A DNA stretch of 64,000 nucleotides from contig BAABWY010000001.1 of NCBI GenBank assembly GCA_040367435.1, positions 682,001 to 746,000 on the forward strand. The letters are read 5' to 3'. Under the pieces are notes generated by a model that did no database searches, was not told where the DNA came from, and worked only from the letters and a program-made list of their open reading frames with translations. Positions 1 through 64,000 of this stretch are shown here, in pieces (the stretch's first letter is position 1; each line of letters begins with the position of its first letter). This DNA comes from Hyphomicrobiales bacterium 4NK60-0047b. GTDB taxonomy: Bacteria; Pseudomonadota; Alphaproteobacteria; Rhizobiales; HXMU1428-3. The position numbers were made by a program, and so were the translations under genes.

Positions 1-244
1 CAACGCGGCGGGCATCATGAATATCTTGTCCGGCACAACACGCCCCTTTTCGTCCCACAGCTTCGCCATGGTCATAAAGTTGTAACGTTATTCCTACAAC
101 ATCATAACCCTCAGCTTTTAAAAGTGCTGCAACCACAGAACTATCCACGCCGCCAGACATGGCAACGACAATCCTGCAGCTTGAAGGCTCACCTTCAAGT
201 CCCAGACTATTTAGTTTTGGTTTTTTTGTGCTCGAATTTGTCAT
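1..244 (-). CDS. mnmA: tRNA-specific 2-thiouridylase MnmA (N-terminal part, cut by window edge)
   Basis: Reading the minus strand from an ATG at 244 gives an open frame to the window edge. About 24 residues in there is a PP-loop ATP pyrophosphatase motif, [15 protein letters not shown], followed by [15 protein letters not shown] and a CCAG segment, which is the usual MnmA N-terminus. The enzyme adenylates and thiolates U34 of tRNA-Lys, -Glu and -Gln in the cytoplasm, with sulfur supplied by a relay. Only about 81 codons are present; the catalytic cysteines of the C-terminal part lie outside the window. The first 22 or so residues are a low-complexity extension and the true start could be slightly downstream. 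Divergent from fliK, separated by about 660 bp. Confidence 0.93.
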
Positions 245-903
245 GCTACTAAATTTAACTATTTGCGCTAAATATAACAAGGTACCAACTTAACAAGTGA
301 AATGTAACAAGTGCCCACGGAATAAAAATTCTTGTAAGACAAATACTTACTCTCATTTGCAAGCTAGCAAAATGCTAGATGCAACTGTATAAGTTACTTA
401 TTTTCTTAGTGCTCAATTTCATCAAACCCCCTCCATACCACAACTTAAGAGTAAAAGCGACAGGCGTTAAGAAAAAGCCCAACTTCTTTATCTTAAAAAA
501 GCGATCAATCAAAAAACTCAATAACAGTGAGCCTAAAGAATGTGATCAGTTTATGGTGCTCTTTCAATATATTACATCTATTATACCATAAGCATAAAAA
601 TATACTGTGATAAAAGTGTTAGACTTAAAGATAAGTCTTAACGCCGTGACATACAACTAAGAACACGGCAAATAACGCCCACTCCTCGGCAATAAATGCC
701 GAGTTAGTGAAGAAAAACTCTTATTAAAAAACCTCGCAAAACTAAAAAATCATTGTTTTTATTGAACTTTTCCCACCCAAAGCATTTGGCCTAAAATCTG
801 CTTATCCTATAGAGAATTATACGCGGCAAGCGGCACCACCTCTAAATTTGAGGCACTCCTATGCCAAAGATGGTCCCGTTTATAAAATGGCCAAAGTCAA
901 AAG
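245..903. other. Intergenic region between mnmA and fliK
   Basis: About 660 bp of AT-rich DNA without a convincing gene. A 70-codon open frame at 379-591 has no ribosome binding site and no family resemblance and is not called. The only feature I can support is the sigma-54 promoter candidate near 786-803, listed separately. The mnmA promoter should lie near 245-330. Confidence 0.5.
786..803 (+). promoter_or_regulatory. Candidate sigma-54 (-24/-12) promoter for fliK-flgD
   Basis: The sequence TTGGCctaaaatcTGCTT carries GG (788-789) and GC (800-801) separated by exactly 10 bases, the defining spacing of RpoN promoters. It lies about 100 bp before fliK. Late flagellar genes in Caulobacter and relatives use sigma-54 with FlbD, and flbD is encoded 7 kb downstream here. 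No upstream FlbD (ftr) site was identified, so the assignment rests on the -24/-12 match and the context. Confidence 0.55.
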
Positions 904-2460
904 ATGGAACTAAAAATGACAGCAGAGAAAATTACAACTTCAAATGCTTTAGCCTCAATTTCACAATCAAAAAAATTGGCCAAAACGCAAGAGTTACCGT
1001 CAAAACAAAGCCATTCTGCTGATGTCTTTTCAAAACATCTCGATCAAAAGTTAGATAATGTCGACAAAAACTCCGCCCCTATTGATCGGCCTGAACGCCG
1101 CCAGAATGAACTCAGCACGGGCAAAATCAACGACGAAAGACAAAGAAACACTTCAAGACAAGAAGCTCACCTTGATAATAAACATGTCGAAAAGAAACAA
1201 CAGGCCGACAAGCGTCTAGAAGAACAACGCGCTGATGAAGCAAATGAAAAAAAACAATCAGCTAAACCCCAACAAACAGTTGAGAGCACAGAACAGTTTA
1301 ATAGTGAAGAACTGACTTTTACTGATGAAACATCGCAAAACGGCGAAACAAACAACCTCAGTGCCAGTGAAGACGCCATCAACACTGAAACAACCTCAGA
1401 TAGTTCCGAAACTGCTAATCAAATAACGATAGAAACAACTGAAACACTACAAAACAGTGAAGAACTGCAAACATTAGTAGATGCGGCAAACACAGAAGAA
1501 AATACATCAATTGAAAACCCTGCCATCTTAGATGCTGCCTCAGAAACCACACTAAACAAAACAAACGCAGATGAAAAAGGCTTAGCCGCAAATTCGACAG
1601 CCCTGGCAAACCAACAAGACAGTCAGACACCAACTGCCAAAACAGGCCAGCCGATTGATACAACAAACGCAAAAACACCCCCTCACCTAGAAAGCACACT
1701 AGGACAGGACAATGATGGACAAGGCGGCGGAAACGGCGAAGGTCAAAAAGGACAATCTTCAGAAAACCCAGCCCCCTTCAACAAGGCAAAATCAGATCTA
1801 TTCGCCCCTAAGGAAGGGACATTTAGTCAAAACAATCAGGCTCAAACCAATAATGCCCCTATTCTGGCATCAACTCAATTAACTGATCAATTTGCTAAAG
1901 GGCAAAATATCAAAACATCAGGCCCTGAAATTACGCAATTGATTTCAAGTGATAAAGCTGGCGACACATCCGCGGCCATCGGAACAAATGCTGATGTAAA
2001 ACAATCAAGCCCTGCAACACACTTAAGAGCAGCTGGATATACCAGCCCAACCCAATCTGTCGCAATTCAAATTGCAGCCAAAGCTCAAAACGGCGCCCAG
2101 CAATTCGAAATTCGGCTCAATCCACCAGAGCTAGGCCGTGTTGATGTTCGACTGGAATTCACAAAAGATGGACAAGTTACAACACACCTGATCGTTGAAC
2201 GCCCAGAAACTTTAGACATGCTTTCAAAAGATGCACGTCAACTTGAAAAAGCCCTCAGTGATGCTGGTGTCGATATTGAAAGCGAAGGCCTAACCTTCTC
2301 GTTGCAAGACCAAGAAAGTCAAGGCAGCTCATCTCAAGAGCAAAATGAGCAATTTTCAAATAACAGCCAATTAGAAAATGAAGCACCTGCGACGCAAATT
2401 GAACCAGAAACAATTTATCGCCAATTATCAACAACAAGCGGCCTCGATATGAGTGTTTAA
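904..2460 (+). CDS. fliK: Flagellar hook-length control protein FliK
   Basis: The 518-residue product has the FliK layout: a long, Gln/Asn/Thr/Glu-rich, poorly conserved N-terminal two thirds that acts as the molecular ruler, then a compact C-terminal Flg_hook domain at about residues 385-465, containing FEIRLNPPELGRVDVRLEF and later LEKALSDAGVDIE. FliK is exported through the flagellar type III apparatus, measures the hook, and switches export specificity through FlhB. flgD follows 60 bp downstream, and a sigma-54 promoter candidate lies upstream. Start choice: ATG at 904 has no clear Shine-Dalgarno sequence. ATG at 916 has GGA about 8 bases upstream and may be the real start, which would remove four residues. 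Confidence 0.88.
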   Translation: MELKMTAEKITTSNALASISQSKKLAKTQELPSKQSHSADVFSKHLDQKLDNVDKNSAPIDRPERRQNELSTGKINDERQRNTSRQEAHLDNKHVEKKQQADKRLEEQRADEANEKKQSAKPQQTVESTEQFNSEELTFTDETSQNGETNNLSASEDAINTETTSDSSETANQITIETTETLQNSEELQTLVDAANTEENTSIENPAILDAASETTLNKTNADEKGLAANSTALANQQDSQTPTAKTGQPIDTTNAKTPPHLESTLGQDNDGQGGGNGEGQKGQSSENPAPFNKAKSDLFAPKEGTFSQNNQAQTNNAPILASTQLTDQFAKGQNIKTSGPEITQLISSDKAGDTSAAIGTNADVKQSSPATHLRAAGYTSPTQSVAIQIAAKAQNGAQQFEIRLNPPELGRVDVRLEFTKDGQVTTHLIVERPETLDMLSKDARQLEKALSDAGVDIESEGLTFSLQDQESQGSSSQEQNEQFSNNSQLENEAPATQIEPETIYRQLSTTSGLDMSV

Positions 2461-2520
2461 ATAAATTTGAACTTTTAAAAATAAGTAAGTGAACAAATCA
2501 AAACTAGAGAGTTATGAACA

Positions 2521-3192
2521 ATGCCTTCAATCAATCCATTATCCGCCCTAACAGACATCGGCGCAGCAACAAGTTCGCAATCAACAATCGCGACCAGTTT
2601 TGATACGTTTTTAACGCTTTTAACAACCCAATTACAAAATCAAAATCCGTTAGAGCCACTCGATGCCAACGAATTCACCCAGCAACTGGTCCAGTTCAGT
2701 GAAGTAGAGCAAACAATTAAATCAAATGAAAATCTTGAAAACCTCTTAAAACTACAAGCAGCAACGGCCGTCACCAATTCAGTCTCTTACATAGGAAAAT
2801 CCGTTGAATTATCTGAAGTCTCACAAGAACTAACAAACAATTCTGCCACTTGGCCAATTGAAGCTGCCAATTCATCAGATAAAGCGACTTTCACAATTAG
2901 TGATGCAAACGGCAATGTGGTCTTCTCAGAGCAAAAAGCAATTACCTCAGGAAGCTCAGAATACACATGGAATGGCAAAACAGACACGGGCTCTATTGCA
3001 CCTAAAGGTAATTATACCCTCTCAATCTCAGCAAGAAATTCTGAAGGCGTTACCATTGATACCAATGTCGCCAGCCGCGAAGGCACTGTAACAGGCGTCG
3101 ATATGAGCGGCGACACTCTCTATCTGTTAATTGGCGACGAAAAAGTAAAAATCGAAAAAGTCAGCGCCATCAGGCAGGGAACTGTTAACTAA
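2521..3192 (+). CDS. flgD: Flagellar hook assembly scaffold FlgD
   Basis: The 223-residue product begins with the FlgD N-terminal signature FLTLLTTQLQNQNPLEPLD followed by EFTQQLVQFSEVEQ (residues 31-65). After it come the FlgD Ig-like/tudor part, with FTISDANGNVV and YTWNGKTDTG motifs, and a C-terminal strand region. FlgD caps the growing hook so that FlgE subunits can polymerise, and is discarded afterwards. Its length is normal for the family. It probably shares the fliK transcript. The downstream stretch (3193-3482) contains several TTAAC half-sites resembling CtrA half-boxes but no full TTAA-N7-TTAA site. Confidence 0.93.
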   Translation: MPSINPLSALTDIGAATSSQSTIATSFDTFLTLLTTQLQNQNPLEPLDANEFTQQLVQFSEVEQTIKSNENLENLLKLQAATAVTNSVSYIGKSVELSEVSQELTNNSATWPIEAANSSDKATFTISDANGNVVFSEQKAITSGSSEYTWNGKTDTGSIAPKGNYTLSISARNSEGVTIDTNVASREGTVTGVDMSGDTLYLLIGDEKVKIEKVSAIRQGTVN

Positions 3193-3482
3193 TTTAGTGT
3201 TAACTAATCTAAAGCACATTAATAAACTAAGGACAGATTAAGGAATTTTGTCCGAGTAAAGACGTATTTCGAAACTTATTTGCAAATAACCCCAGTTCGG
3301 CTTGAGCAAATTAAGGATCAAAGGTTAAGCATTAACAATTTACCAATGCCATGCAGTAAAATGGCACATCACTTGCAGTTATGTTCATCATATAACTTAG
3401 CGTGATTTTAACCCGGCTGGGTTATGGTACTCATTGAAGTACATAGTATTAATTGGGTCAGAGTATAGTAGAGTAGAGTAAA

Positions 3483-3764
3483 ATGACCGATCATGGATTT
3501 AGACCACGAGCCCGCTTTGTCATCGGCCCCGACGGGAGCCCTTTAACAGTTGCGGACTTACCCCCCAAAAACACAAAACGTTGGGTTATCAGACGTAAAG
3601 CAGAAGTTGTAGCAGCTGTTCGCGGCGGCCTCTTAAGCCTAGAAGAAGCGTGCGAACGTTACAAACTAACCGTTGAAGAATTTTTAAGTTGGCAAAAGTC
3701 AATTGATCGTCACGGTTTGGCTGGCCTTAGAGCAACACGCGTTCAAGACTACCGCGGTGCTTAA
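3483..3764 (+). CDS. sciP: CtrA inhibitor SciP (DUF1153)
   Basis: The 93-residue protein is almost entirely the DUF1153 domain: VIGPDGSPLTVADLPP, then TKRWVIRRKAEVVAAVRGGL, SLEEACERYKLTVEEFLSWQ and a C-terminal RATRVQDYRGA. This is close to Caulobacter SciP as I remember it. SciP binds CtrA and blocks its recruitment of RNA polymerase in G1, so CtrA-dependent flagellar and cell-cycle genes are timed. Here sciP sits between flgD and the fliF operon, and a full CtrA box lies before fliF, which suggests local control as well as a global role. The ribosome binding site is weak (GAG, 7 bases before the ATG). Confidence 0.93.
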   Translation: MTDHGFRPRARFVIGPDGSPLTVADLPPKNTKRWVIRRKAEVVAAVRGGLLSLEEACERYKLTVEEFLSWQKSIDRHGLAGLRATRVQDYRGA

Positions 3765-3790
3765 TTAATATCTCTTTCTGATACAAATAG

Positions 3791-3918
3791 TGTGTCACTT
3801 AAAAGTGGTTACCGATTTTAGGATCGGCGGATGTTTCGTGAGCATCTGAAGCAAAAAATGACACACTTAAATAAAAGAGAGAGTGTGTCATATTAATTCA
3901 TTTAAAAACGACACGCTC
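3791..3918 (+). repeat. Short hairpin element inside a TGTGTCA inverted repeat
   Basis: The core GGATGTTTCGTGAGCATC followed by TGAAGC (3829-3852) is a diverged GGATGC-type copy of the short hairpin family. It is enclosed by the arms TGTGTCA (3791-3797) and TGACACA (3859-3865). A second hairpin with arms GAGTGTGTC (3881-3889) and GACACGCTC (3910-3918) follows directly. The arrangement of an outer stem with a nested hairpin and an A-run before the closing arm is the same as in copies elsewhere in this window. Confidence 0.6.
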
Positions 3919-3956
3919 TAGTTTCAGAACAATTCACAGATTTTTTCTGTTTCAAA

Positions 3957-3995
3957 AACAAACGCTGCACCAACCAGGTGCAGCGTTTTTTGTCG
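3957..3995 (+). terminator. Rho-independent terminator after sciP
   Basis: A perfect GC-rich stem, AACGCTGCACC and GGTGCAGCGTT around the loop AACCA, is followed directly by a T-run. It separates the fliK-flgD-sciP transcript(s) from the fliF operon. Confidence 0.9.
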
Positions 3996-4082
3996 TTTTG
4001 AACCACAAAAACGCTTCCCCCCCTGAACTTTAGTCAAAATATTATAATTTATAGGCAAATTTTGCCGATAAATTTCAAAACT

Positions 4083-4098
4083 TTAAACTCTGTTTAAC
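4083..4098 (+). promoter_or_regulatory. CtrA binding site (TTAA-N7-TTAAC) upstream of fliF
   Basis: TTAA (4083-4086), seven bases, then TTAAC (4094-4098) is an exact match to the full CtrA consensus. It lies about 115 bp before the fliF start. In Caulobacter the fliF operon is a class II, CtrA-activated, SciP-inhibited target, and sciP is the gene directly upstream here. The match and its position are seen; CtrA binding is inferred. Confidence 0.72.
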
Positions 4099-4211
4099 TA
4101 TTAGTGGGTAAAAATTGCCTAGAGGGAATCATGTTACATAGTTTATTGCGTTCAAACGTGCGGAGCCCTGCGTCGTACAACCATTATTAATGTGTGGAGC
4201 AAGCCAGTCTG

Positions 4212-5921
4212 ATGAGTGATAATGTATCTATTGGTAACATTGAAATTAATAACAATAATAACATCGTTAGTTTTTTACAGTCGTTAGGGATCGCAAGAGT
4301 AGCAGCAATGGCAACCGTTGCTGTTGGTATGATTGGCTTTTTTATATTTTTAATGACACGGTTTAATCAACCACACTTAACAGTTCTTTATTCTGACCTT
4401 GAATTCAAAGATTCAATCGAAATTGTCAAAAAGCTGGAGGGGTTAAATGTCCCTCATGAAATTAAAGGCGATGGGGCTGTGATCCTGGTCCCTAAAGACC
4501 AGGTTTTAAAATTGCGACTGACCATGGCAGAAGAAGGTTTACCAGCAGGCGGCACCGTTGGATACGAAATTTTCGACAAAAGCAATACACTCGGTGCAAC
4601 TAACTTTGTTCAAAACATTAATCACCTAAGAGCCATCGAAGGGGAATTATCAAGAACAATTAAGGCGCTTAATCAAGTCCAACAAGCACGCGTTCATTTG
4701 GTGCTCCCCAAAAGAAAGCTCTTTGCAAGAGATAAAGCCAAAGCTTCCGCCTCTATTATTATCAAATCAAGAGGTGAACTAGACCGCGGTCAAATCAGAG
4801 CCATTCAGCACCTCGTCGCCTCAGCCGTTGAAAATTTAAGCCCAGCTCAAGTGTCAATCGTTGATGAAACAGGACGTCTCCTCGCCTCAGGTCTCAATCA
4901 AGATCAAGGCCCAATGGCACAAGAAGTTGCACAGCGCACACAAAGCTATGAATTACGATTAACGAGAGAATTAGAAGAAATTGTTGGCCGGATCGTAGGA
5001 GATGGCCATGTCCGTATTCGCGTAAACGCTGAAATGGACTATAACCGCGTCACCAAGTCATCCGAAATATATGACCCCGATGGTAAAGTTGTACGTTCCT
5101 CTAATACAAGAGAAGAAACCTCCTCCTCATCACAGCCAACCGGAGATAAGTCCGTTACAGTAGGTAATGAACTTCCAGATAGTAACGCCGACAATGGCAA
5201 CAAAGGCAATGCCAAAGAAGATCAAGCAAAAAACCAGGAAGTCATCAATTATGAAATTTCAAAGACAAACCAAACAGAAATCATTGAAGGTGGCCGCATA
5301 AAAAGGCTGTCTGTTGCAGTGCTGGTTGATGGTGTCTACACAAAAGCCGCTGACGGAAAATCAACCTATGCCCCCCGCGATAAAGCTGAACTTGAAGAAA
5401 TCACAGATTTAGTTCGTTCTGCCATCGGTTTTGACAAACAGCGCGGTGACTTGATCAATGTAACCAATTTAAAATTTGCAAAGAACGAAAATCTCAAACT
5501 TGATGAAGCAACTGAAGCTTCAATGTTTGACTTTACCAAAGCAGATTATTTCTACATTGCAGAACTCTTTATAACATTACTTATTTCTCTGTTTTTCATC
5601 CTATTTGTCATCCGCCCATTAGTAAAAAGAGTGTTGGAACCTGAAAAGAACGATGTAGTAATCGATCTCGTCGAACATCTAGGTGAAGCACAAAGAGCCG
5701 ATGACAACCCAGTTGAGTTAGACCCAGAAAAACTCAACACATTAGAGCAAGTCGAAGACCAGCTTAACGAAAACAAAACAGCACAAACCATTCAGGACGC
5801 AAAAGTAAATGGAGAAATCCAGGCTGAAGCGATCAGACAAATAGGAACACTGGTTCAAAACAACCCCAAAGAAGCAACGAGCGTTATTCGGAATTGGGTT
5901 GATGAAGAAAAAGCTGCGTAA
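4212..5921 (+). CDS. fliF: Flagellar MS-ring protein FliF
   Basis: Of normal FliF length (about 569 residues), with an N-terminal membrane helix (around residues 30-52), the YscJ/FliF ring-building motifs LEGLNVPHEIKGDG and GYEIFDKSNTLG, the FliF_C region with YEISKTNQTEI and RIKRLSVAVLVDG, and a second membrane helix near the C-terminus (FITLLISLFFILFVIRPL). The final cytoplasmic tail binds FliG, encoded next. FliF forms the membrane ring that houses the export gate. An in-frame GTG at 4194 has no ribosome binding site. The ATG at 4212 has GGAG 12 bases upstream, so I chose it. First gene of fliF-fliG-fliH-fliN-flbD. Confidence 0.94.
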   Translation: MSDNVSIGNIEINNNNNIVSFLQSLGIARVAAMATVAVGMIGFFIFLMTRFNQPHLTVLYSDLEFKDSIEIVKKLEGLNVPHEIKGDGAVILVPKDQVLKLRLTMAEEGLPAGGTVGYEIFDKSNTLGATNFVQNINHLRAIEGELSRTIKALNQVQQARVHLVLPKRKLFARDKAKASASIIIKSRGELDRGQIRAIQHLVASAVENLSPAQVSIVDETGRLLASGLNQDQGPMAQEVAQRTQSYELRLTRELEEIVGRIVGDGHVRIRVNAEMDYNRVTKSSEIYDPDGKVVRSSNTREETSSSSQPTGDKSVTVGNELPDSNADNGNKGNAKEDQAKNQEVINYEISKTNQTEIIEGGRIKRLSVAVLVDGVYTKAADGKSTYAPRDKAELEEITDLVRSAIGFDKQRGDLINVTNLKFAKNENLKLDEATEASMFDFTKADYFYIAELFITLLISLFFILFVIRPLVKRVLEPEKNDVVIDLVEHLGEAQRADDNPVELDPEKLNTLEQVEDQLNENKTAQTIQDAKVNGEIQAEAIRQIGTLVQNNPKEATSVIRNWVDEEKAA

Positions 5922-5932
5922 AGGAGAAAGAT

Positions 5933-7000
5933 ATGGCCGAAACAATGACTATGCCTGAAACAAATTCTGCCCTCCCGATAGCTGCACAAGCCTCCGGTCT
6001 GGCCTCAGATACACTTAACGGTGAAGAACGCGCTGCTATTCTTCTTCTAGCATTAGGTAAAGATTATGGCGAACCTATATGGGAAGCCCTTGAAGACGAT
6101 GAGATCGCCGAAATTTCAATTGCAATGTCAAAACTTGGTAAAGTCACAACAGACCAGGTTGAAGAAATCTTGGCCCGCTTTATTTCAGATATGTCAATAT
6201 CCGGCGCTGTTATGGGCAACTTTGAATCAACGGAAAGTCTTTTGAAACAAATCCTACCTGAAGATCGGGTAAATTTGATTATGGAAGGCATCCGTGGTCC
6301 AGCTGGCCGCAATATGTGGGAAAAGCTCTCAAACGTACAAGCTCACATTCTCGCCAACTATTTGAAAAATGAATACCCACAAACCATTGCAGTGATTTTA
6401 TCCAAGATTTCGTCTGAACACGCAGCCAGAGTTCTTGGTCTTTTACCTGACGAATTTTCAATGGAAGTCATCCAACGCATGCTTGCTATGGAAGCCGTTC
6501 AAAAAGAAATCCTTGAAAAAATCGAACAAACTCTACGTAAAGAATTTATCTCCAATCTTTCAAGTACAAACCAAACAGATGCTCATGAAACAATGGCAGA
6601 TATCTTCAATAACTTCGATCGCCAAACAGAAGCTCTCTTCATGGGTAAATTGGAAGAAGTTGACCGTGACGCCGCTGAACGCATTAAAAACCTAATGTTC
6701 ACATTTGATGATTTAGGGGGCCTCAACTCTTCAAGCATACAAGCCTTACTGCGTGAAGTTGAAAAAGATGTCTTAGCTCTTGCTATGAAAGGCACATCAG
6801 AAAAAATCAAAGGTTTCTTCCTTGAAAACATGTCCAAGAGAGCCGCTGAAATGCTGGTTGATGATTTAGAAAATATGGGACCTGTTCGCTTAAGCGATGT
6901 AGATGAAGCCCAGGCAAAAATGATCAGTAAAGCAAAAGATCTTGAAGCTTCTGGTGATATTGTGATCACCAAAGGTGATGATGCAGAAGAGTTTATTTAG
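5933..7000 (+). CDS. fliG: Flagellar motor switch protein FliG
   Basis: The 355-residue product shows FliG hallmarks: LNGEERAAILLLALG near the N-terminus, the EHAARVLGLLPDEFSMEVIQRM middle domain, and the C-terminal torque domain with FDDLGGLNSSSIQALLREVEKD, ALAMKG and FFLENMSKRAAEMLVDDLE carrying the charged residues that contact the stator. FliG sits on FliF and transmits torque. It starts 11 bases after fliF with a good AAGGAG site. The N-terminus has an extra 25 or so residues before the conserved part. Confidence 0.95.
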   Translation: MAETMTMPETNSALPIAAQASGLASDTLNGEERAAILLLALGKDYGEPIWEALEDDEIAEISIAMSKLGKVTTDQVEEILARFISDMSISGAVMGNFESTESLLKQILPEDRVNLIMEGIRGPAGRNMWEKLSNVQAHILANYLKNEYPQTIAVILSKISSEHAARVLGLLPDEFSMEVIQRMLAMEAVQKEILEKIEQTLRKEFISNLSSTNQTDAHETMADIFNNFDRQTEALFMGKLEEVDRDAAERIKNLMFTFDDLGGLNSSSIQALLREVEKDVLALAMKGTSEKIKGFFLENMSKRAAEMLVDDLENMGPVRLSDVDEAQAKMISKAKDLEASGDIVITKGDDAEEFI

Positions 7001-7726
7001 ATGAAAAGCGAACAAATGCCAGCACCACAAAAATTCATGTTCGACAATTCATTCGATAACACTAAAGAGGTTATTGATCCCTTAGTCGAGCTCAAAGCAC
7101 GCTTTGAAGAAAAAATAGAAAAAGCAAAAGCTGAAGCCTTTGCTGAAGGACGACTTACAGGTGAAAAAGAGGCATTGGCAACTATCGAGAGCCAAACAAA
7201 AGATGCTCTTGAAAAAATAGCCAATCAAGAACAAAAAATACAAGAGAATTACAATGAAGAACTTAAAAAACTAGAGGCGAAAGCAATCGAATTTGGGATA
7301 GCCGCTGGCACCACTCTCGCCGGAGACCTCATTCGCAAAGAGCCAATGCCGTTAATTGAAAATTTCTTCAAAGAAGCATTTGAAATTGTACGCGGCGTAC
7401 CTCAATTAACAGCCAGAATAACTCCAAACCTCGCTCAAAACACAAAAGAAGCTAGCAAAGCCTGGATGAGTGAAAGCGGATATACAGGTGAATTAGAAAT
7501 AATTGAAGACGCAAATTTAAAAGAATGTGACGTTGCAATCACCTGGAAGGATGGGGGCATTTCTCAAAATGTTGATGAAATCATGAATTCAATCAAATCA
7601 GCATTGAATAACTTTTTCGCATCAAAAGAAATGGCAATCAGCGGGCAAACCATCAGTGCCCTATCAACTGAACAACCCGCAACAGCACCAATTGAACCAT
7701 TAAACAAAAGTGAGAACTCATCATGA
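7001..7726 (+). CDS. fliH: Flagellar export ATPase regulator FliH/FlbE-like
   Basis: The 241-residue protein begins on the base after the fliG stop and overlaps fliN by the ATGA at its end, so translation is coupled. It has a charged helical N-terminal half rich in Glu, Lys and Ala (residues 25-95), typical of the FliH coiled coil, and a C-terminal half with FGIAAGTTLAGDL and ELEIIEDANLKECDVAITWKDGG resembling the FliH/HrpE end domain. FliH holds the FliI ATPase at the C-ring. In Caulobacter the gene in this place is flbE/fliH. The sequence family is fast-evolving, so position is an important part of the evidence. Confidence 0.82.
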   Translation: MKSEQMPAPQKFMFDNSFDNTKEVIDPLVELKARFEEKIEKAKAEAFAEGRLTGEKEALATIESQTKDALEKIANQEQKIQENYNEELKKLEAKAIEFGIAAGTTLAGDLIRKEPMPLIENFFKEAFEIVRGVPQLTARITPNLAQNTKEASKAWMSESGYTGELEIIEDANLKECDVAITWKDGGISQNVDEIMNSIKSALNNFFASKEMAISGQTISALSTEQPATAPIEPLNKSENSS

Positions 7727-8073
7727 GTGAAGATCAAGAAAAAAAAGATGATCTTGAGCTAACAGATTTCTCTGAAAATGCCTCAGATAGTGACGAAAAT
7801 ACAGAAGTCAGCACAGGCCCTAAACAAGTCGAAGACTTGCAGGCCGTTTATGACGTACCTGTTAAAATTTCCGCCGTCCTAGGTCGCACAAATTTAGAAA
7901 TATCAGACCTACTGGATCTGGACGAAGGTGACGTCATTGAGCTAGACAGAAAAGTCGGTGAGGCCATTGACCTTTACGTAAACAACCGCCTGGTCGCCCG
8001 CGGAGAAGTTGTGCTTGTTGACGAAAAACTCGGCGTCACTATGACCGAAATTATCTCAAATAAAAAAGATTAA
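7723..8073 (+). CDS. fliN: Flagellar motor switch protein FliN
   Basis: The 116-residue protein has an acidic N-terminal tail of about 45 residues and then the complete SpoA/FliN domain: YDVPVKISAVLGRTNLEISD, LLDLDEGDVIELDRKVGE and NNRLVARGEVVLVDEKLGV. FliN forms the base of the cytoplasmic C-ring and also docks FliH-FliI. It overlaps fliH by 4 bases. Size and domain are typical of alphaproteobacterial FliN. Confidence 0.95.
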   Translation: MSEDQEKKDDLELTDFSENASDSDENTEVSTGPKQVEDLQAVYDVPVKISAVLGRTNLEISDLLDLDEGDVIELDRKVGEAIDLYVNNRLVARGEVVLVDEKLGVTMTEIISNKKD

Positions 8074-8109
8074 ATTAAAAACAAACCGGCCCCTTAAAGG
8101 AGCAACAAC

Positions 8110-9468
8110 ATGCGTCTAACAATCATAGGAAGTCTCAGCGGTAACCTTAGTACCGCCACCAAAATTGCGATGCAAAGTGGTGCAAAAGTCACTCATGCCC
8201 AAACCATTGAGACAGCCCTCAATGAACTTCGAAATGGCCAAGGCGCTGACCTCATTATGATTGAGGACAGCTTTGACATAAGAGAACTGGTTGAACGCTT
8301 AGAAACTGAGCATATCCATATTTCTGTTGTTGCTTGTGGCAGCGGTGAAAACACAAGAGCAGCCGTAGAAGCCATACAAGCCGGTGCCAAGGAATACATC
8401 CCTCTCCCACCAGACCCTGAGCTAATCGCAGCAATTCTAACCGCTGTTTCTAGAGATCAAAAAGCAATGATCTATAGAGACCCGATTATGACAAAAGTCA
8501 TAGCTATGGCTGATCAGGTAGCTAATTCTGAAGCCAGCATCCTGATCACGGGCGAATCTGGAACAGGCAAAGAAGTTATGGCTCGCCACGTACACGAGCA
8601 ATCTGCAAGAGCAAATAAAATCTTTATTTCCGTGAATTGTGCAGCCATTCCAGAAAACCTACTAGAATCTGAACTTTTCGGTCATGAAAAAGGCGCGTTC
8701 ACCGGCGCCCTGCACAGACGGATTGGTAAATTTGAAGAAGCCAATGGTGGCACTCTACTCTTGGATGAAATTTCAGAAATGGACGTGCGCCTACAAGCAA
8801 AACTATTACGCGCTCTGCAAGAAAGAATAATTGATCGTGTTGGTGGAAACAAACCAGTCCCGGTTGATATTCGCATCATAGCAACATCAAACCGCAACCT
8901 GGCAGAGGCTGTTCAAGAAGGCACATTTAGAGAAGACCTTCTCTATCGGCTTAATGTTGTTAACCTAACAATTCCACCGTTGCGCGATAGAAAAGAAGAC
9001 GTCATCGCTCTTGCCTCACATTTCGTTGAGAAATATACACAAGCAAATGGCTTTGAGAGCAAAACATTAAGCGAAGACGCTTTAAACGCGCTTCTTCAAA
9101 ACGAATGGCAAGGCAATGTCCGGGAGCTAGAAAACACAATCCACCGTGCCGTACTCTTATCAAACGGCTCAGAAATCAATCCAGATGTCATTCGTCCACC
9201 AGAAGCACTAACAAATCTAGCAAATGAACCAGCAGCTGCCGCAGCAGCAACAGCGGAAGCCGTTCAACAAAATCTTGTGGGAATGACTGTCGCAGAGGTT
9301 GAGCGAGATTTAATCTTGAATACACTGGACCATTGTATCGGCAACAGAACACACGCAGCGAATATTCTAGGGATCTCTATTCGAACGCTACGAAACAAAC
9401 TCAAACAATATGGGGATGAAGGGCTTGAAATCCCTCAACCCAACGAAACCCGCACCATCGCAACGTAA
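8110..9468 (+). CDS. flbD: Sigma-54-dependent flagellar regulator FlbD
   Basis: The 452-residue protein has a receiver-like domain (1-115), an AAA+ domain with Walker A GESGTGKE (148-155) and the sigma-54 loop GAFTGA (195-200), and a C-terminal Fis-type helix-turn-helix (HAANILGISIRTLRNKL). The receiver lacks the usual acidic pocket near its first strand (IIGSLSGN instead of an Asp pair), although an E52-D53 pair follows strand 3. This agrees with knowledge that Caulobacter FlbD is governed by FliX rather than by an ordinary kinase. It activates late flagellar sigma-54 promoters and represses fliF. It lies 36 bases after fliN, in the same operon, with AAGGAG upstream. Confidence 0.92.
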   Translation: MRLTIIGSLSGNLSTATKIAMQSGAKVTHAQTIETALNELRNGQGADLIMIEDSFDIRELVERLETEHIHISVVACGSGENTRAAVEAIQAGAKEYIPLPPDPELIAAILTAVSRDQKAMIYRDPIMTKVIAMADQVANSEASILITGESGTGKEVMARHVHEQSARANKIFISVNCAAIPENLLESELFGHEKGAFTGALHRRIGKFEEANGGTLLLDEISEMDVRLQAKLLRALQERIIDRVGGNKPVPVDIRIIATSNRNLAEAVQEGTFREDLLYRLNVVNLTIPPLRDRKEDVIALASHFVEKYTQANGFESKTLSEDALNALLQNEWQGNVRELENTIHRAVLLSNGSEINPDVIRPPEALTNLANEPAAAAAATAEAVQQNLVGMTVAEVERDLILNTLDHCIGNRTHAANILGISIRTLRNKLKQYGDEGLEIPQPNETRTIAT

Positions 9469-9531
9469 GCACGAGTTAAGTTTAACAAGTACTTAGTCCA
9501 CAATAAAAAATAAGTAATGAGCTTTCCACCT

Positions 9532-9735
9532 GAAGAAGGAGTTCAGCTCGTTTCGGGAAGAAGGACATGACGCCAGTGCGGTTGCTTGTGGGCAACCTGA
9601 AGCACAGATAAAAATGGCGTCCGGTGCACAAGATCAGCCCGAACGGAGCCTAGCGAGTACGGATTAGCTGATCGTCAAAAAAGCACCGCCCATCGGAGGG
9701 CCAGCTGCTTCGCAGCGGAATAGCCGTGAGAGAAA
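9532..9735 (+). repeat. Composite structured repeat, long copy with nested short hairpin
   Basis: The copy has the shared linkers in order: GAAGAAGGAG (9532), GGACATG (9563), GCCCATCGGAGG (about 9687) and AATAGCCGTGAGAGA (9719 onward). Stem 2 (GACGCCA 9569-9575 with TGGCGTC 9615-9621) holds a short hairpin element in its loop (GTGC-GGTTGC-TTGTGG-GCAACC-TGAA-GCAC, 9576-9605). Stem 3 (GGTGC with GCACC) is expanded by a further internal stem, GATCAGC with GCTGATC. Stem 4 is CAGCTGC with GCAGCGG-like arms around TTC. No coding potential is evident. Confidence 0.72.
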
Positions 9736-9736
9736 A

Positions 9737-9812
9737 TAGCGCGGTTGCTAGTGGGCAAGCTAAAGCGCCACTAAATAGCGCGGTTGCATAGTGGGCAATC
9801 TGAAGCGCCACT
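9737..9812 (+). repeat. Two tandem short hairpin elements directly before flhA
   Basis: Two near-identical copies of about 38 bp: GCGC-GGTTGC-TAGTGG-GCAAGC-TAAA-GCGC-CACTAAA, then GCGC-GGTTGC-ATAGTGG-GCAATC-TGAA-GCGC-CACTAAA. The 3' linker of the second runs into GAGAGAAAG, the only purine-rich stretch before the flhA start codon 25 bases further on. Confidence 0.72.
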
Positions 9813-9836
9813 AAAGAGAGAAAGCATAAATAAGCT

Positions 9837-11936
9837 ATGAGCGAAACAACGGTAATGAGCAGAATGAAGGGGCATGGCGACATCGGCCTGGCCCTTGGAA
9901 TCATTGCTATTTTGGTAATGCTCATTTTACCTATGCCTTCTTTTATGTTGGATATGGCACTAGCTATTTCAATTACATTTTCAGTCCTCATCTTGATGAC
10001 AGCTCTTTTTATTCATACACCTCTAGAGTTTTCCTCATTCCCAACAATTCTGCTGATTGCCACTATGATGCGGTTGGCGTTAAACCTTGCCTCCACACGC
10101 TTAATCCTAAGCCATGGCCATGAAGGGACAGATGCAGCCGGTCATGTGATTGAAGCCTTTGGTAATTTTGTCATGCAAGGCAATTTTATTATCGGTATTA
10201 TTGTCTTTTCTATTCTAGTCCTTGTGAACTTTATCGTGATCACCAAAGGTTCTGGCCGCATCGCCGAAGTTGCAGCTCGCTTCACATTGGATGCCATGCC
10301 AGGTAAACAAATGGCAATTGACGCAGACCTTTCAGCAGGCCTCATCGACGAAAATCAAGCAAAAGAGCGACGTCAGCGCTTAGAAAGTGAAAGCTCTTTC
10401 TTTGGTGCGATGGACGGTGCATCTAAATTCGTAAGAGGTGATGCAGTAGCTGGCTTACTTATCACCGTGATTAACATTGTTGGCGGCATTATCATTGGCG
10501 TTGGTCAAAATGGACTATCATTCGGCGATGCCGCGCAAACATATACACTACTCACCATTGGTGATGGCCTTGTCAGTCAAGTGCCAGCCTTGATTGTATC
10601 AACAGCTGCAGGTCTTCTTGTCTCTAAGGCTGGTGTAGATGGCGCAGCAAACGTCGCTCTTTCAGAGCAGCTTTCAGGCTATCCTAAAGCTTTAGCCATG
10701 TCTTCTGGTGTCATGTTCTTTATGTCAACTCTGCCAGGCATACCTCTACTACCCTTTCTCACATTAGCGGCTGGCGCAGGGGTCCTGGCCTGGCAATCCA
10801 GTGGGGCGTTGAAGAAAAAGAAAGAAGAAGTCGCCCGAATGGCTGCTGTTCAACAAATGGAGGCTGCAGCTCCACCAGCTGAAGAACCCATAGCAAACGT
10901 CCTAAAAATTGATAGTTTACGCCTGGAGCTTGGCTATTCTCTCATACCTATGATCAAGGATGGTGCAGCAGACGGTGACAAACTAACAGAACAAATCAAA
11001 GCCCTTCGCAGACAATTGGCGGCTGACATGGGCTTTGTTATGCCATCTGTACGTATCCTTGATGATGTACATCTAGGGCCTAATAATTATATTATCAAAG
11101 TAAAAGAGGTCGCCTCTGGCGACGGAGAAATTTATCCTGGTCAATATTTGGTCATGGATCCAGCCGGCCGTGATATCCAGATTTCTGGCATCAATACAAT
11201 TGAGCCAACATTTGGCCTTCCTGCCAAGTGGATTACTCAAGAAAACCGCGATGATGCTCAAATCAAAGGTTATACAGTGGTTGATCCTGTCACAGTGATA
11301 TCAACACATCTAACTGAAGTATTGAAAAATAATATGGCCGACCTGCTTTCTTATACAGAGGTGAATGGCCTGCTTGATAACCTGGACGCAAATCAGAAAC
11401 GTTTGATGGAAGATATTGTACCAGCTCAAATCAATATCACTGGTATTCAACGTATCTTACAAAACCTACTGAAAGAGCGCGTATCTATTCGAGATCTACC
11501 AGCTATCCTTGAAGGGATTGCAGAAGCAACAGCATTCACATCAAATGGGCAAGCCATTACAGAACATGTGAGATCTCGCCTAGCACGACAAATTTCATCA
11601 TCACATACCAATCACGATGGAACTCTAGCCATCGTTTCTCTTCATCCACAATGGGAACAAGAATTTGCTGAAACCATAATCGGTGATGGAGATGATCGCC
11701 AACTCGCAATGGCACCAAGTAAACTGCAAGACTTTATCCGCAACGTTGCAGCCGCTTTCGAAGAAGCATCAGCAAACGGTGATTACGCTGTACTTCTAAC
11801 AAGCCCAGCAGCCAGACCCTTTGTTCGCTCAATTGTCGAGCGCTTCCGCCCACAAACCGTCGTGCTAAGCCAAAATGAAATCCACCCAACAGCCAAAATA
11901 AGAACAGCTGCCCTTGTAGCTTCAGTCGATGCTTAA
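9837..11936 (+). CDS. flhA: Flagellar export gate protein FlhA
   Basis: The 699-residue protein has about eight N-terminal membrane helices (residues 15-325) with conserved FlhA segments LILPMPSFMLDMALAISITF, TMMRLALNLASTRLIL, RFTLDAMPGKQMAIDADL and GDAVAGLLITVINIVGGI. A large cytoplasmic domain (about 350-699) follows, with LELGYSLIPMI and a QNLLKERVSIRDLPAILEGIAE motif. FlhA forms the nonameric export gate ring that selects substrates and uses the proton gradient. Length is typical. A second ATG lies at 9852. It is separated from flbD by about 370 bp filled with structured repeats, so it may need its own promoter; none is obvious. Confidence 0.95.
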   Translation: MSETTVMSRMKGHGDIGLALGIIAILVMLILPMPSFMLDMALAISITFSVLILMTALFIHTPLEFSSFPTILLIATMMRLALNLASTRLILSHGHEGTDAAGHVIEAFGNFVMQGNFIIGIIVFSILVLVNFIVITKGSGRIAEVAARFTLDAMPGKQMAIDADLSAGLIDENQAKERRQRLESESSFFGAMDGASKFVRGDAVAGLLITVINIVGGIIIGVGQNGLSFGDAAQTYTLLTIGDGLVSQVPALIVSTAAGLLVSKAGVDGAANVALSEQLSGYPKALAMSSGVMFFMSTLPGIPLLPFLTLAAGAGVLAWQSSGALKKKKEEVARMAAVQQMEAAAPPAEEPIANVLKIDSLRLELGYSLIPMIKDGAADGDKLTEQIKALRRQLAADMGFVMPSVRILDDVHLGPNNYIIKVKEVASGDGEIYPGQYLVMDPAGRDIQISGINTIEPTFGLPAKWITQENRDDAQIKGYTVVDPVTVISTHLTEVLKNNMADLLSYTEVNGLLDNLDANQKRLMEDIVPAQINITGIQRILQNLLKERVSIRDLPAILEGIAEATAFTSNGQAITEHVRSRLARQISSSHTNHDGTLAIVSLHPQWEQEFAETIIGDGDDRQLAMAPSKLQDFIRNVAAAFEEASANGDYAVLLTSPAARPFVRSIVERFRPQTVVLSQNEIHPTAKIRTAALVASVDA

Positions 11937-12016
11937 AAAACCAAAGATTTAAAGACTTTATATTTCTATTTTAAAAAGCTAACATTATAATCATCATTGT
12001 AATGCTGTTAATTCTA

Positions 12017-12102
12017 GCGTGTGTCGCACAAAAAGTGAGTACAGATCTTGTGAAAGCGTGAGTGCTAGTGGGCAACTGAAGTGCCAATAAAAAATGACAC
12101 GC
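12017..12102 (+). repeat. Short hairpin element nested in a GCGTGTC stem
   Basis: Outer arms GCGTGTGTC (12017-12025) and GACACGC (12096-12102) enclose a degenerate short hairpin, GAGTGC-TAGTGG-GCAACTGAA-GTGCC, and then a CAATAAAAAAT linker before the closing arm. It lies in the gap between flhA and comF. Confidence 0.55.
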
Positions 12103-12182
12103 CAAAATAAAAAGATAGGGCATATCTCATGAATTCAGTAAAAAGAAGAATGCTCTAGTAAATTAAGAACTGGTCAATCATT

Positions 12183-12992
12183 GTGTCTGTGTATTTAAGA
12201 TTGTTAAGCTCTAAAAGAAACCAAGAATTGGTTCAAAAAAAAATAAGCGAACTTACCAGCCAAGCAAATAAATCATTTATCGATTATCTCTTCCCCCCAG
12301 TATGTCTAAACTGCTTAGCCTCACTAGAAGTTCCTCATAAGGTCTGCCCTGATTGCTGGAAAAATATAGATTTCTTAATCGCCCCTTTATGTGAAGTGAA
12401 AGGTACACCATTTCCTTTTGATTTAGAGCCTGGCACCATCTCAGCCACAGCGTTAAAGAAACCACCTCATTATGATAAAGCAAGAGGTGTGGCGGCTTAT
12501 GAAGGAACAATGAAAGAACTAATTCATAAATTAAAATACAATGATCGCCATGAATTCCTAAACCTTTTTGTTACTTGGATGAGTTTTGCAGGGAAAGAAC
12601 TGATCCAGCAAAGTGATCTAATCGTACCCATTCCACTATATAAATCACGTTTATGGGAAAGAAGGTTTAATCAATCAGCCTTACTCGCAAAACGGTTAAG
12701 TGAAAAAACTCAAATTCCATACGAATGCTCTATACTACGAAGGCAAAAAAAAACTCGCTCTCAAGTCGGCCTCACATCAAAAGAGAGATACCAAAATCTC
12801 AAAAATGCATTCGTCATCGAAGAAACTAAAAGAAATAAATTAGAAGGCAAATCAATACTTGTAATAGATGATGTAATCACAACGGGAGCCACTATAAATT
12901 CGGCTGCCATCGCCCTTAAAAAATCAGGTGCAAGCTCTGTAAACATATTAAGTCTTGCCATTGTGACAAATAGTAACAATCAATTTATTTGA
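12183..12992 (+). CDS. comF: ComF family phosphoribosyltransferase-like protein
   Basis: The 269-residue protein has an N-terminal zinc-ribbon (C41-x2-C44 and C55-x2-C58), a double-motif core (KLKYNDRHE, then LIVPIPLYKSRLWERRFNQS) and a type I phosphoribosyltransferase PRPP loop (ILVIDDVITTGAT near residue 235). ComF is required for DNA uptake in naturally competent bacteria, probably on the cytoplasmic side, but homologues are widespread and the biochemical role in other bacteria is not settled. No other competence gene is in view. The start is uncertain: GTG 12183 and GTG 12189 are both possible and neither has a ribosome binding site. A paralogue-like 'gntX' label is equivalent. Confidence 0.85.
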   Translation: MSVYLRLLSSKRNQELVQKKISELTSQANKSFIDYLFPPVCLNCLASLEVPHKVCPDCWKNIDFLIAPLCEVKGTPFPFDLEPGTISATALKKPPHYDKARGVAAYEGTMKELIHKLKYNDRHEFLNLFVTWMSFAGKELIQQSDLIVPIPLYKSRLWERRFNQSALLAKRLSEKTQIPYECSILRRQKKTRSQVGLTSKERYQNLKNAFVIEETKRNKLEGKSILVIDDVITTGATINSAAIALKKSGASSVNILSLAIVTNSNNQFI

Positions 12993-13422
12993 TGAAGATA
13001 AGAAGCATGCTAATCATTTGCTTATTAACTAAAATAAGTCGAACAATATTATATTTATAAAAATCAGTTGACTAAGCCACTATAAATACAAATATTAACG
13101 AATTAGAGTCTTATTAGAGATTACAAAGTTGTATGAAAAAATTATTTTCATTAAATCTTTAAAAAACTAAAAAGTCAGGCTTGCAAAGAGTTATTCATAT
13201 TAATATAAAAACAAGCATTATAAAATAGATATTAACAATACAATTTGGTAATATATAATATAAAACCAATCGGATATATTTAATATATTTAAAAAATACT
13301 AAAAAATACTGATATTGAAATTTTAATTTTTTTTATTACTTAAAAAGATAATTTATTGTCCCTCAATTCAAGGGCGACCAAAGCCAAAAATATAATTGGC
13401 TATATAAAGGAGTTACCAAACA
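12993..13422. promoter_or_regulatory. Very AT-rich leader region of mucR
   Basis: About 430 bp with long A/T runs and many TA steps (for example around 13200-13340) and almost no G or C. MucR/Ros proteins bind AT-rich DNA with T-A steps in an H-NS-like way and often repress their own gene, so this stretch is a plausible autoregulatory region. I see no coding frame or stable hairpin in it. The mucR ribosome binding site AAGGAG lies at about 13407. Confidence 0.4.
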
Positions 13423-13830
13423 ATGGATCAAGAAAACAATAATGTTGCAGTCGTAGAACTAACAGCCGATATTGTCGCTGCATATGTCAGCAACAACTCA
13501 GTTGTTGCAACAGATGTTCCTTCCTTGATTGCTGACGTATTTGATGCGCTAAGCAAAGCTGCTCGCGTTAGCCCAGGAAGCACTCTTGAAGATTTGAAAC
13601 CAGCAGTACCAGTGAAAAAATCTATCACACCAGATTTCCTTGTCTGCCTTGAAGATGGCAAAAAATTCAAATCATTGAAGCGCCACTTGAGAACCCATTA
13701 CAATCTTTCACCAGAAGAATATCGCGAAAAGTGGAGCCTACCACACGATTACCCTATGGTTGCCCCCAATTATGCAGCAGCACGTTCACGTCTTGCTAAG
13801 AAAATGGGTCTTGGCCAAAGAGCCATGTAA
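13423..13830 (+). CDS. mucR: MucR/Ros family zinc-finger regulator
   Basis: The 135-residue protein has the Ros/MucR domain in its C-terminal half: [44 protein letters not shown] and [11 protein letters not shown]. The zinc ligands read C75-x2-D78-x9-H88-x3-H92, so the second cysteine of the Ros finger is an Asp, a variant known among Mesorhizobium homologues. The N-terminal half is helical and would drive oligomerisation. MucR proteins silence AT-rich genes and control motility, exopolysaccharide and the cell cycle in alphaproteobacteria. The gene has a good ribosome binding site and its own terminator, so it is a single-gene unit. Confidence 0.93.
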
Positions 13831-13874
13831 TAAGAATCATGTAAAAAATCAGTTTTGTTACATTAAAAATTACA

Positions 13875-13912
13875 AAAAAACCTTGCTAACCAAATTAGTG
13901 AGGTTTTTTTTA
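13875..13912 (+). terminator. Rho-independent terminator of mucR
   Basis: The stem AACCTTGCTAA and TTAGTGAGGTT around CCAAA is followed by eight T residues, 45 bases after the mucR stop codon. Confidence 0.88.
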
Positions 13913-13963
13913 TAAAAAAATTTTGAATCTTATCAGACACTTAAATCTCAAACGCACTGAAAT

Positions 13964-14035
13964 GAGAACATTTGTTCTCATTTGTTCTTTACTTGTTCTC
14001 ATTTTCAGCGTAAAAAATAAGAACATTAAGAGAAC
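13964..14035 (+). promoter_or_regulatory. Cluster of LexA (SOS) boxes before imuA
   Basis: Two copies of the alphaproteobacterial LexA box are present: GTTC-N7-GTTC at 13984-13998 and its reverse complement GAAC-N7-GAAC at 14021-14035. Just upstream is a near-perfect palindrome, GAAC-N4-GTTC (13966-13977), the form used by LexA of Gram-positive bacteria. The second box ends 16 bases before the imuA start codon, where bound repressor would block transcription. Confidence 0.8.
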
Positions 14036-14051
14036 TTAGGAGTCGAAAGTC

Positions 14052-14930
14052 ATGAGAAAAGAAGCTGAAATTCTATCCCACCAACTAGCACCAAACACAG
14101 TACTCTCAATGCTAGATGAAACTTCCGCTCCTCTGGCAAATCACATAACGATCCCAACAGGAGTTTCAATAAGTTCTTCTACTACAGAATTTACGAATAC
14201 CCTGAAGTCACTAGAATTACCAATTGCCACCACATCATCCATTCAATTACCTGTCCGATCGCAACAAAAAACAACTGAGTTAAATTTCGGAACACCACAA
14301 ATCGACTTATCTCTCCCAGAAGGAACTCTGTCAAAAGACGGCATCCATGAATTTAATCCAAAACACTTTAGAGATCAGGACCTAGCTTTCAAAACCGCAT
14401 TAACATTGGCAGCTCGTGAACTTAGCTCTACACAAACAAAACCTATTTTCTGTTTTTTAACCGAAGATCAATCAAATCTAATCAAGTGGCTATCAAGTAG
14501 AGAAATTACAAAACTTGGCCTTTCAAAAGAGAACTTGATTGTTATTACAGCCAAACATACAGACGACCTGTTATGGGCAATGGAAGAAACATTACACACA
14601 GTAGATGCAGTAGCTCTTGTTGCTCATTTTACGTTGTTAAACAATATCTCCGCACAAAGGTTATCTTTTGCATCTCAATCCAAGAAAATTCCGTGCCTAC
14701 TGATTTGTAACCATAAAATTGATGGACCAAACCACACAAAATCAAAATGGACCGTGTGGACGGAAGCAGAAGAAGAAAACCTTCAAGATGATAAAATCGG
14801 CCTCTCTTTAAGTCAGATTAAAGATGAAAGACAAGACGCAAACTGGATTATCAAATGGCAGGCTGAAAAAGGAAGGTTCACCACAGCGTCAAAAGAAACA
14901 TTAGTTCCTGGAAGCGCAAAAATACATTAG
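14052..14930 (+). CDS. imuA: SOS-inducible ImuA-like protein
   Basis: The 292-residue protein matches the ImuA/SulA-like RecA-fold family in its C-terminal two thirds: GIHEF, then KLGLSKENLIVITAKHTDDLLWAMEETLHTVDAVALVAH and RLSFASQSKKIPCLLICN. ImuA works with ImuB and DnaE2 in damage-induced mutagenic synthesis. Normally imuA-imuB-dnaE2 form one operon, but here imuA is followed by a terminator and by nadA, so its partners must lie elsewhere or be absent. The N-terminal 75 residues are poorly conserved and the nucleotide-binding loop is degenerate (LPEGTLSKDG). LexA boxes upstream support SOS control. TAGGAG precedes the start. Confidence 0.78.
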   Translation: MRKEAEILSHQLAPNTVLSMLDETSAPLANHITIPTGVSISSSTTEFTNTLKSLELPIATTSSIQLPVRSQQKTTELNFGTPQIDLSLPEGTLSKDGIHEFNPKHFRDQDLAFKTALTLAARELSSTQTKPIFCFLTEDQSNLIKWLSSREITKLGLSKENLIVITAKHTDDLLWAMEETLHTVDAVALVAHFTLLNNISAQRLSFASQSKKIPCLLICNHKIDGPNHTKSKWTVWTEAEEENLQDDKIGLSLSQIKDERQDANWIIKWQAEKGRFTTASKETLVPGSAKIH

Positions 14931-14952
14931 ACATTTTAAGCTATAACCAGCT

Positions 14953-15026
14953 ACATCCCCTCTTTCCAACTTTGTTTCCCCCAATCTGAGGACAATGCCC
15001 CTGCTAGGAAAGGGGGGATGTTTTTT
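14953..15026 (+). terminator. Long stem-loop terminator after imuA
   Basis: The arm ACATCCCCTCTTTCC (14953 onward) pairs with GGAAAGGGGGGATGT (15007-15021) across a loop of about 40 bases and is followed by TTTTTT. The large loop is unusual; a second structure may be inside it. Confidence 0.65.
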
Positions 15027-15181
15027 GACTTTTTCTACTTTTTTAAGTCCAATACCTTGAAATTAATAAGGTTTAACCTATATATGTATCAAGGACATGG
15101 GTGGGTACCTTTAAACTTCCCTTCCCTAATATTGACAAAGTTAAATTCTTTAACTTATAAAGTAAAAATAGCTTTTGAAAA

Positions 15182-15206
15182 AACCGGCTCAAAGCCGGAT
15201 ATTTTA
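15182..15206 (+). terminator. Small hairpin in the nadA upstream region
   Basis: The stem CCGGCT-CAA-AGCCGG (15184-15198) is followed by ATATTTT. It lies in the 420-bp gap between imuA and nadA, about 150 bp before nadA. It may be a second terminator or part of a nadA leader; I see no known riboswitch here. Confidence 0.4.
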
Positions 15207-15350
15207 ACAATATACTTATACTCATAATGAGCATAAGGCAGGTAAATCACTTGATCTAGAGATGGATTGACCATCTCCAAAAACATCATCGATGTTGGTA
15301 AAACCAACCTGATAGTGTTTTTTCTAAAAGTGATAGAAAAGAGGTTCGTT

Positions 15351-16472
15351 ATGGCGGTAATTGAACAAACAATCACAAAATCAAATAGTGCAGTTGCTGG
15401 TGAGAAAACTGAAAGCGCACTAAACGCGCCGGTTACTAGTGGGCAACCTGCAGGCACACTAAAAAGCGAGAAATCCAAATCTTTGGAATACACACCAGAG
15501 ATCGCAAAGGAAATGGCGCCTTTATATGAAAAGGTGAAATCTGTTGTGCCACCTGTGGAATGGCCACACATGGCGCCATTGATTAAAGCCATCAATGATC
15601 TTAAAAAAGAAAAGAATGCCGTCATCTTAGCGCATAACTATATGACGCCTGAGATATTCCATTGTATTTCTGATTTTATGGGCGACAGTCTACAACTAGC
15701 TGTCGAAGCCAGCAATGTTGATGCTGATGTCATTCTACAATGCGGTGTACATTTTATGGCCGAAACATCAAAATTGATGAACCCAAGCAAAAAGGTTCTG
15801 ATCTCAAGCATGGAAGCTGGTTGTTCGCTTGCCGACTCAATCACACCAGAAGATGTCAGAGCTTTAAGAGAAGCCTACCCAGGCGTTCCAATTGTCACCT
15901 ATGTCAACACGTCAGCAGCTGTAAAAGCTGAATGTGACATTTGCTGCACATCGTCAAATGCTGTTCAAATCGTTGAATCGTTTGAGTCAGATAAAATCTT
16001 GATGGTTCCTGATGAATATTTGGCAAAATATGTCGCCACGCAAACATCAAAAGAAATTATTGCCTGGAAAGGTCATTGTGAAGTTCATGAGCGCTTTACA
16101 GCAGCTGAGCTAAATGAATATCGTGATGCAAACCCTGGCATTAAAATCATTGCACATCCTGAATGTCCGCCAGAAGTTATTGATGCAGCTGATTTCACAG
16201 GCTCAACATCTGGCATGATCAAATGGGTAAAAGATAACCGCCCAGCAAAAGTCATGATGGTGACAGAATGTTCAATGAGCGACAATGTTGCAGTAGAAAC
16301 TCCTGACGTCGAATTTATTCGTCCATGTAATTTCTGTCCGCACATGAAACGCATCACATTGGAAAATGTCTATGAAGCTCTACTAGAGATGAAAGAAGAA
16401 GTGACAATCGATCCAGAAGTAGCCGAGAAAGCCCGTCTCTCTGTAGAACGCATGATTAACGTCACGGCTTAA
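15351..16472 (+). CDS. nadA: Quinolinate synthase NadA
   Basis: The protein has the NadA repeats and the three iron-sulfur cysteines in their usual contexts: [15 protein letters not shown] and [27 protein letters not shown] (first Cys), [24 protein letters not shown] (second) and [23 protein letters not shown] (third). It condenses iminoaspartate with dihydroxyacetone phosphate to quinolinate. I chose ATG 15351 (373 residues), preceded by AAGAGG; an upstream TTG at 15267 is unlikely. The first 55 or so residues precede the conserved domain and include an in-frame short hairpin repeat ([15 protein letters not shown]). First gene of nadA-nadB-nadC. Confidence 0.94.
15424..15468 (+). repeat. Short hairpin element translated inside nadA
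   Basis: The sequence GCGCC-GGTTAC-TAGTGG-GCAACC-TGCA-GGCAC-ACTAAAAA is the same short hairpin element found between genes elsewhere in the window, here within the N-terminal coding part of nadA. It encodes [15 protein letters not shown] in frame without a stop codon. It falls before the conserved NadA domain. Confidence 0.72.
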
Positions 16473-16479
16473 ATCCATC

Positions 16480-18102
16480 ATGGGCGAAAAAAGCCGTAAG
16501 AAAACAACAAAGAAAACCAATCAAGCAGCGACCAGCACCTACAATCTTCAACACGAAGTAATCATTGTAGGTGCTGGTCTTGCTGGCTTATTCACCGCAC
16601 TAAAACTAGCCCCCTTACCCGTAACCATTATCGCTGCCAAAAGCCTCGGCCGAGGGACATCAAGCCATTGGGCACAAGGCGGCATAGCAGCAGCAATCGG
16701 TGAAGGTGACAAACCTGAGACACATGCTGAAGATACTATTAATGTCGGTGCTGGCCTTGTTGACAAAAACATAGCCCACCTTGTCACAAAAGAAGCAAAC
16801 GGTCGCATTGAAGACCTTTTGCAATTTGGAGTACCATTCGACAAAGATTTAGAGGGTAAACTCCAATTATCAAAAGAAGCCGCTCATTCAACAAGAAGAA
16901 TTGTAAGGGTAGAGGGTGACCGTGCTGGCGCAGCCATTATGGCCGCTCTCATCGAAACCGTCCATAACACCCCATCAATCCGTATAATGGAACAAGTCGA
17001 AGTTCATAAACTCGCCAAACAAGGAAATTCAATAAAGGGTGTATATCTCTGGCCGTCAGCAGCTAAAGGCACAGGTGAAGGCACCCTTTTAGAAGGAAAA
17101 AATGTAATATTGGCAACAGGTGGATGCGGATTTCTCTTTTCAAAAACAACAAACCCTTACATGGCACGCGGCGAAGGAATTGCTATGGCGGCAAGAGCCG
17201 GTGCTGTGATTAGCGATCCTGAATTCATTCAGTTCCACCCTACAGCGATAGATGCAGATCTGGACCCAGCCCCGCTTGCAACTGAAGCCTTACGAGGTGA
17301 AGGAGCTCACCTCGTCAATAAAAAAGGTGAGCGCTTTATGATCGATATTCATGAAAGTGCTGAGCTGGCACCAAGAGATATCGTCGCAAGAGCCGTCGAC
17401 AGAGAATTAAAATCTGGACGTGGAGCATATCTTGATTGCGTCAATACTATTGGGGCTGCAATGAAAGATCATTTCCCAACAGTGATACAAAAATGCAAAG
17501 AAGCCGGTATAGATCCCCTAAAGGAACCCATCCCAATAGCACCAGCTGCCCATTTCCAAATGGGTGGAATTGTTACCGACGCCAATGGACGCAGTACCAT
17601 AGATGGTCTCTGGGCTTGCGGAGAAGTCGCCTCAACCGGATTACATGGAGGTAATCGTCTTGCTTCAAATTCATTGCTTGAGGCCGTCGTCTTTGGGAAT
17701 CGCATCGCTGAAGACATTCACAATCAAGCTGGCCGCTGCCCTCAAAAAACAACGTCTATCACCATAAATAATGAACAAACGATCTCTCCAAAGCTGGATA
17801 AAAAACTAAACAAATCGATCAAAACCTTAAGAGACATGATGTTCCAAAATGTCGGCGTCGAGCGAGATCAAAAAGGCCTCTCAGAGGCAAAAAGAATTTT
17901 AGAAGAATTAGAACCTGAACTTCAAGAGAGTGAAAAAACAAAAAACATGTGCCTCACGGCTAAGTTCATTCTCACAGGAGCAATCAATCGCCTTGAAAGT
18001 CGTGGCAGTCACTACAGAACAGACAAAACTAAAAAAATTGAACCAGCCAAACGAACTTACCTTAAGCTTGTAGATGTAGAGAACAAATTCAACAAGTCCT
18101 AA
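16480..18102 (+). CDS. nadB: L-aspartate oxidase NadB
   Basis: The 540-residue flavoprotein begins, after about 25 basic residues, with the FAD dinucleotide motif VIIVGAGLAGLFTALKLA, and has SHWAQGGIAAAIG, the substrate segment HSTRRIVRVEGDRAG, IQFHPTAI, ATEALRGEGAHLVNKKGERF, and the second FAD motif TGLHGGNRLASNSLLEAVVFG. It oxidises aspartate to iminoaspartate, the substrate of NadA, encoded 7 bases upstream. It resembles the SdhA/FrdA family, but the operon and the EGDRAG motif favour NadB. The start has no obvious ribosome binding site, so translation may be coupled to nadA. Confidence 0.94.
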   Translation: MGEKSRKKTTKKTNQAATSTYNLQHEVIIVGAGLAGLFTALKLAPLPVTIIAAKSLGRGTSSHWAQGGIAAAIGEGDKPETHAEDTINVGAGLVDKNIAHLVTKEANGRIEDLLQFGVPFDKDLEGKLQLSKEAAHSTRRIVRVEGDRAGAAIMAALIETVHNTPSIRIMEQVEVHKLAKQGNSIKGVYLWPSAAKGTGEGTLLEGKNVILATGGCGFLFSKTTNPYMARGEGIAMAARAGAVISDPEFIQFHPTAIDADLDPAPLATEALRGEGAHLVNKKGERFMIDIHESAELAPRDIVARAVDRELKSGRGAYLDCVNTIGAAMKDHFPTVIQKCKEAGIDPLKEPIPIAPAAHFQMGGIVTDANGRSTIDGLWACGEVASTGLHGGNRLASNSLLEAVVFGNRIAEDIHNQAGRCPQKTTSITINNEQTISPKLDKKLNKSIKTLRDMMFQNVGVERDQKGLSEAKRILEELEPELQESEKTKNMCLTAKFILTGAINRLESRGSHYRTDKTKKIEPAKRTYLKLVDVENKFNKS

Positions 18103-18141
18103 TCTAAGCAAAGACAATCGCAACCAAAGATAAAAGAGATC

Positions 18142-19020
18142 ATGGAAATGGTACAAACCAATAAATCATTGAGCCCCGCACCAAACCTCTTAGTTGAAAA
18201 AGCAATTCACTATGCTTTACTAGAAGATCTCGGCCTGGCTGGAGATATAACAACCAATAGTATTTTCAATGATGAGCATATCGGAACAGCTACCTTGCGT
18301 GCAAGAGAACATGGTATCCTAGCAGGCAGCCAATTTGTTGAAGCAACATTCCTAGAGTTAAACCCAAACTCTGAGTTAAAGTGGAAAAAGCAGGATGGTG
18401 ATACGTTAACTCCAAAAGATGTCATTGCTACAATCAAAGCACCAGTAAAAACCTTATTAACCGGCGAGCGTGTCGCCCTCAACTTTCTCGGTCATTTAAC
18501 CGGAATTGCAAGCCTCACCAATCAATATGTAAAAAAGATCAGCCACACAAAAGCTAAAATCGTAGATACGCGCAAGACAACACCCGGCTTAAGGTTTGCT
18601 GAGAAATATGCAGTGAGAGCTGGAGGTGGCGAAAATCATCGTTTTAGACTAGATGATGCCATCCTCATTAAAGACAACCACATCGCCTTTGCAGGCGGCA
18701 TCAATAACGCCATTGAAAAAGTAAAAGAAGCCAACGGCCATATGGTAAAAATCGAGGTTGAAGTCGATACAATCGACCAACTAAAAGAATGCTTATCTCA
18801 TAAAATAGATGTTGTTCTCTTGGATAATATGAACCCATCTTTATTAAAAGAAGCGGTACAGCTAATTGATGGAAAGTTTACAATCGAAGCCTCAGGTGGC
18901 GTAAACCTCGATACCGTAAAAGAGATTGCAGAAACAGGAGTGAATATAATCTCGGTTGGCGCCCTAACCCATTCGGCAACCTGTTTAGACCTCGGTCTTG
19001 ATATAGACATAACAGCCTAG
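18142..19020 (+). CDS. nadC: Nicotinate-nucleotide pyrophosphorylase NadC
   Basis: The 292-residue protein contains the NadC signatures EDLGLAGDITTNSIF, GERVALNFLGHLTGIAS, VDTRKTTPGLRFAEKYAVRAGGGENHR, DAILIKDNHI and a C-terminal barrel end IEASGGVNLDTVKEIAETGVNIISVGALTHS. It decarboxylates quinolinate and joins it to PRPP to give nicotinate mononucleotide, completing the de novo route begun by NadB and NadA. Forty bases separate it from nadB. No terminator is seen directly after it; short hairpin repeats start about 60 bases downstream. Confidence 0.95.
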   Translation: MEMVQTNKSLSPAPNLLVEKAIHYALLEDLGLAGDITTNSIFNDEHIGTATLRAREHGILAGSQFVEATFLELNPNSELKWKKQDGDTLTPKDVIATIKAPVKTLLTGERVALNFLGHLTGIASLTNQYVKKISHTKAKIVDTRKTTPGLRFAEKYAVRAGGGENHRFRLDDAILIKDNHIAFAGGINNAIEKVKEANGHMVKIEVEVDTIDQLKECLSHKIDVVLLDNMNPSLLKEAVQLIDGKFTIEASGGVNLDTVKEIAETGVNIISVGALTHSATCLDLGLDIDITA

Positions 19021-19080
19021 TAAGTAAGAAACATAAGTATTTTTTAAAAATAACGGCGCAACTTAATGAAAAAGCACTAA

Positions 19081-19196
19081 ATGCAGCGGTAGCTTGTACG
19101 AATGCATAGTGGGCATCTGAAGTAAAAAATAAACACAACGGAACGAACACTTATTGCAACGGTTTCTGGTGGGAAACTGAAGGAGCACTAAAAGAG
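19081..19196 (+). repeat. Two short hairpin elements after nadC
   Basis: The first, GAATGC-ATAGTGG-GCATC-TGAAG (19100-19122), interrupts what looks like a broken GGTAGCTTGT half-copy. The second, GGTTTC-TGGTGG-GAAAC-TGAAG-GAGCACTAAAA (19161-19193), carries the stem variant GTTTC/GAAAC, which differs from the GTTGC/GCAAC and GATGC/GCATC versions at paired positions while the loop is kept. Confidence 0.65.
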
Positions 19197-19203
19197 TAAA
19201 ATT

Positions 19204-19440
19204 ATGCAAGCAGGTGAATATCTAACTATCGCACTTATCATTTGGATTCTAACTCCAATTCTAGCGCTTTATCTGGCCAAAAGAAAAAAGAGAGATCATA
19301 ATTTTTGGGTTTTAACCTCTTTTTTATTTCCACCAGCAGTCTTGTTTTTGAGCTGTCTCCCTGTAAGAAAAAAGCCTCTCAAAAAAATGTTCGGTGAAGA
19401 TAGTGAAGATGACGATCATTTCTTCTCAGGTAAAGACTAA
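19204..19440 (+). CDS. Small membrane protein, function unknown
   Basis: The 78-residue protein has a membrane helix at residues 7-25 (LTIALIIWILTPILALYLA), a basic turn KRKKRDHN, a second hydrophobic segment (WVLTSFLFPPAVLFLSCLP), then a basic and finally acidic tail (EDSEDDDHFF). It looks like a two-helix inner membrane protein with both ends in the cytoplasm. I do not recognise a family. The only purine-rich sequence before the start is AGAG from the adjoining hairpin repeat. A strong terminator follows, which supports it being a real gene. Confidence 0.6.
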   Translation: MQAGEYLTIALIIWILTPILALYLAKRKKRDHNFWVLTSFLFPPAVLFLSCLPVRKKPLKKMFGEDSEDDDHFFSGKD

Positions 19441-19495
19441 ACTCTAAACAAACTTTCTCTACCACAACACCTCACGCTATTTAGAACACAAAAAA

Positions 19496-19524
19496 ATGCC
19501 CTAAAGAAATAAACTTCAGGGCAT
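19496..19524. terminator. Bidirectional terminator between convergent genes
   Basis: The stem ATGCCCT and AGGGCAT with A-runs on the left and T-runs on the right can end transcription of both the small membrane protein gene (plus) and the cell-wall hydrolase gene (minus). Confidence 0.82.
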
Positions 19525-19557
19525 TATTAAATTTTTTTAAAAACAAGCTTAGCTTGC

Positions 19558-20712
19558 TTATTGAATGGCAGCCACTTCTGTCGGACGAGCAAAATATTTA
19601 GCTCGATAGAAGATATGAGCACCAATTTTCTTGATAAATTTCATTGAATGGCGCCATTTTGGCTTCACATAAGTCGCATGGTAATGACTGGCATAACCAA
19701 TATCTTTTAGCCAAACTTTGCCATCCGTAACCCGCGTAGCAAGCTTAGTGGCAATTACCCAGCGCTTCTTATCCTTCGCCTTATCAGCTAAACCATCACA
19801 AGCGAAAGAGAACTGACAGCTATTGCGTCTATGAGCACCCTCATAAACCACACCGCAAACAGTATCAGCATAATAGCTACTGCGTACCCGGTTCATAATA
19901 ACCTGTGCAACAGCCAGCTGACCTTTAATCGGTTCACTGCGAGCTTCAAAATAAATAGCAGTTGCAAGGCAACGCTTTTCACGTTTACGGAATTCATGCT
20001 CCGTTAAACCACCAAAGAATTTACGAGCACCCGCACCAATAGAAGCAACATGCTTCACTTCAAGGCCCGTATTATTCGGACGTTCACCTGTTTCAAGTCT
20101 TGAATTAAAACGGGCATTATCTTTACGACCAGTTCCAAAGTGAGTATCACGAGGTAAATTAAAGACCCCTGCCACACGCTTCTGGCTGATAATCGGCAAT
20201 CCAGCAGTTACTTTTTCAGTTGGACGCACACCAATAGGATCAGGACCAACAGCTTTCCCAACAGGATCAGCAACAGCGACACCAGTAACACTGTGTCGGT
20301 TAACTTTTGCAGCTCTATTCACTTTTTGAACGTTGCTAGAATTATAAGTGTTACTTGCTTTGTCAGATTGCACAATCCCCGTATTCTCGATGGATTGTAA
20401 AGCCAAACGACGGCGTTCTTCATAATTACCGTTATTAGCAACACGTTGTTTATAAAGCAGATCAGCCCGTGGGCCCTTGCCTCTAATATCAAATAAATCA
20501 TTTGCCTCAGCAATGATCGGCAAAATCGGCTGTGTCGCATCAGGAATCTTACCATCATAATCAGCACCAGTGCCAGACAATGACATTTCAAGATTTAAGC
20601 GATAAACAGCTAGCACATCACCATTACCCGCAATATACCCTAGCCCAAGCATAGGTACTGCTAACGCAGCAATCGCTAAATAGTGAAGTGGTGACAAAAT
20701 AATCCGGGACAT
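19558..20712 (-). CDS. SleB-type cell wall hydrolase
   Basis: The 384-residue protein has a signal-anchor helix (residues 8-27), a long low-complexity linker (about 30-245) and a C-terminal Hydrolase_2/SleB domain (250-375) with CLATAIYFEARSEPIKGQLAVAQVIMNRV, the conserved catalytic Glu in YFEARSE, CQFSFACDG, and SHYHATYVKPKW. Members are lytic transglycosylase-like peptidoglycan hydrolases first known from spore cortex lysis. Alphaproteobacterial members act in the periplasm on growing or dividing walls. The anchor and linker suggest it spans from the inner membrane to the wall. It is a single-gene unit. Confidence 0.88.
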   Translation of the reverse strand: MSRIILSPLHYLAIAALAVPMLGLGYIAGNGDVLAVYRLNLEMSLSGTGADYDGKIPDATQPILPIIAEANDLFDIRGKGPRADLLYKQRVANNGNYEERRRLALQSIENTGIVQSDKASNTYNSSNVQKVNRAAKVNRHSVTGVAVADPVGKAVGPDPIGVRPTEKVTAGLPIISQKRVAGVFNLPRDTHFGTGRKDNARFNSRLETGERPNNTGLEVKHVASIGAGARKFFGGLTEHEFRKREKRCLATAIYFEARSEPIKGQLAVAQVIMNRVRSSYYADTVCGVVYEGAHRRNSCQFSFACDGLADKAKDKKRWVIATKLATRVTDGKVWLKDIGYASHYHATYVKPKWRHSMKFIKKIGAHIFYRAKYFARPTEVAAIQ

Positions 20713-21103
20713 ACCCTAAACCTACTAACCTTTTAAATTATGAAACAAAATTTAAACCAGTTTCCCAAATGAAAACACATGAATGTTAAAATTGCCTTTA
20801 AACAATTAACAAACGTTAATTTTGGTTAAATTATGTATCTGCTATTAAGCCATTGATTCGCCAATTACCAAAAATCTTGGGCTTGGTTTTCCAGAGCTTT
20901 AAGCACCGTTAATACACGCTGCAACGCAGCATATCAAGTAATTTTTTGCCGCAACGCAGCATAAACATGGATTTAATAATGTTTTCAATTAGATGACCTG
21001 TGAATAATGCAGCCAACCCTAATTGACAAATCTCACTGATTAAGAGGTAAACAACCTCAAAATTAGCAAACGCAGCGATAAGAACCACAAATCTGAGAAA
21101 AAT
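20713..21103. other. Intergenic region between hydrolase gene and meaB
   Basis: About 390 bp. It contains three TTAA motifs spaced about 10 bp apart near 20797-20832, reminiscent of CtrA boxes but with N6 rather than N7 spacing, so I do not call a site. It also has two copies of GCAACGCAGCATA (about 20932 and 20973), the first within a perfect hairpin, GCTGC-AAC-GCAGC. A weak stem GAGGT-AAACA-ACCTC near 21041 lies downstream of meaB on its strand. Confidence 0.4.
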
Positions 21104-22036
21104 TCACCCCTTAAATGAAGTAGTGAGACCATTTAACACAAAGTGTTGCTTTTTAAACGGCCTTTCAATTCCTGTAGAAAGTTTTTTTTCAACCAAAGAT
21201 AGACCTTTTGCACCATATTCATTCAAAATTCTATCTTTCAGCCATTTAATAGCCTGAGACTGTCTTGCCTCTTCAATAGACTTATTCTCTATCAAAGTCT
21301 GATAATGACCGTCTATGGCATCAATAAGACCCGACAAACCGTCTTCCTTTACAGCAGAAACACTCAAAACCACTGTTTCATGAGCCTCTGGCTCATAATT
21401 AGTGATAGAAAGCGCCCCTTTGAGGTCAGCTTCAGCTCTACGCGCCTGCGCCCCCATGTCAGCCTTGGTGATAACAGCAATATCAGGAATTTCCATAATA
21501 CCAGATTTCATAAATTGCAAACTATCCCCTGAACCAGGCTGAACACACAAAATAACACTATCAGCATGTGACGTTATATCTGCCTCAGATTGGCCAACGC
21601 CCACAGTTTCAATAATAACAATATCAAACAAGGCACGCATTAAAACCAAAGCTGGAAAGGTAAGTTGAGCAACGCCGCCCAGTTGACCGCGACTAGCAAG
21701 CGAGCGAACAAAAATTCCCTGATCTTCAGGGTCAGTAATCATCCGCGTCCGGTCCCCCAGCAACGCACCACCAGTTTTATGAGAAGAAGGGTCAATAGCA
21801 ATCACCCCAACAGTTTTATTGCGACCACGCCACTCTTTAATTAATCCATTAATTAAAGTCGATTTACCGACACCAGGCGGACCGGTAAAACCTACAACAT
21901 GCGCAGTTGCATTGTCATATGCTTCATCGAGCAAGTTAATTGTCGTTTCGCTACTAAAAGAATGTTCAGTCAAAGCCAACGCTTCAGAAAGGGCTCGCTT
22001 CCCCCCGTCCCGAACAGATTTGATCCCATCAATCAT
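21104..22036 (-). CDS. meaB: Methylmalonyl-CoA mutase-associated GTPase MeaB/ArgK
   Basis: The 310-residue G3E-family GTPase shows Walker A GPPGVGKST (about residue 55), IAIDPSSHKTGGALLGDRTRM (switch I), FVRSLASRGQLGGVA, DIVIIETVGVGQSEAD and the base-specificity motif ITKADMGAQ. MeaB chaperones adenosylcobalamin loading and protects methylmalonyl-CoA mutase from inactivation. The mutase is not in this window. Old ArgK kinase annotations of this family are not supported. It begins about 60 bases after ppdK on the same strand, so the two may be co-transcribed. Confidence 0.92.
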   Translation of the reverse strand: MIDGIKSVRDGGKRALSEALALTEHSFSSETTINLLDEAYDNATAHVVGFTGPPGVGKSTLINGLIKEWRGRNKTVGVIAIDPSSHKTGGALLGDRTRMITDPEDQGIFVRSLASRGQLGGVAQLTFPALVLMRALFDIVIIETVGVGQSEADITSHADSVILCVQPGSGDSLQFMKSGIMEIPDIAVITKADMGAQARRAEADLKGALSITNYEPEAHETVVLSVSAVKEDGLSGLIDAIDGHYQTLIENKSIEEARQSQAIKWLKDRILNEYGAKGLSLVEKKLSTGIERPFKKQHFVLNGLTTSFKG

Positions 22037-22097
22037 CTAAATTCCTCACCACACCGGTCAGACAGATTAAAGACCGTCAAACCAGTAAGTCCAAACA

Positions 22098-24806
22098 TTA
22101 TGAAGATTGCTTTTGTCCCAATATATATGCTTGTGCAGCAGCTAACCGCGCAACCGGCACCCGAAAAGGAGAGCAGGAAATATAATCTAATCCAACTTTT
22201 TCAAAAAACTGAATTGAACTAGGATCGCCGCCATGTTCACCGCAAATGCCCATTTTCATACCGTCCCGAGTTTCACGACCACTTTGAACAGCCATATCAA
22301 CCAATGCACCAACACCATCTGTGTCAATACTAACAAACGGATCAACATCAATAACCCCGTTTCTAGTATAATCGTTCAGGATAGTTGTCGCATCATCACG
22401 GCTGAGCCCAAAAGTCGTTTGTGTCAAATCATTCGTGCCAAATGAAAAGAATTCAGCTGACTTGGCAATTTCACCTGCTTGTAAAGCAGCTCGCGGTAAT
22501 TCGATCATCGTGCCAACATCATAAGAAAGTGACGCACCTCTCTCATCAAAAACCTTTTGAGCCATTTTATCTATGACATCCTTCAATATTTCAAATTCAG
22601 CCACTGTCGCAATCAACGGGATCATTATTTCCGGATGAACAGGTTCACCCGATTTAGACTTATCAAGAGCTGCTTCAAAAATAGCTCGAGCCTGCATTTC
22701 AGTAATTTCAGGATAACTAATCGCCAGGCGGCACCCTCTATGACCAAGCATAGGGTTAAATTCTTTAAGCTCATCAACCCGAACTTTAATATCATCTGCT
22801 TCAAGTCCGAGATGATCAGCCAGGGTTTCAATTTCTTCCCTGTCATGCGGTAAGAATTCATGCAAAGGCGGATCAAGCAAACGAATTGTGATCGGCAGTG
22901 CCGGCATAAGAGAAAATAATTCAGAAAAATCAGATCGTTGCATAGGAAGCAATTTATCAAGTGCAGCTCGGCGGCCCTCTTCGTCACGCGCCAAAATCAT
23001 TTCCCGCATTGCCATGATACGGCTGGTTTCAAAGAACATATGCTCTGTGCGGCAAAGGCCAATTCCTTCAGCACCAAATTTCAAAGCATGTTCAGTTTCC
23101 CGAGCCGTTTCTGCATTTGCACGCACTTTTAGGCGGCGAATACCATCAGCCCACCCCATTAACGTACCAAAATCACCAGTTAATTCAGCCTGGCGCATAG
23201 GATGCTCACCTTGCAAAACCTCACCAGTAGAACCATCAATCGTAAGCATATCCCCTTCAGACAGCGTCACAGATCCAATACGCATCTTGCGGGTTTCCAT
23301 ATCAATTTTAAGCGCCCCAGCCCCAGAAACACACGGACGCCCCATACCACGAGCAACAACAGCAGCGTGACTAGTCATGCCACCGCGAGCCGTTAAAATA
23401 CCACAAGCAGCATGCATGCCGTGAATATCTTCCGGACTAGTTTCAACTCGCACTAATAAAACGGATTTACCGAGCCCGGCCTGTGTCTCAGCCTCATCAG
23501 CATCAAAAACAATCATCCCAACGGCCGCACCAGGTGACGCTGGCAAGCCCTTAGTTAAAACACGGCGCTCAACATCCGGATCGAGTGTCGGATGCAATAA
23601 TTGATCAAGAGCCTTTGGCTCAATGCGCAACACAGCCTCTTCTTGGTTAATCAAGCCTTCCTCTGCCATCTCAACAGCCATGCGAACAGCCGCCCCCGTT
23701 GTCCTCTTACCAGAGCGAGTTTGCAGCATCCACAATTTACCATCTTGAATGGTGAACTCAATATCCTGACAATCGCGGTAGTGAGTTTCCAATTGCTCGG
23801 TAATGCCAACAAATTCGGCAAAAGCTTTTGGCATAACCTCTTCAAGAGATGGGCTATCATCACCTGATTTTTCTTTGGCAGCTTTTGTCAACGGCTGCGG
23901 TGTTCGGATACCAGCCACAACATCCTCACCTTGAGCATTCACAAGAAACTCACCATAAAGCTCATTCTCACCAGTTGCTGGATTACGAGTAAAAGCAACA
24001 CCGGTTGCACTATTTTCACCCATATTACCAAAGACCATTGCCTGCACATTTACAGCAGTTCCCCATTCATGAGAAATATCATGAAGCATGCGATAGGTAT
24101 CAGCACGGCGTGAATGCCAGGAAAGAAATACAGCACTAATCGCCCCCCATAATTGCTCATGCACATCACTTGGGAAAGGCTGTCCATTCTCCTCAACAAC
24201 ACAGGCTTTATATTGCTCAATAATATCGAGCCAATCATCTGCATCTAACTCAGTATCCGTTGAAAAGCCATTGAGATTCTTGAAATTTTCCAAAATATCT
24301 TCAAATAAGCCATGTTCCACTTCCATCACAACAGAAGCATACATCTGAATAAAACGGCGATAGCTATCATACGCAAATCGGCGATCACCAGACCTTGCAG
24401 CTAGCCCTTCAACTGTCTCATCATTCAGGCCTAAATTAAGAACAGTATCCATCATGCCAGGCATAGAAACACGCGCGCCAGAACGAACAGAAACCAACAA
24501 AGGTGTTTCTTTGCTGCCATATACGGAGCCAACAAGTTCACCAACATGATCCAAGGCAGCCTGAGTTTGGCGCTTTAAATCTTCAGGTAGTGTTTTATCG
24601 TTTTTATAAAAAACACTGCACACATCAGTTGTAATCGTAAACCCAGGTGGAACAGGCAAACCAATACTGGCCATCTCGGCCAAATTCGCCCCTTTACCAC
24701 CAAGCAAATTACGGTCAACAGCACGCCCATCAGCACTGCCGCCTCCAAATTGATAAACCCATTTTGGAATATTAGAATTGGCAGGTGTGCCAATTTGATG
24801 TGACAT
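22098..24806 (-). CDS. ppdK: Pyruvate, phosphate dikinase
   Basis: The 902-residue protein has the three PPDK parts: an N-terminal ATP-grasp region (LLGGKGANLAEMASIGLPVPPGFTI, SVRSGARVSMPGMMDTVLNLGLN), the phosphohistidine domain with GGMTSHAAVVARGMGRPCVSG, and a C-terminal PEP/pyruvate barrel with GAEGIGLCRTEHMFF, GHRGCRLAISYPEI, FFSFGTNDLTQTTFGLSRDD and GICGEHGGDP. It interconverts pyruvate, ATP and phosphate with PEP, AMP and pyrophosphate, giving gluconeogenic or glycolytic flexibility. Length is typical. The start at 24806 has AGGG about 10 bases upstream. Confidence 0.97.
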   Translation of the reverse strand: MSHQIGTPANSNIPKWVYQFGGGSADGRAVDRNLLGGKGANLAEMASIGLPVPPGFTITTDVCSVFYKNDKTLPEDLKRQTQAALDHVGELVGSVYGSKETPLLVSVRSGARVSMPGMMDTVLNLGLNDETVEGLAARSGDRRFAYDSYRRFIQMYASVVMEVEHGLFEDILENFKNLNGFSTDTELDADDWLDIIEQYKACVVEENGQPFPSDVHEQLWGAISAVFLSWHSRRADTYRMLHDISHEWGTAVNVQAMVFGNMGENSATGVAFTRNPATGENELYGEFLVNAQGEDVVAGIRTPQPLTKAAKEKSGDDSPSLEEVMPKAFAEFVGITEQLETHYRDCQDIEFTIQDGKLWMLQTRSGKRTTGAAVRMAVEMAEEGLINQEEAVLRIEPKALDQLLHPTLDPDVERRVLTKGLPASPGAAVGMIVFDADEAETQAGLGKSVLLVRVETSPEDIHGMHAACGILTARGGMTSHAAVVARGMGRPCVSGAGALKIDMETRKMRIGSVTLSEGDMLTIDGSTGEVLQGEHPMRQAELTGDFGTLMGWADGIRRLKVRANAETARETEHALKFGAEGIGLCRTEHMFFETSRIMAMREMILARDEEGRRAALDKLLPMQRSDFSELFSLMPALPITIRLLDPPLHEFLPHDREEIETLADHLGLEADDIKVRVDELKEFNPMLGHRGCRLAISYPEITEMQARAIFEAALDKSKSGEPVHPEIMIPLIATVAEFEILKDVIDKMAQKVFDERGASLSYDVGTMIELPRAALQAGEIAKSAEFFSFGTNDLTQTTFGLSRDDATTILNDYTRNGVIDVDPFVSIDTDGVGALVDMAVQSGRETRDGMKMGICGEHGGDPSSIQFFEKVGLDYISCSPFRVPVARLAAAQAYILGQKQSS

Positions 24807-25019
24807 AATTTGTACCCTTATGTTTTTTTTAAGAGTTTAGTTTGCAAACCCGAGAAGAGCAACGAATGAGTGCTAATTTCAGATGAAAAAACACAAATGA
24901 CACTCACAAATAAATTGTCAAGCAGCAAACTTATAAATTTAAGATAGGAATAGGTGCCTTTTTAAAGTTCGTTCACAGCGCATGTAATAAAACAAACGGA
25001 ACAATTACAAAGAAAACGA

Positions 25020-25475
25020 TTAAGCAACACCGCTCGAAGGTTGATAGTAGCCCGAAGTCAGCACCCATTGTGGGTCTACAGCACCCTGATATACATAAAC
25101 CCAGGCCCGATAATCTTGTCCCTCATTATCTCTAACAGTCGCTAACACCCTTGAAAATTCATGTGGCTGCTGATCTTCTTCAGAACACCCTTCATAAGCG
25201 TCAAGAAGAGAAAGCAATGCATTCGGGCGAACAATTTCATAAAGCTCACCATAAACAGCCGTGCCACAATCCTCTAAAACCAAACCTGGATAAGGCCCTA
25301 AATCATAAATCCGCCCAGCAATAATTGCTTCCGCCTGATAATTAGCATGCGCTCGCATCATAGCGCCCATAGGGTTTGAAATATTCCGCTTCAACGAGCC
25401 ATATACGAAAATATATTGCTTATCCAAGGACGGTTCAGTTCCATTTGGTCCAGAAGAAAGATTATCTAAAGACAT
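25020..25475 (-). CDS. Gamma-glutamylcyclotransferase-like (AIG2/GGACT) protein
   Basis: The 151-residue protein contains the cyclotransferase-fold signature FVYGSLKRNISN with its YGSL turn, GRIYDLGPYPGLVLED, AVYGELYEI, and LLDAYEGCSEEDQQPHEFSRVL where a catalytic Glu is expected, ending with AWVYVYQG. Family members release 5-oxoproline from gamma-glutamyl amines or peptides; the substrate here cannot be told from sequence. No clear ribosome binding site. About 210 bp separate it from ppdK upstream on its side. Confidence 0.85.
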   Translation of the reverse strand: MSLDNLSSGPNGTEPSLDKQYIFVYGSLKRNISNPMGAMMRAHANYQAEAIIAGRIYDLGPYPGLVLEDCGTAVYGELYEIVRPNALLSLLDAYEGCSEEDQQPHEFSRVLATVRDNEGQDYRAWVYVYQGAVDPQWVLTSGYYQPSSGVA

Positions 25476-25728
25476 TCAGCCACACATTTCTTTTCATCAA
25501 TTGAAATAAAATCAAAACGCAATATTAACTTCAAGAATCAATAGAGATTCTAGTCTCTATCACCTAAATTGTCATGGCCACATTCAGCCATCCCCCACAT
25601 CTAGCAAACTACTCCACAAAATTTATGTTTCAAAATGACCCACCGTTCAGAGAAAGTTAACCACATCACGATAATGTGAAGAGAAGAGTTTTAGTTTTTT
25701 ATTTTAGTTCTAGTGGAGTTCATTAGTC

Positions 25729-27093
25729 ATGCGTCGCGTGTCAAATTTGAGTGCAAAAGCACTTGCAAGTCTTGCCTTAACTGGCCTTGTTTCCCTTTAT
25801 TCCTCTCAAGCACATTCATCGGATCTTTCTTTTGAAGACGGTGAAAGATATTACGAACATTCAATGAAAGATGAGCCGACAAGTGTTCTTCCAGATCATT
25901 GGTTCGTCACCGCAAACACAGCCTATGCCGATGTTATTCTTGATTATGATGAAAACATAACAAGTAAAGCGATCGATCAACTTATCTTTCGCAAAAACGG
26001 GCACATTAAAAACAAAAAAGTCTATATATCAGGCCTTTTGAAGGGATCTTATCTGGGTGAATGGACCAATACAGAGAACGCATTCCCTATTCTAACGCGT
26101 TTCCCAACTCATGCCACCGGCACATCAGCTCATGGCTTCTTCGTAGATAATGCAGCCCTTGCGTTCACTGCAACACCAACTGATTACCTAACCATTTTCG
26201 CTCAACTTGAGTATCACGAAACTCGTTTTGATAGCCAAGACGAAATCCAATTAAGAAGAGGTTACGTGACGTTAGGTGATCTAAACCGCTCACCTCTCTA
26301 TCTAACATTTGGTCGCAAAACCATTAACTTCGGTGATTTTGATCAATACAATCCATTTTCTCAGAACATCAACAATCACTTCTTTAGAGCTGAAAGTGAT
26401 GGCGTGATTGCAGAAGTTGGTTACGTCAGCAAGCTCATGCACCTCTCAGCCACTGCCATTTCTGGTGGCCGCCATCTGCGCACAGCCGATACAGCTAACA
26501 AAGATGATATCGACAACTTCGCACTGAATGGTGACATCTTCATCCCTGTTAGAGAAGACATGACTTTAAAAATAGGTGCCGGTTACCTTCATGGCACAAT
26601 CTACAATCACACTTTGCCACATCACCCTGGTCCGGAAATTGATTGCCCAGTAACACCTGGCACGCAAGGTGTTCCAAAATGCCGCGGCCGCAATGCCGCA
26701 TGGGATATTCGCGCTGAGTTCACATCACCAATGTTCGATATTATGGCTGAGTACACAGCAACTGTAGACCCATGGCCAGCAACCAACCAAAAGCTAGAAG
26801 CTTTTACAGTCCAAGGGCGCTATAAAACTGAGCTTTATGATCACAAAACACATTTCACTGTGAGCTATAGTCACTCTGATATTGGCCCATTCCAAACTGG
26901 TGGTCCAGGCTCTCCAACATTTGATGCTATTGAACAAATCATTGGTGGTGTGGAGGTCTTTATCAATCCAAACTTCTCAGTGGGTATTGAATATTCACAC
27001 AACACTGGTTTCGCTCCTTTAATCAATATCACAGATGTTGCAAAAGATGCAGAAGCCGATCAACTAGTTATCGGAGGTCGTGTCGTATTTTAA
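25729..27093 (+). CDS. Outer membrane beta-barrel porin (LbtU-like)
   Basis: The 454-residue protein has a cleavable signal peptide (residues 1-30, ending SSQAHSS) and then alternating amphipathic strands rich in aromatic residues. It ends in a C-terminal phenylalanine (VIGGRVVF), the signal for outer membrane assembly. Segments such as LYLTFGRKTINFGDFDQYNPF and YLTIFAQLEYHETRF resemble the LbtU/porin family first described as a legiobactin receptor. Substrate is unknown. It has its own promoter region with GGAG 12 bases before the ATG and a strong terminator. A MarR regulator gene lies convergently downstream. Confidence 0.75.
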   Translation: MRRVSNLSAKALASLALTGLVSLYSSQAHSSDLSFEDGERYYEHSMKDEPTSVLPDHWFVTANTAYADVILDYDENITSKAIDQLIFRKNGHIKNKKVYISGLLKGSYLGEWTNTENAFPILTRFPTHATGTSAHGFFVDNAALAFTATPTDYLTIFAQLEYHETRFDSQDEIQLRRGYVTLGDLNRSPLYLTFGRKTINFGDFDQYNPFSQNINNHFFRAESDGVIAEVGYVSKLMHLSATAISGGRHLRTADTANKDDIDNFALNGDIFIPVREDMTLKIGAGYLHGTIYNHTLPHHPGPEIDCPVTPGTQGVPKCRGRNAAWDIRAEFTSPMFDIMAEYTATVDPWPATNQKLEAFTVQGRYKTELYDHKTHFTVSYSHSDIGPFQTGGPGSPTFDAIEQIIGGVEVFINPNFSVGIEYSHNTGFAPLINITDVAKDAEADQLVIGGRVVF

Positions 27094-27126
27094 TTCCCTT
27101 TAAAATCGACGAATGAACTCCACTAT

Positions 27127-27234
27127 AAAAGCGTTTCTTTCATGTGCCTCACTTAAAAGGCAGTCACTTAAGTCAACCTGTCCCCCAAAAGACTTTGACA
27201 AGACAAAAGACCCAGCATGAAAGAAACGCTTTTT
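27127..27234. terminator. Long-stem bidirectional terminator
   Basis: An 18-bp perfect stem, AAAAGCGTTTCTTTCATG (27127-27144) with CATGAAAGAAACGCTTTT (from 27217), closes a loop of about 70 bases and is flanked by A- and T-runs. It can terminate both the porin gene and the convergent marR-like gene. Confidence 0.75.
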
Positions 27235-27250
27235 ATTTTAAAAAAATAGT

Positions 27251-27688
27251 TTAGGTCTCATCAATCTCTTCATTTACCAGCTCATAATATCCCGGTAAGA
27301 TTTCGTACAATTTACTTCTTCCCAAGTCCGTGAGAGAAATTTTCTTAGCGCGGCCATCACTCTCACAATCACTTACCGCTACAAACCCTACTTTTTCAAG
27401 TGATTTCAAAGAATTCGAGATAACTGGTTTTGAAACATCAAGTCGGCGAACCAAATCACTAATAACAAAATCTTCCTGCTCTGGTTCACGATCCAAAACA
27501 ATCAATATTAAAAACCTGGTTTGAGAAAGATTATAGGTCATGAAGTAAGCCTCTAACTTTCTAATAAACAAACTCGCACGACGAAGCATGATTAAAACTT
27601 CATCAGTTTTATCAATATCCATCTCAGGAAACTTGTCAGCATAACGTTGCATCATTTTCTTAGTCGGAAGTTCTTTTAAAAAAAACAT
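27251..27688 (-). CDS. MarR family transcriptional regulator
   Basis: The 145-residue protein has the winged-helix layout of MarR: an N-terminal dimerisation helix pair, LSQTRFLILIVLDREPE, the recognition part ISDLVRRLDVSKPVISNSLKSLEKVGFVAVSD, a wing with SDGRAKKISLTDLG, and a C-terminal helix. It would bind DNA as a dimer and respond to a small ligand. The phzF-like gene starts upstream on the same strand, about 50 bp away, and could be in the same transcript. Its target is not known; the convergent porin gene is one candidate. Confidence 0.88.
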   Translation of the reverse strand: MFFLKELPTKKMMQRYADKFPEMDIDKTDEVLIMLRRASLFIRKLEAYFMTYNLSQTRFLILIVLDREPEQEDFVISDLVRRLDVSKPVISNSLKSLEKVGFVAVSDCESDGRAKKISLTDLGRSKLYEILPGYYELVNEEIDET

Positions 27689-27740
27689 CGAAGCTTTATT
27701 TCCACTAAATCATAAATAAACATGAGCTCAAAAACTCACC

Positions 27741-28649
27741 TTACACCAATTCACCACTTGCCACCAAAACAGCCTTACCCCCCAATCGAACAAGCTTAAT
27801 TCCTTTTGATTGGAACTCAACTTCTAGTTTTAAAAAGCTAGGCCTCTCCATTTCAAAACCTTGCTCGATTATTGTTTCATACTTGGTTTGCGCATCAATT
27901 TCAAACGCCTCAATAACACGAGAAAAGCCAACTGCCGCCGCCCCCGTAGCCGCGTCTTCCATTATACCAAAATCAGGAGCAAACATCCGCGCATGATATC
28001 CACTATCCGCGCGAGCTCCCCCCCGGCAATAAACATATACCCCCACAGGGTTACTCTTTGAAAAAGCATTTTTCCAATAGGCAAAATTGGGAGATACTTG
28101 CCTCACTAGGGAAAGGTTTTTCAAAGGCACATAAACAAAACGAATACCAATTTCAGCACTCATCACTTTATGATTTTCAAAACCAACATCTTGAATATCA
28201 ACACCAAGTGCATCAGCAACCAGATCGACCTCAGGCACAGAACTAATCAATTTAGGAAGAGCCGGCACATCAAACTCCGCATAACAAGCCTTCCCAGAAG
28301 AGACAGATACTGCACATCGCACGGGTCCAATTTCTTCATCCAAAACCAATAGAATATCAGAGCCGCTATTTTGTTCCTGAGCTTTAAATGAGCCAAGCAA
28401 AAAAGCAGTTCCGATTGTTGGATGTCCTGCAAAAGGAATTTCCGAAGAAGGTGTAAAAATGCGCGCCTTTGCAGCAGCCGTTGGGTTCTCACTAGATTGT
28501 AGGAATACAGTTTCAGAAAATCCAAATTCTTTAGTAATCGCAAGCATTTGCTCAGAAGTCAGCCCATCAGCGTCTTCAACAATCGCCAACTGATTGCCTT
28601 CATAAGCTTGGTCAGTAAAAACATCAAGAATATGAAATTTCCGTCCCAT
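27741..28649 (-). CDS. PhzF family isomerase/epimerase-like protein
   Basis: The protein (302 residues from ATG 28649, which has GGAG 7 bases upstream) matches the PhzF fold: FHILDVFTDQAYEGNQLAIVEDA with the catalytic-type Glu after FGFSETVFL, RIFTPSSEIPFAGHPTIGTAFLL, and a second half with ARMFAPDFGIMEDAATGAAAVGF. PhzF itself isomerises a phenazine precursor, but most bacterial members are of unknown role or act as epimerases on amino-acid-like substrates. No phenazine genes are present. The open frame extends 15 codons further upstream but lacks a ribosome binding site there. Confidence 0.88.
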   Translation of the reverse strand: MGRKFHILDVFTDQAYEGNQLAIVEDADGLTSEQMLAITKEFGFSETVFLQSSENPTAAAKARIFTPSSEIPFAGHPTIGTAFLLGSFKAQEQNSGSDILLVLDEEIGPVRCAVSVSSGKACYAEFDVPALPKLISSVPEVDLVADALGVDIQDVGFENHKVMSAEIGIRFVYVPLKNLSLVRQVSPNFAYWKNAFSKSNPVGVYVYCRGGARADSGYHARMFAPDFGIMEDAATGAAAVGFSRVIEAFEIDAQTKYETIIEQGFEMERPSFLKLEVEFQSKGIKLVRLGGKAVLVASGELV

Positions 28650-28705
28650 AACAACTCCAGATTTTAAATATAAATTGAAAGCAAAGGCTAACACAAACCA
28701 TAAAA

Positions 28706-28780
28706 AAACACCGCTTCTTTTTCAAAAAGCAGTGTTTAAAACATTAACCACAAAAAAACGCCCCTTTAAAAAGGAGCGTT
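28706..28780 (-). terminator. Two tandem terminator hairpins downstream of ilvC
   Basis: On the minus strand two stems in a row, AACGCTCCTT-TTT-AAAGGGGCGTT followed by TTTTTTTG, and AAACACTGCTT with AAGCGGTGTTT followed by T7, lie between the end of ilvC and the start of the phzF-like gene. They would end the ilv transcript. Confidence 0.8.
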
Positions 28781-28800
28781 TTAGAATTATCTAACCTTAC

Positions 28801-28939
28801 GAAGAAGGAGCTCAGCCTTAGTCCGGTTGCTGGTGGGCAACTGAAGGACAAAAAAGGCTGAGGGACATGAGCTTTAGCAGCGCGGGTGCTTTGTGGGCAA
28901 CCTCAAGCGCCACTAAAAAGCAATAGCCGTGGGAGAAAA
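28801..28939 (+). repeat. Composite structured repeat with two nested short hairpins
   Basis: The linkers GAAGAAGGAG (28801), GGGACATGA (28862) and AATAGCCGTGGGAGA (28922) frame two stems. Stem 1 is CTCAGCCTT (28811-28819) with AAGGCTGAG (28854-28862) and holds GTCC-GGTTGC-TGGTGG-GCAAC-TGAA-GGAC in its loop. Stem 2 is GCTTTAG with a near-complement CTAAAAAGC and holds GCGC-GGGTGC-TTTGTGG-GCAACC-TCAA-GCGC. This copy lacks the middle stem 3 region seen in the longer copies. Confidence 0.75.
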
Positions 28940-28951
28940 AGAAGCTAGCCT

Positions 28952-29980
<1,029 letters not shown>

Positions 29981-30145
29981 TTACCTTTTTCTTCGTCAAT
30001 TTTGCCCAACACTGGCTTCAATCTAGTTAAAGTCAATCCGTGGAATGACCCTTATAAATGAAGACAAATGAGAGGCAAAACATTTTCTCTATCCCATTAG
30101 TGATTGGGCGTAATGCCCAAACTCATCCTTGTCAATGTTCAATGC

Positions 30146-30889
30146 CTAAATTTGATGCCCTAGCTGCGTTAAATACCGCTTTACGGTCTCTTTAACGCCA
30201 AAAACCAAGCAATCAGCCGTAAAACAATGACCAATCGACGTCTCTGCAATCCCAGGCACTCGTTTTACAAGTGCGGGTAAATTGGCCAAAGTTAAATCAT
30301 GCCCAGCATTTACTTCAATACCGGCAGCTTTAGCTGCAGCAAATGTCGCCTCAATCCGGTCCAACTCTTCTTGAATATGAGTGTCTTTTACCAAAGCCCC
30401 ATAAGGCCCCGTATAAATTTCAACTCGGTCAGCCCCGACTGATGCCGCCTCAGTTACAACCTTTGGGTCCGTATCAACAAATAAAGACACACGGCATTGA
30501 GCCTCATGCGCAATGTTAATCACATTTGTTAGCATCTCTTTATTTGCAGCCACATCCCACCCATGATCAGATGTATTCTGTGAAGGATCATCAGGAACAA
30601 ATGTCACCTGATCAGGGCGAATATCTAAGATTACCGCCATAAAGCGATCATCAGGATATCCCTCAATATTAAACTCTTTTAAAGGATAGCGCTCAGTGAT
30701 CATCTCTTTAAGATCATACACATCTTGCCGTCTGATATGCCGCTCGTCTGGCCGAGGATGAACAGTCAAGCCATGCGCACCAGCGTCCAGCGCCAGTGCA
30801 CCAATACCAGTTACACTTGGCCACGACAAATCTCTCCTGTTTCTCAACAGAGCAATTGCATTTAAATTTACACTTAAATGAGGAGCCAT
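30146..30889 (-). CDS. pdxJ: Pyridoxine 5'-phosphate synthase PdxJ
   Basis: The 247-residue TIM-barrel protein carries LSVNLNAIALLRNRR, GAHGLTVHPRPDERHIRRQDV, FNIEGYP, QVTFVPDDP, RVSLFVDTDP, VEIYTGPYG, VNAGHDLTLANLP and ETSIGHCFTADCLVFG, covering the known active-site segments. It joins 3-amino-2-oxopropyl phosphate and deoxyxylulose phosphate to make pyridoxine phosphate. In many proteobacteria pdxJ is linked to acpS; here it lies between ilvN and ilvC, whose upstream transaminase steps need PLP, although a functional link is only a suggestion. Confidence 0.95.
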   Translation of the reverse strand: MAPHLSVNLNAIALLRNRRDLSWPSVTGIGALALDAGAHGLTVHPRPDERHIRRQDVYDLKEMITERYPLKEFNIEGYPDDRFMAVILDIRPDQVTFVPDDPSQNTSDHGWDVAANKEMLTNVINIAHEAQCRVSLFVDTDPKVVTEAASVGADRVEIYTGPYGALVKDTHIQEELDRIEATFAAAKAAGIEVNAGHDLTLANLPALVKRVPGIAETSIGHCFTADCLVFGVKETVKRYLTQLGHQI

Positions 30890-30947
30890 AATGCTAGCCT
30901 AAAACTTCCAGGAAAAAGTATGAGTTAATTTGAAAAACAGATTTAGC

Positions 30948-31469
30948 TTATTCGCCCATTTTCTCAGAGCCACGAGAAATAGCCGCAATACCAGTACGCG
31001 CCACTTCAACAAGACCAAGAGGTTTCATAAGCTGAATAAACTGCTCAATCTTGCCAGACTTACCTGTAATCTCAAAAACAAAATGGTCAATCGAAGCATC
31101 AACAACTTGCGCCCGAAACGCTTCAGCAAGCCGCAAGGCTTCAACCCGGTTATCACCCTTGCCAGCAACTTTAACTAGCGCAAGTTCGCGCTCAAGCGCG
31201 CGCCCTTTCACGGTTAGGTCAGTCACATGGTGTACAGGAATCAACCGAGAAAATTGAGCCTTAATCTGCTCAATCACCATTGGTGTTCCCTCAGTTACAA
31301 CAGTAATGCGAGATAAGTGTTTTTCGTGAGACGTCTCCGTCACAGTTAAACTATCAATGTTATAACCACGTCCAGAAAACAGCCCAATAACCCGTGCCAA
31401 AACGCCAGGTTCATTGTCAACCAAAGCAGATAATGTATGCTTTTCAGTTTGATCAGTTTCAGTGCTCAT
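30948..31469 (-). CDS. ilvN: Acetolactate synthase regulatory subunit
   Basis: The 173-residue protein has an N-terminal ACT domain (LSALVDNEPGVLARVIGLFSGRGYNIDSLTV, residues 12-42) and the C-terminal ALS small-subunit domain with ELALVKV, RVEALRLAEAFRAQVVDAS and FVFEITGKSGKIEQFIQLMKPLG. It binds valine and tunes the catalytic subunit encoded directly upstream (ilvB). About 100 bp lies between the two genes, longer than usual. The size fits IlvH/IlvN of alphaproteobacteria. Confidence 0.95.
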   Translation of the reverse strand: MSTETDQTEKHTLSALVDNEPGVLARVIGLFSGRGYNIDSLTVTETSHEKHLSRITVVTEGTPMVIEQIKAQFSRLIPVHHVTDLTVKGRALERELALVKVAGKGDNRVEALRLAEAFRAQVVDASIDHFVFEITGKSGKIEQFIQLMKPLGLVEVARTGIAAISRGSEKMGE

Positions 31470-31570
31470 AGAAATGCTCTAATCTTTTAATCTATTGTTC
31501 TATATATAATAATGGGAAATCGGTGCAATGACACAAATTCTTTATTTAGAGGTCCTTATTTGAAAAAGAT

Positions 31571-33337
31571 CTAAACAAGAACCTTACCCTCTTCTTTAAT
31601 CGCGCTCTGCAAATTCTCCGCCTCAACATCCGACGCAAGCAACATATTATTATGCGCTTCACCTGAAGGGATCATTGGGAAACAATTCGCAAGCTTTTCA
31701 ATCCGGCAATCAAAAAGAACAGGCTTGTCACACGCAATCATTTCCTTAATCGCATCATCAAGTTTTGCAGGATCATCACAGCGAATACCAACACCGCCAT
31801 AAGCCTCAGCTAATTTAACAAAGTCAGGCAACGCTTCAGAATAAGAATGAGAATAACGCCCACCATGCAACAGTTCCTGCCACTGACGAACCATGCCCAT
31901 AAATTCATTATTCAAAATGAAAATCTTGATAGGAAGGTTATATTGAACAGCTGATGACATTTCTTGCATGGTCATTTGAACAGATGCCTCACCAGCAATA
32001 TCAATCACCAATGCGTCTCGGTGGGCCACTTGAATGCCAAGAGCCGCAGGTAAACCATATCCCATCGTTCCCAAACCACCAGATGTCATCCACCTGTTTG
32101 GGTTCTCAAAGCCATAATATTGCGCCGCCCACATTTGATGCTGACCAACTTCAGTTGAGATATATGTCTCTTGATCTTTGGTTAGTTCATAAAGGCGCTC
32201 AATCGCATATTGCGGCATAATTGTTTTTTTAGACGGTTTATAACCAAGACACTTCTTGGAACGCCATTCATCAATCTGGCCCCACCAGGCTTTAAGTGCC
32301 TTTTTATCAATCTGTTCCGCTTTGTTTTTCCAAATGCGAACCATGTCCTCAAGAACATGTCCAACATCACCAATAATAGGGACATCAACAGGAACCGTTT
32401 TGTTAATTGAAGACGGATCAATATCGATATGAATTTTCTTCGAATTTGGAGCAAACGCATCTAATCGCCCGGTAATCCGGTCGTCAAAACGAGCGCCAAC
32501 ACAAACCATGACATCACAATCATGCATGGCCCAATTCGCCTCATATGTGCCGTGCATGCCAAGCATACCAAGCCATTGATCTGAACTCGCAGGATAAGCC
32601 CCAAGCCCCATCAAGGTAGAAGTAATTGGAACACCCGTCTTATCCACCAATTCTCGAAGCAATTCACAAGCATTCGGGCCAGAGTTGATCACACCGCCGC
32701 CTGTATAAAATAACGGCTTTTTAGCATTCGCCAGTAGATCAACCGCTTCGCGAATGGCGCTTTGTTCACCCTTCACAACAGGTCTATAAGTCCGATGCTT
32801 AATTTTCTTAGGGCCAACATATTCACCAAGTGCAAATTGAATATCTTTAGGAATATCAATCACAACTGGGCCAGGTCTGCCGCTCGACGCCACATAAAAA
32901 GCTTCATGCATAACACGAGCTAAGTCATTCACATCTTTAACTAAATAGTTGTGCTTAGTACAAGGCCGCGTGATCCCAACCGTGTCACATTCCTGAAATG
33001 CATCCGTTCCAATCAAGTGACTTGGAACTTGCCCAGTGATACAAACCAAAGGAATAGAATCCAACAGCGCATCAGCCAAACCAGTAACGGCATTCGTAGC
33101 CCCTGGACCAGATGTCACCAAAAGGACACCGACTTTGCCAGTTGAGCGTGCATATCCTTCAGCCGCATGAGCAGCACCCTGCTCATGACGGACCAGAATA
33201 TGCTCGATTTTTTCACTATTAAAAATCGCATCATAAATTGGCAAAACAGCACCACCTGGATATCCAAATATATGGTCTACCCCTTGATCTGCAAGAGCTT
33301 GCAGAACAATATCAGCGCCTGACAGTGTCCGTGACAT
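31571..33337 (-). CDS. ilvB: Acetolactate synthase catalytic subunit
   Basis: The protein (588 residues from ATG 33337, with GGAG upstream) is a thiamine diphosphate enzyme: [15 protein letters not shown], the catalytic Glu in [34 protein letters not shown], the FAD/middle domain with [15 protein letters not shown], and the TDP-binding stretch with [12 protein letters not shown] and EASVQM in place of the usual GDAS/GDGS start. It makes acetolactate or acetohydroxybutyrate from pyruvate, the first committed step of branched-chain amino acid synthesis. A 10-bp perfect hairpin lies in its 5' leader. An upstream in-frame start at 33373 is unlikely. Confidence 0.97.
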
Positions 33338-33363
33338 TCTAATCTCCAAATATTTAATATGAC

Positions 33364-33387
33364 AAAAGCTCAAAAAATTGAGCTTTT
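33364..33387 (-). other. Perfect hairpin in the ilvB leader
   Basis: AAAAGCTCAA and TTGAGCTTTT form a 10-bp stem with a 4-base loop, about 27 bases before the ilvB start codon. It has no T-run beyond the stem's own TTTT. It may terminate miaA transcription or be a leader element. No leader peptide rich in Ile, Leu or Val was found beside it. Confidence 0.4.
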
Positions 33388-33546
33388 CACCACACTAACC
33401 TAAAATTTAATGACTTAAAATAAATCACTTCAAAAAGATGAAAAATTCCAATAACCCAAAACCTTTAGATTAGTAGATTTTACCATCAAAAAAGCGAAAT
33501 ATTTAGTATATCAAGGCAGCCACACTAACCAATGCAAACACATAGG

Positions 33547-34485
33547 TCAACAGTCTTCGTGAATTTTCGAAAAAATTTCAGGCCTTAACCTTTTCATATG
33601 TTGCGCATCAAGCTGATTCCACGAAATCATATTACGTCTAAGCCATGTTAATTGACGTTTTGCGTAACGTCGTGTCTGTTGCTGCGCTAAAGCCACCGCA
33701 CAATCAAGCCCCATATCCCCCTTTAGAAATCCTGCAAGTTCAGGCACCCCAAGCGCCCGCATAATCGGTAAATTAGAATCAAAGCCAAGATCCAACAGAG
33801 CCTGCACTTCAGAAAGTCCGTTATCAGTGCCTTCAGCAGACACCATTTCTTTAAACCTACGGTCAATCCGTTCATACAAATGAGACCGCTCCCAACAAAC
33901 CACAAACCCATGTACATCTTTAAAGGACAATAAAGGTTCACTATTCGTTTCTTGCCAGTGTTTTAAAGACTTTCCCGTCCCCTCAATCACCTCAAGCGCC
34001 CTTATAATCCGCTGTGTATCCCCAGGCTTCAATTCTGTCGCCATCAAAGGGTCCTTGTCACTTAATATTTCATGAAGTCTTGGCGCTCCTAAGCGCTCAG
34101 CCTCATCTCGCCAAAATTTGCGAGTTTCATCAGCAATATCAGGAACTTGAGAAAGCCCTTCAAGCAAAGCTTTATAATAAAGCCCGGTCCCACCAACAAA
34201 TATCGGGCGCTTACCTATCGCCGCAATCTCATTTAATGTTTCATTTACATCCTCAAGCCACGCACCGGTTGAATAAGCTTGCTTGCCACTAACATGCCCA
34301 TAAAGCCGATGTGGCACGCACTCCATATCGCTAGTGGATGGCCGTGCCGAGAGAATTGATAGCTCATTATAAACCTGACAACTGTCAGCGTTTACAATCA
34401 CACCATTAAATTCTTCAGCCAAAGCCATGGCCAATGAAGATTTTCCACTCGCTGTTGCCCCGGCTATCAAAATAGGCTTTGTCAT
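33547..34485 (-). CDS. miaA: tRNA dimethylallyltransferase MiaA
   Basis: The 312-residue protein opens with the P-loop ILIAGATASGKSSLAMALA and continues with VIVNADSCQVYNELSILSARPS, HRLYGHVSG, STGAWLEDV, PIFVGGTGLYYKALLEGLS, GDTQRIIRALEV and the C-terminal QQQTRRYAKRQLTWLR segment. It adds the dimethylallyl group to A37 of tRNAs reading UNN codons. The order serB - miaA - ilvB, with serB divergent, is familiar from other alphaproteobacteria. Shared divergent promoter region with serB (34486-34629). Confidence 0.96.
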   Translation of the reverse strand: MTKPILIAGATASGKSSLAMALAEEFNGVIVNADSCQVYNELSILSARPSTSDMECVPHRLYGHVSGKQAYSTGAWLEDVNETLNEIAAIGKRPIFVGGTGLYYKALLEGLSQVPDIADETRKFWRDEAERLGAPRLHEILSDKDPLMATELKPGDTQRIIRALEVIEGTGKSLKHWQETNSEPLLSFKDVHGFVVCWERSHLYERIDRRFKEMVSAEGTDNGLSEVQALLDLGFDSNLPIMRALGVPELAGFLKGDMGLDCAVALAQQQTRRYAKRQLTWLRRNMISWNQLDAQHMKRLRPEIFSKIHEDC

Positions 34486-34629
34486 TAATTTTCTGTTCCT
34501 GAAAACGAAAGGGTGAGCGATGAAAACTAGCCCTTTTTAACTGAATAAAATTCGAATATAAGTTCGTTAAAAGAATGTAGTATTACCAATTTTTAAAACA
34601 CAACGTAATGAAATAGAGATAACCAATCA

Positions 34630-35550
34630 ATGTCACAATCAAAAACAGCTGCCATTCTGACCATCATCGCCCCTGAAGGACAAGCTTTACTCAATGACAC
34701 GATCATCTCAACTTTAAAAAACAATTTAAAAATAGAAAACGATCCTATTTGGCTATCAGTGGGTGATGCATTGGACCTGGAACTCAATGTTCCATGGATG
34801 ATGGAGAAAGCACCTAAAGATTTAAAGAACGATATAGCAGATTACCTAGAACCTTATCCCTTTGATTTCGCCTTGCAACAAAGTGAGCACCGCCGCAAGA
34901 AACTACTCATCTCAGATATGGATTCAACGATCATCGGTGAAGAGTGTATTGATGAAATCGCCCACATGGCTGGCATCAAACCCAAAATCGCCGCCATTAC
35001 AGAGCGCGCGATGCAAGGTGAAATTGAATTTGACGCGGCCCTTCGCGAACGCGTTGGCTTGTTAAAAGACCTTGATACCAAAGCTCTTGACACGGTCATC
35101 AGCGAGCGACTAAACCTCAACAAAGGCGCAAGAACCCTTGTTCAAACAATGGCCGCAAACAATGCCTATTGTGCCCTTGTCTCAGGTGGCTTCACCTTCT
35201 TTACAGAAAAAATAGCAAAACTAACTGGCTTCCATACAACTCAGGCCAACACCTTAGAAATTGAGAATGATAAACTCACCGGCAACGTCATCCCTCCAAT
35301 ACTAGGAAGCGCGGCCAAAAAACAAGCTCTTGAACAATTCATCAATGAGCAGAAAATTTTACCTGAAGATACACTAGCAGTGGGTGATGGTGCAAACGAT
35401 CTTGAAATGATCAAGGCCTCTGGCCTCGGCGTTGCGTATTACGCAAAACCAATTGTCGCAGCTGAAGCAGATGCCTCTGTCAATCACACAGACCTAACCG
35501 CACTGCTTTACATGCAAGGCTATAAAAAGTCAGACTTTTTTACTGATTAA
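34630..35550 (+). CDS. serB: Phosphoserine phosphatase SerB
   Basis: The 306-residue HAD-family protein has an N-terminal ACT-like region (1-85) and then the catalytic domain: motif I LLISDMDSTIIGEECIDE with nucleophile Asp, the cap AITERAMQGEIEFDAALRERVGLL, motif II ALVSGGFTFF and motif III AVGDGANDLEMIKASGLGVAYYAKP. It performs the last step of serine synthesis. Length is usual for alphaproteobacterial SerB. The ribosome binding site is weak (GAGA). Divergent from miaA. Confidence 0.95.
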   Translation: MSQSKTAAILTIIAPEGQALLNDTIISTLKNNLKIENDPIWLSVGDALDLELNVPWMMEKAPKDLKNDIADYLEPYPFDFALQQSEHRRKKLLISDMDSTIIGEECIDEIAHMAGIKPKIAAITERAMQGEIEFDAALRERVGLLKDLDTKALDTVISERLNLNKGARTLVQTMAANNAYCALVSGGFTFFTEKIAKLTGFHTTQANTLEIENDKLTGNVIPPILGSAAKKQALEQFINEQKILPEDTLAVGDGANDLEMIKASGLGVAYYAKPIVAAEADASVNHTDLTALLYMQGYKKSDFFTD

Positions 35551-35609
35551 TCTGTAGCGATTTGAAAAAATAGAGACCTTACAAAAAATAACGAAACAGA
35601 ATTAAGAAC

Positions 35610-37376
35610 ATGATGACGAATAAATCCTCTTTCAGAAAACCAATGAAAATGAACATTAGCGTTATCTGTTCGCAAGTTTTCTCTTTATGTTTTGCGGCAC
35701 TATTCCTCATCTCTACATCGGTCATCGACTATGCTAAAGCTGATAGGCATCAAGAAGCCGAATTAGAAAAACAGGTCAAACAACAAGCCGAAACTGAAAA
35801 AGCTCAAAAAGCCATCACGTCCCTGACAGAGCTAATACAAAATCAAATCACTCAAAAAGCTTTGATTAAAAAATTAAAATCAGAATTAAGAAGCGCAAGA
35901 GAAGACGTCAGTAAAAAAGAAATTGAAGAAACGCTAAAACAAGAAATTAAAAAAGAAGAAACCATAGAAGAGCAAATATCAACATTGACTTCTGGAGTTT
36001 CCGAGCAAACTTACAAGACACAACAAACAAAAAAATTCAACCTACAAGACGAACTTCAAGGCCTTGCTGAACCATTTGTAAAAATGATCAAAAGCAGCAC
36101 AGAAAACGCACGCCAAATTGATGAATTAAAACAAACCATCAGCGAAGCAAAACGCAGACAAACCATCGCAAAGCGCGCCATCACACGCATAGAAAAATTA
36201 CAAACCACGCTTCAAAAGACCAAGCCACAAAATTCAAGAAACACCAAAACCCATTTAAAAGAAGAGCTAAAACTTTGGAGCAAGAGAAACAAAGACGCAA
36301 GAACTCTAGAAAACACATCCTTACAACAGCTCCGCTTAAAAGAAGAAGCGGCAAGCTCTGACAATCTAGAAAATTACGCAACTAGCTTCATCCGCACAAG
36401 AGGCGTCAACTTGCTTTTTGCCATCCTCACCTTCGTCGGCACCTTCATGCTATTAAGAGCCGTGAGCAAAATAGCCAGCATCTTCTTTCACAAACGCGGC
36501 ATCAAACATAGTTTTTATACGCGTCTTACAAGATTAATTTTCGAGGCACTAACAATTGTCGTCTCGACACTCACAATGATGTTTGTTCTAAACTATTTAA
36601 ATGACTGGATCCTGCTTGGTGTCGCAGGCCTCTTCACCATAGCACTGGCATGGATCGGTCTAAACATGCTCCCAGTAATTATCGAACAATCCATTTTGCT
36701 CCTTAATCTAGGTGCCGTACAGGAAGGCGAACGTCTGATGATTGATGGCGTCCCCTGGTTTGTAAAACGCCTTGATCACTACACCGTGCTAGAAAATCCA
36801 GATCTGGATGGCGGGCATTTTTCCGTTCCAATTAGAGAGCTGGTTGGTAGACACTCTCGCCCACCAGCAGATGATGAAGCATGGTTTCCAACAAAAAAAG
36901 ACGATTGGGTGCAATTAGAAAATGAAACAATCGCAAAGGTCATCATTCAAACTCCGGAATTGGTACAATTGATTGAACTAGGTGGTGCCAGAATAACCTT
37001 TAAAACAACTGATTTTCTCGATGCAAAATTGCGCAACCTCTCAACCGGTTTCCGTATCAAACTCGAGTTTGGCATATCATACAAACACCAAAAACAAGCA
37101 ACAACTGAAATCCCAACTCAACTTAGAACCTATATTGAAGCTGGTATCAGTAAATATATCGGCAAGGAAAACATAAGAAACGTAGAAGTTGAAGTCCTTC
37201 GCGCCGGCCCCTCTTCCATAGATTATGAAATAGAAGCCGACTTTAAAGGTAATGTCGCCCCTAAATATGAAGACCTGGAAGCGGAATTAAGTAAACTAAT
37301 GATCGAAGCCTGCAACACTTACGATCTTGAAATTCCATTCCCACAATTGGTCATTCATCAACCAGCAAATACTTAA
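35610..37376 (+). CDS. MscS-type mechanosensitive channel with long periplasmic coiled coil
   Basis: The 588-residue protein has a signal or anchor helix (residues 15-40), then more than 200 residues of charged Glu/Lys/Gln heptad-like sequence (45-255), then three hydrophobic helices (about 265-365). The MscS beta domain follows (GAVQEGERLMIDGVPWFVKRLDHYTVLENPDLDGGHFSVPIREL, shown here as its core), and an alpha-beta C-terminal domain ends the protein. It resembles the large MscK/MscM-like members that carry an extra periplasmic part. The pore helix is followed by LNLGAV rather than a strict MscS motif, so gating properties are uncertain. It may belong to serB's transcript, with 59 bases between them. 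Confidence 0.75.
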   Translation: MMTNKSSFRKPMKMNISVICSQVFSLCFAALFLISTSVIDYAKADRHQEAELEKQVKQQAETEKAQKAITSLTELIQNQITQKALIKKLKSELRSAREDVSKKEIEETLKQEIKKEETIEEQISTLTSGVSEQTYKTQQTKKFNLQDELQGLAEPFVKMIKSSTENARQIDELKQTISEAKRRQTIAKRAITRIEKLQTTLQKTKPQNSRNTKTHLKEELKLWSKRNKDARTLENTSLQQLRLKEEAASSDNLENYATSFIRTRGVNLLFAILTFVGTFMLLRAVSKIASIFFHKRGIKHSFYTRLTRLIFEALTIVVSTLTMMFVLNYLNDWILLGVAGLFTIALAWIGLNMLPVIIEQSILLLNLGAVQEGERLMIDGVPWFVKRLDHYTVLENPDLDGGHFSVPIRELVGRHSRPPADDEAWFPTKKDDWVQLENETIAKVIIQTPELVQLIELGGARITFKTTDFLDAKLRNLSTGFRIKLEFGISYKHQKQATTEIPTQLRTYIEAGISKYIGKENIRNVEVEVLRAGPSSIDYEIEADFKGNVAPKYEDLEAELSKLMIEACNTYDLEIPFPQLVIHQPANT

Positions 37377-37379
37377 AAA

Positions 37380-37742
37380 TCAATCATGGTGTTTATGATG
37401 TTTTTTGTGTTTTTTAGATTTTAAAATAGAAATGCCAACATCAACACCAAGGTCGATCAACTCTTTATTGACCTTCTTTTTCTTCTTGTAAATTTTACAA
37501 TAACACTTGGTGCTGTTTTGCACGCACTTACCCTTATTGCCCTTAGCATCCGAGCATTTCTTACCGCGAATGCCCGCTTTGCATGTGGACTTATTATTGT
37601 AATGCTTGTGAAAACACCGATCTGGCTTATCTGCAAAAGCAGGCGAGTTTAATCCCAGTGAAACAACAAGTGAAAAAAGAACAACAAAACTTGCCATCAC
37701 CGATTTATAAAAAATAGAACATATATTTTGAGAACAACTCAT
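37380..37742 (-). CDS. Small secreted Cys- and Lys/His-rich protein, unknown function
   Basis: The 120-residue product has a clear signal peptide (hydrophobic core VVLFSLVVSLGL, cleavage near SPAFA-DK). The mature part contains six cysteines spaced C-x10-C-x8-C-x9-C-x6-C-x-C, very basic, ending in a His-rich tail (KKHKKHHKHHD). The stretch GKCVQNSTKCYC fits the gamma-core pattern G-x-C-x(3-9)-C-x-C of cysteine-stabilised antimicrobial peptides, although the C-xxx-C of CS-alpha-beta defensins is missing. The His tail could bind metal. A strong AAGGAG ribosome binding site precedes the start. I recognise no family. It is convergent with the MscS-type gene, 3 bases apart. Confidence 0.65.
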   Translation of the reverse strand: MSCSQNICSIFYKSVMASFVVLFSLVVSLGLNSPAFADKPDRCFHKHYNNKSTCKAGIRGKKCSDAKGNKGKCVQNSTKCYCKIYKKKKKVNKELIDLGVDVGISILKSKKHKKHHKHHD

Positions 37743-37840
37743 ACCTAACTCCTTACTAAAAAGAGCGGCCTCATTAACCTAAAATCAACTATACACCAAT
37801 CCAGAAAATTCTCATAATCCAGAACATAATTGAGATTAAC

Positions 37841-37876
37841 AAAAAACCCGGCAACCAAATTAATGATTACCGGGTT
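37841..37876 (-). terminator. Terminator downstream of degP
   Basis: On the minus strand AACCCGG and CCGGGTT arms are followed by TTTTTTG. It lies about 400 bp beyond the degP stop, after the repeat cluster, so the repeats would be transcribed with degP. Confidence 0.7.
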
Positions 37877-37925
37877 TAATGAAATTATGTATTTAAACAT
37901 CCAAGCTGCCGAGCAAAAAAACGTA

Positions 37926-38019
37926 GGTCTCTGCGTGTTGTTGGTGGGCAATCGAAGAGCACATAAGGAGACCGTCAACTCTTAAGGGCGGCAGCTTCGC
38001 TGCCATCACCCGTGAGAGA
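37926..38019 (+). repeat. Composite structured repeat, 5'-shortened copy
   Basis: The arms GGTCTC (37926-37931) and GAGACC (from about 37948) enclose a diverged short hairpin, TGTTGT-TGGTGG-GCAATC-GAAG. A further stem GGCAGC-TTC-GCTGCC leads into ATCACCCGTGAGAGAA, the 3' anchor of the composite family. The GAAGAAGGAG start is missing. Confidence 0.6.
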
Positions 38020-38045
38020 AATAAAAAAACAGCCCTAGAGACACC

Positions 38046-38157
38046 AAGAAGGAGTGACGCCACTCCGGCGTCAGGACATGACGCCAGAGGCGTCCGACGC
38101 AAGCGCCGCCCCTCGGAGACTCAAGTGTATAGCACTTGAAATAGCCGTGAGAGAGAC
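38046..38157 (+). repeat. Composite structured repeat, minimal intact copy
   Basis: This is the cleanest copy: AAGAAGGAG; stem 1 GACGCC-ACTCC-GGCGTC; linker AGGACATG; stem 2 ACGCC-AGA-GGCGT; stem 3 CCGACGC-AA-GCGCCG; linker CCCCTCGGAGACT; stem 4 CAAGTG-TATAG-CACTTG; 3' anchor AAATAGCCGTGAGAGAGA. No short hairpin is inserted, so it shows the ground state against which the expanded copies can be compared. Confidence 0.78.
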
Positions 38158-38161
38158 AAAC

Positions 38162-38299
38162 CTTCTAACCCGCAGGGTTAGTGCGGTTGCCTTGTGGGCA
38201 ACCTAAAGCACCAACAAAAACTTCTAACCCGCAGGGTTAGTGCGGTTGCCTTGTGGGCAACCTGAAGCACCAACTAAAATTTCTAACCCGCAGGGTTAG
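38162..38299 (+). repeat. Tandem 60-bp repeat overlapping the 3' end of degP
   Basis: Two units of 59-60 bp (38162-38220 and 38221-38280) each consist of TTCTAACCCGCAGGGTTAG, itself a hairpin, and a short hairpin element (GTGC-GGTTGC-CTTGTGG-GCAACC-TRAA-GCAC). A third copy of the first part (38281-38299) contains the degP stop codon, so the last codons of degP (SNPAG-stop) are part of the repeat unit. Confidence 0.82.
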
Positions 38300-39872
38300 A
38301 AGGCAATGCTACAAAACCAAACTCACCACGCCCGCGCGCGATAAAGAAAATGATGTTCTTTTTATTGGTTTTCTTCAAAGCTTCGACTTTCTTAACAACC
38401 TGATCAGCTGTTGAGACCTGCTCTTGCATCACTTCAACAATTACAAACCCTGGACGAAGTCCTTTTTCAGCAGCACGGCTATTTGGCGCAACTTTCGTAA
38501 TCACCACACCTTTAGTTTTCGCATCCAAACGATATTGACGGCGAAGATCAGGCGTAATGTTTGAAAGCGTCATACCAAGAACAGCACTCTCAGCAGGCTT
38601 GTCAGGTTGAGCACGGCCAGCAAGTTCAGGGTTATTCTTTTCAGCCGCTTCAAGGCGAGCAATCTTCACCTTAACTGTGACTTCCTTACCCTGACGTAGC
38701 AACTTAACATCAACCGTTTTTTCAACAGGTGTAAGTGCAACAATCTTAGGTAGCTCACGTGAAGATTTCACATAATTCCCATCAAATTCTAGTATAATGT
38801 CACTCGGCACAAAGCCAGCCTTCTCAGCAGGCCCACCTTTGGTAACACGAGAAACCAGCGCTCCCTCAGGTTTCGCCATGCCAAAACCTTCAGCAATTTC
38901 CGGCGTTACTTTCTGAATAAGAACGCCAAGCCAACCGCGGCGTGTCTCACCATATTTTTTTAGCTGAGAAACAACATTTACAACTGTGTCAGAGGGCACA
39001 GAAAAACCAATACCAATAGAGCCACCAGATGGAGAAATAATCGCTGTGTTCACACCAATAACTTCACCCTTCATATTGAAAAGCGGTCCACCAGAGTTAC
39101 CCTTATTGATCGCCGCATCCGTTTGAATAAATTCATCATACGGGCCTGAGTTAATATCTCTGTCTTTAGCTGAAACGATACCAACAGTCACAGTACCGCC
39201 AAGGCCAAATGGATTACCAATCGCCATCACCCAGTCACCTACACGCGCTTCAGATGATTTACCAAAAGGCACAGCACTTAATGGCTTTTTAGGAGAAACT
39301 TTTAGCAGAGCCAAATCCGTTTTGGCATCAACACCAAGAACTTTATCAACCTTAAGTTTTGTACCATCAACAAAATTTACAAAGATTTCGTCGGCGCCCT
39401 TAATCACGTGGTTATTGGTAACGATTAAACCACTTGTATCAATAACAAAACCTGACCCTAATGAACTAACACGTTGAGCCCGGTTATTTTTCTTATTTTC
39501 ATCAAAGAAGTCTTTGAAGAATTTCTCAAAAGGTAATCCTTTTGGCAATTGAGGAGGACGGCCCGGCGCCCCTCTTTTGTTAAATGCCGGCTTAACTTTC
39601 TGACTTGTTGAAATGTTCACAACCGCGTTTTGCAAACTATCAGCCAAATCAGCTAAAGTTCTATCTTGAGTATCTTTCGCATCTGCTTGTGCAATCATCA
39701 TTGCAGACAAGAGAAATAGCGTGATGCCAAAAAGAATTAGTGCATCTCTTAAATAGGTAGAGAAGCGAGTATCTTTAGTCTGCGCAATTGCAACAGCTCT
39801 ATTTTTTTGTGAAGCACGCATTAAACGAGCTCTTTTTTCTTGTGCTGATAAGTTTGAACGATTGCGAACCAT
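38283..39872 (-). CDS. degP: DegP/HtrA family periplasmic serine protease
   Basis: From ATG 39872 (GGAG 8 bases upstream) the protein is 529 residues: a basic cytoplasmic N-terminus of about 40 residues, a membrane anchor (LILFGITLFLLSAMMIA), the trypsin-like domain with the triad His (IVTNNHVIKG), Asp (DAKTDLALLKV) and Ser (AAINKGNSGGPLF), and two PDZ domains (GWLGVLIQKVTPEIAEGF and VLGMTLSNITPDLRRQY). It degrades or refolds damaged envelope proteins. The anchor instead of a cleaved signal peptide suggests a membrane-tethered form. It lies next to hflC and hflK, a common arrangement. The C-terminal codons come from a local tandem repeat. Confidence 0.95.
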   Translation of the reverse strand: MVRNRSNLSAQEKRARLMRASQKNRAVAIAQTKDTRFSTYLRDALILFGITLFLLSAMMIAQADAKDTQDRTLADLADSLQNAVVNISTSQKVKPAFNKRGAPGRPPQLPKGLPFEKFFKDFFDENKKNNRAQRVSSLGSGFVIDTSGLIVTNNHVIKGADEIFVNFVDGTKLKVDKVLGVDAKTDLALLKVSPKKPLSAVPFGKSSEARVGDWVMAIGNPFGLGGTVTVGIVSAKDRDINSGPYDEFIQTDAAINKGNSGGPLFNMKGEVIGVNTAIISPSGGSIGIGFSVPSDTVVNVVSQLKKYGETRRGWLGVLIQKVTPEIAEGFGMAKPEGALVSRVTKGGPAEKAGFVPSDIILEFDGNYVKSSRELPKIVALTPVEKTVDVKLLRQGKEVTVKVKIARLEAAEKNNPELAGRAQPDKPAESAVLGMTLSNITPDLRRQYRLDAKTKGVVITKVAPNSRAAEKGLRPGFVIVEVMQEQVSTADQVVKKVEALKKTNKKNIIFFIARGRGEFGFVALPSNPAG

Positions 39873-40277
39873 CGCATTTCTCCTAAAATCGTACATATGA
39901 ACGAACTTGAAAACTCTAAATTTGAAAGCAATAAGCGTCCCGCATCCATTCAACATGAGAAAATCTAAAATTGTTTATCTCTCTAGCTAACTTTTCAGCT
40001 CAAAAAACAAACAAAATCAGGTCTAATAAGTAAATAACAAGCAAATTAAGTGCAGCTAAGAACTTACACCCAAAAAGCTAAAACTCAAAATTTGAAAAAC
40101 TGAACTTGTGACGGCTCAATCACTTCATCTAATTAAGTAAACATTGCAAACACATTATATATAAGCCACTGAAACAAAGATACCAGATGTAAGTGCAATT
40201 ATTCGTGTAAACACTCACTTCATAGTGAGGGTATTTTAAGGCAAAACAAGAGATTAAGCCAAAACTTCACAAAGAAT
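39873..40277. other. Intergenic region between degP and DUF2065 gene
   Basis: About 400 bp, AT-rich. It should contain the degP promoter. I see no open frame, hairpin repeat or recognisable operator in it. A stem-like ACTCACTTCATAGTGAG stretch near 40210-40226 is the only small inverted repeat. Confidence 0.4.
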
Positions 40278-40472
40278 TTAAATTCGGGCTTGTTGTACAA
40301 AATAAATTATACCAACCCCAAACGCCAAAGACCCCACGCCAATATAACGCAGGGTCTGCTCATCTGTTTTTGAAATTTGCATGATAACTTTAGCAATTGT
40401 GTGTGGGAAAAGGCCCCATAAAAGCCCTTCAATAACAAAGGCAAAGCCAATCCCCATCACAAAATCAAGCAT
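40278..40472 (-). CDS. DUF2065 family small membrane protein
   Basis: The 64-residue protein has two membrane helices (residues 3-22, MGIGFAFVIEGLLWGLFP; and 43-60, YIGVGSLAFGVGIIYFV) around a short loop with KTDEQTLR. DUF2065 proteins are regularly encoded next to hflC-hflK, as here (17 bases after hflC), and are presumed to be accessory to that complex; the molecular role is unknown. It is also named YjeT in enterobacteria. Confidence 0.9.
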   Translation of the reverse strand: MLDFVMGIGFAFVIEGLLWGLFPHTIAKVIMQISKTDEQTLRYIGVGSLAFGVGIIYFVQQARI

Positions 40473-40489
40473 GAAATAACCAATTCAGT

Positions 40490-41356
40490 TTATTCACCAC
40501 TCGGCTTATTAAAAAATCTGAAAAACTCAGATTTAGGCGTAATCACAAGCCGTGTATCACCAGAAGCCAGCCCTTTTTCATAAGCTTGCATAGAACGGTA
40601 AAACGCAAAGAATTTCGGATCACGATTAAAGGCTTCCGCAAACACGCTATTGCGCTCCGCGTCACCCTCACCACGAATAATCTCAGATTTCTTCGTAGCT
40701 TCCGCTTTCAGCTCAATCACAGTTCTGTCCGCTTCGGCGCGAATTTTAATCGACTCTTCCTCACCTTCGGCGCGATATGTCGCAGCTTCCTGCTGACGTT
40801 CCCGCTTCATACGAGTGTAAACATTTTGCTCCAATTGCTGTGGTAAATCGGCACGTTTCAAACGCACATCAACAACGTCAACACCAAAAGGTTGAACTTT
40901 CTGTTTCACGATCTTAGTCACTTCACTCATGAGTTCTTTACGCTTGTCTTTAACAATATCATCAAGACTAGCACCAGACAGAACCTCACGGAATGACGCA
41001 TTCACAAAGTCAAACAAACGACTGTCAAATTGCAAACGAGAGCCAATATTTTGATAAAACTTCAACGGTTCAGTGATTTTATAACGAGCAAACGCATCAA
41101 TAATAATCCGCTTTTTACCCGCGATCAAAATCTCACGTGAAGGAACGTCAACTTCCAAAAGCTTTTTGTCAAAATAAACAACGTTTTGAACAAAAGGAAT
41201 TTTGAAATGTAGGCCAGGCTCAGAAATTTCTTTCTCAACAGAACCAAGTTGTAAAACCATCGCCCGCTCAGTCTGATGAACTGTGAACAATGAAAAATAG
41301 GCAAGAACCGCAGCAGCTATGCCAAGAACAACCAAAAAGCTTAAAAATGCACGCAT
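40490..41356 (-). CDS. hflC: FtsH modulator HflC
   Basis: The 288-residue SPFH/prohibitin protein has an N-terminal membrane anchor (LVVLGIAAAVLAYFSLFTV) and the band-7 domain with VHQTERAMVLQLGSVEKEISEPGLHFKIPFVQNVVYFDKKL, here quoted by its core GLHFKIPFVQNV, then DVRLKRADLPQQ and a long Glu/Arg/Ala helix (RQQEAATYRAEGEEE). With HflK it forms the large periplasmic cage around FtsH that limits access of membrane substrates. GGGAG precedes the start, 12 bases after hflK. Confidence 0.96.
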   Translation of the reverse strand: MRAFLSFLVVLGIAAAVLAYFSLFTVHQTERAMVLQLGSVEKEISEPGLHFKIPFVQNVVYFDKKLLEVDVPSREILIAGKKRIIIDAFARYKITEPLKFYQNIGSRLQFDSRLFDFVNASFREVLSGASLDDIVKDKRKELMSEVTKIVKQKVQPFGVDVVDVRLKRADLPQQLEQNVYTRMKRERQQEAATYRAEGEEESIKIRAEADRTVIELKAEATKKSEIIRGEGDAERNSVFAEAFNRDPKFFAFYRSMQAYEKGLASGDTRLVITPKSEFFRFFNKPSGE

Positions 41357-41367
41357 TAGATTTCTCC

Positions 41368-42495
41368 CTATCTTGCTGGTTTCTTGTTTAATTCATTCAA
41401 TGGTAAGTAAGGAACAACGCCCCCAGACTTACCATCATTATCTAAAATGATTTTATCAGTGCCAGAGAATACCCGCTCCATCATTTCAATATAAAGCCGC
41501 TCCCTTGTCACCTCAGGTGCTTTTACATATTCAGTATAAATAGATTTAAAGCGAGCCGCCTCACCTTGCGCTTCCGCCACAACACGAGATTTATAACCTT
41601 CAGCTTTTTGAGTAATTCGAGCAGCCGCACCACGCGCCTCAGGCACAACCTTATTAATATAAGCTCTGGCTTCTTGAATGAGGCGCTCTTTATCTTGTTT
41701 CGCCGCTTCCACATCGTTCACAGCTTTAATAACTTCATTTGGTACATCAGGTTTGCCAATAACAACCTCCCGAACATTAATACCAGAATTATATTCATCC
41801 AATGTTTGTTGCATAGAAGTTTGAACCTGATCTTGGTTCTCGGCAAAATTTTGATTTAAAACTTCATTCAAAGTCTTCTTACCAACAACTTCACGCATTG
41901 CACTTTCAGCCACTTCTCTAACAGTCTTAGCTGGATGCTCTACATTAAAGAGGAACTTTTTCGCATCTTTAATATTCCATTGAATGGTAAACTGAACATC
42001 AACAATGTTGTTATCACCAGTAAGCATCATGCTGGCATTACGATCTGTAGATGTATTATTTCCAAATCCACGCCCTGAGGTAAAATCGCGTGTACCACCA
42101 ATATTAATCTTTTGCGCAAATTGCGGACGAATGAGATAGACCTGTTCAACTGGATTAGGAAAACGAAGGTGCAACCCTTCAGTTAATGTCCGGTTATATT
42201 TACCAAATTGTGTCACAATGCCAACTTGGTCAGGGTTAACCTTCACAGTGAAAGCCAACCACCCTACAATCGCTGCAAGTCCAGCGATAAAAAGAAAAAA
42301 CAAAGGCCCACTTGGCCCACCAGATTTACCATTTCCGCCACCAGGCATAGCCCGTTTCAAGCGATCTTGGCTCTTTTTAAAAAGCTCTTCTATGTCTGGC
42401 TGCTGGTTGCCGCCACCTTTATTGCGCGGGCCCCAAGGACCATCACCACCACCGTTTCGACCACCATTATTGCCGTTCTGACCACTCCAAGGCAT
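41368..42495 (-). CDS. hflK: FtsH modulator HflK
   Basis: The 375-residue protein has the Gly/Asn-rich cytoplasmic N-terminus typical of HflK (residues 1-60), a membrane helix (GPLFFLFIAGLAAIVGWLAF), the SPFH domain with VNPDQVGIVTQFGKYNRTL and GLHLRFPNPVEQV, and the long C-terminal helix (VVAEAQGEAARFKSIYTEY). It pairs with HflC, encoded next, to control FtsH. First gene of hflK-hflC-DUF2065. GGAA lies 7 bases before the ATG. A short hairpin element on the minus strand sits in its 5' leader. Confidence 0.96.
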   Translation of the reverse strand: MPWSGQNGNNGGRNGGGDGPWGPRNKGGGNQQPDIEELFKKSQDRLKRAMPGGGNGKSGGPSGPLFFLFIAGLAAIVGWLAFTVKVNPDQVGIVTQFGKYNRTLTEGLHLRFPNPVEQVYLIRPQFAQKINIGGTRDFTSGRGFGNNTSTDRNASMMLTGDNNIVDVQFTIQWNIKDAKKFLFNVEHPAKTVREVAESAMREVVGKKTLNEVLNQNFAENQDQVQTSMQQTLDEYNSGINVREVVIGKPDVPNEVIKAVNDVEAAKQDKERLIQEARAYINKVVPEARGAAARITQKAEGYKSRVVAEAQGEAARFKSIYTEYVKAPEVTRERLYIEMMERVFSGTDKIILDNDGKSGGVVPYLPLNELNKKPAR

Positions 42496-42957
42496 GCTTA
42501 TTTCCTATAAATATTGATTGCGCTTCAGGTTACCCACAAGCAACCGCGTGCGTTATTGACAAAAATACATAAAATTCAAAACTCTAATAAAGCTTCAAAG
42601 TTTAAAGAAAACGTAACCGCAAAAAAATCAAACCAGTAACAAGAAAAACTAAAGCCTGGCTCACCTTTTGCCAAAAATTATTCATATGCTCTAATTTAAG
42701 AAGAAAGATAAGAATTTAAACCCCAAAAAGCAGAATTGTGAGGAGAAAACAGCAATATCTACACCAAAACAACGAAAATTATCACTTCAACGTTATAAAA
42801 GTCAGAATAAAATAGTGCAATGGGAGAGAACAAAGAAAAATAACTAAGTTATAAAACGCTAAAAAACAAACATCGAAAACAAAGCGAAAAAACAACGCTA
42901 AACCATAAACCGGAGGAAATTGATCAATTACACAATCTAATACATTATTTGACGGCC
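42496..42957. other. Intergenic region between hflK and the first chemoreceptor gene
   Basis: About 460 bp, AT-rich. It contains the minus-strand short hairpin element at 42519-42552, listed separately, and otherwise no open frame or clear terminator. The hflK promoter should be in the part near 42560-42700. Confidence 0.4.
42519..42552 (-). repeat. Short hairpin element in the hflK leader (opposite orientation)
   Basis: Read on the minus strand it is GCACGC-GGTTGC-TTGTGG-GTAACC-TGAA-GCGC. It is the only copy in the window on the minus strand. It lies 24-57 bases upstream of the hflK start codon and may fold in the mRNA leader. Confidence 0.65.
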
Positions 42958-44409
42958 CTAGTCCGGAGTGTATCCAATTCTAAAGCCCCCCCAATGCCGT
43001 CCATTAACAAAAATAGGAGAACTGATATCTTTCATTGGGACAAAAACTCCGCCCCCCATATCACGCTGATAAGTTTGTAGTAATAAAGGCTCTTGATTAA
43101 CGCTCGCCCGTATCCCTGTTAAATCTTTAAAATACCGATGATTTCGAGAATTTGCCATGTTCCAAACAGGGTCATCTCCTTGAGGTTGCGACACCTTCTT
43201 GATATTTGTTGGAATGTAAGCTGTGTCATCTATAGCGGCACACCAGGCAATACGCTCATCACTTTCAACAATTTCCTCAATCAATACCGAAACTTTATCA
43301 TCACTAAAATCCGTAAATTTCGCAATAAATTGCTGAGGATCAGTATTCGTCACTGCTTGATGATCTCTATGAAACAAATCATTTTCAGTTAATACATTCG
43401 AAGATAGTGCATCTTCGAAAAGTTTGGACACACGTTCAGCAGCCCCCTTAGCTTTATTGATAATTGCTGCCTCAACTTTATTCGTCCCACTCATAACAGA
43501 GAGTAAAACTAGTTTATCACTTTCGTCTGCAACTTGCCTCATTGTGTTTGAAACATCATTTAATTTTTCGCTCGACCCTTGCATATTTTCAGCAAGTTGT
43601 GCAGAGTTATCAGAAAAATCATGGCATGTAGAATTAACAGTTGCCATTTGTTGATCAATCACACCTGTTGTCAAATCAATCGTCTCCATGGCCTCAGAAA
43701 CCTTGCCAAGAATTTCACGAAATGATCCTGAACAATCCTGCACCTTTAACGCTGTTTTTGATGTTTTTTCACTCGTTTTATTTAGCAAATTAAAACCCGT
43801 TTTGATATCTCCGAGCGTTTCTTCAATTTGCATGGTCGCCTCAGATGTCGAAGACGCAAGAGCTTTCACTTCATTTGCAACAACACTAAACCCTTTGCCA
43901 GCTTCCCCAGCGCGGGCGGCCTCAATCGTCGCGTTCAAAGCAAGAAGGTTTGTCTGTTTGGCAATTCCATTAATAACATTCGTAATGCTACCAACACTTT
44001 CAAGGGCATCGTTTAACTCAATTAAACGAGCCTCACTTTCACGAACAGCCGCGATCAATTTCGAAATTTCCTCGTTCGTAGAAATAACTGTACTTTGGGA
44101 ATCCTGTATTTCACGGCTTGCCTCAGTTGAAACAGCTTTGGCCTGTGAAATATTATCAGAAATTTCAGTGGTCGTATGATTGAGATCAGAAATTTGTTCA
44201 ACAAAAACTGCAAATTTCTGAACATCCTCTTCAGCAGTCGTAGCAATTGCTTGAACCACATCGGCCGACACAGCAACGTCAAGCCCAACACGGCTCAAAT
44301 TTTCACCAATTTGATTTAAACTATCCATTACAGACGTTGAGATATCAGCAGTTTCGCACCCATCGTTTTCAAACGAAGTAACAAGTTCTTGCGCAACATC
44401 AGTCATCAA
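42958..44409 (-). CDS. Soluble chemoreceptor with C-terminal sensor-like domain (paralogue 1)
   Basis: The 483-residue protein has no membrane helix. Residues about 20-300 are the helical methyl-accepting domain with the hairpin tip [42 protein letters not shown] (core [17 protein letters not shown]). The last 150 residues ([76 protein letters not shown]) look like a Cache/PAS-type sensor, placed after the signalling domain, the reverse of the usual order. It should be a cytoplasmic receptor. It is about 420 bp from a close paralogue on the same strand. Confidence 0.85.
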
Positions 44410-44581
44410 ATTATCCCCCTAAAGACCAAGCATTAAAAAGGCTACTAGAGAGGTATTAATTTACACTTACCTAAAATTTTCAGAAACCTTGCTTTAAAAT
44501 AAAAACATGGAAAGAAAGCCAAAAATCGAAGCTAAAAACAAATCGAAAACAGATTTAATAGAGAAAATACAATGAGTTAAC

Positions 44582-44611
44582 AAAAAAACCGAAGCATAAT
44601 TAATGCTTCGG
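44582..44611 (-). terminator. Terminator of the second chemoreceptor gene
   Basis: On the minus strand CCGAAGCAT-TAATT-ATGCTTCGG is followed by TTTTTTTG, about 225 bases after the stop of the 44836-46359 gene. It separates the two receptor genes into independent transcripts. Confidence 0.85.
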
Positions 44612-44775
44612 CTCAAAAACAGATATGTTTGATATTCTTTCATAAACCACTGATAAACAAATCAGATCACAGAAGGTTATTTATCCCCACTCACTACGCA
44701 AATAGCCAATAGAAATGCCCCTCCAATTGCCTAAAGCCAACGTAAGTGCCGCACATGTTCAATCCGAACAGAGTA

Positions 44776-44835
44776 CCACGGATTTGCCATGAGAAAACCT
44801 AAAGCATCACGAAAAGAAATAGCTGTGAGAGAAAA
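44776..44835 (+). repeat. Degenerate composite repeat remnant
   Basis: Contains ACGGATTTGCCATGAGAAAACCTAAAGCATC-like remains of a short hairpin in pieces (GGATTTGC, then AACCTAAAGC), followed by GAAATAGCTGTGAGAGAAA, the 3' anchor of the composite family with one change. It ends directly at the stop codon of the receptor gene. Confidence 0.55.
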
Positions 44836-46359
44836 CTAAGGCTTGTATCCAACTCTTAAACCGCCCCAATGCTTTCCTTGAACCATAATCGGTGCGGAGC
44901 AATCTTTCATTACAACGAAATTCCCGCCACCCATGTCACGCAAATACGTCTGCAACAATACATCCTTTGTATTGCTACCAGAACGACTGCCAGTCTTATC
45001 ATCAAAGATCCGGCGATTACGTGAGTTCGCCGCATTCCAAACAGGGTCATCCCCTTGTGGTTGTGAAAACTTCTTATTGTGAGTTGGCAGATAAGCCTTA
45101 TCATCAACAGCCGCGCAAAAAGCAATATTATCATTCTTTGTTAAAAATTGCTCTTGTAACGGGGTTAGAACTTCATCAGTAAATTCAGTAAATTTTGTCA
45201 TATACTGAACAGGGTTGGTCCCTGGAATTTCTTGGTAATTACGATCAAACAAATCAGAAACTTGTATACGTCCACTTTGAACAGCAGTTTCAAAAATTTG
45301 CGAAATTTCTTTGGCAGCATCTTTCGTATAATTAATAATTTCGGTATCAGAAATAGCCGCATCATGAGTGGCTGCAATCACCACAAGCTCATCACCAGCA
45401 TCACAAACTTGGCTCATCTTTTTCGAAACAGAATGAAGCGCTTCATTTGCTTGATCCACATTAGCAGAAACCACATCGCCAGATGTCAGAATACCGCTGC
45501 AAATATCAATAACATTCGTCATACGCATTGAGATTTGATCTGTAGCATCATCCACTTCAGAAAGTGATTGCGAAGAACCGCTTAATAATTCAGTGAACAT
45601 AGCCGCTTGTTTTTCAACTTCGGTAGCTGTTGCAGTCGCATCATCACTCTGATGGCTTAATTGTTCGAAACCGTTCTTAATTTCTTCAAGTGTTTCTTCA
45701 ATTTCAGCTGTCGCCTGAGACGTTGAACCAGCCAAAGCTTTCACTTCACTCGCAACAACACTAAAACCTTTGCCAGCTTCACCGGCTCGCGCAGCTTCAA
45801 TTGTTGCGTTTAAGGCAAGTAAATTCGTTTGTTTAGCAATACCGTTAATAACACCCGCAATGTTTCCAACACTCTCAAGTGAGGAGCTCATCGTCGTCAT
45901 CGCAGATTGAATTTTCTCCACAGAAGAGACCAAACCAGCAATCTTATCGACAGTGGTTGAAACAGTATCTTGTGAGGCCATCATTTCATGATTGGCGCCA
46001 CGGGCAATTTCACTAGAATGTTGGATTTCACGAGCAATTTCATCATTTACTGTGCGTAGTTCTCTTATTTTTTCGATGAAACTTAGGAACACTTCTTTAT
46101 CAGCGCTCGATCTGTCAGCGATCCCATCAATCGTACCGGATGCCTCAGCAATATCCAATCCTAAATGACTAACCCGTGTACTTAAGACATCAAAGGCCTG
46201 CTTAACAGCTTCCAATTGAGCCGCATCTGCCTGAGCTGCATTTGCCTGAGCTGCATTTGATTGAGCACCTTGTGTATGCGCCCCTTCATTTGATGCGTCT
46301 GTATCAACCGCATCATTCACTAATAATTGCGCACCCATTAATCCACCCCTGAATTGCAA
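44836..46359 (-). CDS. Soluble chemoreceptor with C-terminal sensor-like domain (paralogue 2)
   Basis: The 507-residue protein matches its neighbour along the whole length: methyl-accepting hairpin with [41 protein letters not shown], and the C-terminal domain [69 protein letters not shown]. It lacks membrane helices. Its N-terminus differs by an Ala/Gln-rich repeat ([16 protein letters not shown]). The pair are tandem paralogues that have diverged, so they probably sense different signals with a similar fold. The terminator follows after a repeat remnant. Confidence 0.85.
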
Positions 46360-46543
46360 TAAGTTAAACTATGAATAAAATAAAAAGCCTCCTGCATAAA
46401 AATCTCAGCAGAAGATATAAATTTAATTCAAAAAGCTTAACTTTAATTCGTTAACAGATGATCAACCAAGAAGTGCGAATTAAGCCCCTAAAAACTGGAA
46501 CTTTAGTGCAAATTAAGTAGAATTATGAAGTTTTTTTCAAAAT

Positions 46544-47059
46544 TCATGTATTCGAGGCGTTTTTCTCATAAAAAATGTTACTAAAATCATAACAATCTTT
46601 TTCGTTAGCATTAACCAATTCACGGCTAACCTCCCGCCAAAGCAATAAATCCAATTCAGGGAAGCTCGCATCTCCAGATGGGCTTGCATGAACCTGAGTA
46701 TAATATAGACGGGTAGCATGAGGCATAAAGGCTTTATAAATCTCAGCACCACCAATAATCATAATTTCAGTCGCATTGGCGGCCTGTGCTTCCCTCGAGC
46801 CTAGCTCAAGCGCATCTTCCACACTCTTCACCACAAAAGCGCCATCAGCAGAAAACCCCTGATTACGAGATAAAATAATATTGGCACGGCCATCCAAGGG
46901 CTTGCCGATAGAAAGAAAGGTCTTACGCCCCATCACAATTGGCTTGCCCATAGTTAGCTTACGAAACCGCTTCAAATCAGAAGGAAGGCGCCACGGCAAA
47001 TCATTACCATTCCCAATAATACCATTTTCTGCAACCGCGACAACAAATGAAATATGCAT
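46544..47059 (-). CDS. folA: Dihydrofolate reductase
   Basis: The 171-residue protein shows the DHFR motifs ISFVVAVAENGIIGNGNDLPWRLPSDLKRF (core NDLPWRLPSDLKRF), PIVMGRKTFLSIGKPLDGRANIILSR, and IMIIGGAEIYKAFMPHATRLYYTQVHA. It reduces dihydrofolate made by thymidylate synthase, encoded 44 bases upstream on the same strand. A strong GGAGG ribosome binding site precedes the ATG. Length is normal for chromosomal DHFR. Confidence 0.95.
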   Translation of the reverse strand: MHISFVVAVAENGIIGNGNDLPWRLPSDLKRFRKLTMGKPIVMGRKTFLSIGKPLDGRANIILSRNQGFSADGAFVVKSVEDALELGSREAQAANATEIMIIGGAEIYKAFMPHATRLYYTQVHASPSGDASFPELDLLLWREVSRELVNANEKDCYDFSNIFYEKNASNT

Positions 47060-47102
47060 TCACGAAGCCTCCATGAGATAAATAAAAAGAAACAATGAGC
47101 AA

Positions 47103-47909
47103 TTAAACTGCTATTGGCGCCTTAATCGTCGGCTCAGCGGCATACCCAACAAGTTCAAAATCTTTATATACAAATGCAAATAGATCCCTCACATCAGGGT
47201 TTATTTTCATAGTAGGCAATGATTTTGGTATTCGGCTCAGTTGTAACTCTGTTTGCTCAAGATGGTTTAGGTACAAATGAGCGTCCCCGAGCGTATGCAC
47301 AAAATCACCCGGCTTTAAGCCCGTCACTTGCGCAAGCATCATTGTCAGCAACGCGTAAGAAGCAATATTAAAGGGAACACCCAGAAAAATATCAGCCGAC
47401 CGTTGATAAAGCTGACAAGATAGCTTGCCATCCGCCACATAAAACTGAAACAAACAGTGGCATGGTGGCAAAGCCATATCATCAACTTCAGCCGGGTTCC
47501 AGGCACTCACAATATGACGCCGAGAGGTTGGATTAGTCTTTAAAGACGTAACCAATTGTTCAATTTGATCAATAGTACGATTTGGATCATCTTTGGTCGG
47601 AGCTGGCCAAGAGCGCCATTGAGAACCATATACCGGCCCAAGATCACCATTTTCATCCGCCCATTCGTCCCAAATCGAAACGCCGTGCTTTTTTAAATAT
47701 GAGATGTTCGTCTCACCTTTTAAAAACCAAAGCAATTCATGAATAATCGACTTCAAGTGCAGCTTCTTCGTTGTAAGTACTGGGAACCCCTCAGAGAGGT
47801 CAAACCTCATCTGATGCCCAAATATGCTACGAGTGCCCGTTTTTGTTCTATCATCGCGCATAATTCCCTCATTAGAAACCAGCGCAAGCAAATCTAAATA
47901 TTGTCTCAT
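47103..47909 (-). CDS. thyA: Thymidylate synthase ThyA
   Basis: The 268-residue protein contains [75 protein letters not shown] with the catalytic Cys in the PPCHC motif, and [21 protein letters not shown]. It methylates dUMP to dTMP using methylene-tetrahydrofolate. It lies in an operon with folA. The two-piece tmRNA gene starts about 150 bp away on the other strand. Confidence 0.97.
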
Positions 47910-48061
47910 AAGGCTAAGTTTTGACTGAATTTACCAAAGAGGTCCAGCCAGTTTTGGTCACAAACCCGTGCTTACTGACAACTTATCCATATAAATTCAA
48001 CCATTCAGTTACCCTTTTGACAAACAACCCCTTTTTTTTGCCACGTAGGTACTCTATATTG

Positions 48062-48148
48062 AGTCTGCGGGAGAATTTCCGCTATGGCGATAAACTGTCA
48101 TCGTAATAAACCATTCGGACCCGGGGGCGGTACCCGGCGCCTCCACCA
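48062..48148 (+). ncRNA. ssrA: Two-piece tmRNA, acceptor piece (3' half, CCA-encoding)
   Basis: The segment ends GGCGCCTCCACCA (to 48148), where CGCCTCC pairs with GGGGGCG at the 5' end of the coding piece (48279-48285), forming a 7-bp acceptor stem with one G-U pair. Before it, CCGGG-GGCGGTA-CCCGG gives a T arm whose loop GGCGGTA departs from the canonical TTCRANY, as I recall for alphaproteobacterial split tmRNAs. Upstream are small hairpins (GCGG-GAGAATTT-CCGC). Its 5' end is estimated. A TTGACA sequence lies at 48017 but no good -10 box follows at the expected spacing. Confidence 0.82.
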
Positions 48149-48278
48149 AAAGCTCACAAAACCGCAAGAACTTAGTACATTGACTAAAATGTACATTACT
48201 TAATGATGAAGCATATTATTTACAACTTCACAGCAGGTAATAAGTGATTACAAACAGGCTAGCCTGTGGGCTTTTGAT

Positions 48279-48490
48279 GGGGGCGAAATAGGATCGACGA
48301 GGGTGTAAAGGGTGGTCTTTCGCTCGGCATGGTACCACCGCATCGGACCATTACAGTAGTTGCAAATGACAACTCTGCTCCAGTTGCTCAAGCTGCTTAG
48401 TAAGCGGTGACGACAACTGAAATAAACTCCTAGTCGGTTAAGCTCGGCTAGGCGCGGTTTGGAGAGCACCGGGCAACAGAAGCTCTCCAT
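48279..48490 (+). ncRNA. ssrA: Two-piece tmRNA, coding piece (proteolysis tag ANDNSAPVAQAA)
   Basis: The 5' end GGGGGCGAAATAGGATCGACG is the conserved tmRNA 5' tRNA-like sequence. The resume codon GCA at 48362 opens the reading frame ANDNSAPVAQAA with stop TAG at 48398-48400; ANDN is the usual alphaproteobacterial start and AA the ClpX-recognised end. The piece closes with GGAGAGC and GCTCTCC arms near 48460-48490. The gene is circularly permuted: the acceptor half lies upstream, separated by about 130 bases that are removed on maturation. sspB, the ClpXP adaptor for tagged proteins, is the next gene. Confidence 0.92.
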
Positions 48491-48657
48491 TAGTTATTGA
48501 AAATAAATAACTATCAAACAGGCATTTTTTCTGCTTAAATTGATAGATAAAACAACTTTTTATGACAAAATAGATTTTAAGTAACTTAATAGATCTAAGG
48601 CAAGATAGATCTAAGACAAAAAATTTAAGACACTAAAAGAAAGAGGCCTTACCGGTC

Positions 48658-49320
48658 ATGAACGGTCAAACAATTAATTACGAAAACTTAGCAAAAGAAG
48701 CTCTTCGTTCCGTTGTCCATTCTGTTCTAAAGCAAGTGAAAGAAGAGGGGCTACCAGGTGAGCACCATTTCTACATCTCTTTCCACACCATGGCGCCAGG
48801 TGTAAAAATCTCCAATCGGATCAAAGCACAATATCCAAAAGAAATGACAATTGTGCTCCAACATCAATATTGGGATTTAAAAGTTGAAGACGAATATTTT
48901 GAAGTTCGTCTCTCATTTTCCAATATCCCAGAGCTTTTGGTCATTCCATATAGCGCCGTCAAAGTCTTCTTTGACCCATCAGTTCCTTATGGGCTTCAGT
49001 TTGATCAAACTCATCGCCCAGAAGCTGTTGAAGACAAATCAGCTTTCATTGAAGATCATTGGCAAATGCAATCAGATAATGGAGAAACTCCATTTAGCAA
49101 ACTGGCTATGGATGATATCAGCCATTTTGGTAACAACTCTTCCGAGAATGACTTTACTCCCAACATTAATCTCGAAGCAGATATCAACATAGAAGACGAA
49201 ATCCCAAATTTTCCACCCGAGGAAGAAACTCCTGTAAGTGAAAATGAAGAAACTTCAGATAAAACTGATAGTGATAGCGCCGACATTGTTTCGCTAGATG
49301 CGTTTCGTAAAAACAAATAA
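48658..49320 (+). CDS. sspB: ClpXP adaptor SspB (alpha type)
   Basis: The 220-residue protein has the SspB peptide-binding domain (residues 1-120: EGLPGEHHFYISFHTMAPGVKIS, MTIVLQHQYWDLKV, EVRLSFSNIPELLVIPYSAVKVFFDPSVPYGLQF in part), an acidic, low-complexity linker (150-205), and a C-terminal VSLDAFRKN tail, the ClpX-docking type end seen in alphaproteobacterial SspB. It tethers ssrA-tagged proteins to ClpXP. It lies directly downstream of the tmRNA gene. The ribosome binding site is AGAGG, somewhat far (12 bases) from the ATG. Confidence 0.93.
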   Translation: MNGQTINYENLAKEALRSVVHSVLKQVKEEGLPGEHHFYISFHTMAPGVKISNRIKAQYPKEMTIVLQHQYWDLKVEDEYFEVRLSFSNIPELLVIPYSAVKVFFDPSVPYGLQFDQTHRPEAVEDKSAFIEDHWQMQSDNGETPFSKLAMDDISHFGNNSSENDFTPNINLEADINIEDEIPNFPPEEETPVSENEETSDKTDSDSADIVSLDAFRKNK

Positions 49321-49688
49321 ACAAATTCATAAGAGTACAAACTAAAAGTTCTCATCTCTCATCAAACTTCTATGTGGTAAAACTTTCACTTTCGCGAATA
49401 TAGCCTTCAAAAAATATTTATTTTCTTTAAAATTTACTGAATTGGTATGGCTTTTCTGATCATTTACCTCTATGCAATGGGGTGAATTCCAACAGAATAT
49501 TCAAACAACATTTCCTTTAGCAAATTAAGGAAGATGAATGACTAATCCATACTATGCATACCCCTTTTTGAGCTTATAAAAACAAAAACGCTTTTTACAG
49601 AAGTCAAAACAGAGCTCACTCACATATGTAATGGAAAGCAAAAAGTAAAAGAGCATCAACTCGTGTCCTATTAAAAGGAGAATTTACA
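49321..49688. other. Intergenic region between sspB and fumC
   Basis: About 370 bp, AT-rich, without an open frame worth calling. It ends with AAGGAG before fumC. I see no terminator or repeat element in it. Confidence 0.4.
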
Positions 49689-51077
49689 ATGTCAACTCGC
49701 TCAGAAACAGATAGCTTCGGCGCCCTGGACGTCCCAAGTGATAAATATTGGGGTGCCCAAACCCAGCGGTCACTCGGCAACTTCAAAATTGGCATAGAAA
49801 CCATGCCAAAATCATTAATCAGAGCACTTGGTATTGTGAAAAAAGCTGCAGCTCTAAGTAATAATGACCTAGATAATCTTGAAGACAAAATCAGTGACGC
49901 CATCGCAAAAGCAGCTGACGATGTCATTGACGGCAAACTAAATGATCATTTCCCACTGGTTGTCTGGCAAACAGGCTCAGGTACTCAATCAAACATGAAC
50001 GCCAATGAAGTCATTTCAAACAGAGCCATTGAAATTTTGGGCGGCACAATTGGCAGTAAAGAACCAGTTCATCCAAACGATCACGTCAATCGTTCACAAA
50101 GTTCAAACGACACATTTCCAACCGCGATGCATATCGCAGCCGTTGAAGAAATTCATAAATCACTCATCCCAGCTTTAAAACATTTACATAAAGCTTTAGA
50201 CGAAAAAGCCAACAGTTGGAACGACATCATTAAAATTGGCCGTACCCACTGCCAGGATGCCACGCCTCTAACCTTAGGCCAGGAATTTTCAGGCTACGCC
50301 GCACAAATTGCAAATGGCATTTCTCGTGTAGAAAACGCACTTCCAAGAATGTATGCACTAGCCCAAGGTGGAACAGCCGTCGGCACCGGCCTAAACGCAA
50401 AACCTGATTTTGCAGTTAAATTTGCAAGTCATGTAGCAAAAATTACAGGTCTAGATTTCATCACAGCACCAAATAAATTTGAAGCACTCGCTGCCCATGA
50501 TGCCTTTGTTGAAATGTCAGGCGCGTTAAACACCATCGCCGTCAGCTTGTTTAAAATCGCAAATGACATTCGCCTTCTTGGCTCAGGTCCTCGCTCTGGT
50601 TTAGGTGAATTAAGCTTGCCGGAAAATGAGCCCGGCTCATCGATTATGCCCGGCAAAGTCAACCCAACACAATGTGAAGCCCTCACAATGGTAGCAAGCC
50701 AAATCATGGGTAACCACACCACAATCACCTTCGCTGGTAGCCAAGGGCATTTCGAACTGAACGTATATAAACCAGTCATGGCTTACAATTTACTACAATC
50801 AATTCAATTAATTAGTGATGCATCTGTTTCATTCACTGACAATTGTGTTGTCGGCATCAAAGCAAATTCAGAACAAATCGAACAATTGATGGAACGCTCA
50901 CTGATGCTAGTCACGGCCTTAGCGCCTAAAATTGGCTATGATAATGCCACAACAATAGCCAAAACAGCACATAAAAATGGAACAACATTAAAAGAAGAAG
51001 CACTTAATCTTGGATTTGTAACTTCAGAAGAATTTGATGCCATCGTACGCCCAGAGGATATGATCGGCCCCAAATAG
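49689..51077 (+). CDS. fumC: Class II fumarate hydratase
   Basis: The 462-residue protein has TETDSFG-like opening ([25 protein letters not shown] in part), [61 protein letters not shown] and the superfamily signature [13 protein letters not shown]. It interconverts fumarate and malate in the citric acid cycle and is the oxygen-stable, iron-free type. AAGGAG precedes the start. The gene order fumC then a ribbon-helix-helix gene is one I associate with alphaproteobacteria. Confidence 0.97.
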
Positions 51078-51088
51078 AAACTAAACAA

Positions 51089-51200
51089 GCCCGGTTGTTG
51101 CTTGCGGATGCTAGTGGGCATCTGAAGCACAGAAAAGGCAACTGAAGCGCAACTAACCAAGCGCGGTTGCTTGTCGGCAAACTAAAGCGCAACTAATAAA
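51089..51200 (+). repeat. Nested and tandem short hairpin elements after fumC
   Basis: A GGATGC-type copy (GGATGC-TAGTGG-GCATC-TGAAGCAC, 51106-51130) sits inside the loop of a GGTTG...GGCAAC-TGAAGCGCAACTAA copy (51091-51155). A further copy, GCGC-GGTTGC-TTGTCG-GCAAAC-TAAA-GCGC-AACTAAT, follows at 51161-51195. It fills the gap between fumC and the ribbon-helix-helix gene. Confidence 0.7.
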
Positions 51201-51319
51201 GTCTGGCTCAAATAAAAAAGCGTGAGGAAATCAAAACCAATCACTTAATGACTTTGAGCCAGCTCTAACTTTTTAAACTTAAACCCTAACCCTTCCCCGG
51301 AGTTTATAAAAAATAAAGA

Positions 51320-51547
51320 ATGCAAGACATCCCAAAAAAAAGATCTCTCACCTTAAAAGGACACCGCACCTCCATATCACTTGAAGACGCATTTTGGTCC
51401 GCCCTCAATGATATTGCCAACAAACAAACCAAATCAATTTCTGAATTGGTTGAAATAATTGATGAAAATAGAGGTGAAGCAGGGCTATCTAGCACCATTC
51501 GCATTTATATTCTTCAATATTATCGAAGTCAGCTAGCAGCGAGCTAA
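51320..51547 (+). CDS. Ribbon-helix-helix domain protein
   Basis: The 75-residue protein is nearly all one RHH_4-type domain: KKRSLTLKGHRTSISLEDAFWSAL, then helices with SISELVEIIDENRGEAGLSSTIRIYILQYYRS. Such proteins are dimeric DNA binders whose N-terminal strand enters the major groove; the target is unknown. No toxin gene is adjacent, so an antitoxin role is not supported. The gene has no strong ribosome binding site and ends at a strong terminator. Confidence 0.87.
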   Translation: MQDIPKKRSLTLKGHRTSISLEDAFWSALNDIANKQTKSISELVEIIDENRGEAGLSSTIRIYILQYYRSQLAAS

Positions 51548-51548
51548 A

Positions 51549-51596
51549 AAATAAACTCCCCTAAATAACGGTTGAGATATTTAGGGGAGTTTATTT
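51549..51596. terminator. Bidirectional terminator between RHH gene and AsmA gene
   Basis: A 19-bp perfect stem, AAATAAACTCCCCTAAATA with TATTTAGGGGAGTTTATTT, sits between the two convergent genes with A- and T-runs at its ends. Confidence 0.92.
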
Positions 51597-51614
51597 TACC
51601 CATAAACAAATAAG

Positions 51615-54600
51615 CTACTCTTGCAATGGCGGCAAATCAGTCCGGTTCAAATTATCGAATTTTTCTTGTTCTCTTTTAAGCCGCGCTTTTTCTTCATTTA
51701 TTCTTTTTAATTCTTCTTCAGCCTGCCTGCGCTCCTCGGCTAGCCGCCGTGCCTCTTGATCCAGTCTTACTTTCTCAAGACTGCGCAATTCTCTCTCTTT
51801 GTGTTTCAACGTTAAAAACCGCTCAAACTCATTCACATCCAATTGCGTGTGAAACCCAGCTACAGATTGCAAATCACCCCGTACCTTTTTCAAAACACCA
51901 GGAACTTTTCCAATCGTTTTGCGTTCCTCAGGCTGAATACTCCAATTCCCCACCCAACTTAAATCAACCAATTTCAATTCAGCTTGCAGACCAATGACCC
52001 CAGGACGGATGCCAAAGTCTTTTTGGCGCAATTTCACAGCACCATCAAGAAGCTGTACACCCAAATCAAGTGACTTAAATTTTAATGGTTTCATAGTCTC
52101 GGAAACTGATGCCAAGTCAGCTTTTAACTGCCCAGCATCTCCACTTTCAGATAGTAAAAATCGTTCAGCCAACTGCCCTAATAAAACCGGGTTAACTTGC
52201 CGCAAGTCACCATCACTCAATTTTAAAAAGCCCTCGCCAATTAAACTTGAAACCAAAGCTTTAGGGCTAGAACCAGATCCACTCAATGAAAGGTTAAAAG
52301 AAAATTCACCAGTGCCAAGACTTGCCTCTTCAGCAGCTCCAACGTCTTCAAGCCGAGCTTTATCAAGAGAGAGTGTGCCATTTAAACTATAACCTTCACC
52401 GCGTTCCCTTAGAATACCCGAAGCTTTAAAAATACCCCCAAGGCTCTTACCCTCAATTTTTACAATCTCTATATGATTAGGATGAACACGCCATCGCACC
52501 TCAGCATCAGATAAACTTAATCGATCAGAAAGTTGAAGTTCACTTGCACGAATAGAAAAATCACCAAGCCTAGCACCTTGGTTCTCATTAGCTGAGACTG
52601 ACTTACGAATATAAAATGGTTGACTTGACCAAACACTTTTTAAAGCATCACTTGTTTCAGGAAACTTATTATTCCCATCAGATTTATTTTCATTTATCTT
52701 TAAATTAGCAACTTGTACACCTCCCTGCTTACCATCAATTGAGGCTTGCTCTTGCAAACCTCCAAGCAAGGTCTGTAAATCAAGACGCTCAGTAGCTAAA
52801 GCTAAACGATATCGCGGTTTTCCATCTTTTTCTTCATAGATCCCGGTACCTATAACCAATGTTTCACCAATCGCTATTTTCAAATCGCTTAAAGCAAAAC
52901 CATTGCTAACTTTCGAAAACTTGCCCCTAGCTCTAAATGCTCGCCCCTTACTTTCTTCAGTACTATCGTTTGAAGAAAGGGGCACCAAATCAGGAACCAA
53001 ATGCGCTAAGCCAAACATAGCCAAAACATCAGAAGCCTTTTCACCGCTAACAAGCACTTCTCCATCAGAAGTCAGCTCAGTCTTTTTTAAGGAAAATTGC
53101 CCCTCATAAGAAGCTGTCATAACGTCATTCGCCAATTTAACTTGACCACGAAACCCTTCAGAGGCTGTTCCGCTAGCAGTAAACGTCACTTTTGCAGAAC
53201 CAAATTTTTCACCACTTCCACGGCTATCAATTGAAAATGGCAAAAACTTAGAGGCAAGCAAAGCACCATTCCCGCTCTCCATTCCACCAAGAATAGTCAT
53301 AACACCTTCTTGTTTCGAGGTCCCGTCGAGAGGAATAAAAACAGAAAAAGCCGTATCACTTCCACCCATTTGACCATCAAATCGATAATGAGTGAATTCA
53401 GTTGAAATCTCTCGGTGCACCCCAAACCTTAAGGGATAAAAATTCTCACTAACGACATTTGAAATCTGATAAGTTTTGTCTAAGCCAGAAACACCAATGA
53501 GCTCTTTCAACGCTGTTTCATTCAACACCTCTATAAAAAACTTATCTTCCCCAACACCGTCACCACTCGCATCAACACGTCCATTTTCATAAATTAATTT
53601 TAAACCCTGCTCACTCTCCCCTGATAGACTTTCAACAAAAGACCTCCCTGCTTCATCACGCCAAACAAGTCGCACATCTTTTTGAACACTATCACTAAAG
53701 ATGACTTTTTGAGCAGAAAGCTCAAGAGTCGTTTTGAAAGGAGAAGCCGATTCATCTTTAGAAAGTTTTGGCTTTTGGCTTTGGAAAAACTCAGAAAATT
53801 CAATTTCAAATTCTTTCAAACCAATAGGTTTCCCTAATAGATCTTCAATTCTCAAAGGACCAGAACGAAGAGAAATTTTCATTTCAGCCCCGCGACCTTC
53901 CACCTGCTTCAAAAAAGATAAATCCCCACGCAAAGAAGAACGTCCCAGCGTCCCCTGCAAACTATTTAGGGAAAAAGTTCCACCTTCAGAGACAAGGTCT
54001 CCTGAAAGCATATATTTCCCACGCCCAAACTTATTATCCCCAATATAAGAAGGAACGGCCCAGCGCATAAATTCCTGAAATTGCAAACCTCGCAAATAGA
54101 GCCCTCCACTAAAAAAAGACCGCCCTTCTTTTTCAGTAAAATCACCAGAAACACTCACCCGACTACTGCCAGCCATACGACCTGTCAAATCTTCAACACG
54201 TATCTGACCATCACGACCTTTCACCTTGAGTGAAAAATCCCGCACATCTCCCTGCCCCAAATAAATCTGCGCAACTTTCGCGGTAAAATCGATACGTTCA
54301 AAAAACTTAGCCTGACTAAGAAGTAAATCATTGAGTTTGGATAATGCAGCCCCCGGTGGCACATAAAGAGAGGAACTCAATTGTGATGATGGGTCATTAG
54401 AAACTGAACCACCCAACGCCGAGTTTAGATCAATCACCTGACCATTCGCCGTTCCCATTAGGGCTAACTCATCCCTCCAATTAACCTCAAGCGCACCACG
54501 CACAGTCTGCGGCCGGGCCAAGCTTCCCGTGCGAATTAAAATATCAGTTAACTTCGCTTGCGTAGAAAGAACATGAAGCTTAGAAGTGAAGAAAACTTGA

Positions 54601-55667
54601 TCTCCCTTCACACCAACACTAGGCAATTCAGTTTTGCTTGCAGACTTTTGATCTGAGCCAACCTCTGTCGCCTCAGCATTTGTTTTAATAACTTCTTGAG
54701 CAGTTCGGCTTTTTTGAGCGACATGACCAATACGCCCGAGCCCTGCTTTTAAATCGCCCTTAGCAAACCAGGCATCACCCCTGGCACCAACCTGTCCATC
54801 AAACTCAATCTGCCGGTCCGATTTAGGTGTCGTCACTTTCCCTTGTACAGGAAAAATCACTTGGCTTTCTTTTTGTTTGCCAACAGAATTCTTGCTCAAT
54901 TCACCGACCGCCAAACGAATAAAATGAGGCGTATCTTGCGTTAAATATTTGCCATTAAAATAAAACGGGCCTTTCAAAGTAATAGCAGATAGAACGCCGT
55001 CTATATTTTCCATTTCAAAAGAACGGTGCTTAACTGCAGCACTTGCCTTAGCTTGCTTATTCGCTCTTGAACGAACAGCTGATTGCAACTGAAGTGAGCC
55101 GTTTTTAATCTTAACATTTCGAAGAGAAATCAAATTAGGACTAAGCTGAAAACCAGAAAGTGCCGCTTCTTGCGTAGCTGCTTTAGAGCGTCCCTTCCTC
55201 TTTGAAGCTTTCTGCCGCGCCCCCCCTTTCCCTCGAGAGTTTCTTTGGCCCACATCAAAAGAAGGACGTCCATTTTTATCAAATTGTAAAAGCAATTTCG
55301 GACTATCAAGTGTCACAGTGCTTGCCTCAACCACACCCTTCAACAAAGGTGGCACAGCAACCCAAAGCGTCAGTTCCTTTACCTCAAGAACCGGCTTCCC
55401 ACTTTGACCACTTTCACCAATGCGTAAATTTTCAGCACGCACATAAGGCGCTGGTAGCAAGCGAACGTTCAACCCACCATCAAGCTCAACCCTACTCCCC
55501 ATTATCTCAGAAAGACGCACCTCAAAGTCAGTGCGATAATCGTCCCAATTAATCAGCAAGGGAACCGTAAATAAAGCGGTTAAAACTAAAATCATAAAGG
55601 CTGCTATTGCAGTGAGTAGATTATTCAAGGCACTGTTCCTTAAAACCGACGGGTACGTATCAGGCAA
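51615..55667 (-). CDS. Very large AsmA family envelope protein
   Basis: The 1350-residue protein has one N-terminal membrane helix (residues 18-40) followed by the AsmA opening FTVPLLINWDDYRTDFEVRLSE, GSRVELDGGLNVRLLPAPYVRAENLRIGE and PKLLLQFDKNGRPSFD in parts. A long periplasmic beta-rich body follows, with repeated short strands and Ser/Gly turns. The AsmA_2 C-terminal region (SLSGSGSSPKALVSSLIGEGFLKLSDGDLR in parts) comes near residue 1150. It ends in an Arg/Glu-rich helix (about 1285-1340). AsmA-like proteins are now seen as bridge-shaped phospholipid carriers between inner and outer membranes. Length is large but within the family range. Confidence 0.88.
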   Translation of the reverse strand: MPDTYPSVLRNSALNNLLTAIAAFMILVLTALFTVPLLINWDDYRTDFEVRLSEIMGSRVELDGGLNVRLLPAPYVRAENLRIGESGQSGKPVLEVKELTLWVAVPPLLKGVVEASTVTLDSPKLLLQFDKNGRPSFDVGQRNSRGKGGARQKASKRKGRSKAATQEAALSGFQLSPNLISLRNVKIKNGSLQLQSAVRSRANKQAKASAAVKHRSFEMENIDGVLSAITLKGPFYFNGKYLTQDTPHFIRLAVGELSKNSVGKQKESQVIFPVQGKVTTPKSDRQIEFDGQVGARGDAWFAKGDLKAGLGRIGHVAQKSRTAQEVIKTNAEATEVGSDQKSASKTELPSVGVKGDQVFFTSKLHVLSTQAKLTDILIRTGSLARPQTVRGALEVNWRDELALMGTANGQVIDLNSALGGSVSNDPSSQLSSSLYVPPGAALSKLNDLLLSQAKFFERIDFTAKVAQIYLGQGDVRDFSLKVKGRDGQIRVEDLTGRMAGSSRVSVSGDFTEKEGRSFFSGGLYLRGLQFQEFMRWAVPSYIGDNKFGRGKYMLSGDLVSEGGTFSLNSLQGTLGRSSLRGDLSFLKQVEGRGAEMKISLRSGPLRIEDLLGKPIGLKEFEIEFSEFFQSQKPKLSKDESASPFKTTLELSAQKVIFSDSVQKDVRLVWRDEAGRSFVESLSGESEQGLKLIYENGRVDASGDGVGEDKFFIEVLNETALKELIGVSGLDKTYQISNVVSENFYPLRFGVHREISTEFTHYRFDGQMGGSDTAFSVFIPLDGTSKQEGVMTILGGMESGNGALLASKFLPFSIDSRGSGEKFGSAKVTFTASGTASEGFRGQVKLANDVMTASYEGQFSLKKTELTSDGEVLVSGEKASDVLAMFGLAHLVPDLVPLSSNDSTEESKGRAFRARGKFSKVSNGFALSDLKIAIGETLVIGTGIYEEKDGKPRYRLALATERLDLQTLLGGLQEQASIDGKQGGVQVANLKINENKSDGNNKFPETSDALKSVWSSQPFYIRKSVSANENQGARLGDFSIRASELQLSDRLSLSDAEVRWRVHPNHIEIVKIEGKSLGGIFKASGILRERGEGYSLNGTLSLDKARLEDVGAAEEASLGTGEFSFNLSLSGSGSSPKALVSSLIGEGFLKLSDGDLRQVNPVLLGQLAERFLLSESGDAGQLKADLASVSETMKPLKFKSLDLGVQLLDGAVKLRQKDFGIRPGVIGLQAELKLVDLSWVGNWSIQPEERKTIGKVPGVLKKVRGDLQSVAGFHTQLDVNEFERFLTLKHKERELRSLEKVRLDQEARRLAEERRQAEEELKRINEEKARLKREQEKFDNLNRTDLPPLQE

Positions 55668-55761
55668 TAACTAAAAACATCATTCAATTGAGCATAAAAC
55701 GAACTGAAACCATCAACAATATTCCAATCCGTCAAAATTTCTGCATTAATAATAAACGCGA

Positions 55762-55933
55762 CCCGCCGGTTGCTTCTTTCGGATGCCTAAAAGGCATCTA
55801 AAGTAAATATTACGGATGCCTAGAAGGCATCTGAAGCAAATCTTACGGATGCCTAGAAGGCATCTGAAGCAAATCTTGCGGATGCTAAGTGGGCATCTGA
55901 AGCAAAAAAAGCAACCTGAAGGCACACTAAAAT
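55762..55933 (+). repeat. Short hairpin element expanded by four 33-bp tandem copies in its loop
   Basis: An outer GGTTGC-type copy has its left part GCC-GGTTGC-TTCTTT at 55765-55779 and its right part GCAACC-TGAA-GGC-ACACTAAAA at 55911-55932. Between them are four units starting CGGATGC at 55780, 55813, 55846 and 55879 (33, 33, 33 and 32 bp), each a GATGCC/GGCATC hairpin followed by TGAAGC and an A/T linker. The outer stem still pairs (GCC with GGC, GGTTGC with GCAACC). Confidence 0.82.
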
Positions 55934-56034
55934 AGTATCAAATAACAATTTACATCATTATCATCTATTTCAGTCATAAATTTGAACAAAGATCAATAAT
56001 CTAACAGAGCTATAGATCAATATCTGAGAGCACC

Positions 56035-57768
56035 ATGACAGAACAAAAACACTACATAAAAAGGTTAAAATGGGCTCTAAGATACAAATCGAGGGGCTTT
56101 AAGCCTGTTTACAATGAATTATACTATGATCGCATAGCACCTCACATCAGCGCCTTCGTTAAAAATAAAGACTATTTTCTGTGGTTTGTTGCCCTTTTAA
56201 TCGGAATTTCGGTTGGCGGAGCCACACTTCTGTTCCGACATATGATCGGTGCATTCCAATGGCTCTGGCTTGGAACCTCCAACGAACAAATCGGAGATTT
56301 CTTTCAAACCACACCGGCTTATGTCTTCTTCATAGCCCCCATCATCGGTGGCATTATCGTTGGTCAAATCCTCCATCATTTCATGCCCGGAAAACGAGCA
56401 CACGCGGTTGCAGACGTTATCGAAGCCAAAGCCATCAAAGGCGCGTACATAGACTTAAAAACCGGCATCTGGAGCGCGATTATCGCAGTCATTAGTTTGG
56501 GGTTTGGCGCAAGTTCAGGCCGTGAAGGTCCTGTTGTCCACCTCGGCGCGACACTCTCATCACTCATTTCTCGCGCATCCGAACTCACCTTTGCCCATCG
56601 CCGCATTCTAATGGCCTCAGGCGCAGCTGCCGCCGTCAGCGCCTCATTCAATGCACCCATTGCTGGCGTTTTATTTGCTCATGAAGTCATCTTGGCCCAT
56701 TACGCACTAAGTGCGTTCGTTCCCGTTGTCCTGGCAAGCGTGGCTGGCGCTATCATTGTGCGCATCACCATTGGGGAATTCCCAGCCTTTATCATTCCAG
56801 ACTACACAATTTCATCCTATTTTGAATTCCCTGCCTTTGCAGCTTTAGGGCTTTTTGCCGCCTTTATTTCTATTTTGTTTCAATTGAGTATGTCCACAAC
56901 TGAACGCATAGCCTGGAGCTATAACCTCCCCATCTGGGCCCGGCCTATCATCGGCGGTGTTCTTGTCGGCTCCATTGCCATATTTTTCCCTGAAGTTTTA
57001 GGCGTTGGCTATGACACAACCGACAACGCTTTAAAACAAAATCTAAGCCTCACTCTCTTGCTTTCATTATTACTCGCCAAAATCATCGCTACCTCCATCA
57101 CTCTAGCCTCAAGGTTTGGTGGCGGTATCTTCTCGCCCTCACTTTACCTGGGCGCTTGTGTTGGTGGCGCATTCGGCCTCATCATAGCGCACTTTTTCCC
57201 TGGCACTGCCTCAAGCCATGGGCTTTACGCCATCCTCGGGATGGGCGGCGTCGCAGCCGCCATTTTAGGAGCGCCCATTTCCACCGCAATGATTGTCTTT
57301 GAACTCACTGGCGGCTATGAAATGACAATCGCCCTCCTGGTCACCGTCTCAATCTCAACCGCGCTTTCTAATGCAGTTCTCGGAATGAGTTTCTTTCACT
57401 GGCAACTCTCAACCAGAGGGCTCTTCTTGGCAGCAGGGCCTCATAAACAAATCGCCCAAACCCTCACGGTCAATGAGTTTTATAAACCTATTGAGGAAGA
57501 TAGTTCTGAAAAAGAGGATGAAACTGGAGCCAAACATCTAGAACCACCCCACTTAGAACCGGATGAAAACGGCAAATACCCCGCCAACCTTCACTTAAAT
57601 GACAATATTGAAAAAGCGCTCCGAGCCTTCAATAAAAGCGGCGAAGAAAAACTGCCCGTCATCATAGACAAACACAACACCCAAATCCTAGGCCACGCCA
57701 CCCACCTAGACGCCCTAAACGCCTACAACAAATCGCTGATACACGCACATGAGGAAGAGCATAAGTAG
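56035..57768 (+). CDS. ClC family chloride channel/transporter with C-terminal CBS domain
   Basis: The 577-residue protein has the ClC membrane core (about residues 45-450): GASSGREGPVVHLGA (selectivity and gating Glu), FNAPIAGVLFAHEV, GGGIFSPSLYLGACVGGAFG and GAPISTAMIVFELTGGYE. The gating Glu in GREGP is present; the proton Glu region needs alignment to tell channel from exchanger. A single CBS-like domain occupies residues 505-570, ending HAHEEEHK. The last 115 bp of the gene occur again at 59049-59163, beyond the metallo-beta-lactamase-fold gene, and a worn copy lies near 62190. Confidence 0.93.
   Translation: MTEQKHYIKRLKWALRYKSRGFKPVYNELYYDRIAPHISAFVKNKDYFLWFVALLIGISVGGATLLFRHMIGAFQWLWLGTSNEQIGDFFQTTPAYVFFIAPIIGGIIVGQILHHFMPGKRAHAVADVIEAKAIKGAYIDLKTGIWSAIIAVISLGFGASSGREGPVVHLGATLSSLISRASELTFAHRRILMASGAAAAVSASFNAPIAGVLFAHEVILAHYALSAFVPVVLASVAGAIIVRITIGEFPAFIIPDYTISSYFEFPAFAALGLFAAFISILFQLSMSTTERIAWSYNLPIWARPIIGGVLVGSIAIFFPEVLGVGYDTTDNALKQNLSLTLLLSLLLAKIIATSITLASRFGGGIFSPSLYLGACVGGAFGLIIAHFFPGTASSHGLYAILGMGGVAAAILGAPISTAMIVFELTGGYEMTIALLVTVSISTALSNAVLGMSFFHWQLSTRGLFLAAGPHKQIAQTLTVNEFYKPIEEDSSEKEDETGAKHLEPPHLEPDENGKYPANLHLNDNIEKALRAFNKSGEEKLPVIIDKHNTQILGHATHLDALNAYNKSLIHAHEEEHK
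57654..57768 (+). repeat. Direct repeat copy 1 (3' end of the ClC gene)
   Basis: This 115-bp stretch, encoding the end of the CBS domain and the stop codon, is matched without gaps at 59049-59163 with 8 differences by my count (about 93% identity). Confidence 0.88.
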
Positions 57769-57783
57769 TCCGGTACCCATTGG

Positions 57784-58833
57784 TTATTTGAGTTCTTTGT
57801 ACCATGCTTCCATAGCTATCTCATGGAAGCCGTTTCGCATGTAACGCAAATCTCCGAAAGTATCAGATAAAGTTAAACGATTGGCTGCCTCTTTAAATCC
57901 TAGTCCTTTTTTATGGGAGACAAGCGCATGCTGTTCTATTTCTGCCAATAGTTGCTCGTAAGTCTTTGTTTGCAATGAATTGGCTTTAACAACTCCACCA
58001 TGCCCAGGAACAATAATACTCTTCTCATTCTCCATGATTTTTCTCACCGATGTTCGCCATTTTGAGGGGGAAGAAGACATAAAATTAGGGAAAATTCCAT
58101 CCCACATTAAATCCCCGCCAAACACAACACGCGTCTCATCATCCCTGATGACAAGGTCACTGTTTGTATGCCCGCTCATGGGCATTATCGTTACAGTCCG
58201 TCCACCTAAATCAAAGGTGATGTTTTTTGTTTCATCAACAATGATTTTGGAAGCATCCATTAAATTCCCTCCCCACTTACCAATGGAAGAAATTAAAAAA
58301 TTGGGGTCTTTTGGATCTGTTTGAGTTTTAATATAAGTGTTAAATGCCAGTTTGCGTGTTTCTTGCGTCATAATGACTTCAGGCTTGGCCCCTGCATGGA
58401 AAAACCCCTGAGTTCCTCCAAGGTGGTCAAAATGAAAATGTGTGTGAACGATATGTGTTGGAAGCCTTCCTGTTAAAAACTTACAAACTTCAGAGATGTA
58501 TTGTCCTCCTGCTGGCATTCGATAAGAATCGATAGCAAGAATACGATCTTTTCCAACAATCAAACCTCCATTACATAATGTGGTCCTGTCACCAACACCT
58601 CCTTTTGCATCAAAGGGTGTTGAAATCAAAGCCCAGTTTCCATCTCCGACCTTTTCAATTCTTGCAAATGATCGTTGCCCAATAACTTCGCCAAACGGCA
58701 CTTGACCATAAGCCCTTCGGGCAGCAACAGGGGCAAGTAGCAAAGTAGCTGATAACCCGCAACAACTATTAAAGCATGTTTTAAGAAAATCTCTACGGTG
58801 AGTATGCGTGCAATGTGATGTACAATTTTCCAT
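57784..58833 (-). CDS. Tat-exported metallo-beta-lactamase-fold hydrolase
   Basis: The 349-residue protein starts with a Cys/His-rich stretch and a twin-arginine signal (RRDFLK at 13-18, hydrophobic LSATLLLAPVAA, cleavage near AYGQ), so it is exported folded with its metal. The mature domain has the MBL motif THFHFDHLGG (H132, H134, D136, H137), MSGHTNSDLVIRDD with another His ligand, FGGDLMWDG, and PGHGGVVKANS with the last His. It resembles the SoxH/quinoprotein-relay subgroup of exported MBL proteins more than a true beta-lactamase; substrate unknown. It lies between two copies of the ClC gene end. Confidence 0.85.
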   Translation of the reverse strand: MENCTSHCTHTHRRDFLKTCFNSCCGLSATLLLAPVAARRAYGQVPFGEVIGQRSFARIEKVGDGNWALISTPFDAKGGVGDRTTLCNGGLIVGKDRILAIDSYRMPAGGQYISEVCKFLTGRLPTHIVHTHFHFDHLGGTQGFFHAGAKPEVIMTQETRKLAFNTYIKTQTDPKDPNFLISSIGKWGGNLMDASKIIVDETKNITFDLGGRTVTIMPMSGHTNSDLVIRDDETRVVFGGDLMWDGIFPNFMSSSPSKWRTSVRKIMENEKSIIVPGHGGVVKANSLQTKTYEQLLAEIEQHALVSHKKGLGFKEAANRLTLSDTFGDLRYMRNGFHEIAMEAWYKELK

Positions 58834-58902
58834 GTCTTAACTCATTCATTAAATTAAAATCGTAGACAGTGGCATTTTAAAATCTTTGCGCACACCATTA
58901 CT

Positions 58903-58919
58903 ACCTACCATTAGGTAGG
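58903..58919. promoter_or_regulatory. Palindromic operator-like site before the MBL gene
   Basis: CCTACC-ATTA-GGTAGG (58904-58919) is a perfect inverted repeat 70 bp upstream of the MBL start. Its form resembles operators of TetR-type repressors. No regulator gene lies beside it, so the binder is unknown. It is also able to form a hairpin. Confidence 0.45.
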
Positions 58920-58935
58920 CAGGTCAGGAGTTGAT

Positions 58936-59163
58936 TTGTCAAGAATTTCTATTAAACCGAAAACAAAAAGCAGATCATATTTATGTGAAGAGTATACATC
59001 AGGAAATATTAGTTTTAAAAAATCAAAGCAAACCGACAAAGAAATATTGCCCGTCATCATAGACAAACACAGCACCCAAATCCTAGGCCACGCCACCCAC
59101 CTAGCCGCCCTAAACGCCTACAACAAATCCCTCATCCATGCTCATGAGGAAGAGCATAAATAG
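58936..59163 (+). pseudogene. Truncated duplicate of the ClC gene 3' end (direct repeat copy 2)
   Basis: The open frame of 75 codons shares its last 39 codons (59049-59163) with the ClC protein's CBS end: LPVIIDKHSTQILGHATHL, then ALNAYNKSLIHAHEEEHK. The first part (residues 1-35) does not match the channel. There is no ribosome binding site. I read it as a partial gene duplication left by an insertion or recombination event rather than a working gene. Confidence 0.75.
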
Positions 59164-59205
59164 AGCTGTTTAAGAAATTGTATTTCTGAAAAAATAGACA
59201 CTTAA

Positions 59206-59847
59206 TTATTTAAGAAGTTCCGGTAAAATACTAGTTAAATTCTTTCCCGGACAAGCTGTCGAAGCTTTTTCATTATGTCCATAAACTTCATTTTTAGATA
59301 TTTTATATTTTTTTCGAAGCCAACAAAGCAGTTTCTTAAGAGATATCTTCTGTCCTTTTGTTGGTTTTTCTAAAACAAAGTTGCCTTCAACAACTATTTG
59401 AATTTTATTTTTTGTATTATACCCCGTGTTTGTATCACCAGCATATATAACATCTCTAGCTTTACCAATTTTACCATCATTATTAATATAAAAATGATAG
59501 GGAACATCTCCCCATGCAGGTTTCACTTTAAGGCCAACACGCCCTTTTTTTTGAGAAAATTTTTGTAAATTTTGCAATTTTTTCTCTACTGAAGATCTTG
59601 TGTTTCTTTTAGAACCGCTATGATGAATTACAATACTTACAGGCACTTGTTTTTTCATTAAATGAACTTTTGCTGGTTTGGCCTTCCACACACTTCTTGA
59701 TACTAGGGAAGGAGCGCTACACTCTTCGTTTTTCTTAGTCTGCGCTTCAGAACTACAACTAGATAAAAATAAAATAGAAAAACCAACGAAAAGTGCTTTA
59801 TGCATTTGAAAAGGAGTTATTTCAGCAAGATTTTTTAATGTAAGCAT
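59206..59847 (-). CDS. Lipoprotein N-acetylmuramoyl-L-alanine amidase (Amidase_2/PGRP-like)
   Basis: The 213-residue protein has a lipoprotein signal peptide with lipobox LSSC (lipidated Cys31). An Amidase_2/PGRP domain follows: SIVIHHSGS (zinc ligand His75 or His76), YHFYINNDGKIGKARD, IQIVVEGNF and YGHNEKASTACPGKNL (His191 and Cys199 as the other zinc ligands). It would cut the amide bond between MurNAc and the stem peptide in the periplasm. The start at 59847 has GGGGAG upstream and lies inside the 3' end of the caspase gene, a 26-bp overlap suggesting translational coupling. ATG 59805 is an alternative without a binding site. Confidence 0.85.
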   Translation of the reverse strand: MLTLKNLAEITPFQMHKALFVGFSILFLSSCSSEAQTKKNEECSAPSLVSRSVWKAKPAKVHLMKKQVPVSIVIHHSGSKRNTRSSVEKKLQNLQKFSQKKGRVGLKVKPAWGDVPYHFYINNDGKIGKARDVIYAGDTNTGYNTKNKIQIVVEGNFVLEKPTKGQKISLKKLLCWLRKKYKISKNEVYGHNEKASTACPGKNLTSILPELLK

Positions 59848-61069
59848 CGAATGCTCCCCGCCTTTTGAAAAGCTTCATCATCCCTATTGCACCATTGCGT
59901 GAAAAAGGCCCCTCAACAGAACAAAACCAACCGTTTGTAAAATTTGGAAAAAACGGTTCGCTTGTGAAAATAACAAACCCACCAAATTCTCGCGCTTTTG
60001 CACCTGCAACTTCAATAGATTCTGTGCAATATGAGATTGCAAACCATCCGCATCTATTAATAGTTTTTAATTTAACATCCGGCACCTGCAACAAGGCAGT
60101 TTCACTCTCTTTTTTAGCTTGATTGTTCCGTTCATGTATAGCTTTTTCCAACTCACTAATTTTATTTTGCAAAGCATTCATTTCAGATTTTCTATCTTTT
60201 TCATAATCTGAACCATCAGCAGTGCTATTAGTTTTAGAACGATCTTTCACTAAATTCTTCGATAACTTTCTATTACTGGATACCAAAAAATATTCCCCCC
60301 GCATTTGATCATAAAACGCAGGAAACTGTTGATGACGACTAGGTGTCGACAACGCCAATTTTTCTACCTCAATTTGAATTTTTTTAGCCAATTGTAAATG
60401 AGAAAGTCCCGGTTTTTTTAAAAGCGGAATTAATTTACGAGTAAAAATCGAGTTGGGGTTTAGGTCTTCATCACTTAATCTATCTAGTGCCTCTTCCCCT
60501 ATACCTGCAGAATACAAAACAAAAGTATTTCTCGGGGGATTAGACCTTTGCCCTAAACCAACGGAACGTCCAACACTTCGAGTTCCTTTCTTAGGGAATG
60601 GGTTATTTCTGCAAGCATCTATGATCAAAATACTTACCTTAGCACCACGTTCTCGTAGCACAGAAATAATTTCATCTTCAGAAAAAGCTTCCTTAATAAT
60701 AGATCGTTCTTCCCCAGGTGCAATTCTAGGTACATCAATTGGAAGCAAATAATTCCGCCCTTTAAAGGATATCCCATGCCCAGCAAAAAAGAATAAAACT
60801 TCATCACCAGCTTCAATCTTGGAACTAAGGTAATTTAGTTTTTGATCAAAACTACGTCGATTAGCATTCAATGACTCAATGACCTCAAAACCAATTTGAC
60901 GAATAGTTCTAGTAACAGCTACTGCGTCATTTACAGCTTTGTATAGTTTAGTAACATTCCTATAATCATCATTACCAATAACAAGAGCTATTCGCTTTGC
61001 CGACGCAGAAGTAGTCACAACTAAAAAGGAAAAAAAAGTCAAGAAAAGTATAGAAAATAATCTACTCAT
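59822..61069 (-). CDS. Periplasmic caspase-fold (C14) protease with SPOR-like C-terminus
   Basis: The 415-residue protein has a signal peptide (1-24, ending SASA) and a caspase domain (25-260) beginning KRIALVIGNDDY, with catalytic His98 in FFFAGHGI and Cys153 in LIIDACRNNPF. A charged linker/coiled coil follows (270-325). The C-terminal 75 residues (from CGWFAISYC through GWFCSVEGPFSRNGAI to FDAYIKKSC) resemble a SPOR domain in length and in the GPFS...A...G.DAYI pattern, and contain four cysteines. Bacterial caspase-like proteases prefer Arg or Lys. Export to the periplasm and pairing with an amidase are unusual. No ribosome binding site beyond a G-run (GGGGGGG) precedes the ATG. Confidence 0.85.
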   Translation of the reverse strand: MSRLFSILFLTFFSFLVVTTSASAKRIALVIGNDDYRNVTKLYKAVNDAVAVTRTIRQIGFEVIESLNANRRSFDQKLNYLSSKIEAGDEVLFFFAGHGISFKGRNYLLPIDVPRIAPGEERSIIKEAFSEDEIISVLRERGAKVSILIIDACRNNPFPKKGTRSVGRSVGLGQRSNPPRNTFVLYSAGIGEEALDRLSDEDLNPNSIFTRKLIPLLKKPGLSHLQLAKKIQIEVEKLALSTPSRHQQFPAFYDQMRGEYFLVSSNRKLSKNLVKDRSKTNSTADGSDYEKDRKSEMNALQNKISELEKAIHERNNQAKKESETALLQVPDVKLKTINRCGWFAISYCTESIEVAGAKAREFGGFVIFTSEPFFPNFTNGWFCSVEGPFSRNGAIGMMKLFKRRGAFDAYIKKSC

Positions 61070-61346
61070 CCCCCCCCCGCATTTATTTATTTTTAATTTA
61101 TGAAAAATTACTAAGTAAACAAGTATAAATCAGCAGTTATTTTTATTTTATACTAATTTAAATTACTCGCAACCCCAACCACACCTGCCCAAAACATAAG
61201 CACCTCACCCTCAAACCTACTCTCCCTGAAAACACAACTCCCCACTACCTCCCTGTAATCCCTCAACTTTCCAAACACTCACCATTCTGGCCCATCGCTT
61301 GCAAAATAAAAAATGTTGAACTGATTTCTAAAACAGGGAGCATAAA

Positions 61347-61700
61347 ATGCTTTTAAAAAAATTGTCTGGGTTACTTGCCGTTATTTGTCTGTTTTTTACT
61401 CTGAGTAACACATTAACTGTCAGTGCCATCGCAGCTGAGACAGCAAAAGCTGCCGAACATATTGTCGAGATTAAAGGCATGGAGTTCAGTCCCAAAATAC
61501 TCACCATTAAAGCAGGCGACAAAGTCAAATTCATCAATAAAGACAGCGCCCCGCACACAGCCTCTGCAACAGATGGCAGGTTTGAAAGCGGTGAGCTCGC
61601 AGAAGGGCAAAGTGAAATGGTCACATTCGAAAAAGCAGACACATACGCCTACTATTGCATGTTCCACCCCTCAATGAGCGGCAAGATCATCGTTGAGTGA
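61347..61700 (+). CDS. Cupredoxin (plastocyanin/amicyanin-like)
   Basis: The 117-residue protein has a signal peptide (about 1-29) and a cupredoxin domain with all type 1 copper ligands: His in DSAPHTAS, then Cys, His and Met in YYCMFHPSMSGKI. The MEFSPKILTIKAGDKVKFINKD segment is the usual first half. It is a periplasmic electron carrier or copper-binding protein; no partner oxidase or dehydrogenase is adjacent. GGGAG precedes the start. Convergent with the next small secreted protein gene. Confidence 0.9.
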   Translation: MLLKKLSGLLAVICLFFTLSNTLTVSAIAAETAKAAEHIVEIKGMEFSPKILTIKAGDKVKFINKDSAPHTASATDGRFESGELAEGQSEMVTFEKADTYAYYCMFHPSMSGKIIVE

Positions 61701-61718
61701 TCTCTTATTAAACAACAA

Positions 61719-62045
61719 TTAGCAGTTGATCTTAATCAGCTGTTTTGTGAGTTCAAGAAGCTTAGGATTATCAAGCAATTTTTTAGCTTGATGAGCGTCC
61801 TGGCAATTTCTAGCCTTGTCTGTGTTCGCAATAGCACGTAAAGCAAAAAAGGTGCCCGTCAAAGAATTGTGCTTCGCGGCATTATCAATAAGCTGCGTAC
61901 AAGCTTTCACAATCTGAGTATTTGGCACCTTGCCACCACCTTGTGTACAAGTCGCATAATCCTTCTCCAAGCCCTCATAAGCCTGAACATACGAAGATGA
62001 AAAAACACCAAAACAAAAAATCGATAAGATCAATAAAACACGCAT
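61719..62045 (-). CDS. Small secreted protein, unknown function
   Basis: From ATG 62045 (GGGAG close upstream) the protein is 108 residues with a signal peptide (MRVLLILSIFCFGVFSSSYVQA). The mature part is helical with four cysteines (ATCTQ, KACTQL, ARNCQD, C-terminal INC) and a helix-turn pattern ALRAIANTDKARNCQDAHQAKKLLD. The spacing is compatible with two disulfides and with a single Sel1/TPR-like helical pair, but I do not recognise a family. The longer open frame from 62108 has no ribosome binding site. Confidence 0.6.
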   Translation of the reverse strand: MRVLLILSIFCFGVFSSSYVQAYEGLEKDYATCTQGGGKVPNTQIVKACTQLIDNAAKHNSLTGTFFALRAIANTDKARNCQDAHQAKKLLDNPKLLELTKQLIKINC

Positions 62046-62184
62046 AAACTCCCTGCCTTCCTCAAATTCTTTAAGTAAACCTCTGAAGTTAAAAACAAGA
62101 GTGAGCAAAATCCCGCTCAGTGTAAAGTTAAATAAGTTTAATCAAGTTATTCCAACTCCCCAAACTAAGGCAAACCATCCAACC

Positions 62185-62236
62185 AAACAGCCTTCTAAAC
62201 ACCTAGACATCCCCCATCGATGCCTATGAAGGTGAG
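62185..62236 (+). repeat. Worn third copy of the ClC gene 3' end
   Basis: The stretch containing TAAACACCTAGACA, CCCCCATCGATGCC and TATGAAGGTGAGCATAAG aligns in order with TAAACGCCTACAACA, CCCTCATCCATGCT and CATGAGGAAGAGCATAAA of the copy at 59049-59163. It is much more diverged, with small gaps, and has no open frame. Confidence 0.5.
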
Positions 62237-62350
62237 CATAAGCAAGCTCTGACAATCAAAGTAGAATAGTCTTTACTCGAGCAGCAAAAAATAACCCGCA
62301 TTAAATAAATAATACGGGTTATTCATCCAAAAAGTCTAAACTATCATTCT

Positions 62351-62507
62351 GAAGAAGGGAGTGCTCCACTGAGGAGCACGGACATAGCGCCCTGCTTAGG
62401 GCGCCCGGCGCAAGCGCCGCCCCCTCGGAGGCCCAAGCGCTTCAACACGGATGCATAGTGGGCATCTGAAGTGCAAAAAAGCGCTTGAAATAACCGTGAG
62501 AGAGAAA
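62351..62507 (+). repeat. Composite structured repeat with short hairpin nested in stem 4
   Basis: Order: GAAGAAGGGA; stem 1 GTGCTCC-ACTGA-GGAGCAC; linker GGACATA; stem 2 GCGCCC-TGCTTA-GGGCGC; stem 3 CCGGCGC-AA-GCGCCG; linker CCCCCTCGGAGGCC; stem 4 CAAGCGCTT (62434-62442) with AAGCGCTTG (62479-62487); 3' anchor AAATAACCGTGAGAGAGA. The stem 4 loop holds CAC-GGATGC-ATAGTGG-GCATC-TGAA-GTG and an A-run. In the copy at 38046 the same loop is only TATAG. Confidence 0.8.
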
Positions 62508-62510
62508 GCC

Positions 62511-63571
62511 CTAAATATTCTTGGTCCATTTCTCTAAAAGCCGGCCAGCTGTGTCTTTGCCGCGCATACCTATGGCAATCGCAGCACCAACAGCCAAAGC
62601 GCCAATCATAAGCGTAAAGCCCATATTGATAATCTCATTGGCAAGCCCCATCCGACGAAGCCCCATTGCGCTTGCAAGTATAATAATGGCAGCAAAGGCG
62701 AGTACAGCAGCAATCTTTGAAATTGATGTATGTCCACTCAGCTCCTTGGATAAACCTAACTTATTCCCAACATTGTCAACACCGGTCGCTGGCAGCAAGC
62801 GCGCCAAAGTTTGTGAAGCAAAGCGACCAATAAGAAAAACTAAACCAAGCACAACCGTTGCTGCAAATATATTCGGTATCGCATCAAGAACACTTTGCAG
62901 CATTTGTTTTGCTGGCGTTGAAATGGCTTCAATACCAAGCGTATCCAGCGCCGCGATCGCAATCGGTATAATAAGCAATGTGAAAGCAAGCACACCAAAA
63001 AATCCAGACAAACCAGAATTTTCAGATTCTAAGCTAGAAATATCCGTGTCGATGATTTTGTTTTCAGACTTTACACTCTTGTGCTTTTTCTCGACAGCTT
63101 TTGAAGCCTCAACGCTCTTTGAAACCTCTGAGCTAACATCACCACCCATAGCCGTCGCAAAACCATAACGTTCAGCCAGTGTATCTATTTGTGCAGCATG
63201 TGAAACACTTGTAATGGTCTCTTTGGCGATTTTAGCAACAATAAAACCAATACCAAAAATAAGTCCAGCACCAACAAGGTTCGGTAAAAAGCTAAGGAAT
63301 TTAGCTGACATTTCCTGCATTGGCTTCAACAGGCCATCCATTCCCAAGGCCCCAAGTATAGCCGGAAGCGCAATCAGTATGGTTATCCAATTGCATTTCC
63401 AAGATCAGAATTGTCCCCAATCCTTGTTTTGCCAATCAGGTAACGTGCGGCATAAGCTAGACATTTTCCAATTATAAACGCAATAACCACTATGGCGAGT
63501 GCCGCTAAGAGCTTTGGCCCAAACTCAATAATTAAATTCTGGACTACAGACCAGTATTTTTGAGCATCCAT
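62511..63571 (-). pseudogene. Mechanosensitive-channel-type gene with a frameshift
   Basis: Two adjacent minus-strand frames make one protein. The first part from ATG 63571 (GGAG upstream) encodes SVVQNLIIEFGPKLLAALAIVVIAFIIGK and ends at a stop just after GNAIG (63383). Moving one base restores WITILIALPAILGALGMDGLLKPM and runs on to 62511 through several membrane helices (FLPNLVGAGLIFGIGFIVAKIA, LAFTLLIIPIAIAALDTLGI and others). The repeated 'conserved TM helix' pattern is that of small mechanosensitive-channel relatives lacking a full MscS beta domain. A single missing base near 63387-63392 explains the break; a base-call error is equally possible. Confidence 0.8.
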
Positions 63572-63716
63572 TTGATTTCTCCATTTCGTTAAAACACCTG
63601 TCTTCAATGACGAAAAGTGAGCCCCACCAAAGACTTAAATCAGTCATGTCTGAAGAGAACTGATTTTGCGGGTTGAATAATAGGAGCTAGAGGGTTTTAG
63701 CCACGAAAGTGCTATT

Positions 63717-64000
63717 ATGGATTTTTCTTTAGTAAAGACATTTCTGGAAGTTATCTCCGCTGGCAGCTTCGCTGGCGCCGCAGAAAGGCTGCACGTCACA
63801 CAATCCGCTGTTAGCATTCGTATACAAAAGCTGGAAGAAAACCTCGCTCAACAACTATTTGAACGCTCAAAAAATGGCGCTATTCTGACGCCCCACGGCC
63901 ATCAATTTGAACCCCATCCTCGTCTTTTCATCCAGGTATGGGAAGAAGCCCGCTACACTGTCGCTGTCCCCGATGGTTATGATGCGATGTTGTCTATTGG
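63717..64000 (+). CDS. LysR family transcriptional regulator (N-terminal part, cut by window edge)
   Basis: An open frame from ATG 63717 runs to the window end (about 94 codons). It starts MDFSLVKTFLEVISAGSFAGAAERLHVTQSAVS in parts, followed by IRIQKLEENLAQQLFERSKNG and LTPHGHQF, which is the LysR winged helix-turn-helix. The effector domain lies outside the window. It is divergent from the frameshifted channel gene, with about 145 bp between them where regulation of both could occur. No clear ribosome binding site. Confidence 0.92.
   Translation, partial: MDFSLVKTFLEVISAGSFAGAAERLHVTQSAVSIRIQKLEENLAQQLFERSKNGAILTPHGHQFEPHPRLFIQVWEEARYTVAVPDGYDAMLSI

Follow-up and report, generated by a model that had tools for sequence, protein, structure and literature searches.

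The orientation of E1, a repeat of about 115 nt whose copies, when read and aligned, consist of four hairpins (S1 to S4) set between conserved linkers, follows replication, and this is the strongest clue to a role at the level of DNA. We give roughly even chances to the reading that E1 belongs to the non-autonomous interspersed repeats of REP or IS200-end type and that it is both recognized and processed in the form of a folded single strand, probably single-stranded DNA exposed at replication forks. A second proposal is offered only tentatively: the hairpins may be exchangeable cassettes, in which case single-strand recombination at the fork would swap whole hairpins between dispersed, replication-oriented copies, using the linkers of 7-12 bases as homologies, so that the structure stays fixed while the sequence turns over.

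The window, that is, the whole stretch of 64,000 nt analyzed here, comes from a draft genome of Hyphomicrobiales type (G000; 3.47 Mb in 26 contigs). At 38044-38156 the order of the element is CAAGAAGGAG, S1, GGACATG, S2 and S3, GCCCCTCGGAG, S4 and the GAAATAGCCGTGAGAGAGA tail. E1 and its two companion hairpins, E2 and E3, occupy the following places.

9532-9735, plus strand: full copy of E1 with E2 inside the S2 loop and E3 inside the S3 loop (from tail, core and ortholog comparison)
9632-9685 (end approximate), plus strand: E3 hairpin (GATCAGCCCGAACGGAGC..GCTGATC) inside E1 (from ortholog comparison and pattern reading)
28800-28938, plus strand: E1 variant without the core linker, with E2 inside S1 and also within the S4 region
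37926-38025, plus strand: degenerate E1-like variant ending CACCCGTGAGAGAAA, read directly from the sequence
38044-38156, plus strand: compact full copy of E1 (head 38044-38054, S1 38055-38073, GGACATG 38074-38080, S2/S3 38081-38107, core GCCCCTCGGAG 38108-38118, S4, tail 38138-38156)
38163-38300, plus strand: two tandem E2-type hairpins (GGTTGC..GTGGGCAACC), each with TTCTAACCCGCAGGGTTAG before it
44776-44834, plus strand: E1 remnant, a tail with a decayed body, unrecognizable in the orthologous interval of the relative G003
62351-62505, plus strand: full copy of E1 with E2 inside the S4 loop

An earlier note on this DNA had given the linkers and complementary stems at 38044-38156 correctly, apart from the first linker, which reads CAAGAAGGAG. 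The same note had listed six places as sharing the linkers in one order. All four linkers are present, with mismatches allowed, in three of them (9532-9735, 38044-38156 and 62351-62505), whereas the copy at 28801 lacks the core, that at 37926 is degenerate and that at 44776 is a remnant. Just past the E1 and E2 copies, at 38283-39956, lies a gene for a trypsin-like protease with PDZ domains, which is conserved in all eight genomes of the genus.

These copies are far more numerous than chance would provide. The 19-base tail has five matches in the window at three or fewer mismatches against 0.01 expected, and the core three at one mismatch or none against 0.24 expected. Throughout the genome the tail has 91 matches at two or fewer mismatches, and its reversed pattern has none. 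The earlier note had proposed a search with a covariance model; such a model (R1) gave at least 150 matches in G000 and further matches in other alphaproteobacterial genomes. Compact copies span 101-137 nt.

The companions are simpler. E2 is a hairpin of about 40 nt, GYRC-GGTTGC..GCAACC-TGAA-GYRC, in which the outer and inner stems vary; it occupies 19 distinct sites in the 64 kb of the window (for example 9743, 12060, 38185, 51106 and 55880), distributed 18:1 between the strands. E3 has a conserved loop, CCCGAACGGAGC..GAGTACGGAT, and is nested in the S3 loop of E1 at window position 9632 and also at loci L018, L050, L052 and L211. Some inserts are specific to one species: at window position 9718 the S2 loop contains E2 in G000 only, and at L020 the S3 loop contains E3 in G003 only. 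In the G003 ortholog of the copy at 9532-9735, E3 is present and the E2 insert is absent.

How is E1 oriented in the genome? Among the matches scored with R1 in G000, 147 of 150 lie on one strand per contig, and each of the three minority copies starts within 320 bp of a majority copy. In G003 at least 150 matches were scored, of which 136 were listed, and 132 of these 136 have the main orientation, as do 42 of 45 in G004. Taken together, eight of the ten minority copies in these three genomes have a majority copy as a head-to-head partner no more than about 220 bp away. In 20 stretches of 8 kb chosen independently of E1, the sign of the AT skew predicts its orientation in all 20 and GC skew in 17. 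Around the E1 copies themselves, AT skew agrees on 11 of 11 contigs, and GC skew is clear only on C1 and C2, being near zero or mixed on the other nine; on C3, C5, C6 and C7 it is about zero while AT skew is strong. The single 16S gene found is on the strand opposite to the sense of E1. From this position and from the location of E1 on the A-rich strand, the sense of E1 would be the strand that lagging-strand synthesis produces. The polarity is not accounted for by gene direction, as the open reading frames of at least 150 amino acids near E1, which are mechanical calls and not annotated genes, are almost evenly divided (147 in the same direction, 136 in the opposite one).

Strict polarity is not universal, since at one locus of a more distant genome (L278; genome G255, family f44) seven copies of the E1 family alternate in orientation over 5 kb, with head-to-head partners spaced by about 30 bp in three pairs and a tail-to-tail neighbor at 199 bp. 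When this locus was read for a transposase, the genes there proved to be Ro60-like and RtcB: a Ro60-like gene (TROVE, vWA_Ro60) and an RtcB RNA ligase gene, at 341-1933 and 3094-4494 of L278, lie amid the seven copies, whether by chance or through a link to RNA repair.

The folding of E1 was studied in an alignment (A1) of 48 of 57 compact copies parsed from 60 stretches, made by MAFFT without structure and given a hand-written structure; the nine omitted copies comprise three with nested inserts, two short ones, two tandem duplicates and two that fail a filter. Standard pairs occupy 94.4% of its 1376 stem cells, and 20 of the 29 base pairs have changed on both sides. The covariation score is 0.475, whereas shuffles score 0.164 ± 0.009 and structures with slid partners no more than 0.067. 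The earlier note had made its reading depend on covariation, and covariation turned out to be strong. S2 is either a plain stem or, in 18 of 48 copies, an outer and an inner stem with an internal loop between them, and S4 consists of GGC followed by an inner stem, with an AATA bulge on the 3′ side ahead of GCC.

In addition to the stems, two single bases, x before and y after the loop, pair with each other and bracket a C[T/G]C loop. The base y belongs to a GyAG motif at the foot of S4, of which GGAG is the majority form and GTAG the minority form. Among 26 distinct E1 copies of other families or orders, namely those that fit a motif search pattern, x and y form a Watson-Crick pair in 24, with all four pair types represented; shuffles gave a mean of 8.2 and a maximum of 17 in 10,000. 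The loop also varies together with the tail in these distant copies: all 14 copies with loop ..GCG have the tail GAG[C/T]GA, and all 12 with loop ..TCG have the tail GAGAGA. This argues that the C[T/G]C loop pairs with a G[A/C]G in the tail, which would make a pseudoknot across S4. In two close species loop ..TCG is accompanied by tail A in 76 of 76 and 71 of 71 copies, and x and y are Watson-Crick partners in 69 and 65 of these. A register suggested by RNAalifold, CTCG:TGAG, was dropped, as the other one covaries between families.

Such a structure could belong to an RNA, and it is conceivable, if rather unlikely, that E1 is a structured RNA, a 3′-UTR or small RNA element kept by selection on transcripts, its polarity being a by-product. 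Strong covariation that includes the pseudoknot would suit this, and so would the predicted RNA folds of four copies (z -2.5 to -4.9). Within the genus, an excess of G.T over A.C wobbles would favor folding of the sense strand (31:15 in each of two close species, counts that are dependent through shared copies; 32:10 in A1), and the ratio is 18:26 in the distant copies. The genomic setting can be read both ways. By the open reading frames around them, 112 tails comprise 32 at convergent, 60 at tandem and 4 at divergent sites, 6 inside reading frames and 10 at stretch edges, and all adjacent pairs of reading frames in the same stretches comprise 49 convergent, 146 tandem and 28 divergent ones. 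E1 is thus rare between divergent genes, and many copies could be transcribed from the upstream gene; however, at 29 of 96 classified sites it is antisense to both flanking genes. The orientation of E1 tracks base skew and not genes, with the near-even division of reading frames noted above, and DNA of both strands folds too (z -2.9 to -6.5 against shuffles, three copies). Rfam 15 speaks in the same direction, and the earlier note, too, had turned to Rfam: no family matches E1 at the gathering score, the window yielding only two tmRNA models, and one E1 copy and five distant loci gave only chance scores at a permissive E-value. A permuted alphaproteobacterial tmRNA is located at 48028-48491 of the window.

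Polarity might also arise by purging: copies would appear both ways, and those with the folding strand on the lagging-strand template would stall forks or be deleted. The hairpins of E1 are stable, and its sense, being on the A-rich strand and not on that of the 16S gene, would lie off the lagging-strand template, as purging predicts. According to the passages available of PMC12306157, however, REPs of Escherichia coli occupy both strands in similar numbers, in contrast to the one orientation of E1 per contig. Fork toxicity hardly explains why E2, a single hairpin of about 40 nt, and E3 are equally polar (E2 9:0 in the 20 stretches chosen independently of E1, E3 17:0). Minority copies, too, have survived next to a majority copy, although the palindrome that the two form together should be more harmful. 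We regard purging as distinctly unlikely.

The distribution of E1 was surveyed with R1 on the best nine candidates per genome. At E ≤1e-3 there are matches in 57 of 397 genomes from the order and in 31 of 141 genera, all 8 genomes of the genus being positive; many of the positive genomes outside the genus have only a few weak matches among these nine. At E ≤1e-6, again among the best nine, a sample of 385 genomes from the class contains 6 positive ones, G000 being one of the six. A tail of the exact type (at most one mismatch) is present in 11 of 41 relatives and absent from G005 of the genus. Among the carriers whose tail is preceded by the core are Methyloligella, Rhodomicrobium, Cohaesibacter, Devosia and Rhizobiaceae MAGs, and the tail match in a Cyanobacteria MAG has no core upstream. 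BLAST of one E1 copy gave no match in a phage collection, and one E1 copy with one distant homologue gave none in a plasmid collection. Tails on viral contigs (32, of 15 bases) were taken as chance occurrences, since none of the 32 has an E1 core or head upstream.

Polar, intergenic and with conserved linkers, E1 might serve the replication or segregation machinery as functional sites, each selected in place, in the manner of KOPS, Chi and primosome assembly sites. In the close relative G003 (Methyloligella sp. DHS20C07, of the same genus), 54 of the 112 tail sites read have an orthologous interval in the stretches used; by loose criteria, at least two of three E1 parts are present in 40 of them, one part in 8 and none in 6, a degree of retention that would agree with such a function. 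Against it, copy number seems to vary in the genus (45 matches in G004 and at least 150 in each of G000 and G003, a comparison biased by R1 having been built on G000 copies), decayed copies and nested insertions are common, and the known polar sites are short. Selection of each copy in place therefore appears improbable.

Do the hairpins move between copies? In the 48 aligned copies the stem alleles of S1 to S4 and the x:y pair are in linkage equilibrium, mutual information being within the shuffled range for 10 of 10 combinations, and stem alleles recur across the genome. Of the 54 intervals, 26 could be parsed one to one in both species, one of them (L053) being of doubtful orthology on account of a tandem cluster. 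In these 26 pairs the linkers differ by 2-7% (tail 7/390, GGACATG 10/182, core 21/312, head 19/260) and the hairpins, inserts included, by 29-47% (S1 183/531, S2 and S3 314/1065, S4 390/826), a contrast that is partly built in because the parser demands near-consensus linkers in both species. When only the G000 copy had to be parsed (39 intervals), identity was 82-87% for linkers and 57-70% for hairpins; where G003 was unparsable (13 of these intervals), tail, core and S1 were 51%, 60% and 60% identical, so that these two linkers fared no better than S1. The contrast being weaker in this control, the case for exchange rests on single examples.

A clear block change with another hairpin nearly intact is seen in 5 of the 26 one-to-one orthologs and in L059, which is outside them. 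In L034, at 12287, S1 reads TACTGCCC.. in one species and GTGCTCT.. in the other, with 2/28 edits in S2 and S3 and 1/18 in S4. At L011 (at 7563), at L046 and at window position 9718, S1 is replaced and S2/S3 are also changed, S4 having 0-1 edits, and at L066 it is S4 that is swapped, for a longer composite, with one edit in S1 and none in S2 and S3. Nine S1 pairs were chosen because they differ (L011 and L022 also differ and were omitted for their inserts): in seven of the nine, the two alleles are 8-13 edits apart, yet each has a nearer counterpart, at 0-4 edits, elsewhere in its own genome; the remaining two pairs differ by 5, random S1 pairs averaging 7.8. This likeness favors exchange with other copies of the same genome over local template switching, in which one arm of a quasi-palindrome is copied onto the other. 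Such switching is known to create and repair hairpins (as described in passages of PMC8794818), yet, as neither the x:y pair nor the loop-tail pseudoknot is formed by the arms of a simple hairpin and the replacement stems resemble alleles elsewhere in their own genome, it was rejected as the sole cause of the block changes and is improbable as the source of the covariation.

Linkage equilibrium, recurring alleles and block replacement together indicate that stepwise compensatory mutation does not account for all of the variation in the stems. The reading of the earlier note, a selected structured RNA or single-stranded DNA, is supported as regards a folded single strand with pairing-conserved stems, and it needs amending where stems were replaced as blocks. 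Tandem arrays of E1, in which the unit of about 110-165 bp is the element with its flank, are found at L059, L043, L056 and L064; L059 has three units compared with two in the close relative.

Returning to the reading of E1 as a REP- or IS200-end-like repeat, the 3′ part of the element resembles the arrangement of guide, hairpin and cleavage site in IS200/IS605 ends and REPs, having the C[T/G]C loop first, then G-y-A-G, the hairpin with its bulge and the G[A/C]G of the tail. This arrangement together with the polarity favors handling of folded single-stranded DNA at forks. The linkers would serve as short homologies, either for a candidate single-strand nuclease or recombinase or for simple annealing, on the lagging-strand template, of pieces of single-stranded DNA. 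Pieces, or the nascent lagging strand, would anneal at the linkers on the lagging-strand template, which would fit both the strand and the exchange. Joining on one arm of the fork only would give new copies a single polarity, and the hairpin between two linkers could be exchanged for that of another copy. E2 and E3 may have spread by the same route, landing in hairpin loops. Several observations count against this explanation, among them the lack of a Y1 transposase and of a reverse transcriptase set out below, the alternating copies at L278, the weaker contrast of linkers and hairpins in the control and the wobble ratio of the distant copies. Another is that no clean empty site and no clear target duplication were seen among 14 aligned G003 intervals without a tail, several of which hold partial E1 or E2 and some of which were shortened by their anchors. 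A further one is the strand: IS200-type elements act on the lagging-strand template, and the sense of E1 would be the opposite strand.

If correct, these views have consequences beyond E1. A large repeat family oriented almost perfectly with replication would record, in nature, how single strands are processed at forks. Should whole hairpins be swapped as blocks, base-pair covariation can arise by recombination between repeats, and as covariation is the usual proof of selected RNA structure, block exchange, if true, matters for the discovery of structured RNAs. E1 points either to a new single-strand recombinase or to ordinary fork annealing of surprising precision.

Among known systems, the mosaic elements RIME and ABC of the Rhizobiaceae come from the same order as the host of E1 and are likewise intergenic, palindromic and mosaic; E1 is likened to RIME by description, the negative plasmid BLAST mentioned above being a weak test of the matter. 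A search of open-licence papers brought up neither a multi-hairpin repeat with replication polarity nor an exchange of hairpins. Covarying candidate structured RNAs have been described as Rhizobiales-1, Rhizobiales-2 and STAXI, two of them from the same order and STAXI being discussed as possible single-stranded DNA (passages of PMC2864571); Rhizobiales-1 has no Rfam number in those passages and so falls outside the Rfam comparison, in which E1 has no match beyond chance. The CGTC-tagged palindromic repeats are alphaproteobacterial, lack an associated transposase and form head-to-head dimers (in the part available of PMC3733652), but they are single hairpins of 8-9 bp with a CGTC tag, whereas E1 has four hairpins, the G-y-A-G motif and a pseudoknot. 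A derivative of a retroelement or group II intron is not indicated, the reverse transcriptase domain RVT_1 (PF00078) having no match in G000.

In the ends of IS200/IS605 elements such as IS608 and ISDra2, a hairpin is flanked on its 5′ side by a guide and on its 3′ side by a short site, the two pairing with each other, and these elements are coupled to the replication fork (passages of PMC6006769). Unlike them, E1 has neither a transposase gene nor a pair of left and right ends that could be found; a tnpA gene between hairpin ends is lacking, as the transposase domain Y1_Tnp (PF01797) has no match in G000 and compact E1, at 101-137 nt, is too short for a gene. PF01797 is also absent from six of the seven other genomes of the genus. 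Two Y1-type transposase genes are present in G003 (contig C1, 11499-15370) and in no other of the eight genomes, and no E1 match lies within the roughly 3 kb read around each.

The closest likeness is to REPs and REPINs with their RAYT (TnpA-REP) transposases, of the GTAG superfamily, which like E1 are intergenic and occur in many copies. They have a tetranucleotide such as GTAG or GTGG at the foot of a bulged hairpin, to which the GyAG of E1, mostly GGAG, may correspond, and their guide logic resembles IS200/IS605 ends (passages of PMC8266576). REP dimers are mostly head to head and REPs lie mainly in unidirectional or convergent spaces, traits common to E1 (PMC3733652, in its available part), and REPIN spacers carry compensatory changes (as excerpted from PMC3116915). 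E1 differs in its four hairpins, in the covariation of y with an upstream x, in the replacement of hairpins as blocks and in the lack of a Y1 transposase in G000. Two defining features of REPs, a palindrome of about 20-65 nt (E1 has four hairpins in about 115 nt) and a Y1 transposase in the genome (PF01797 matches in one of eight genomes of the genus), were looked for and are lacking, and E1 is therefore filed as a REP-like interspersed repeat and not as a REP. E1 would thus be a variant of the REP-like repeats, and the exchange process is possibly new.
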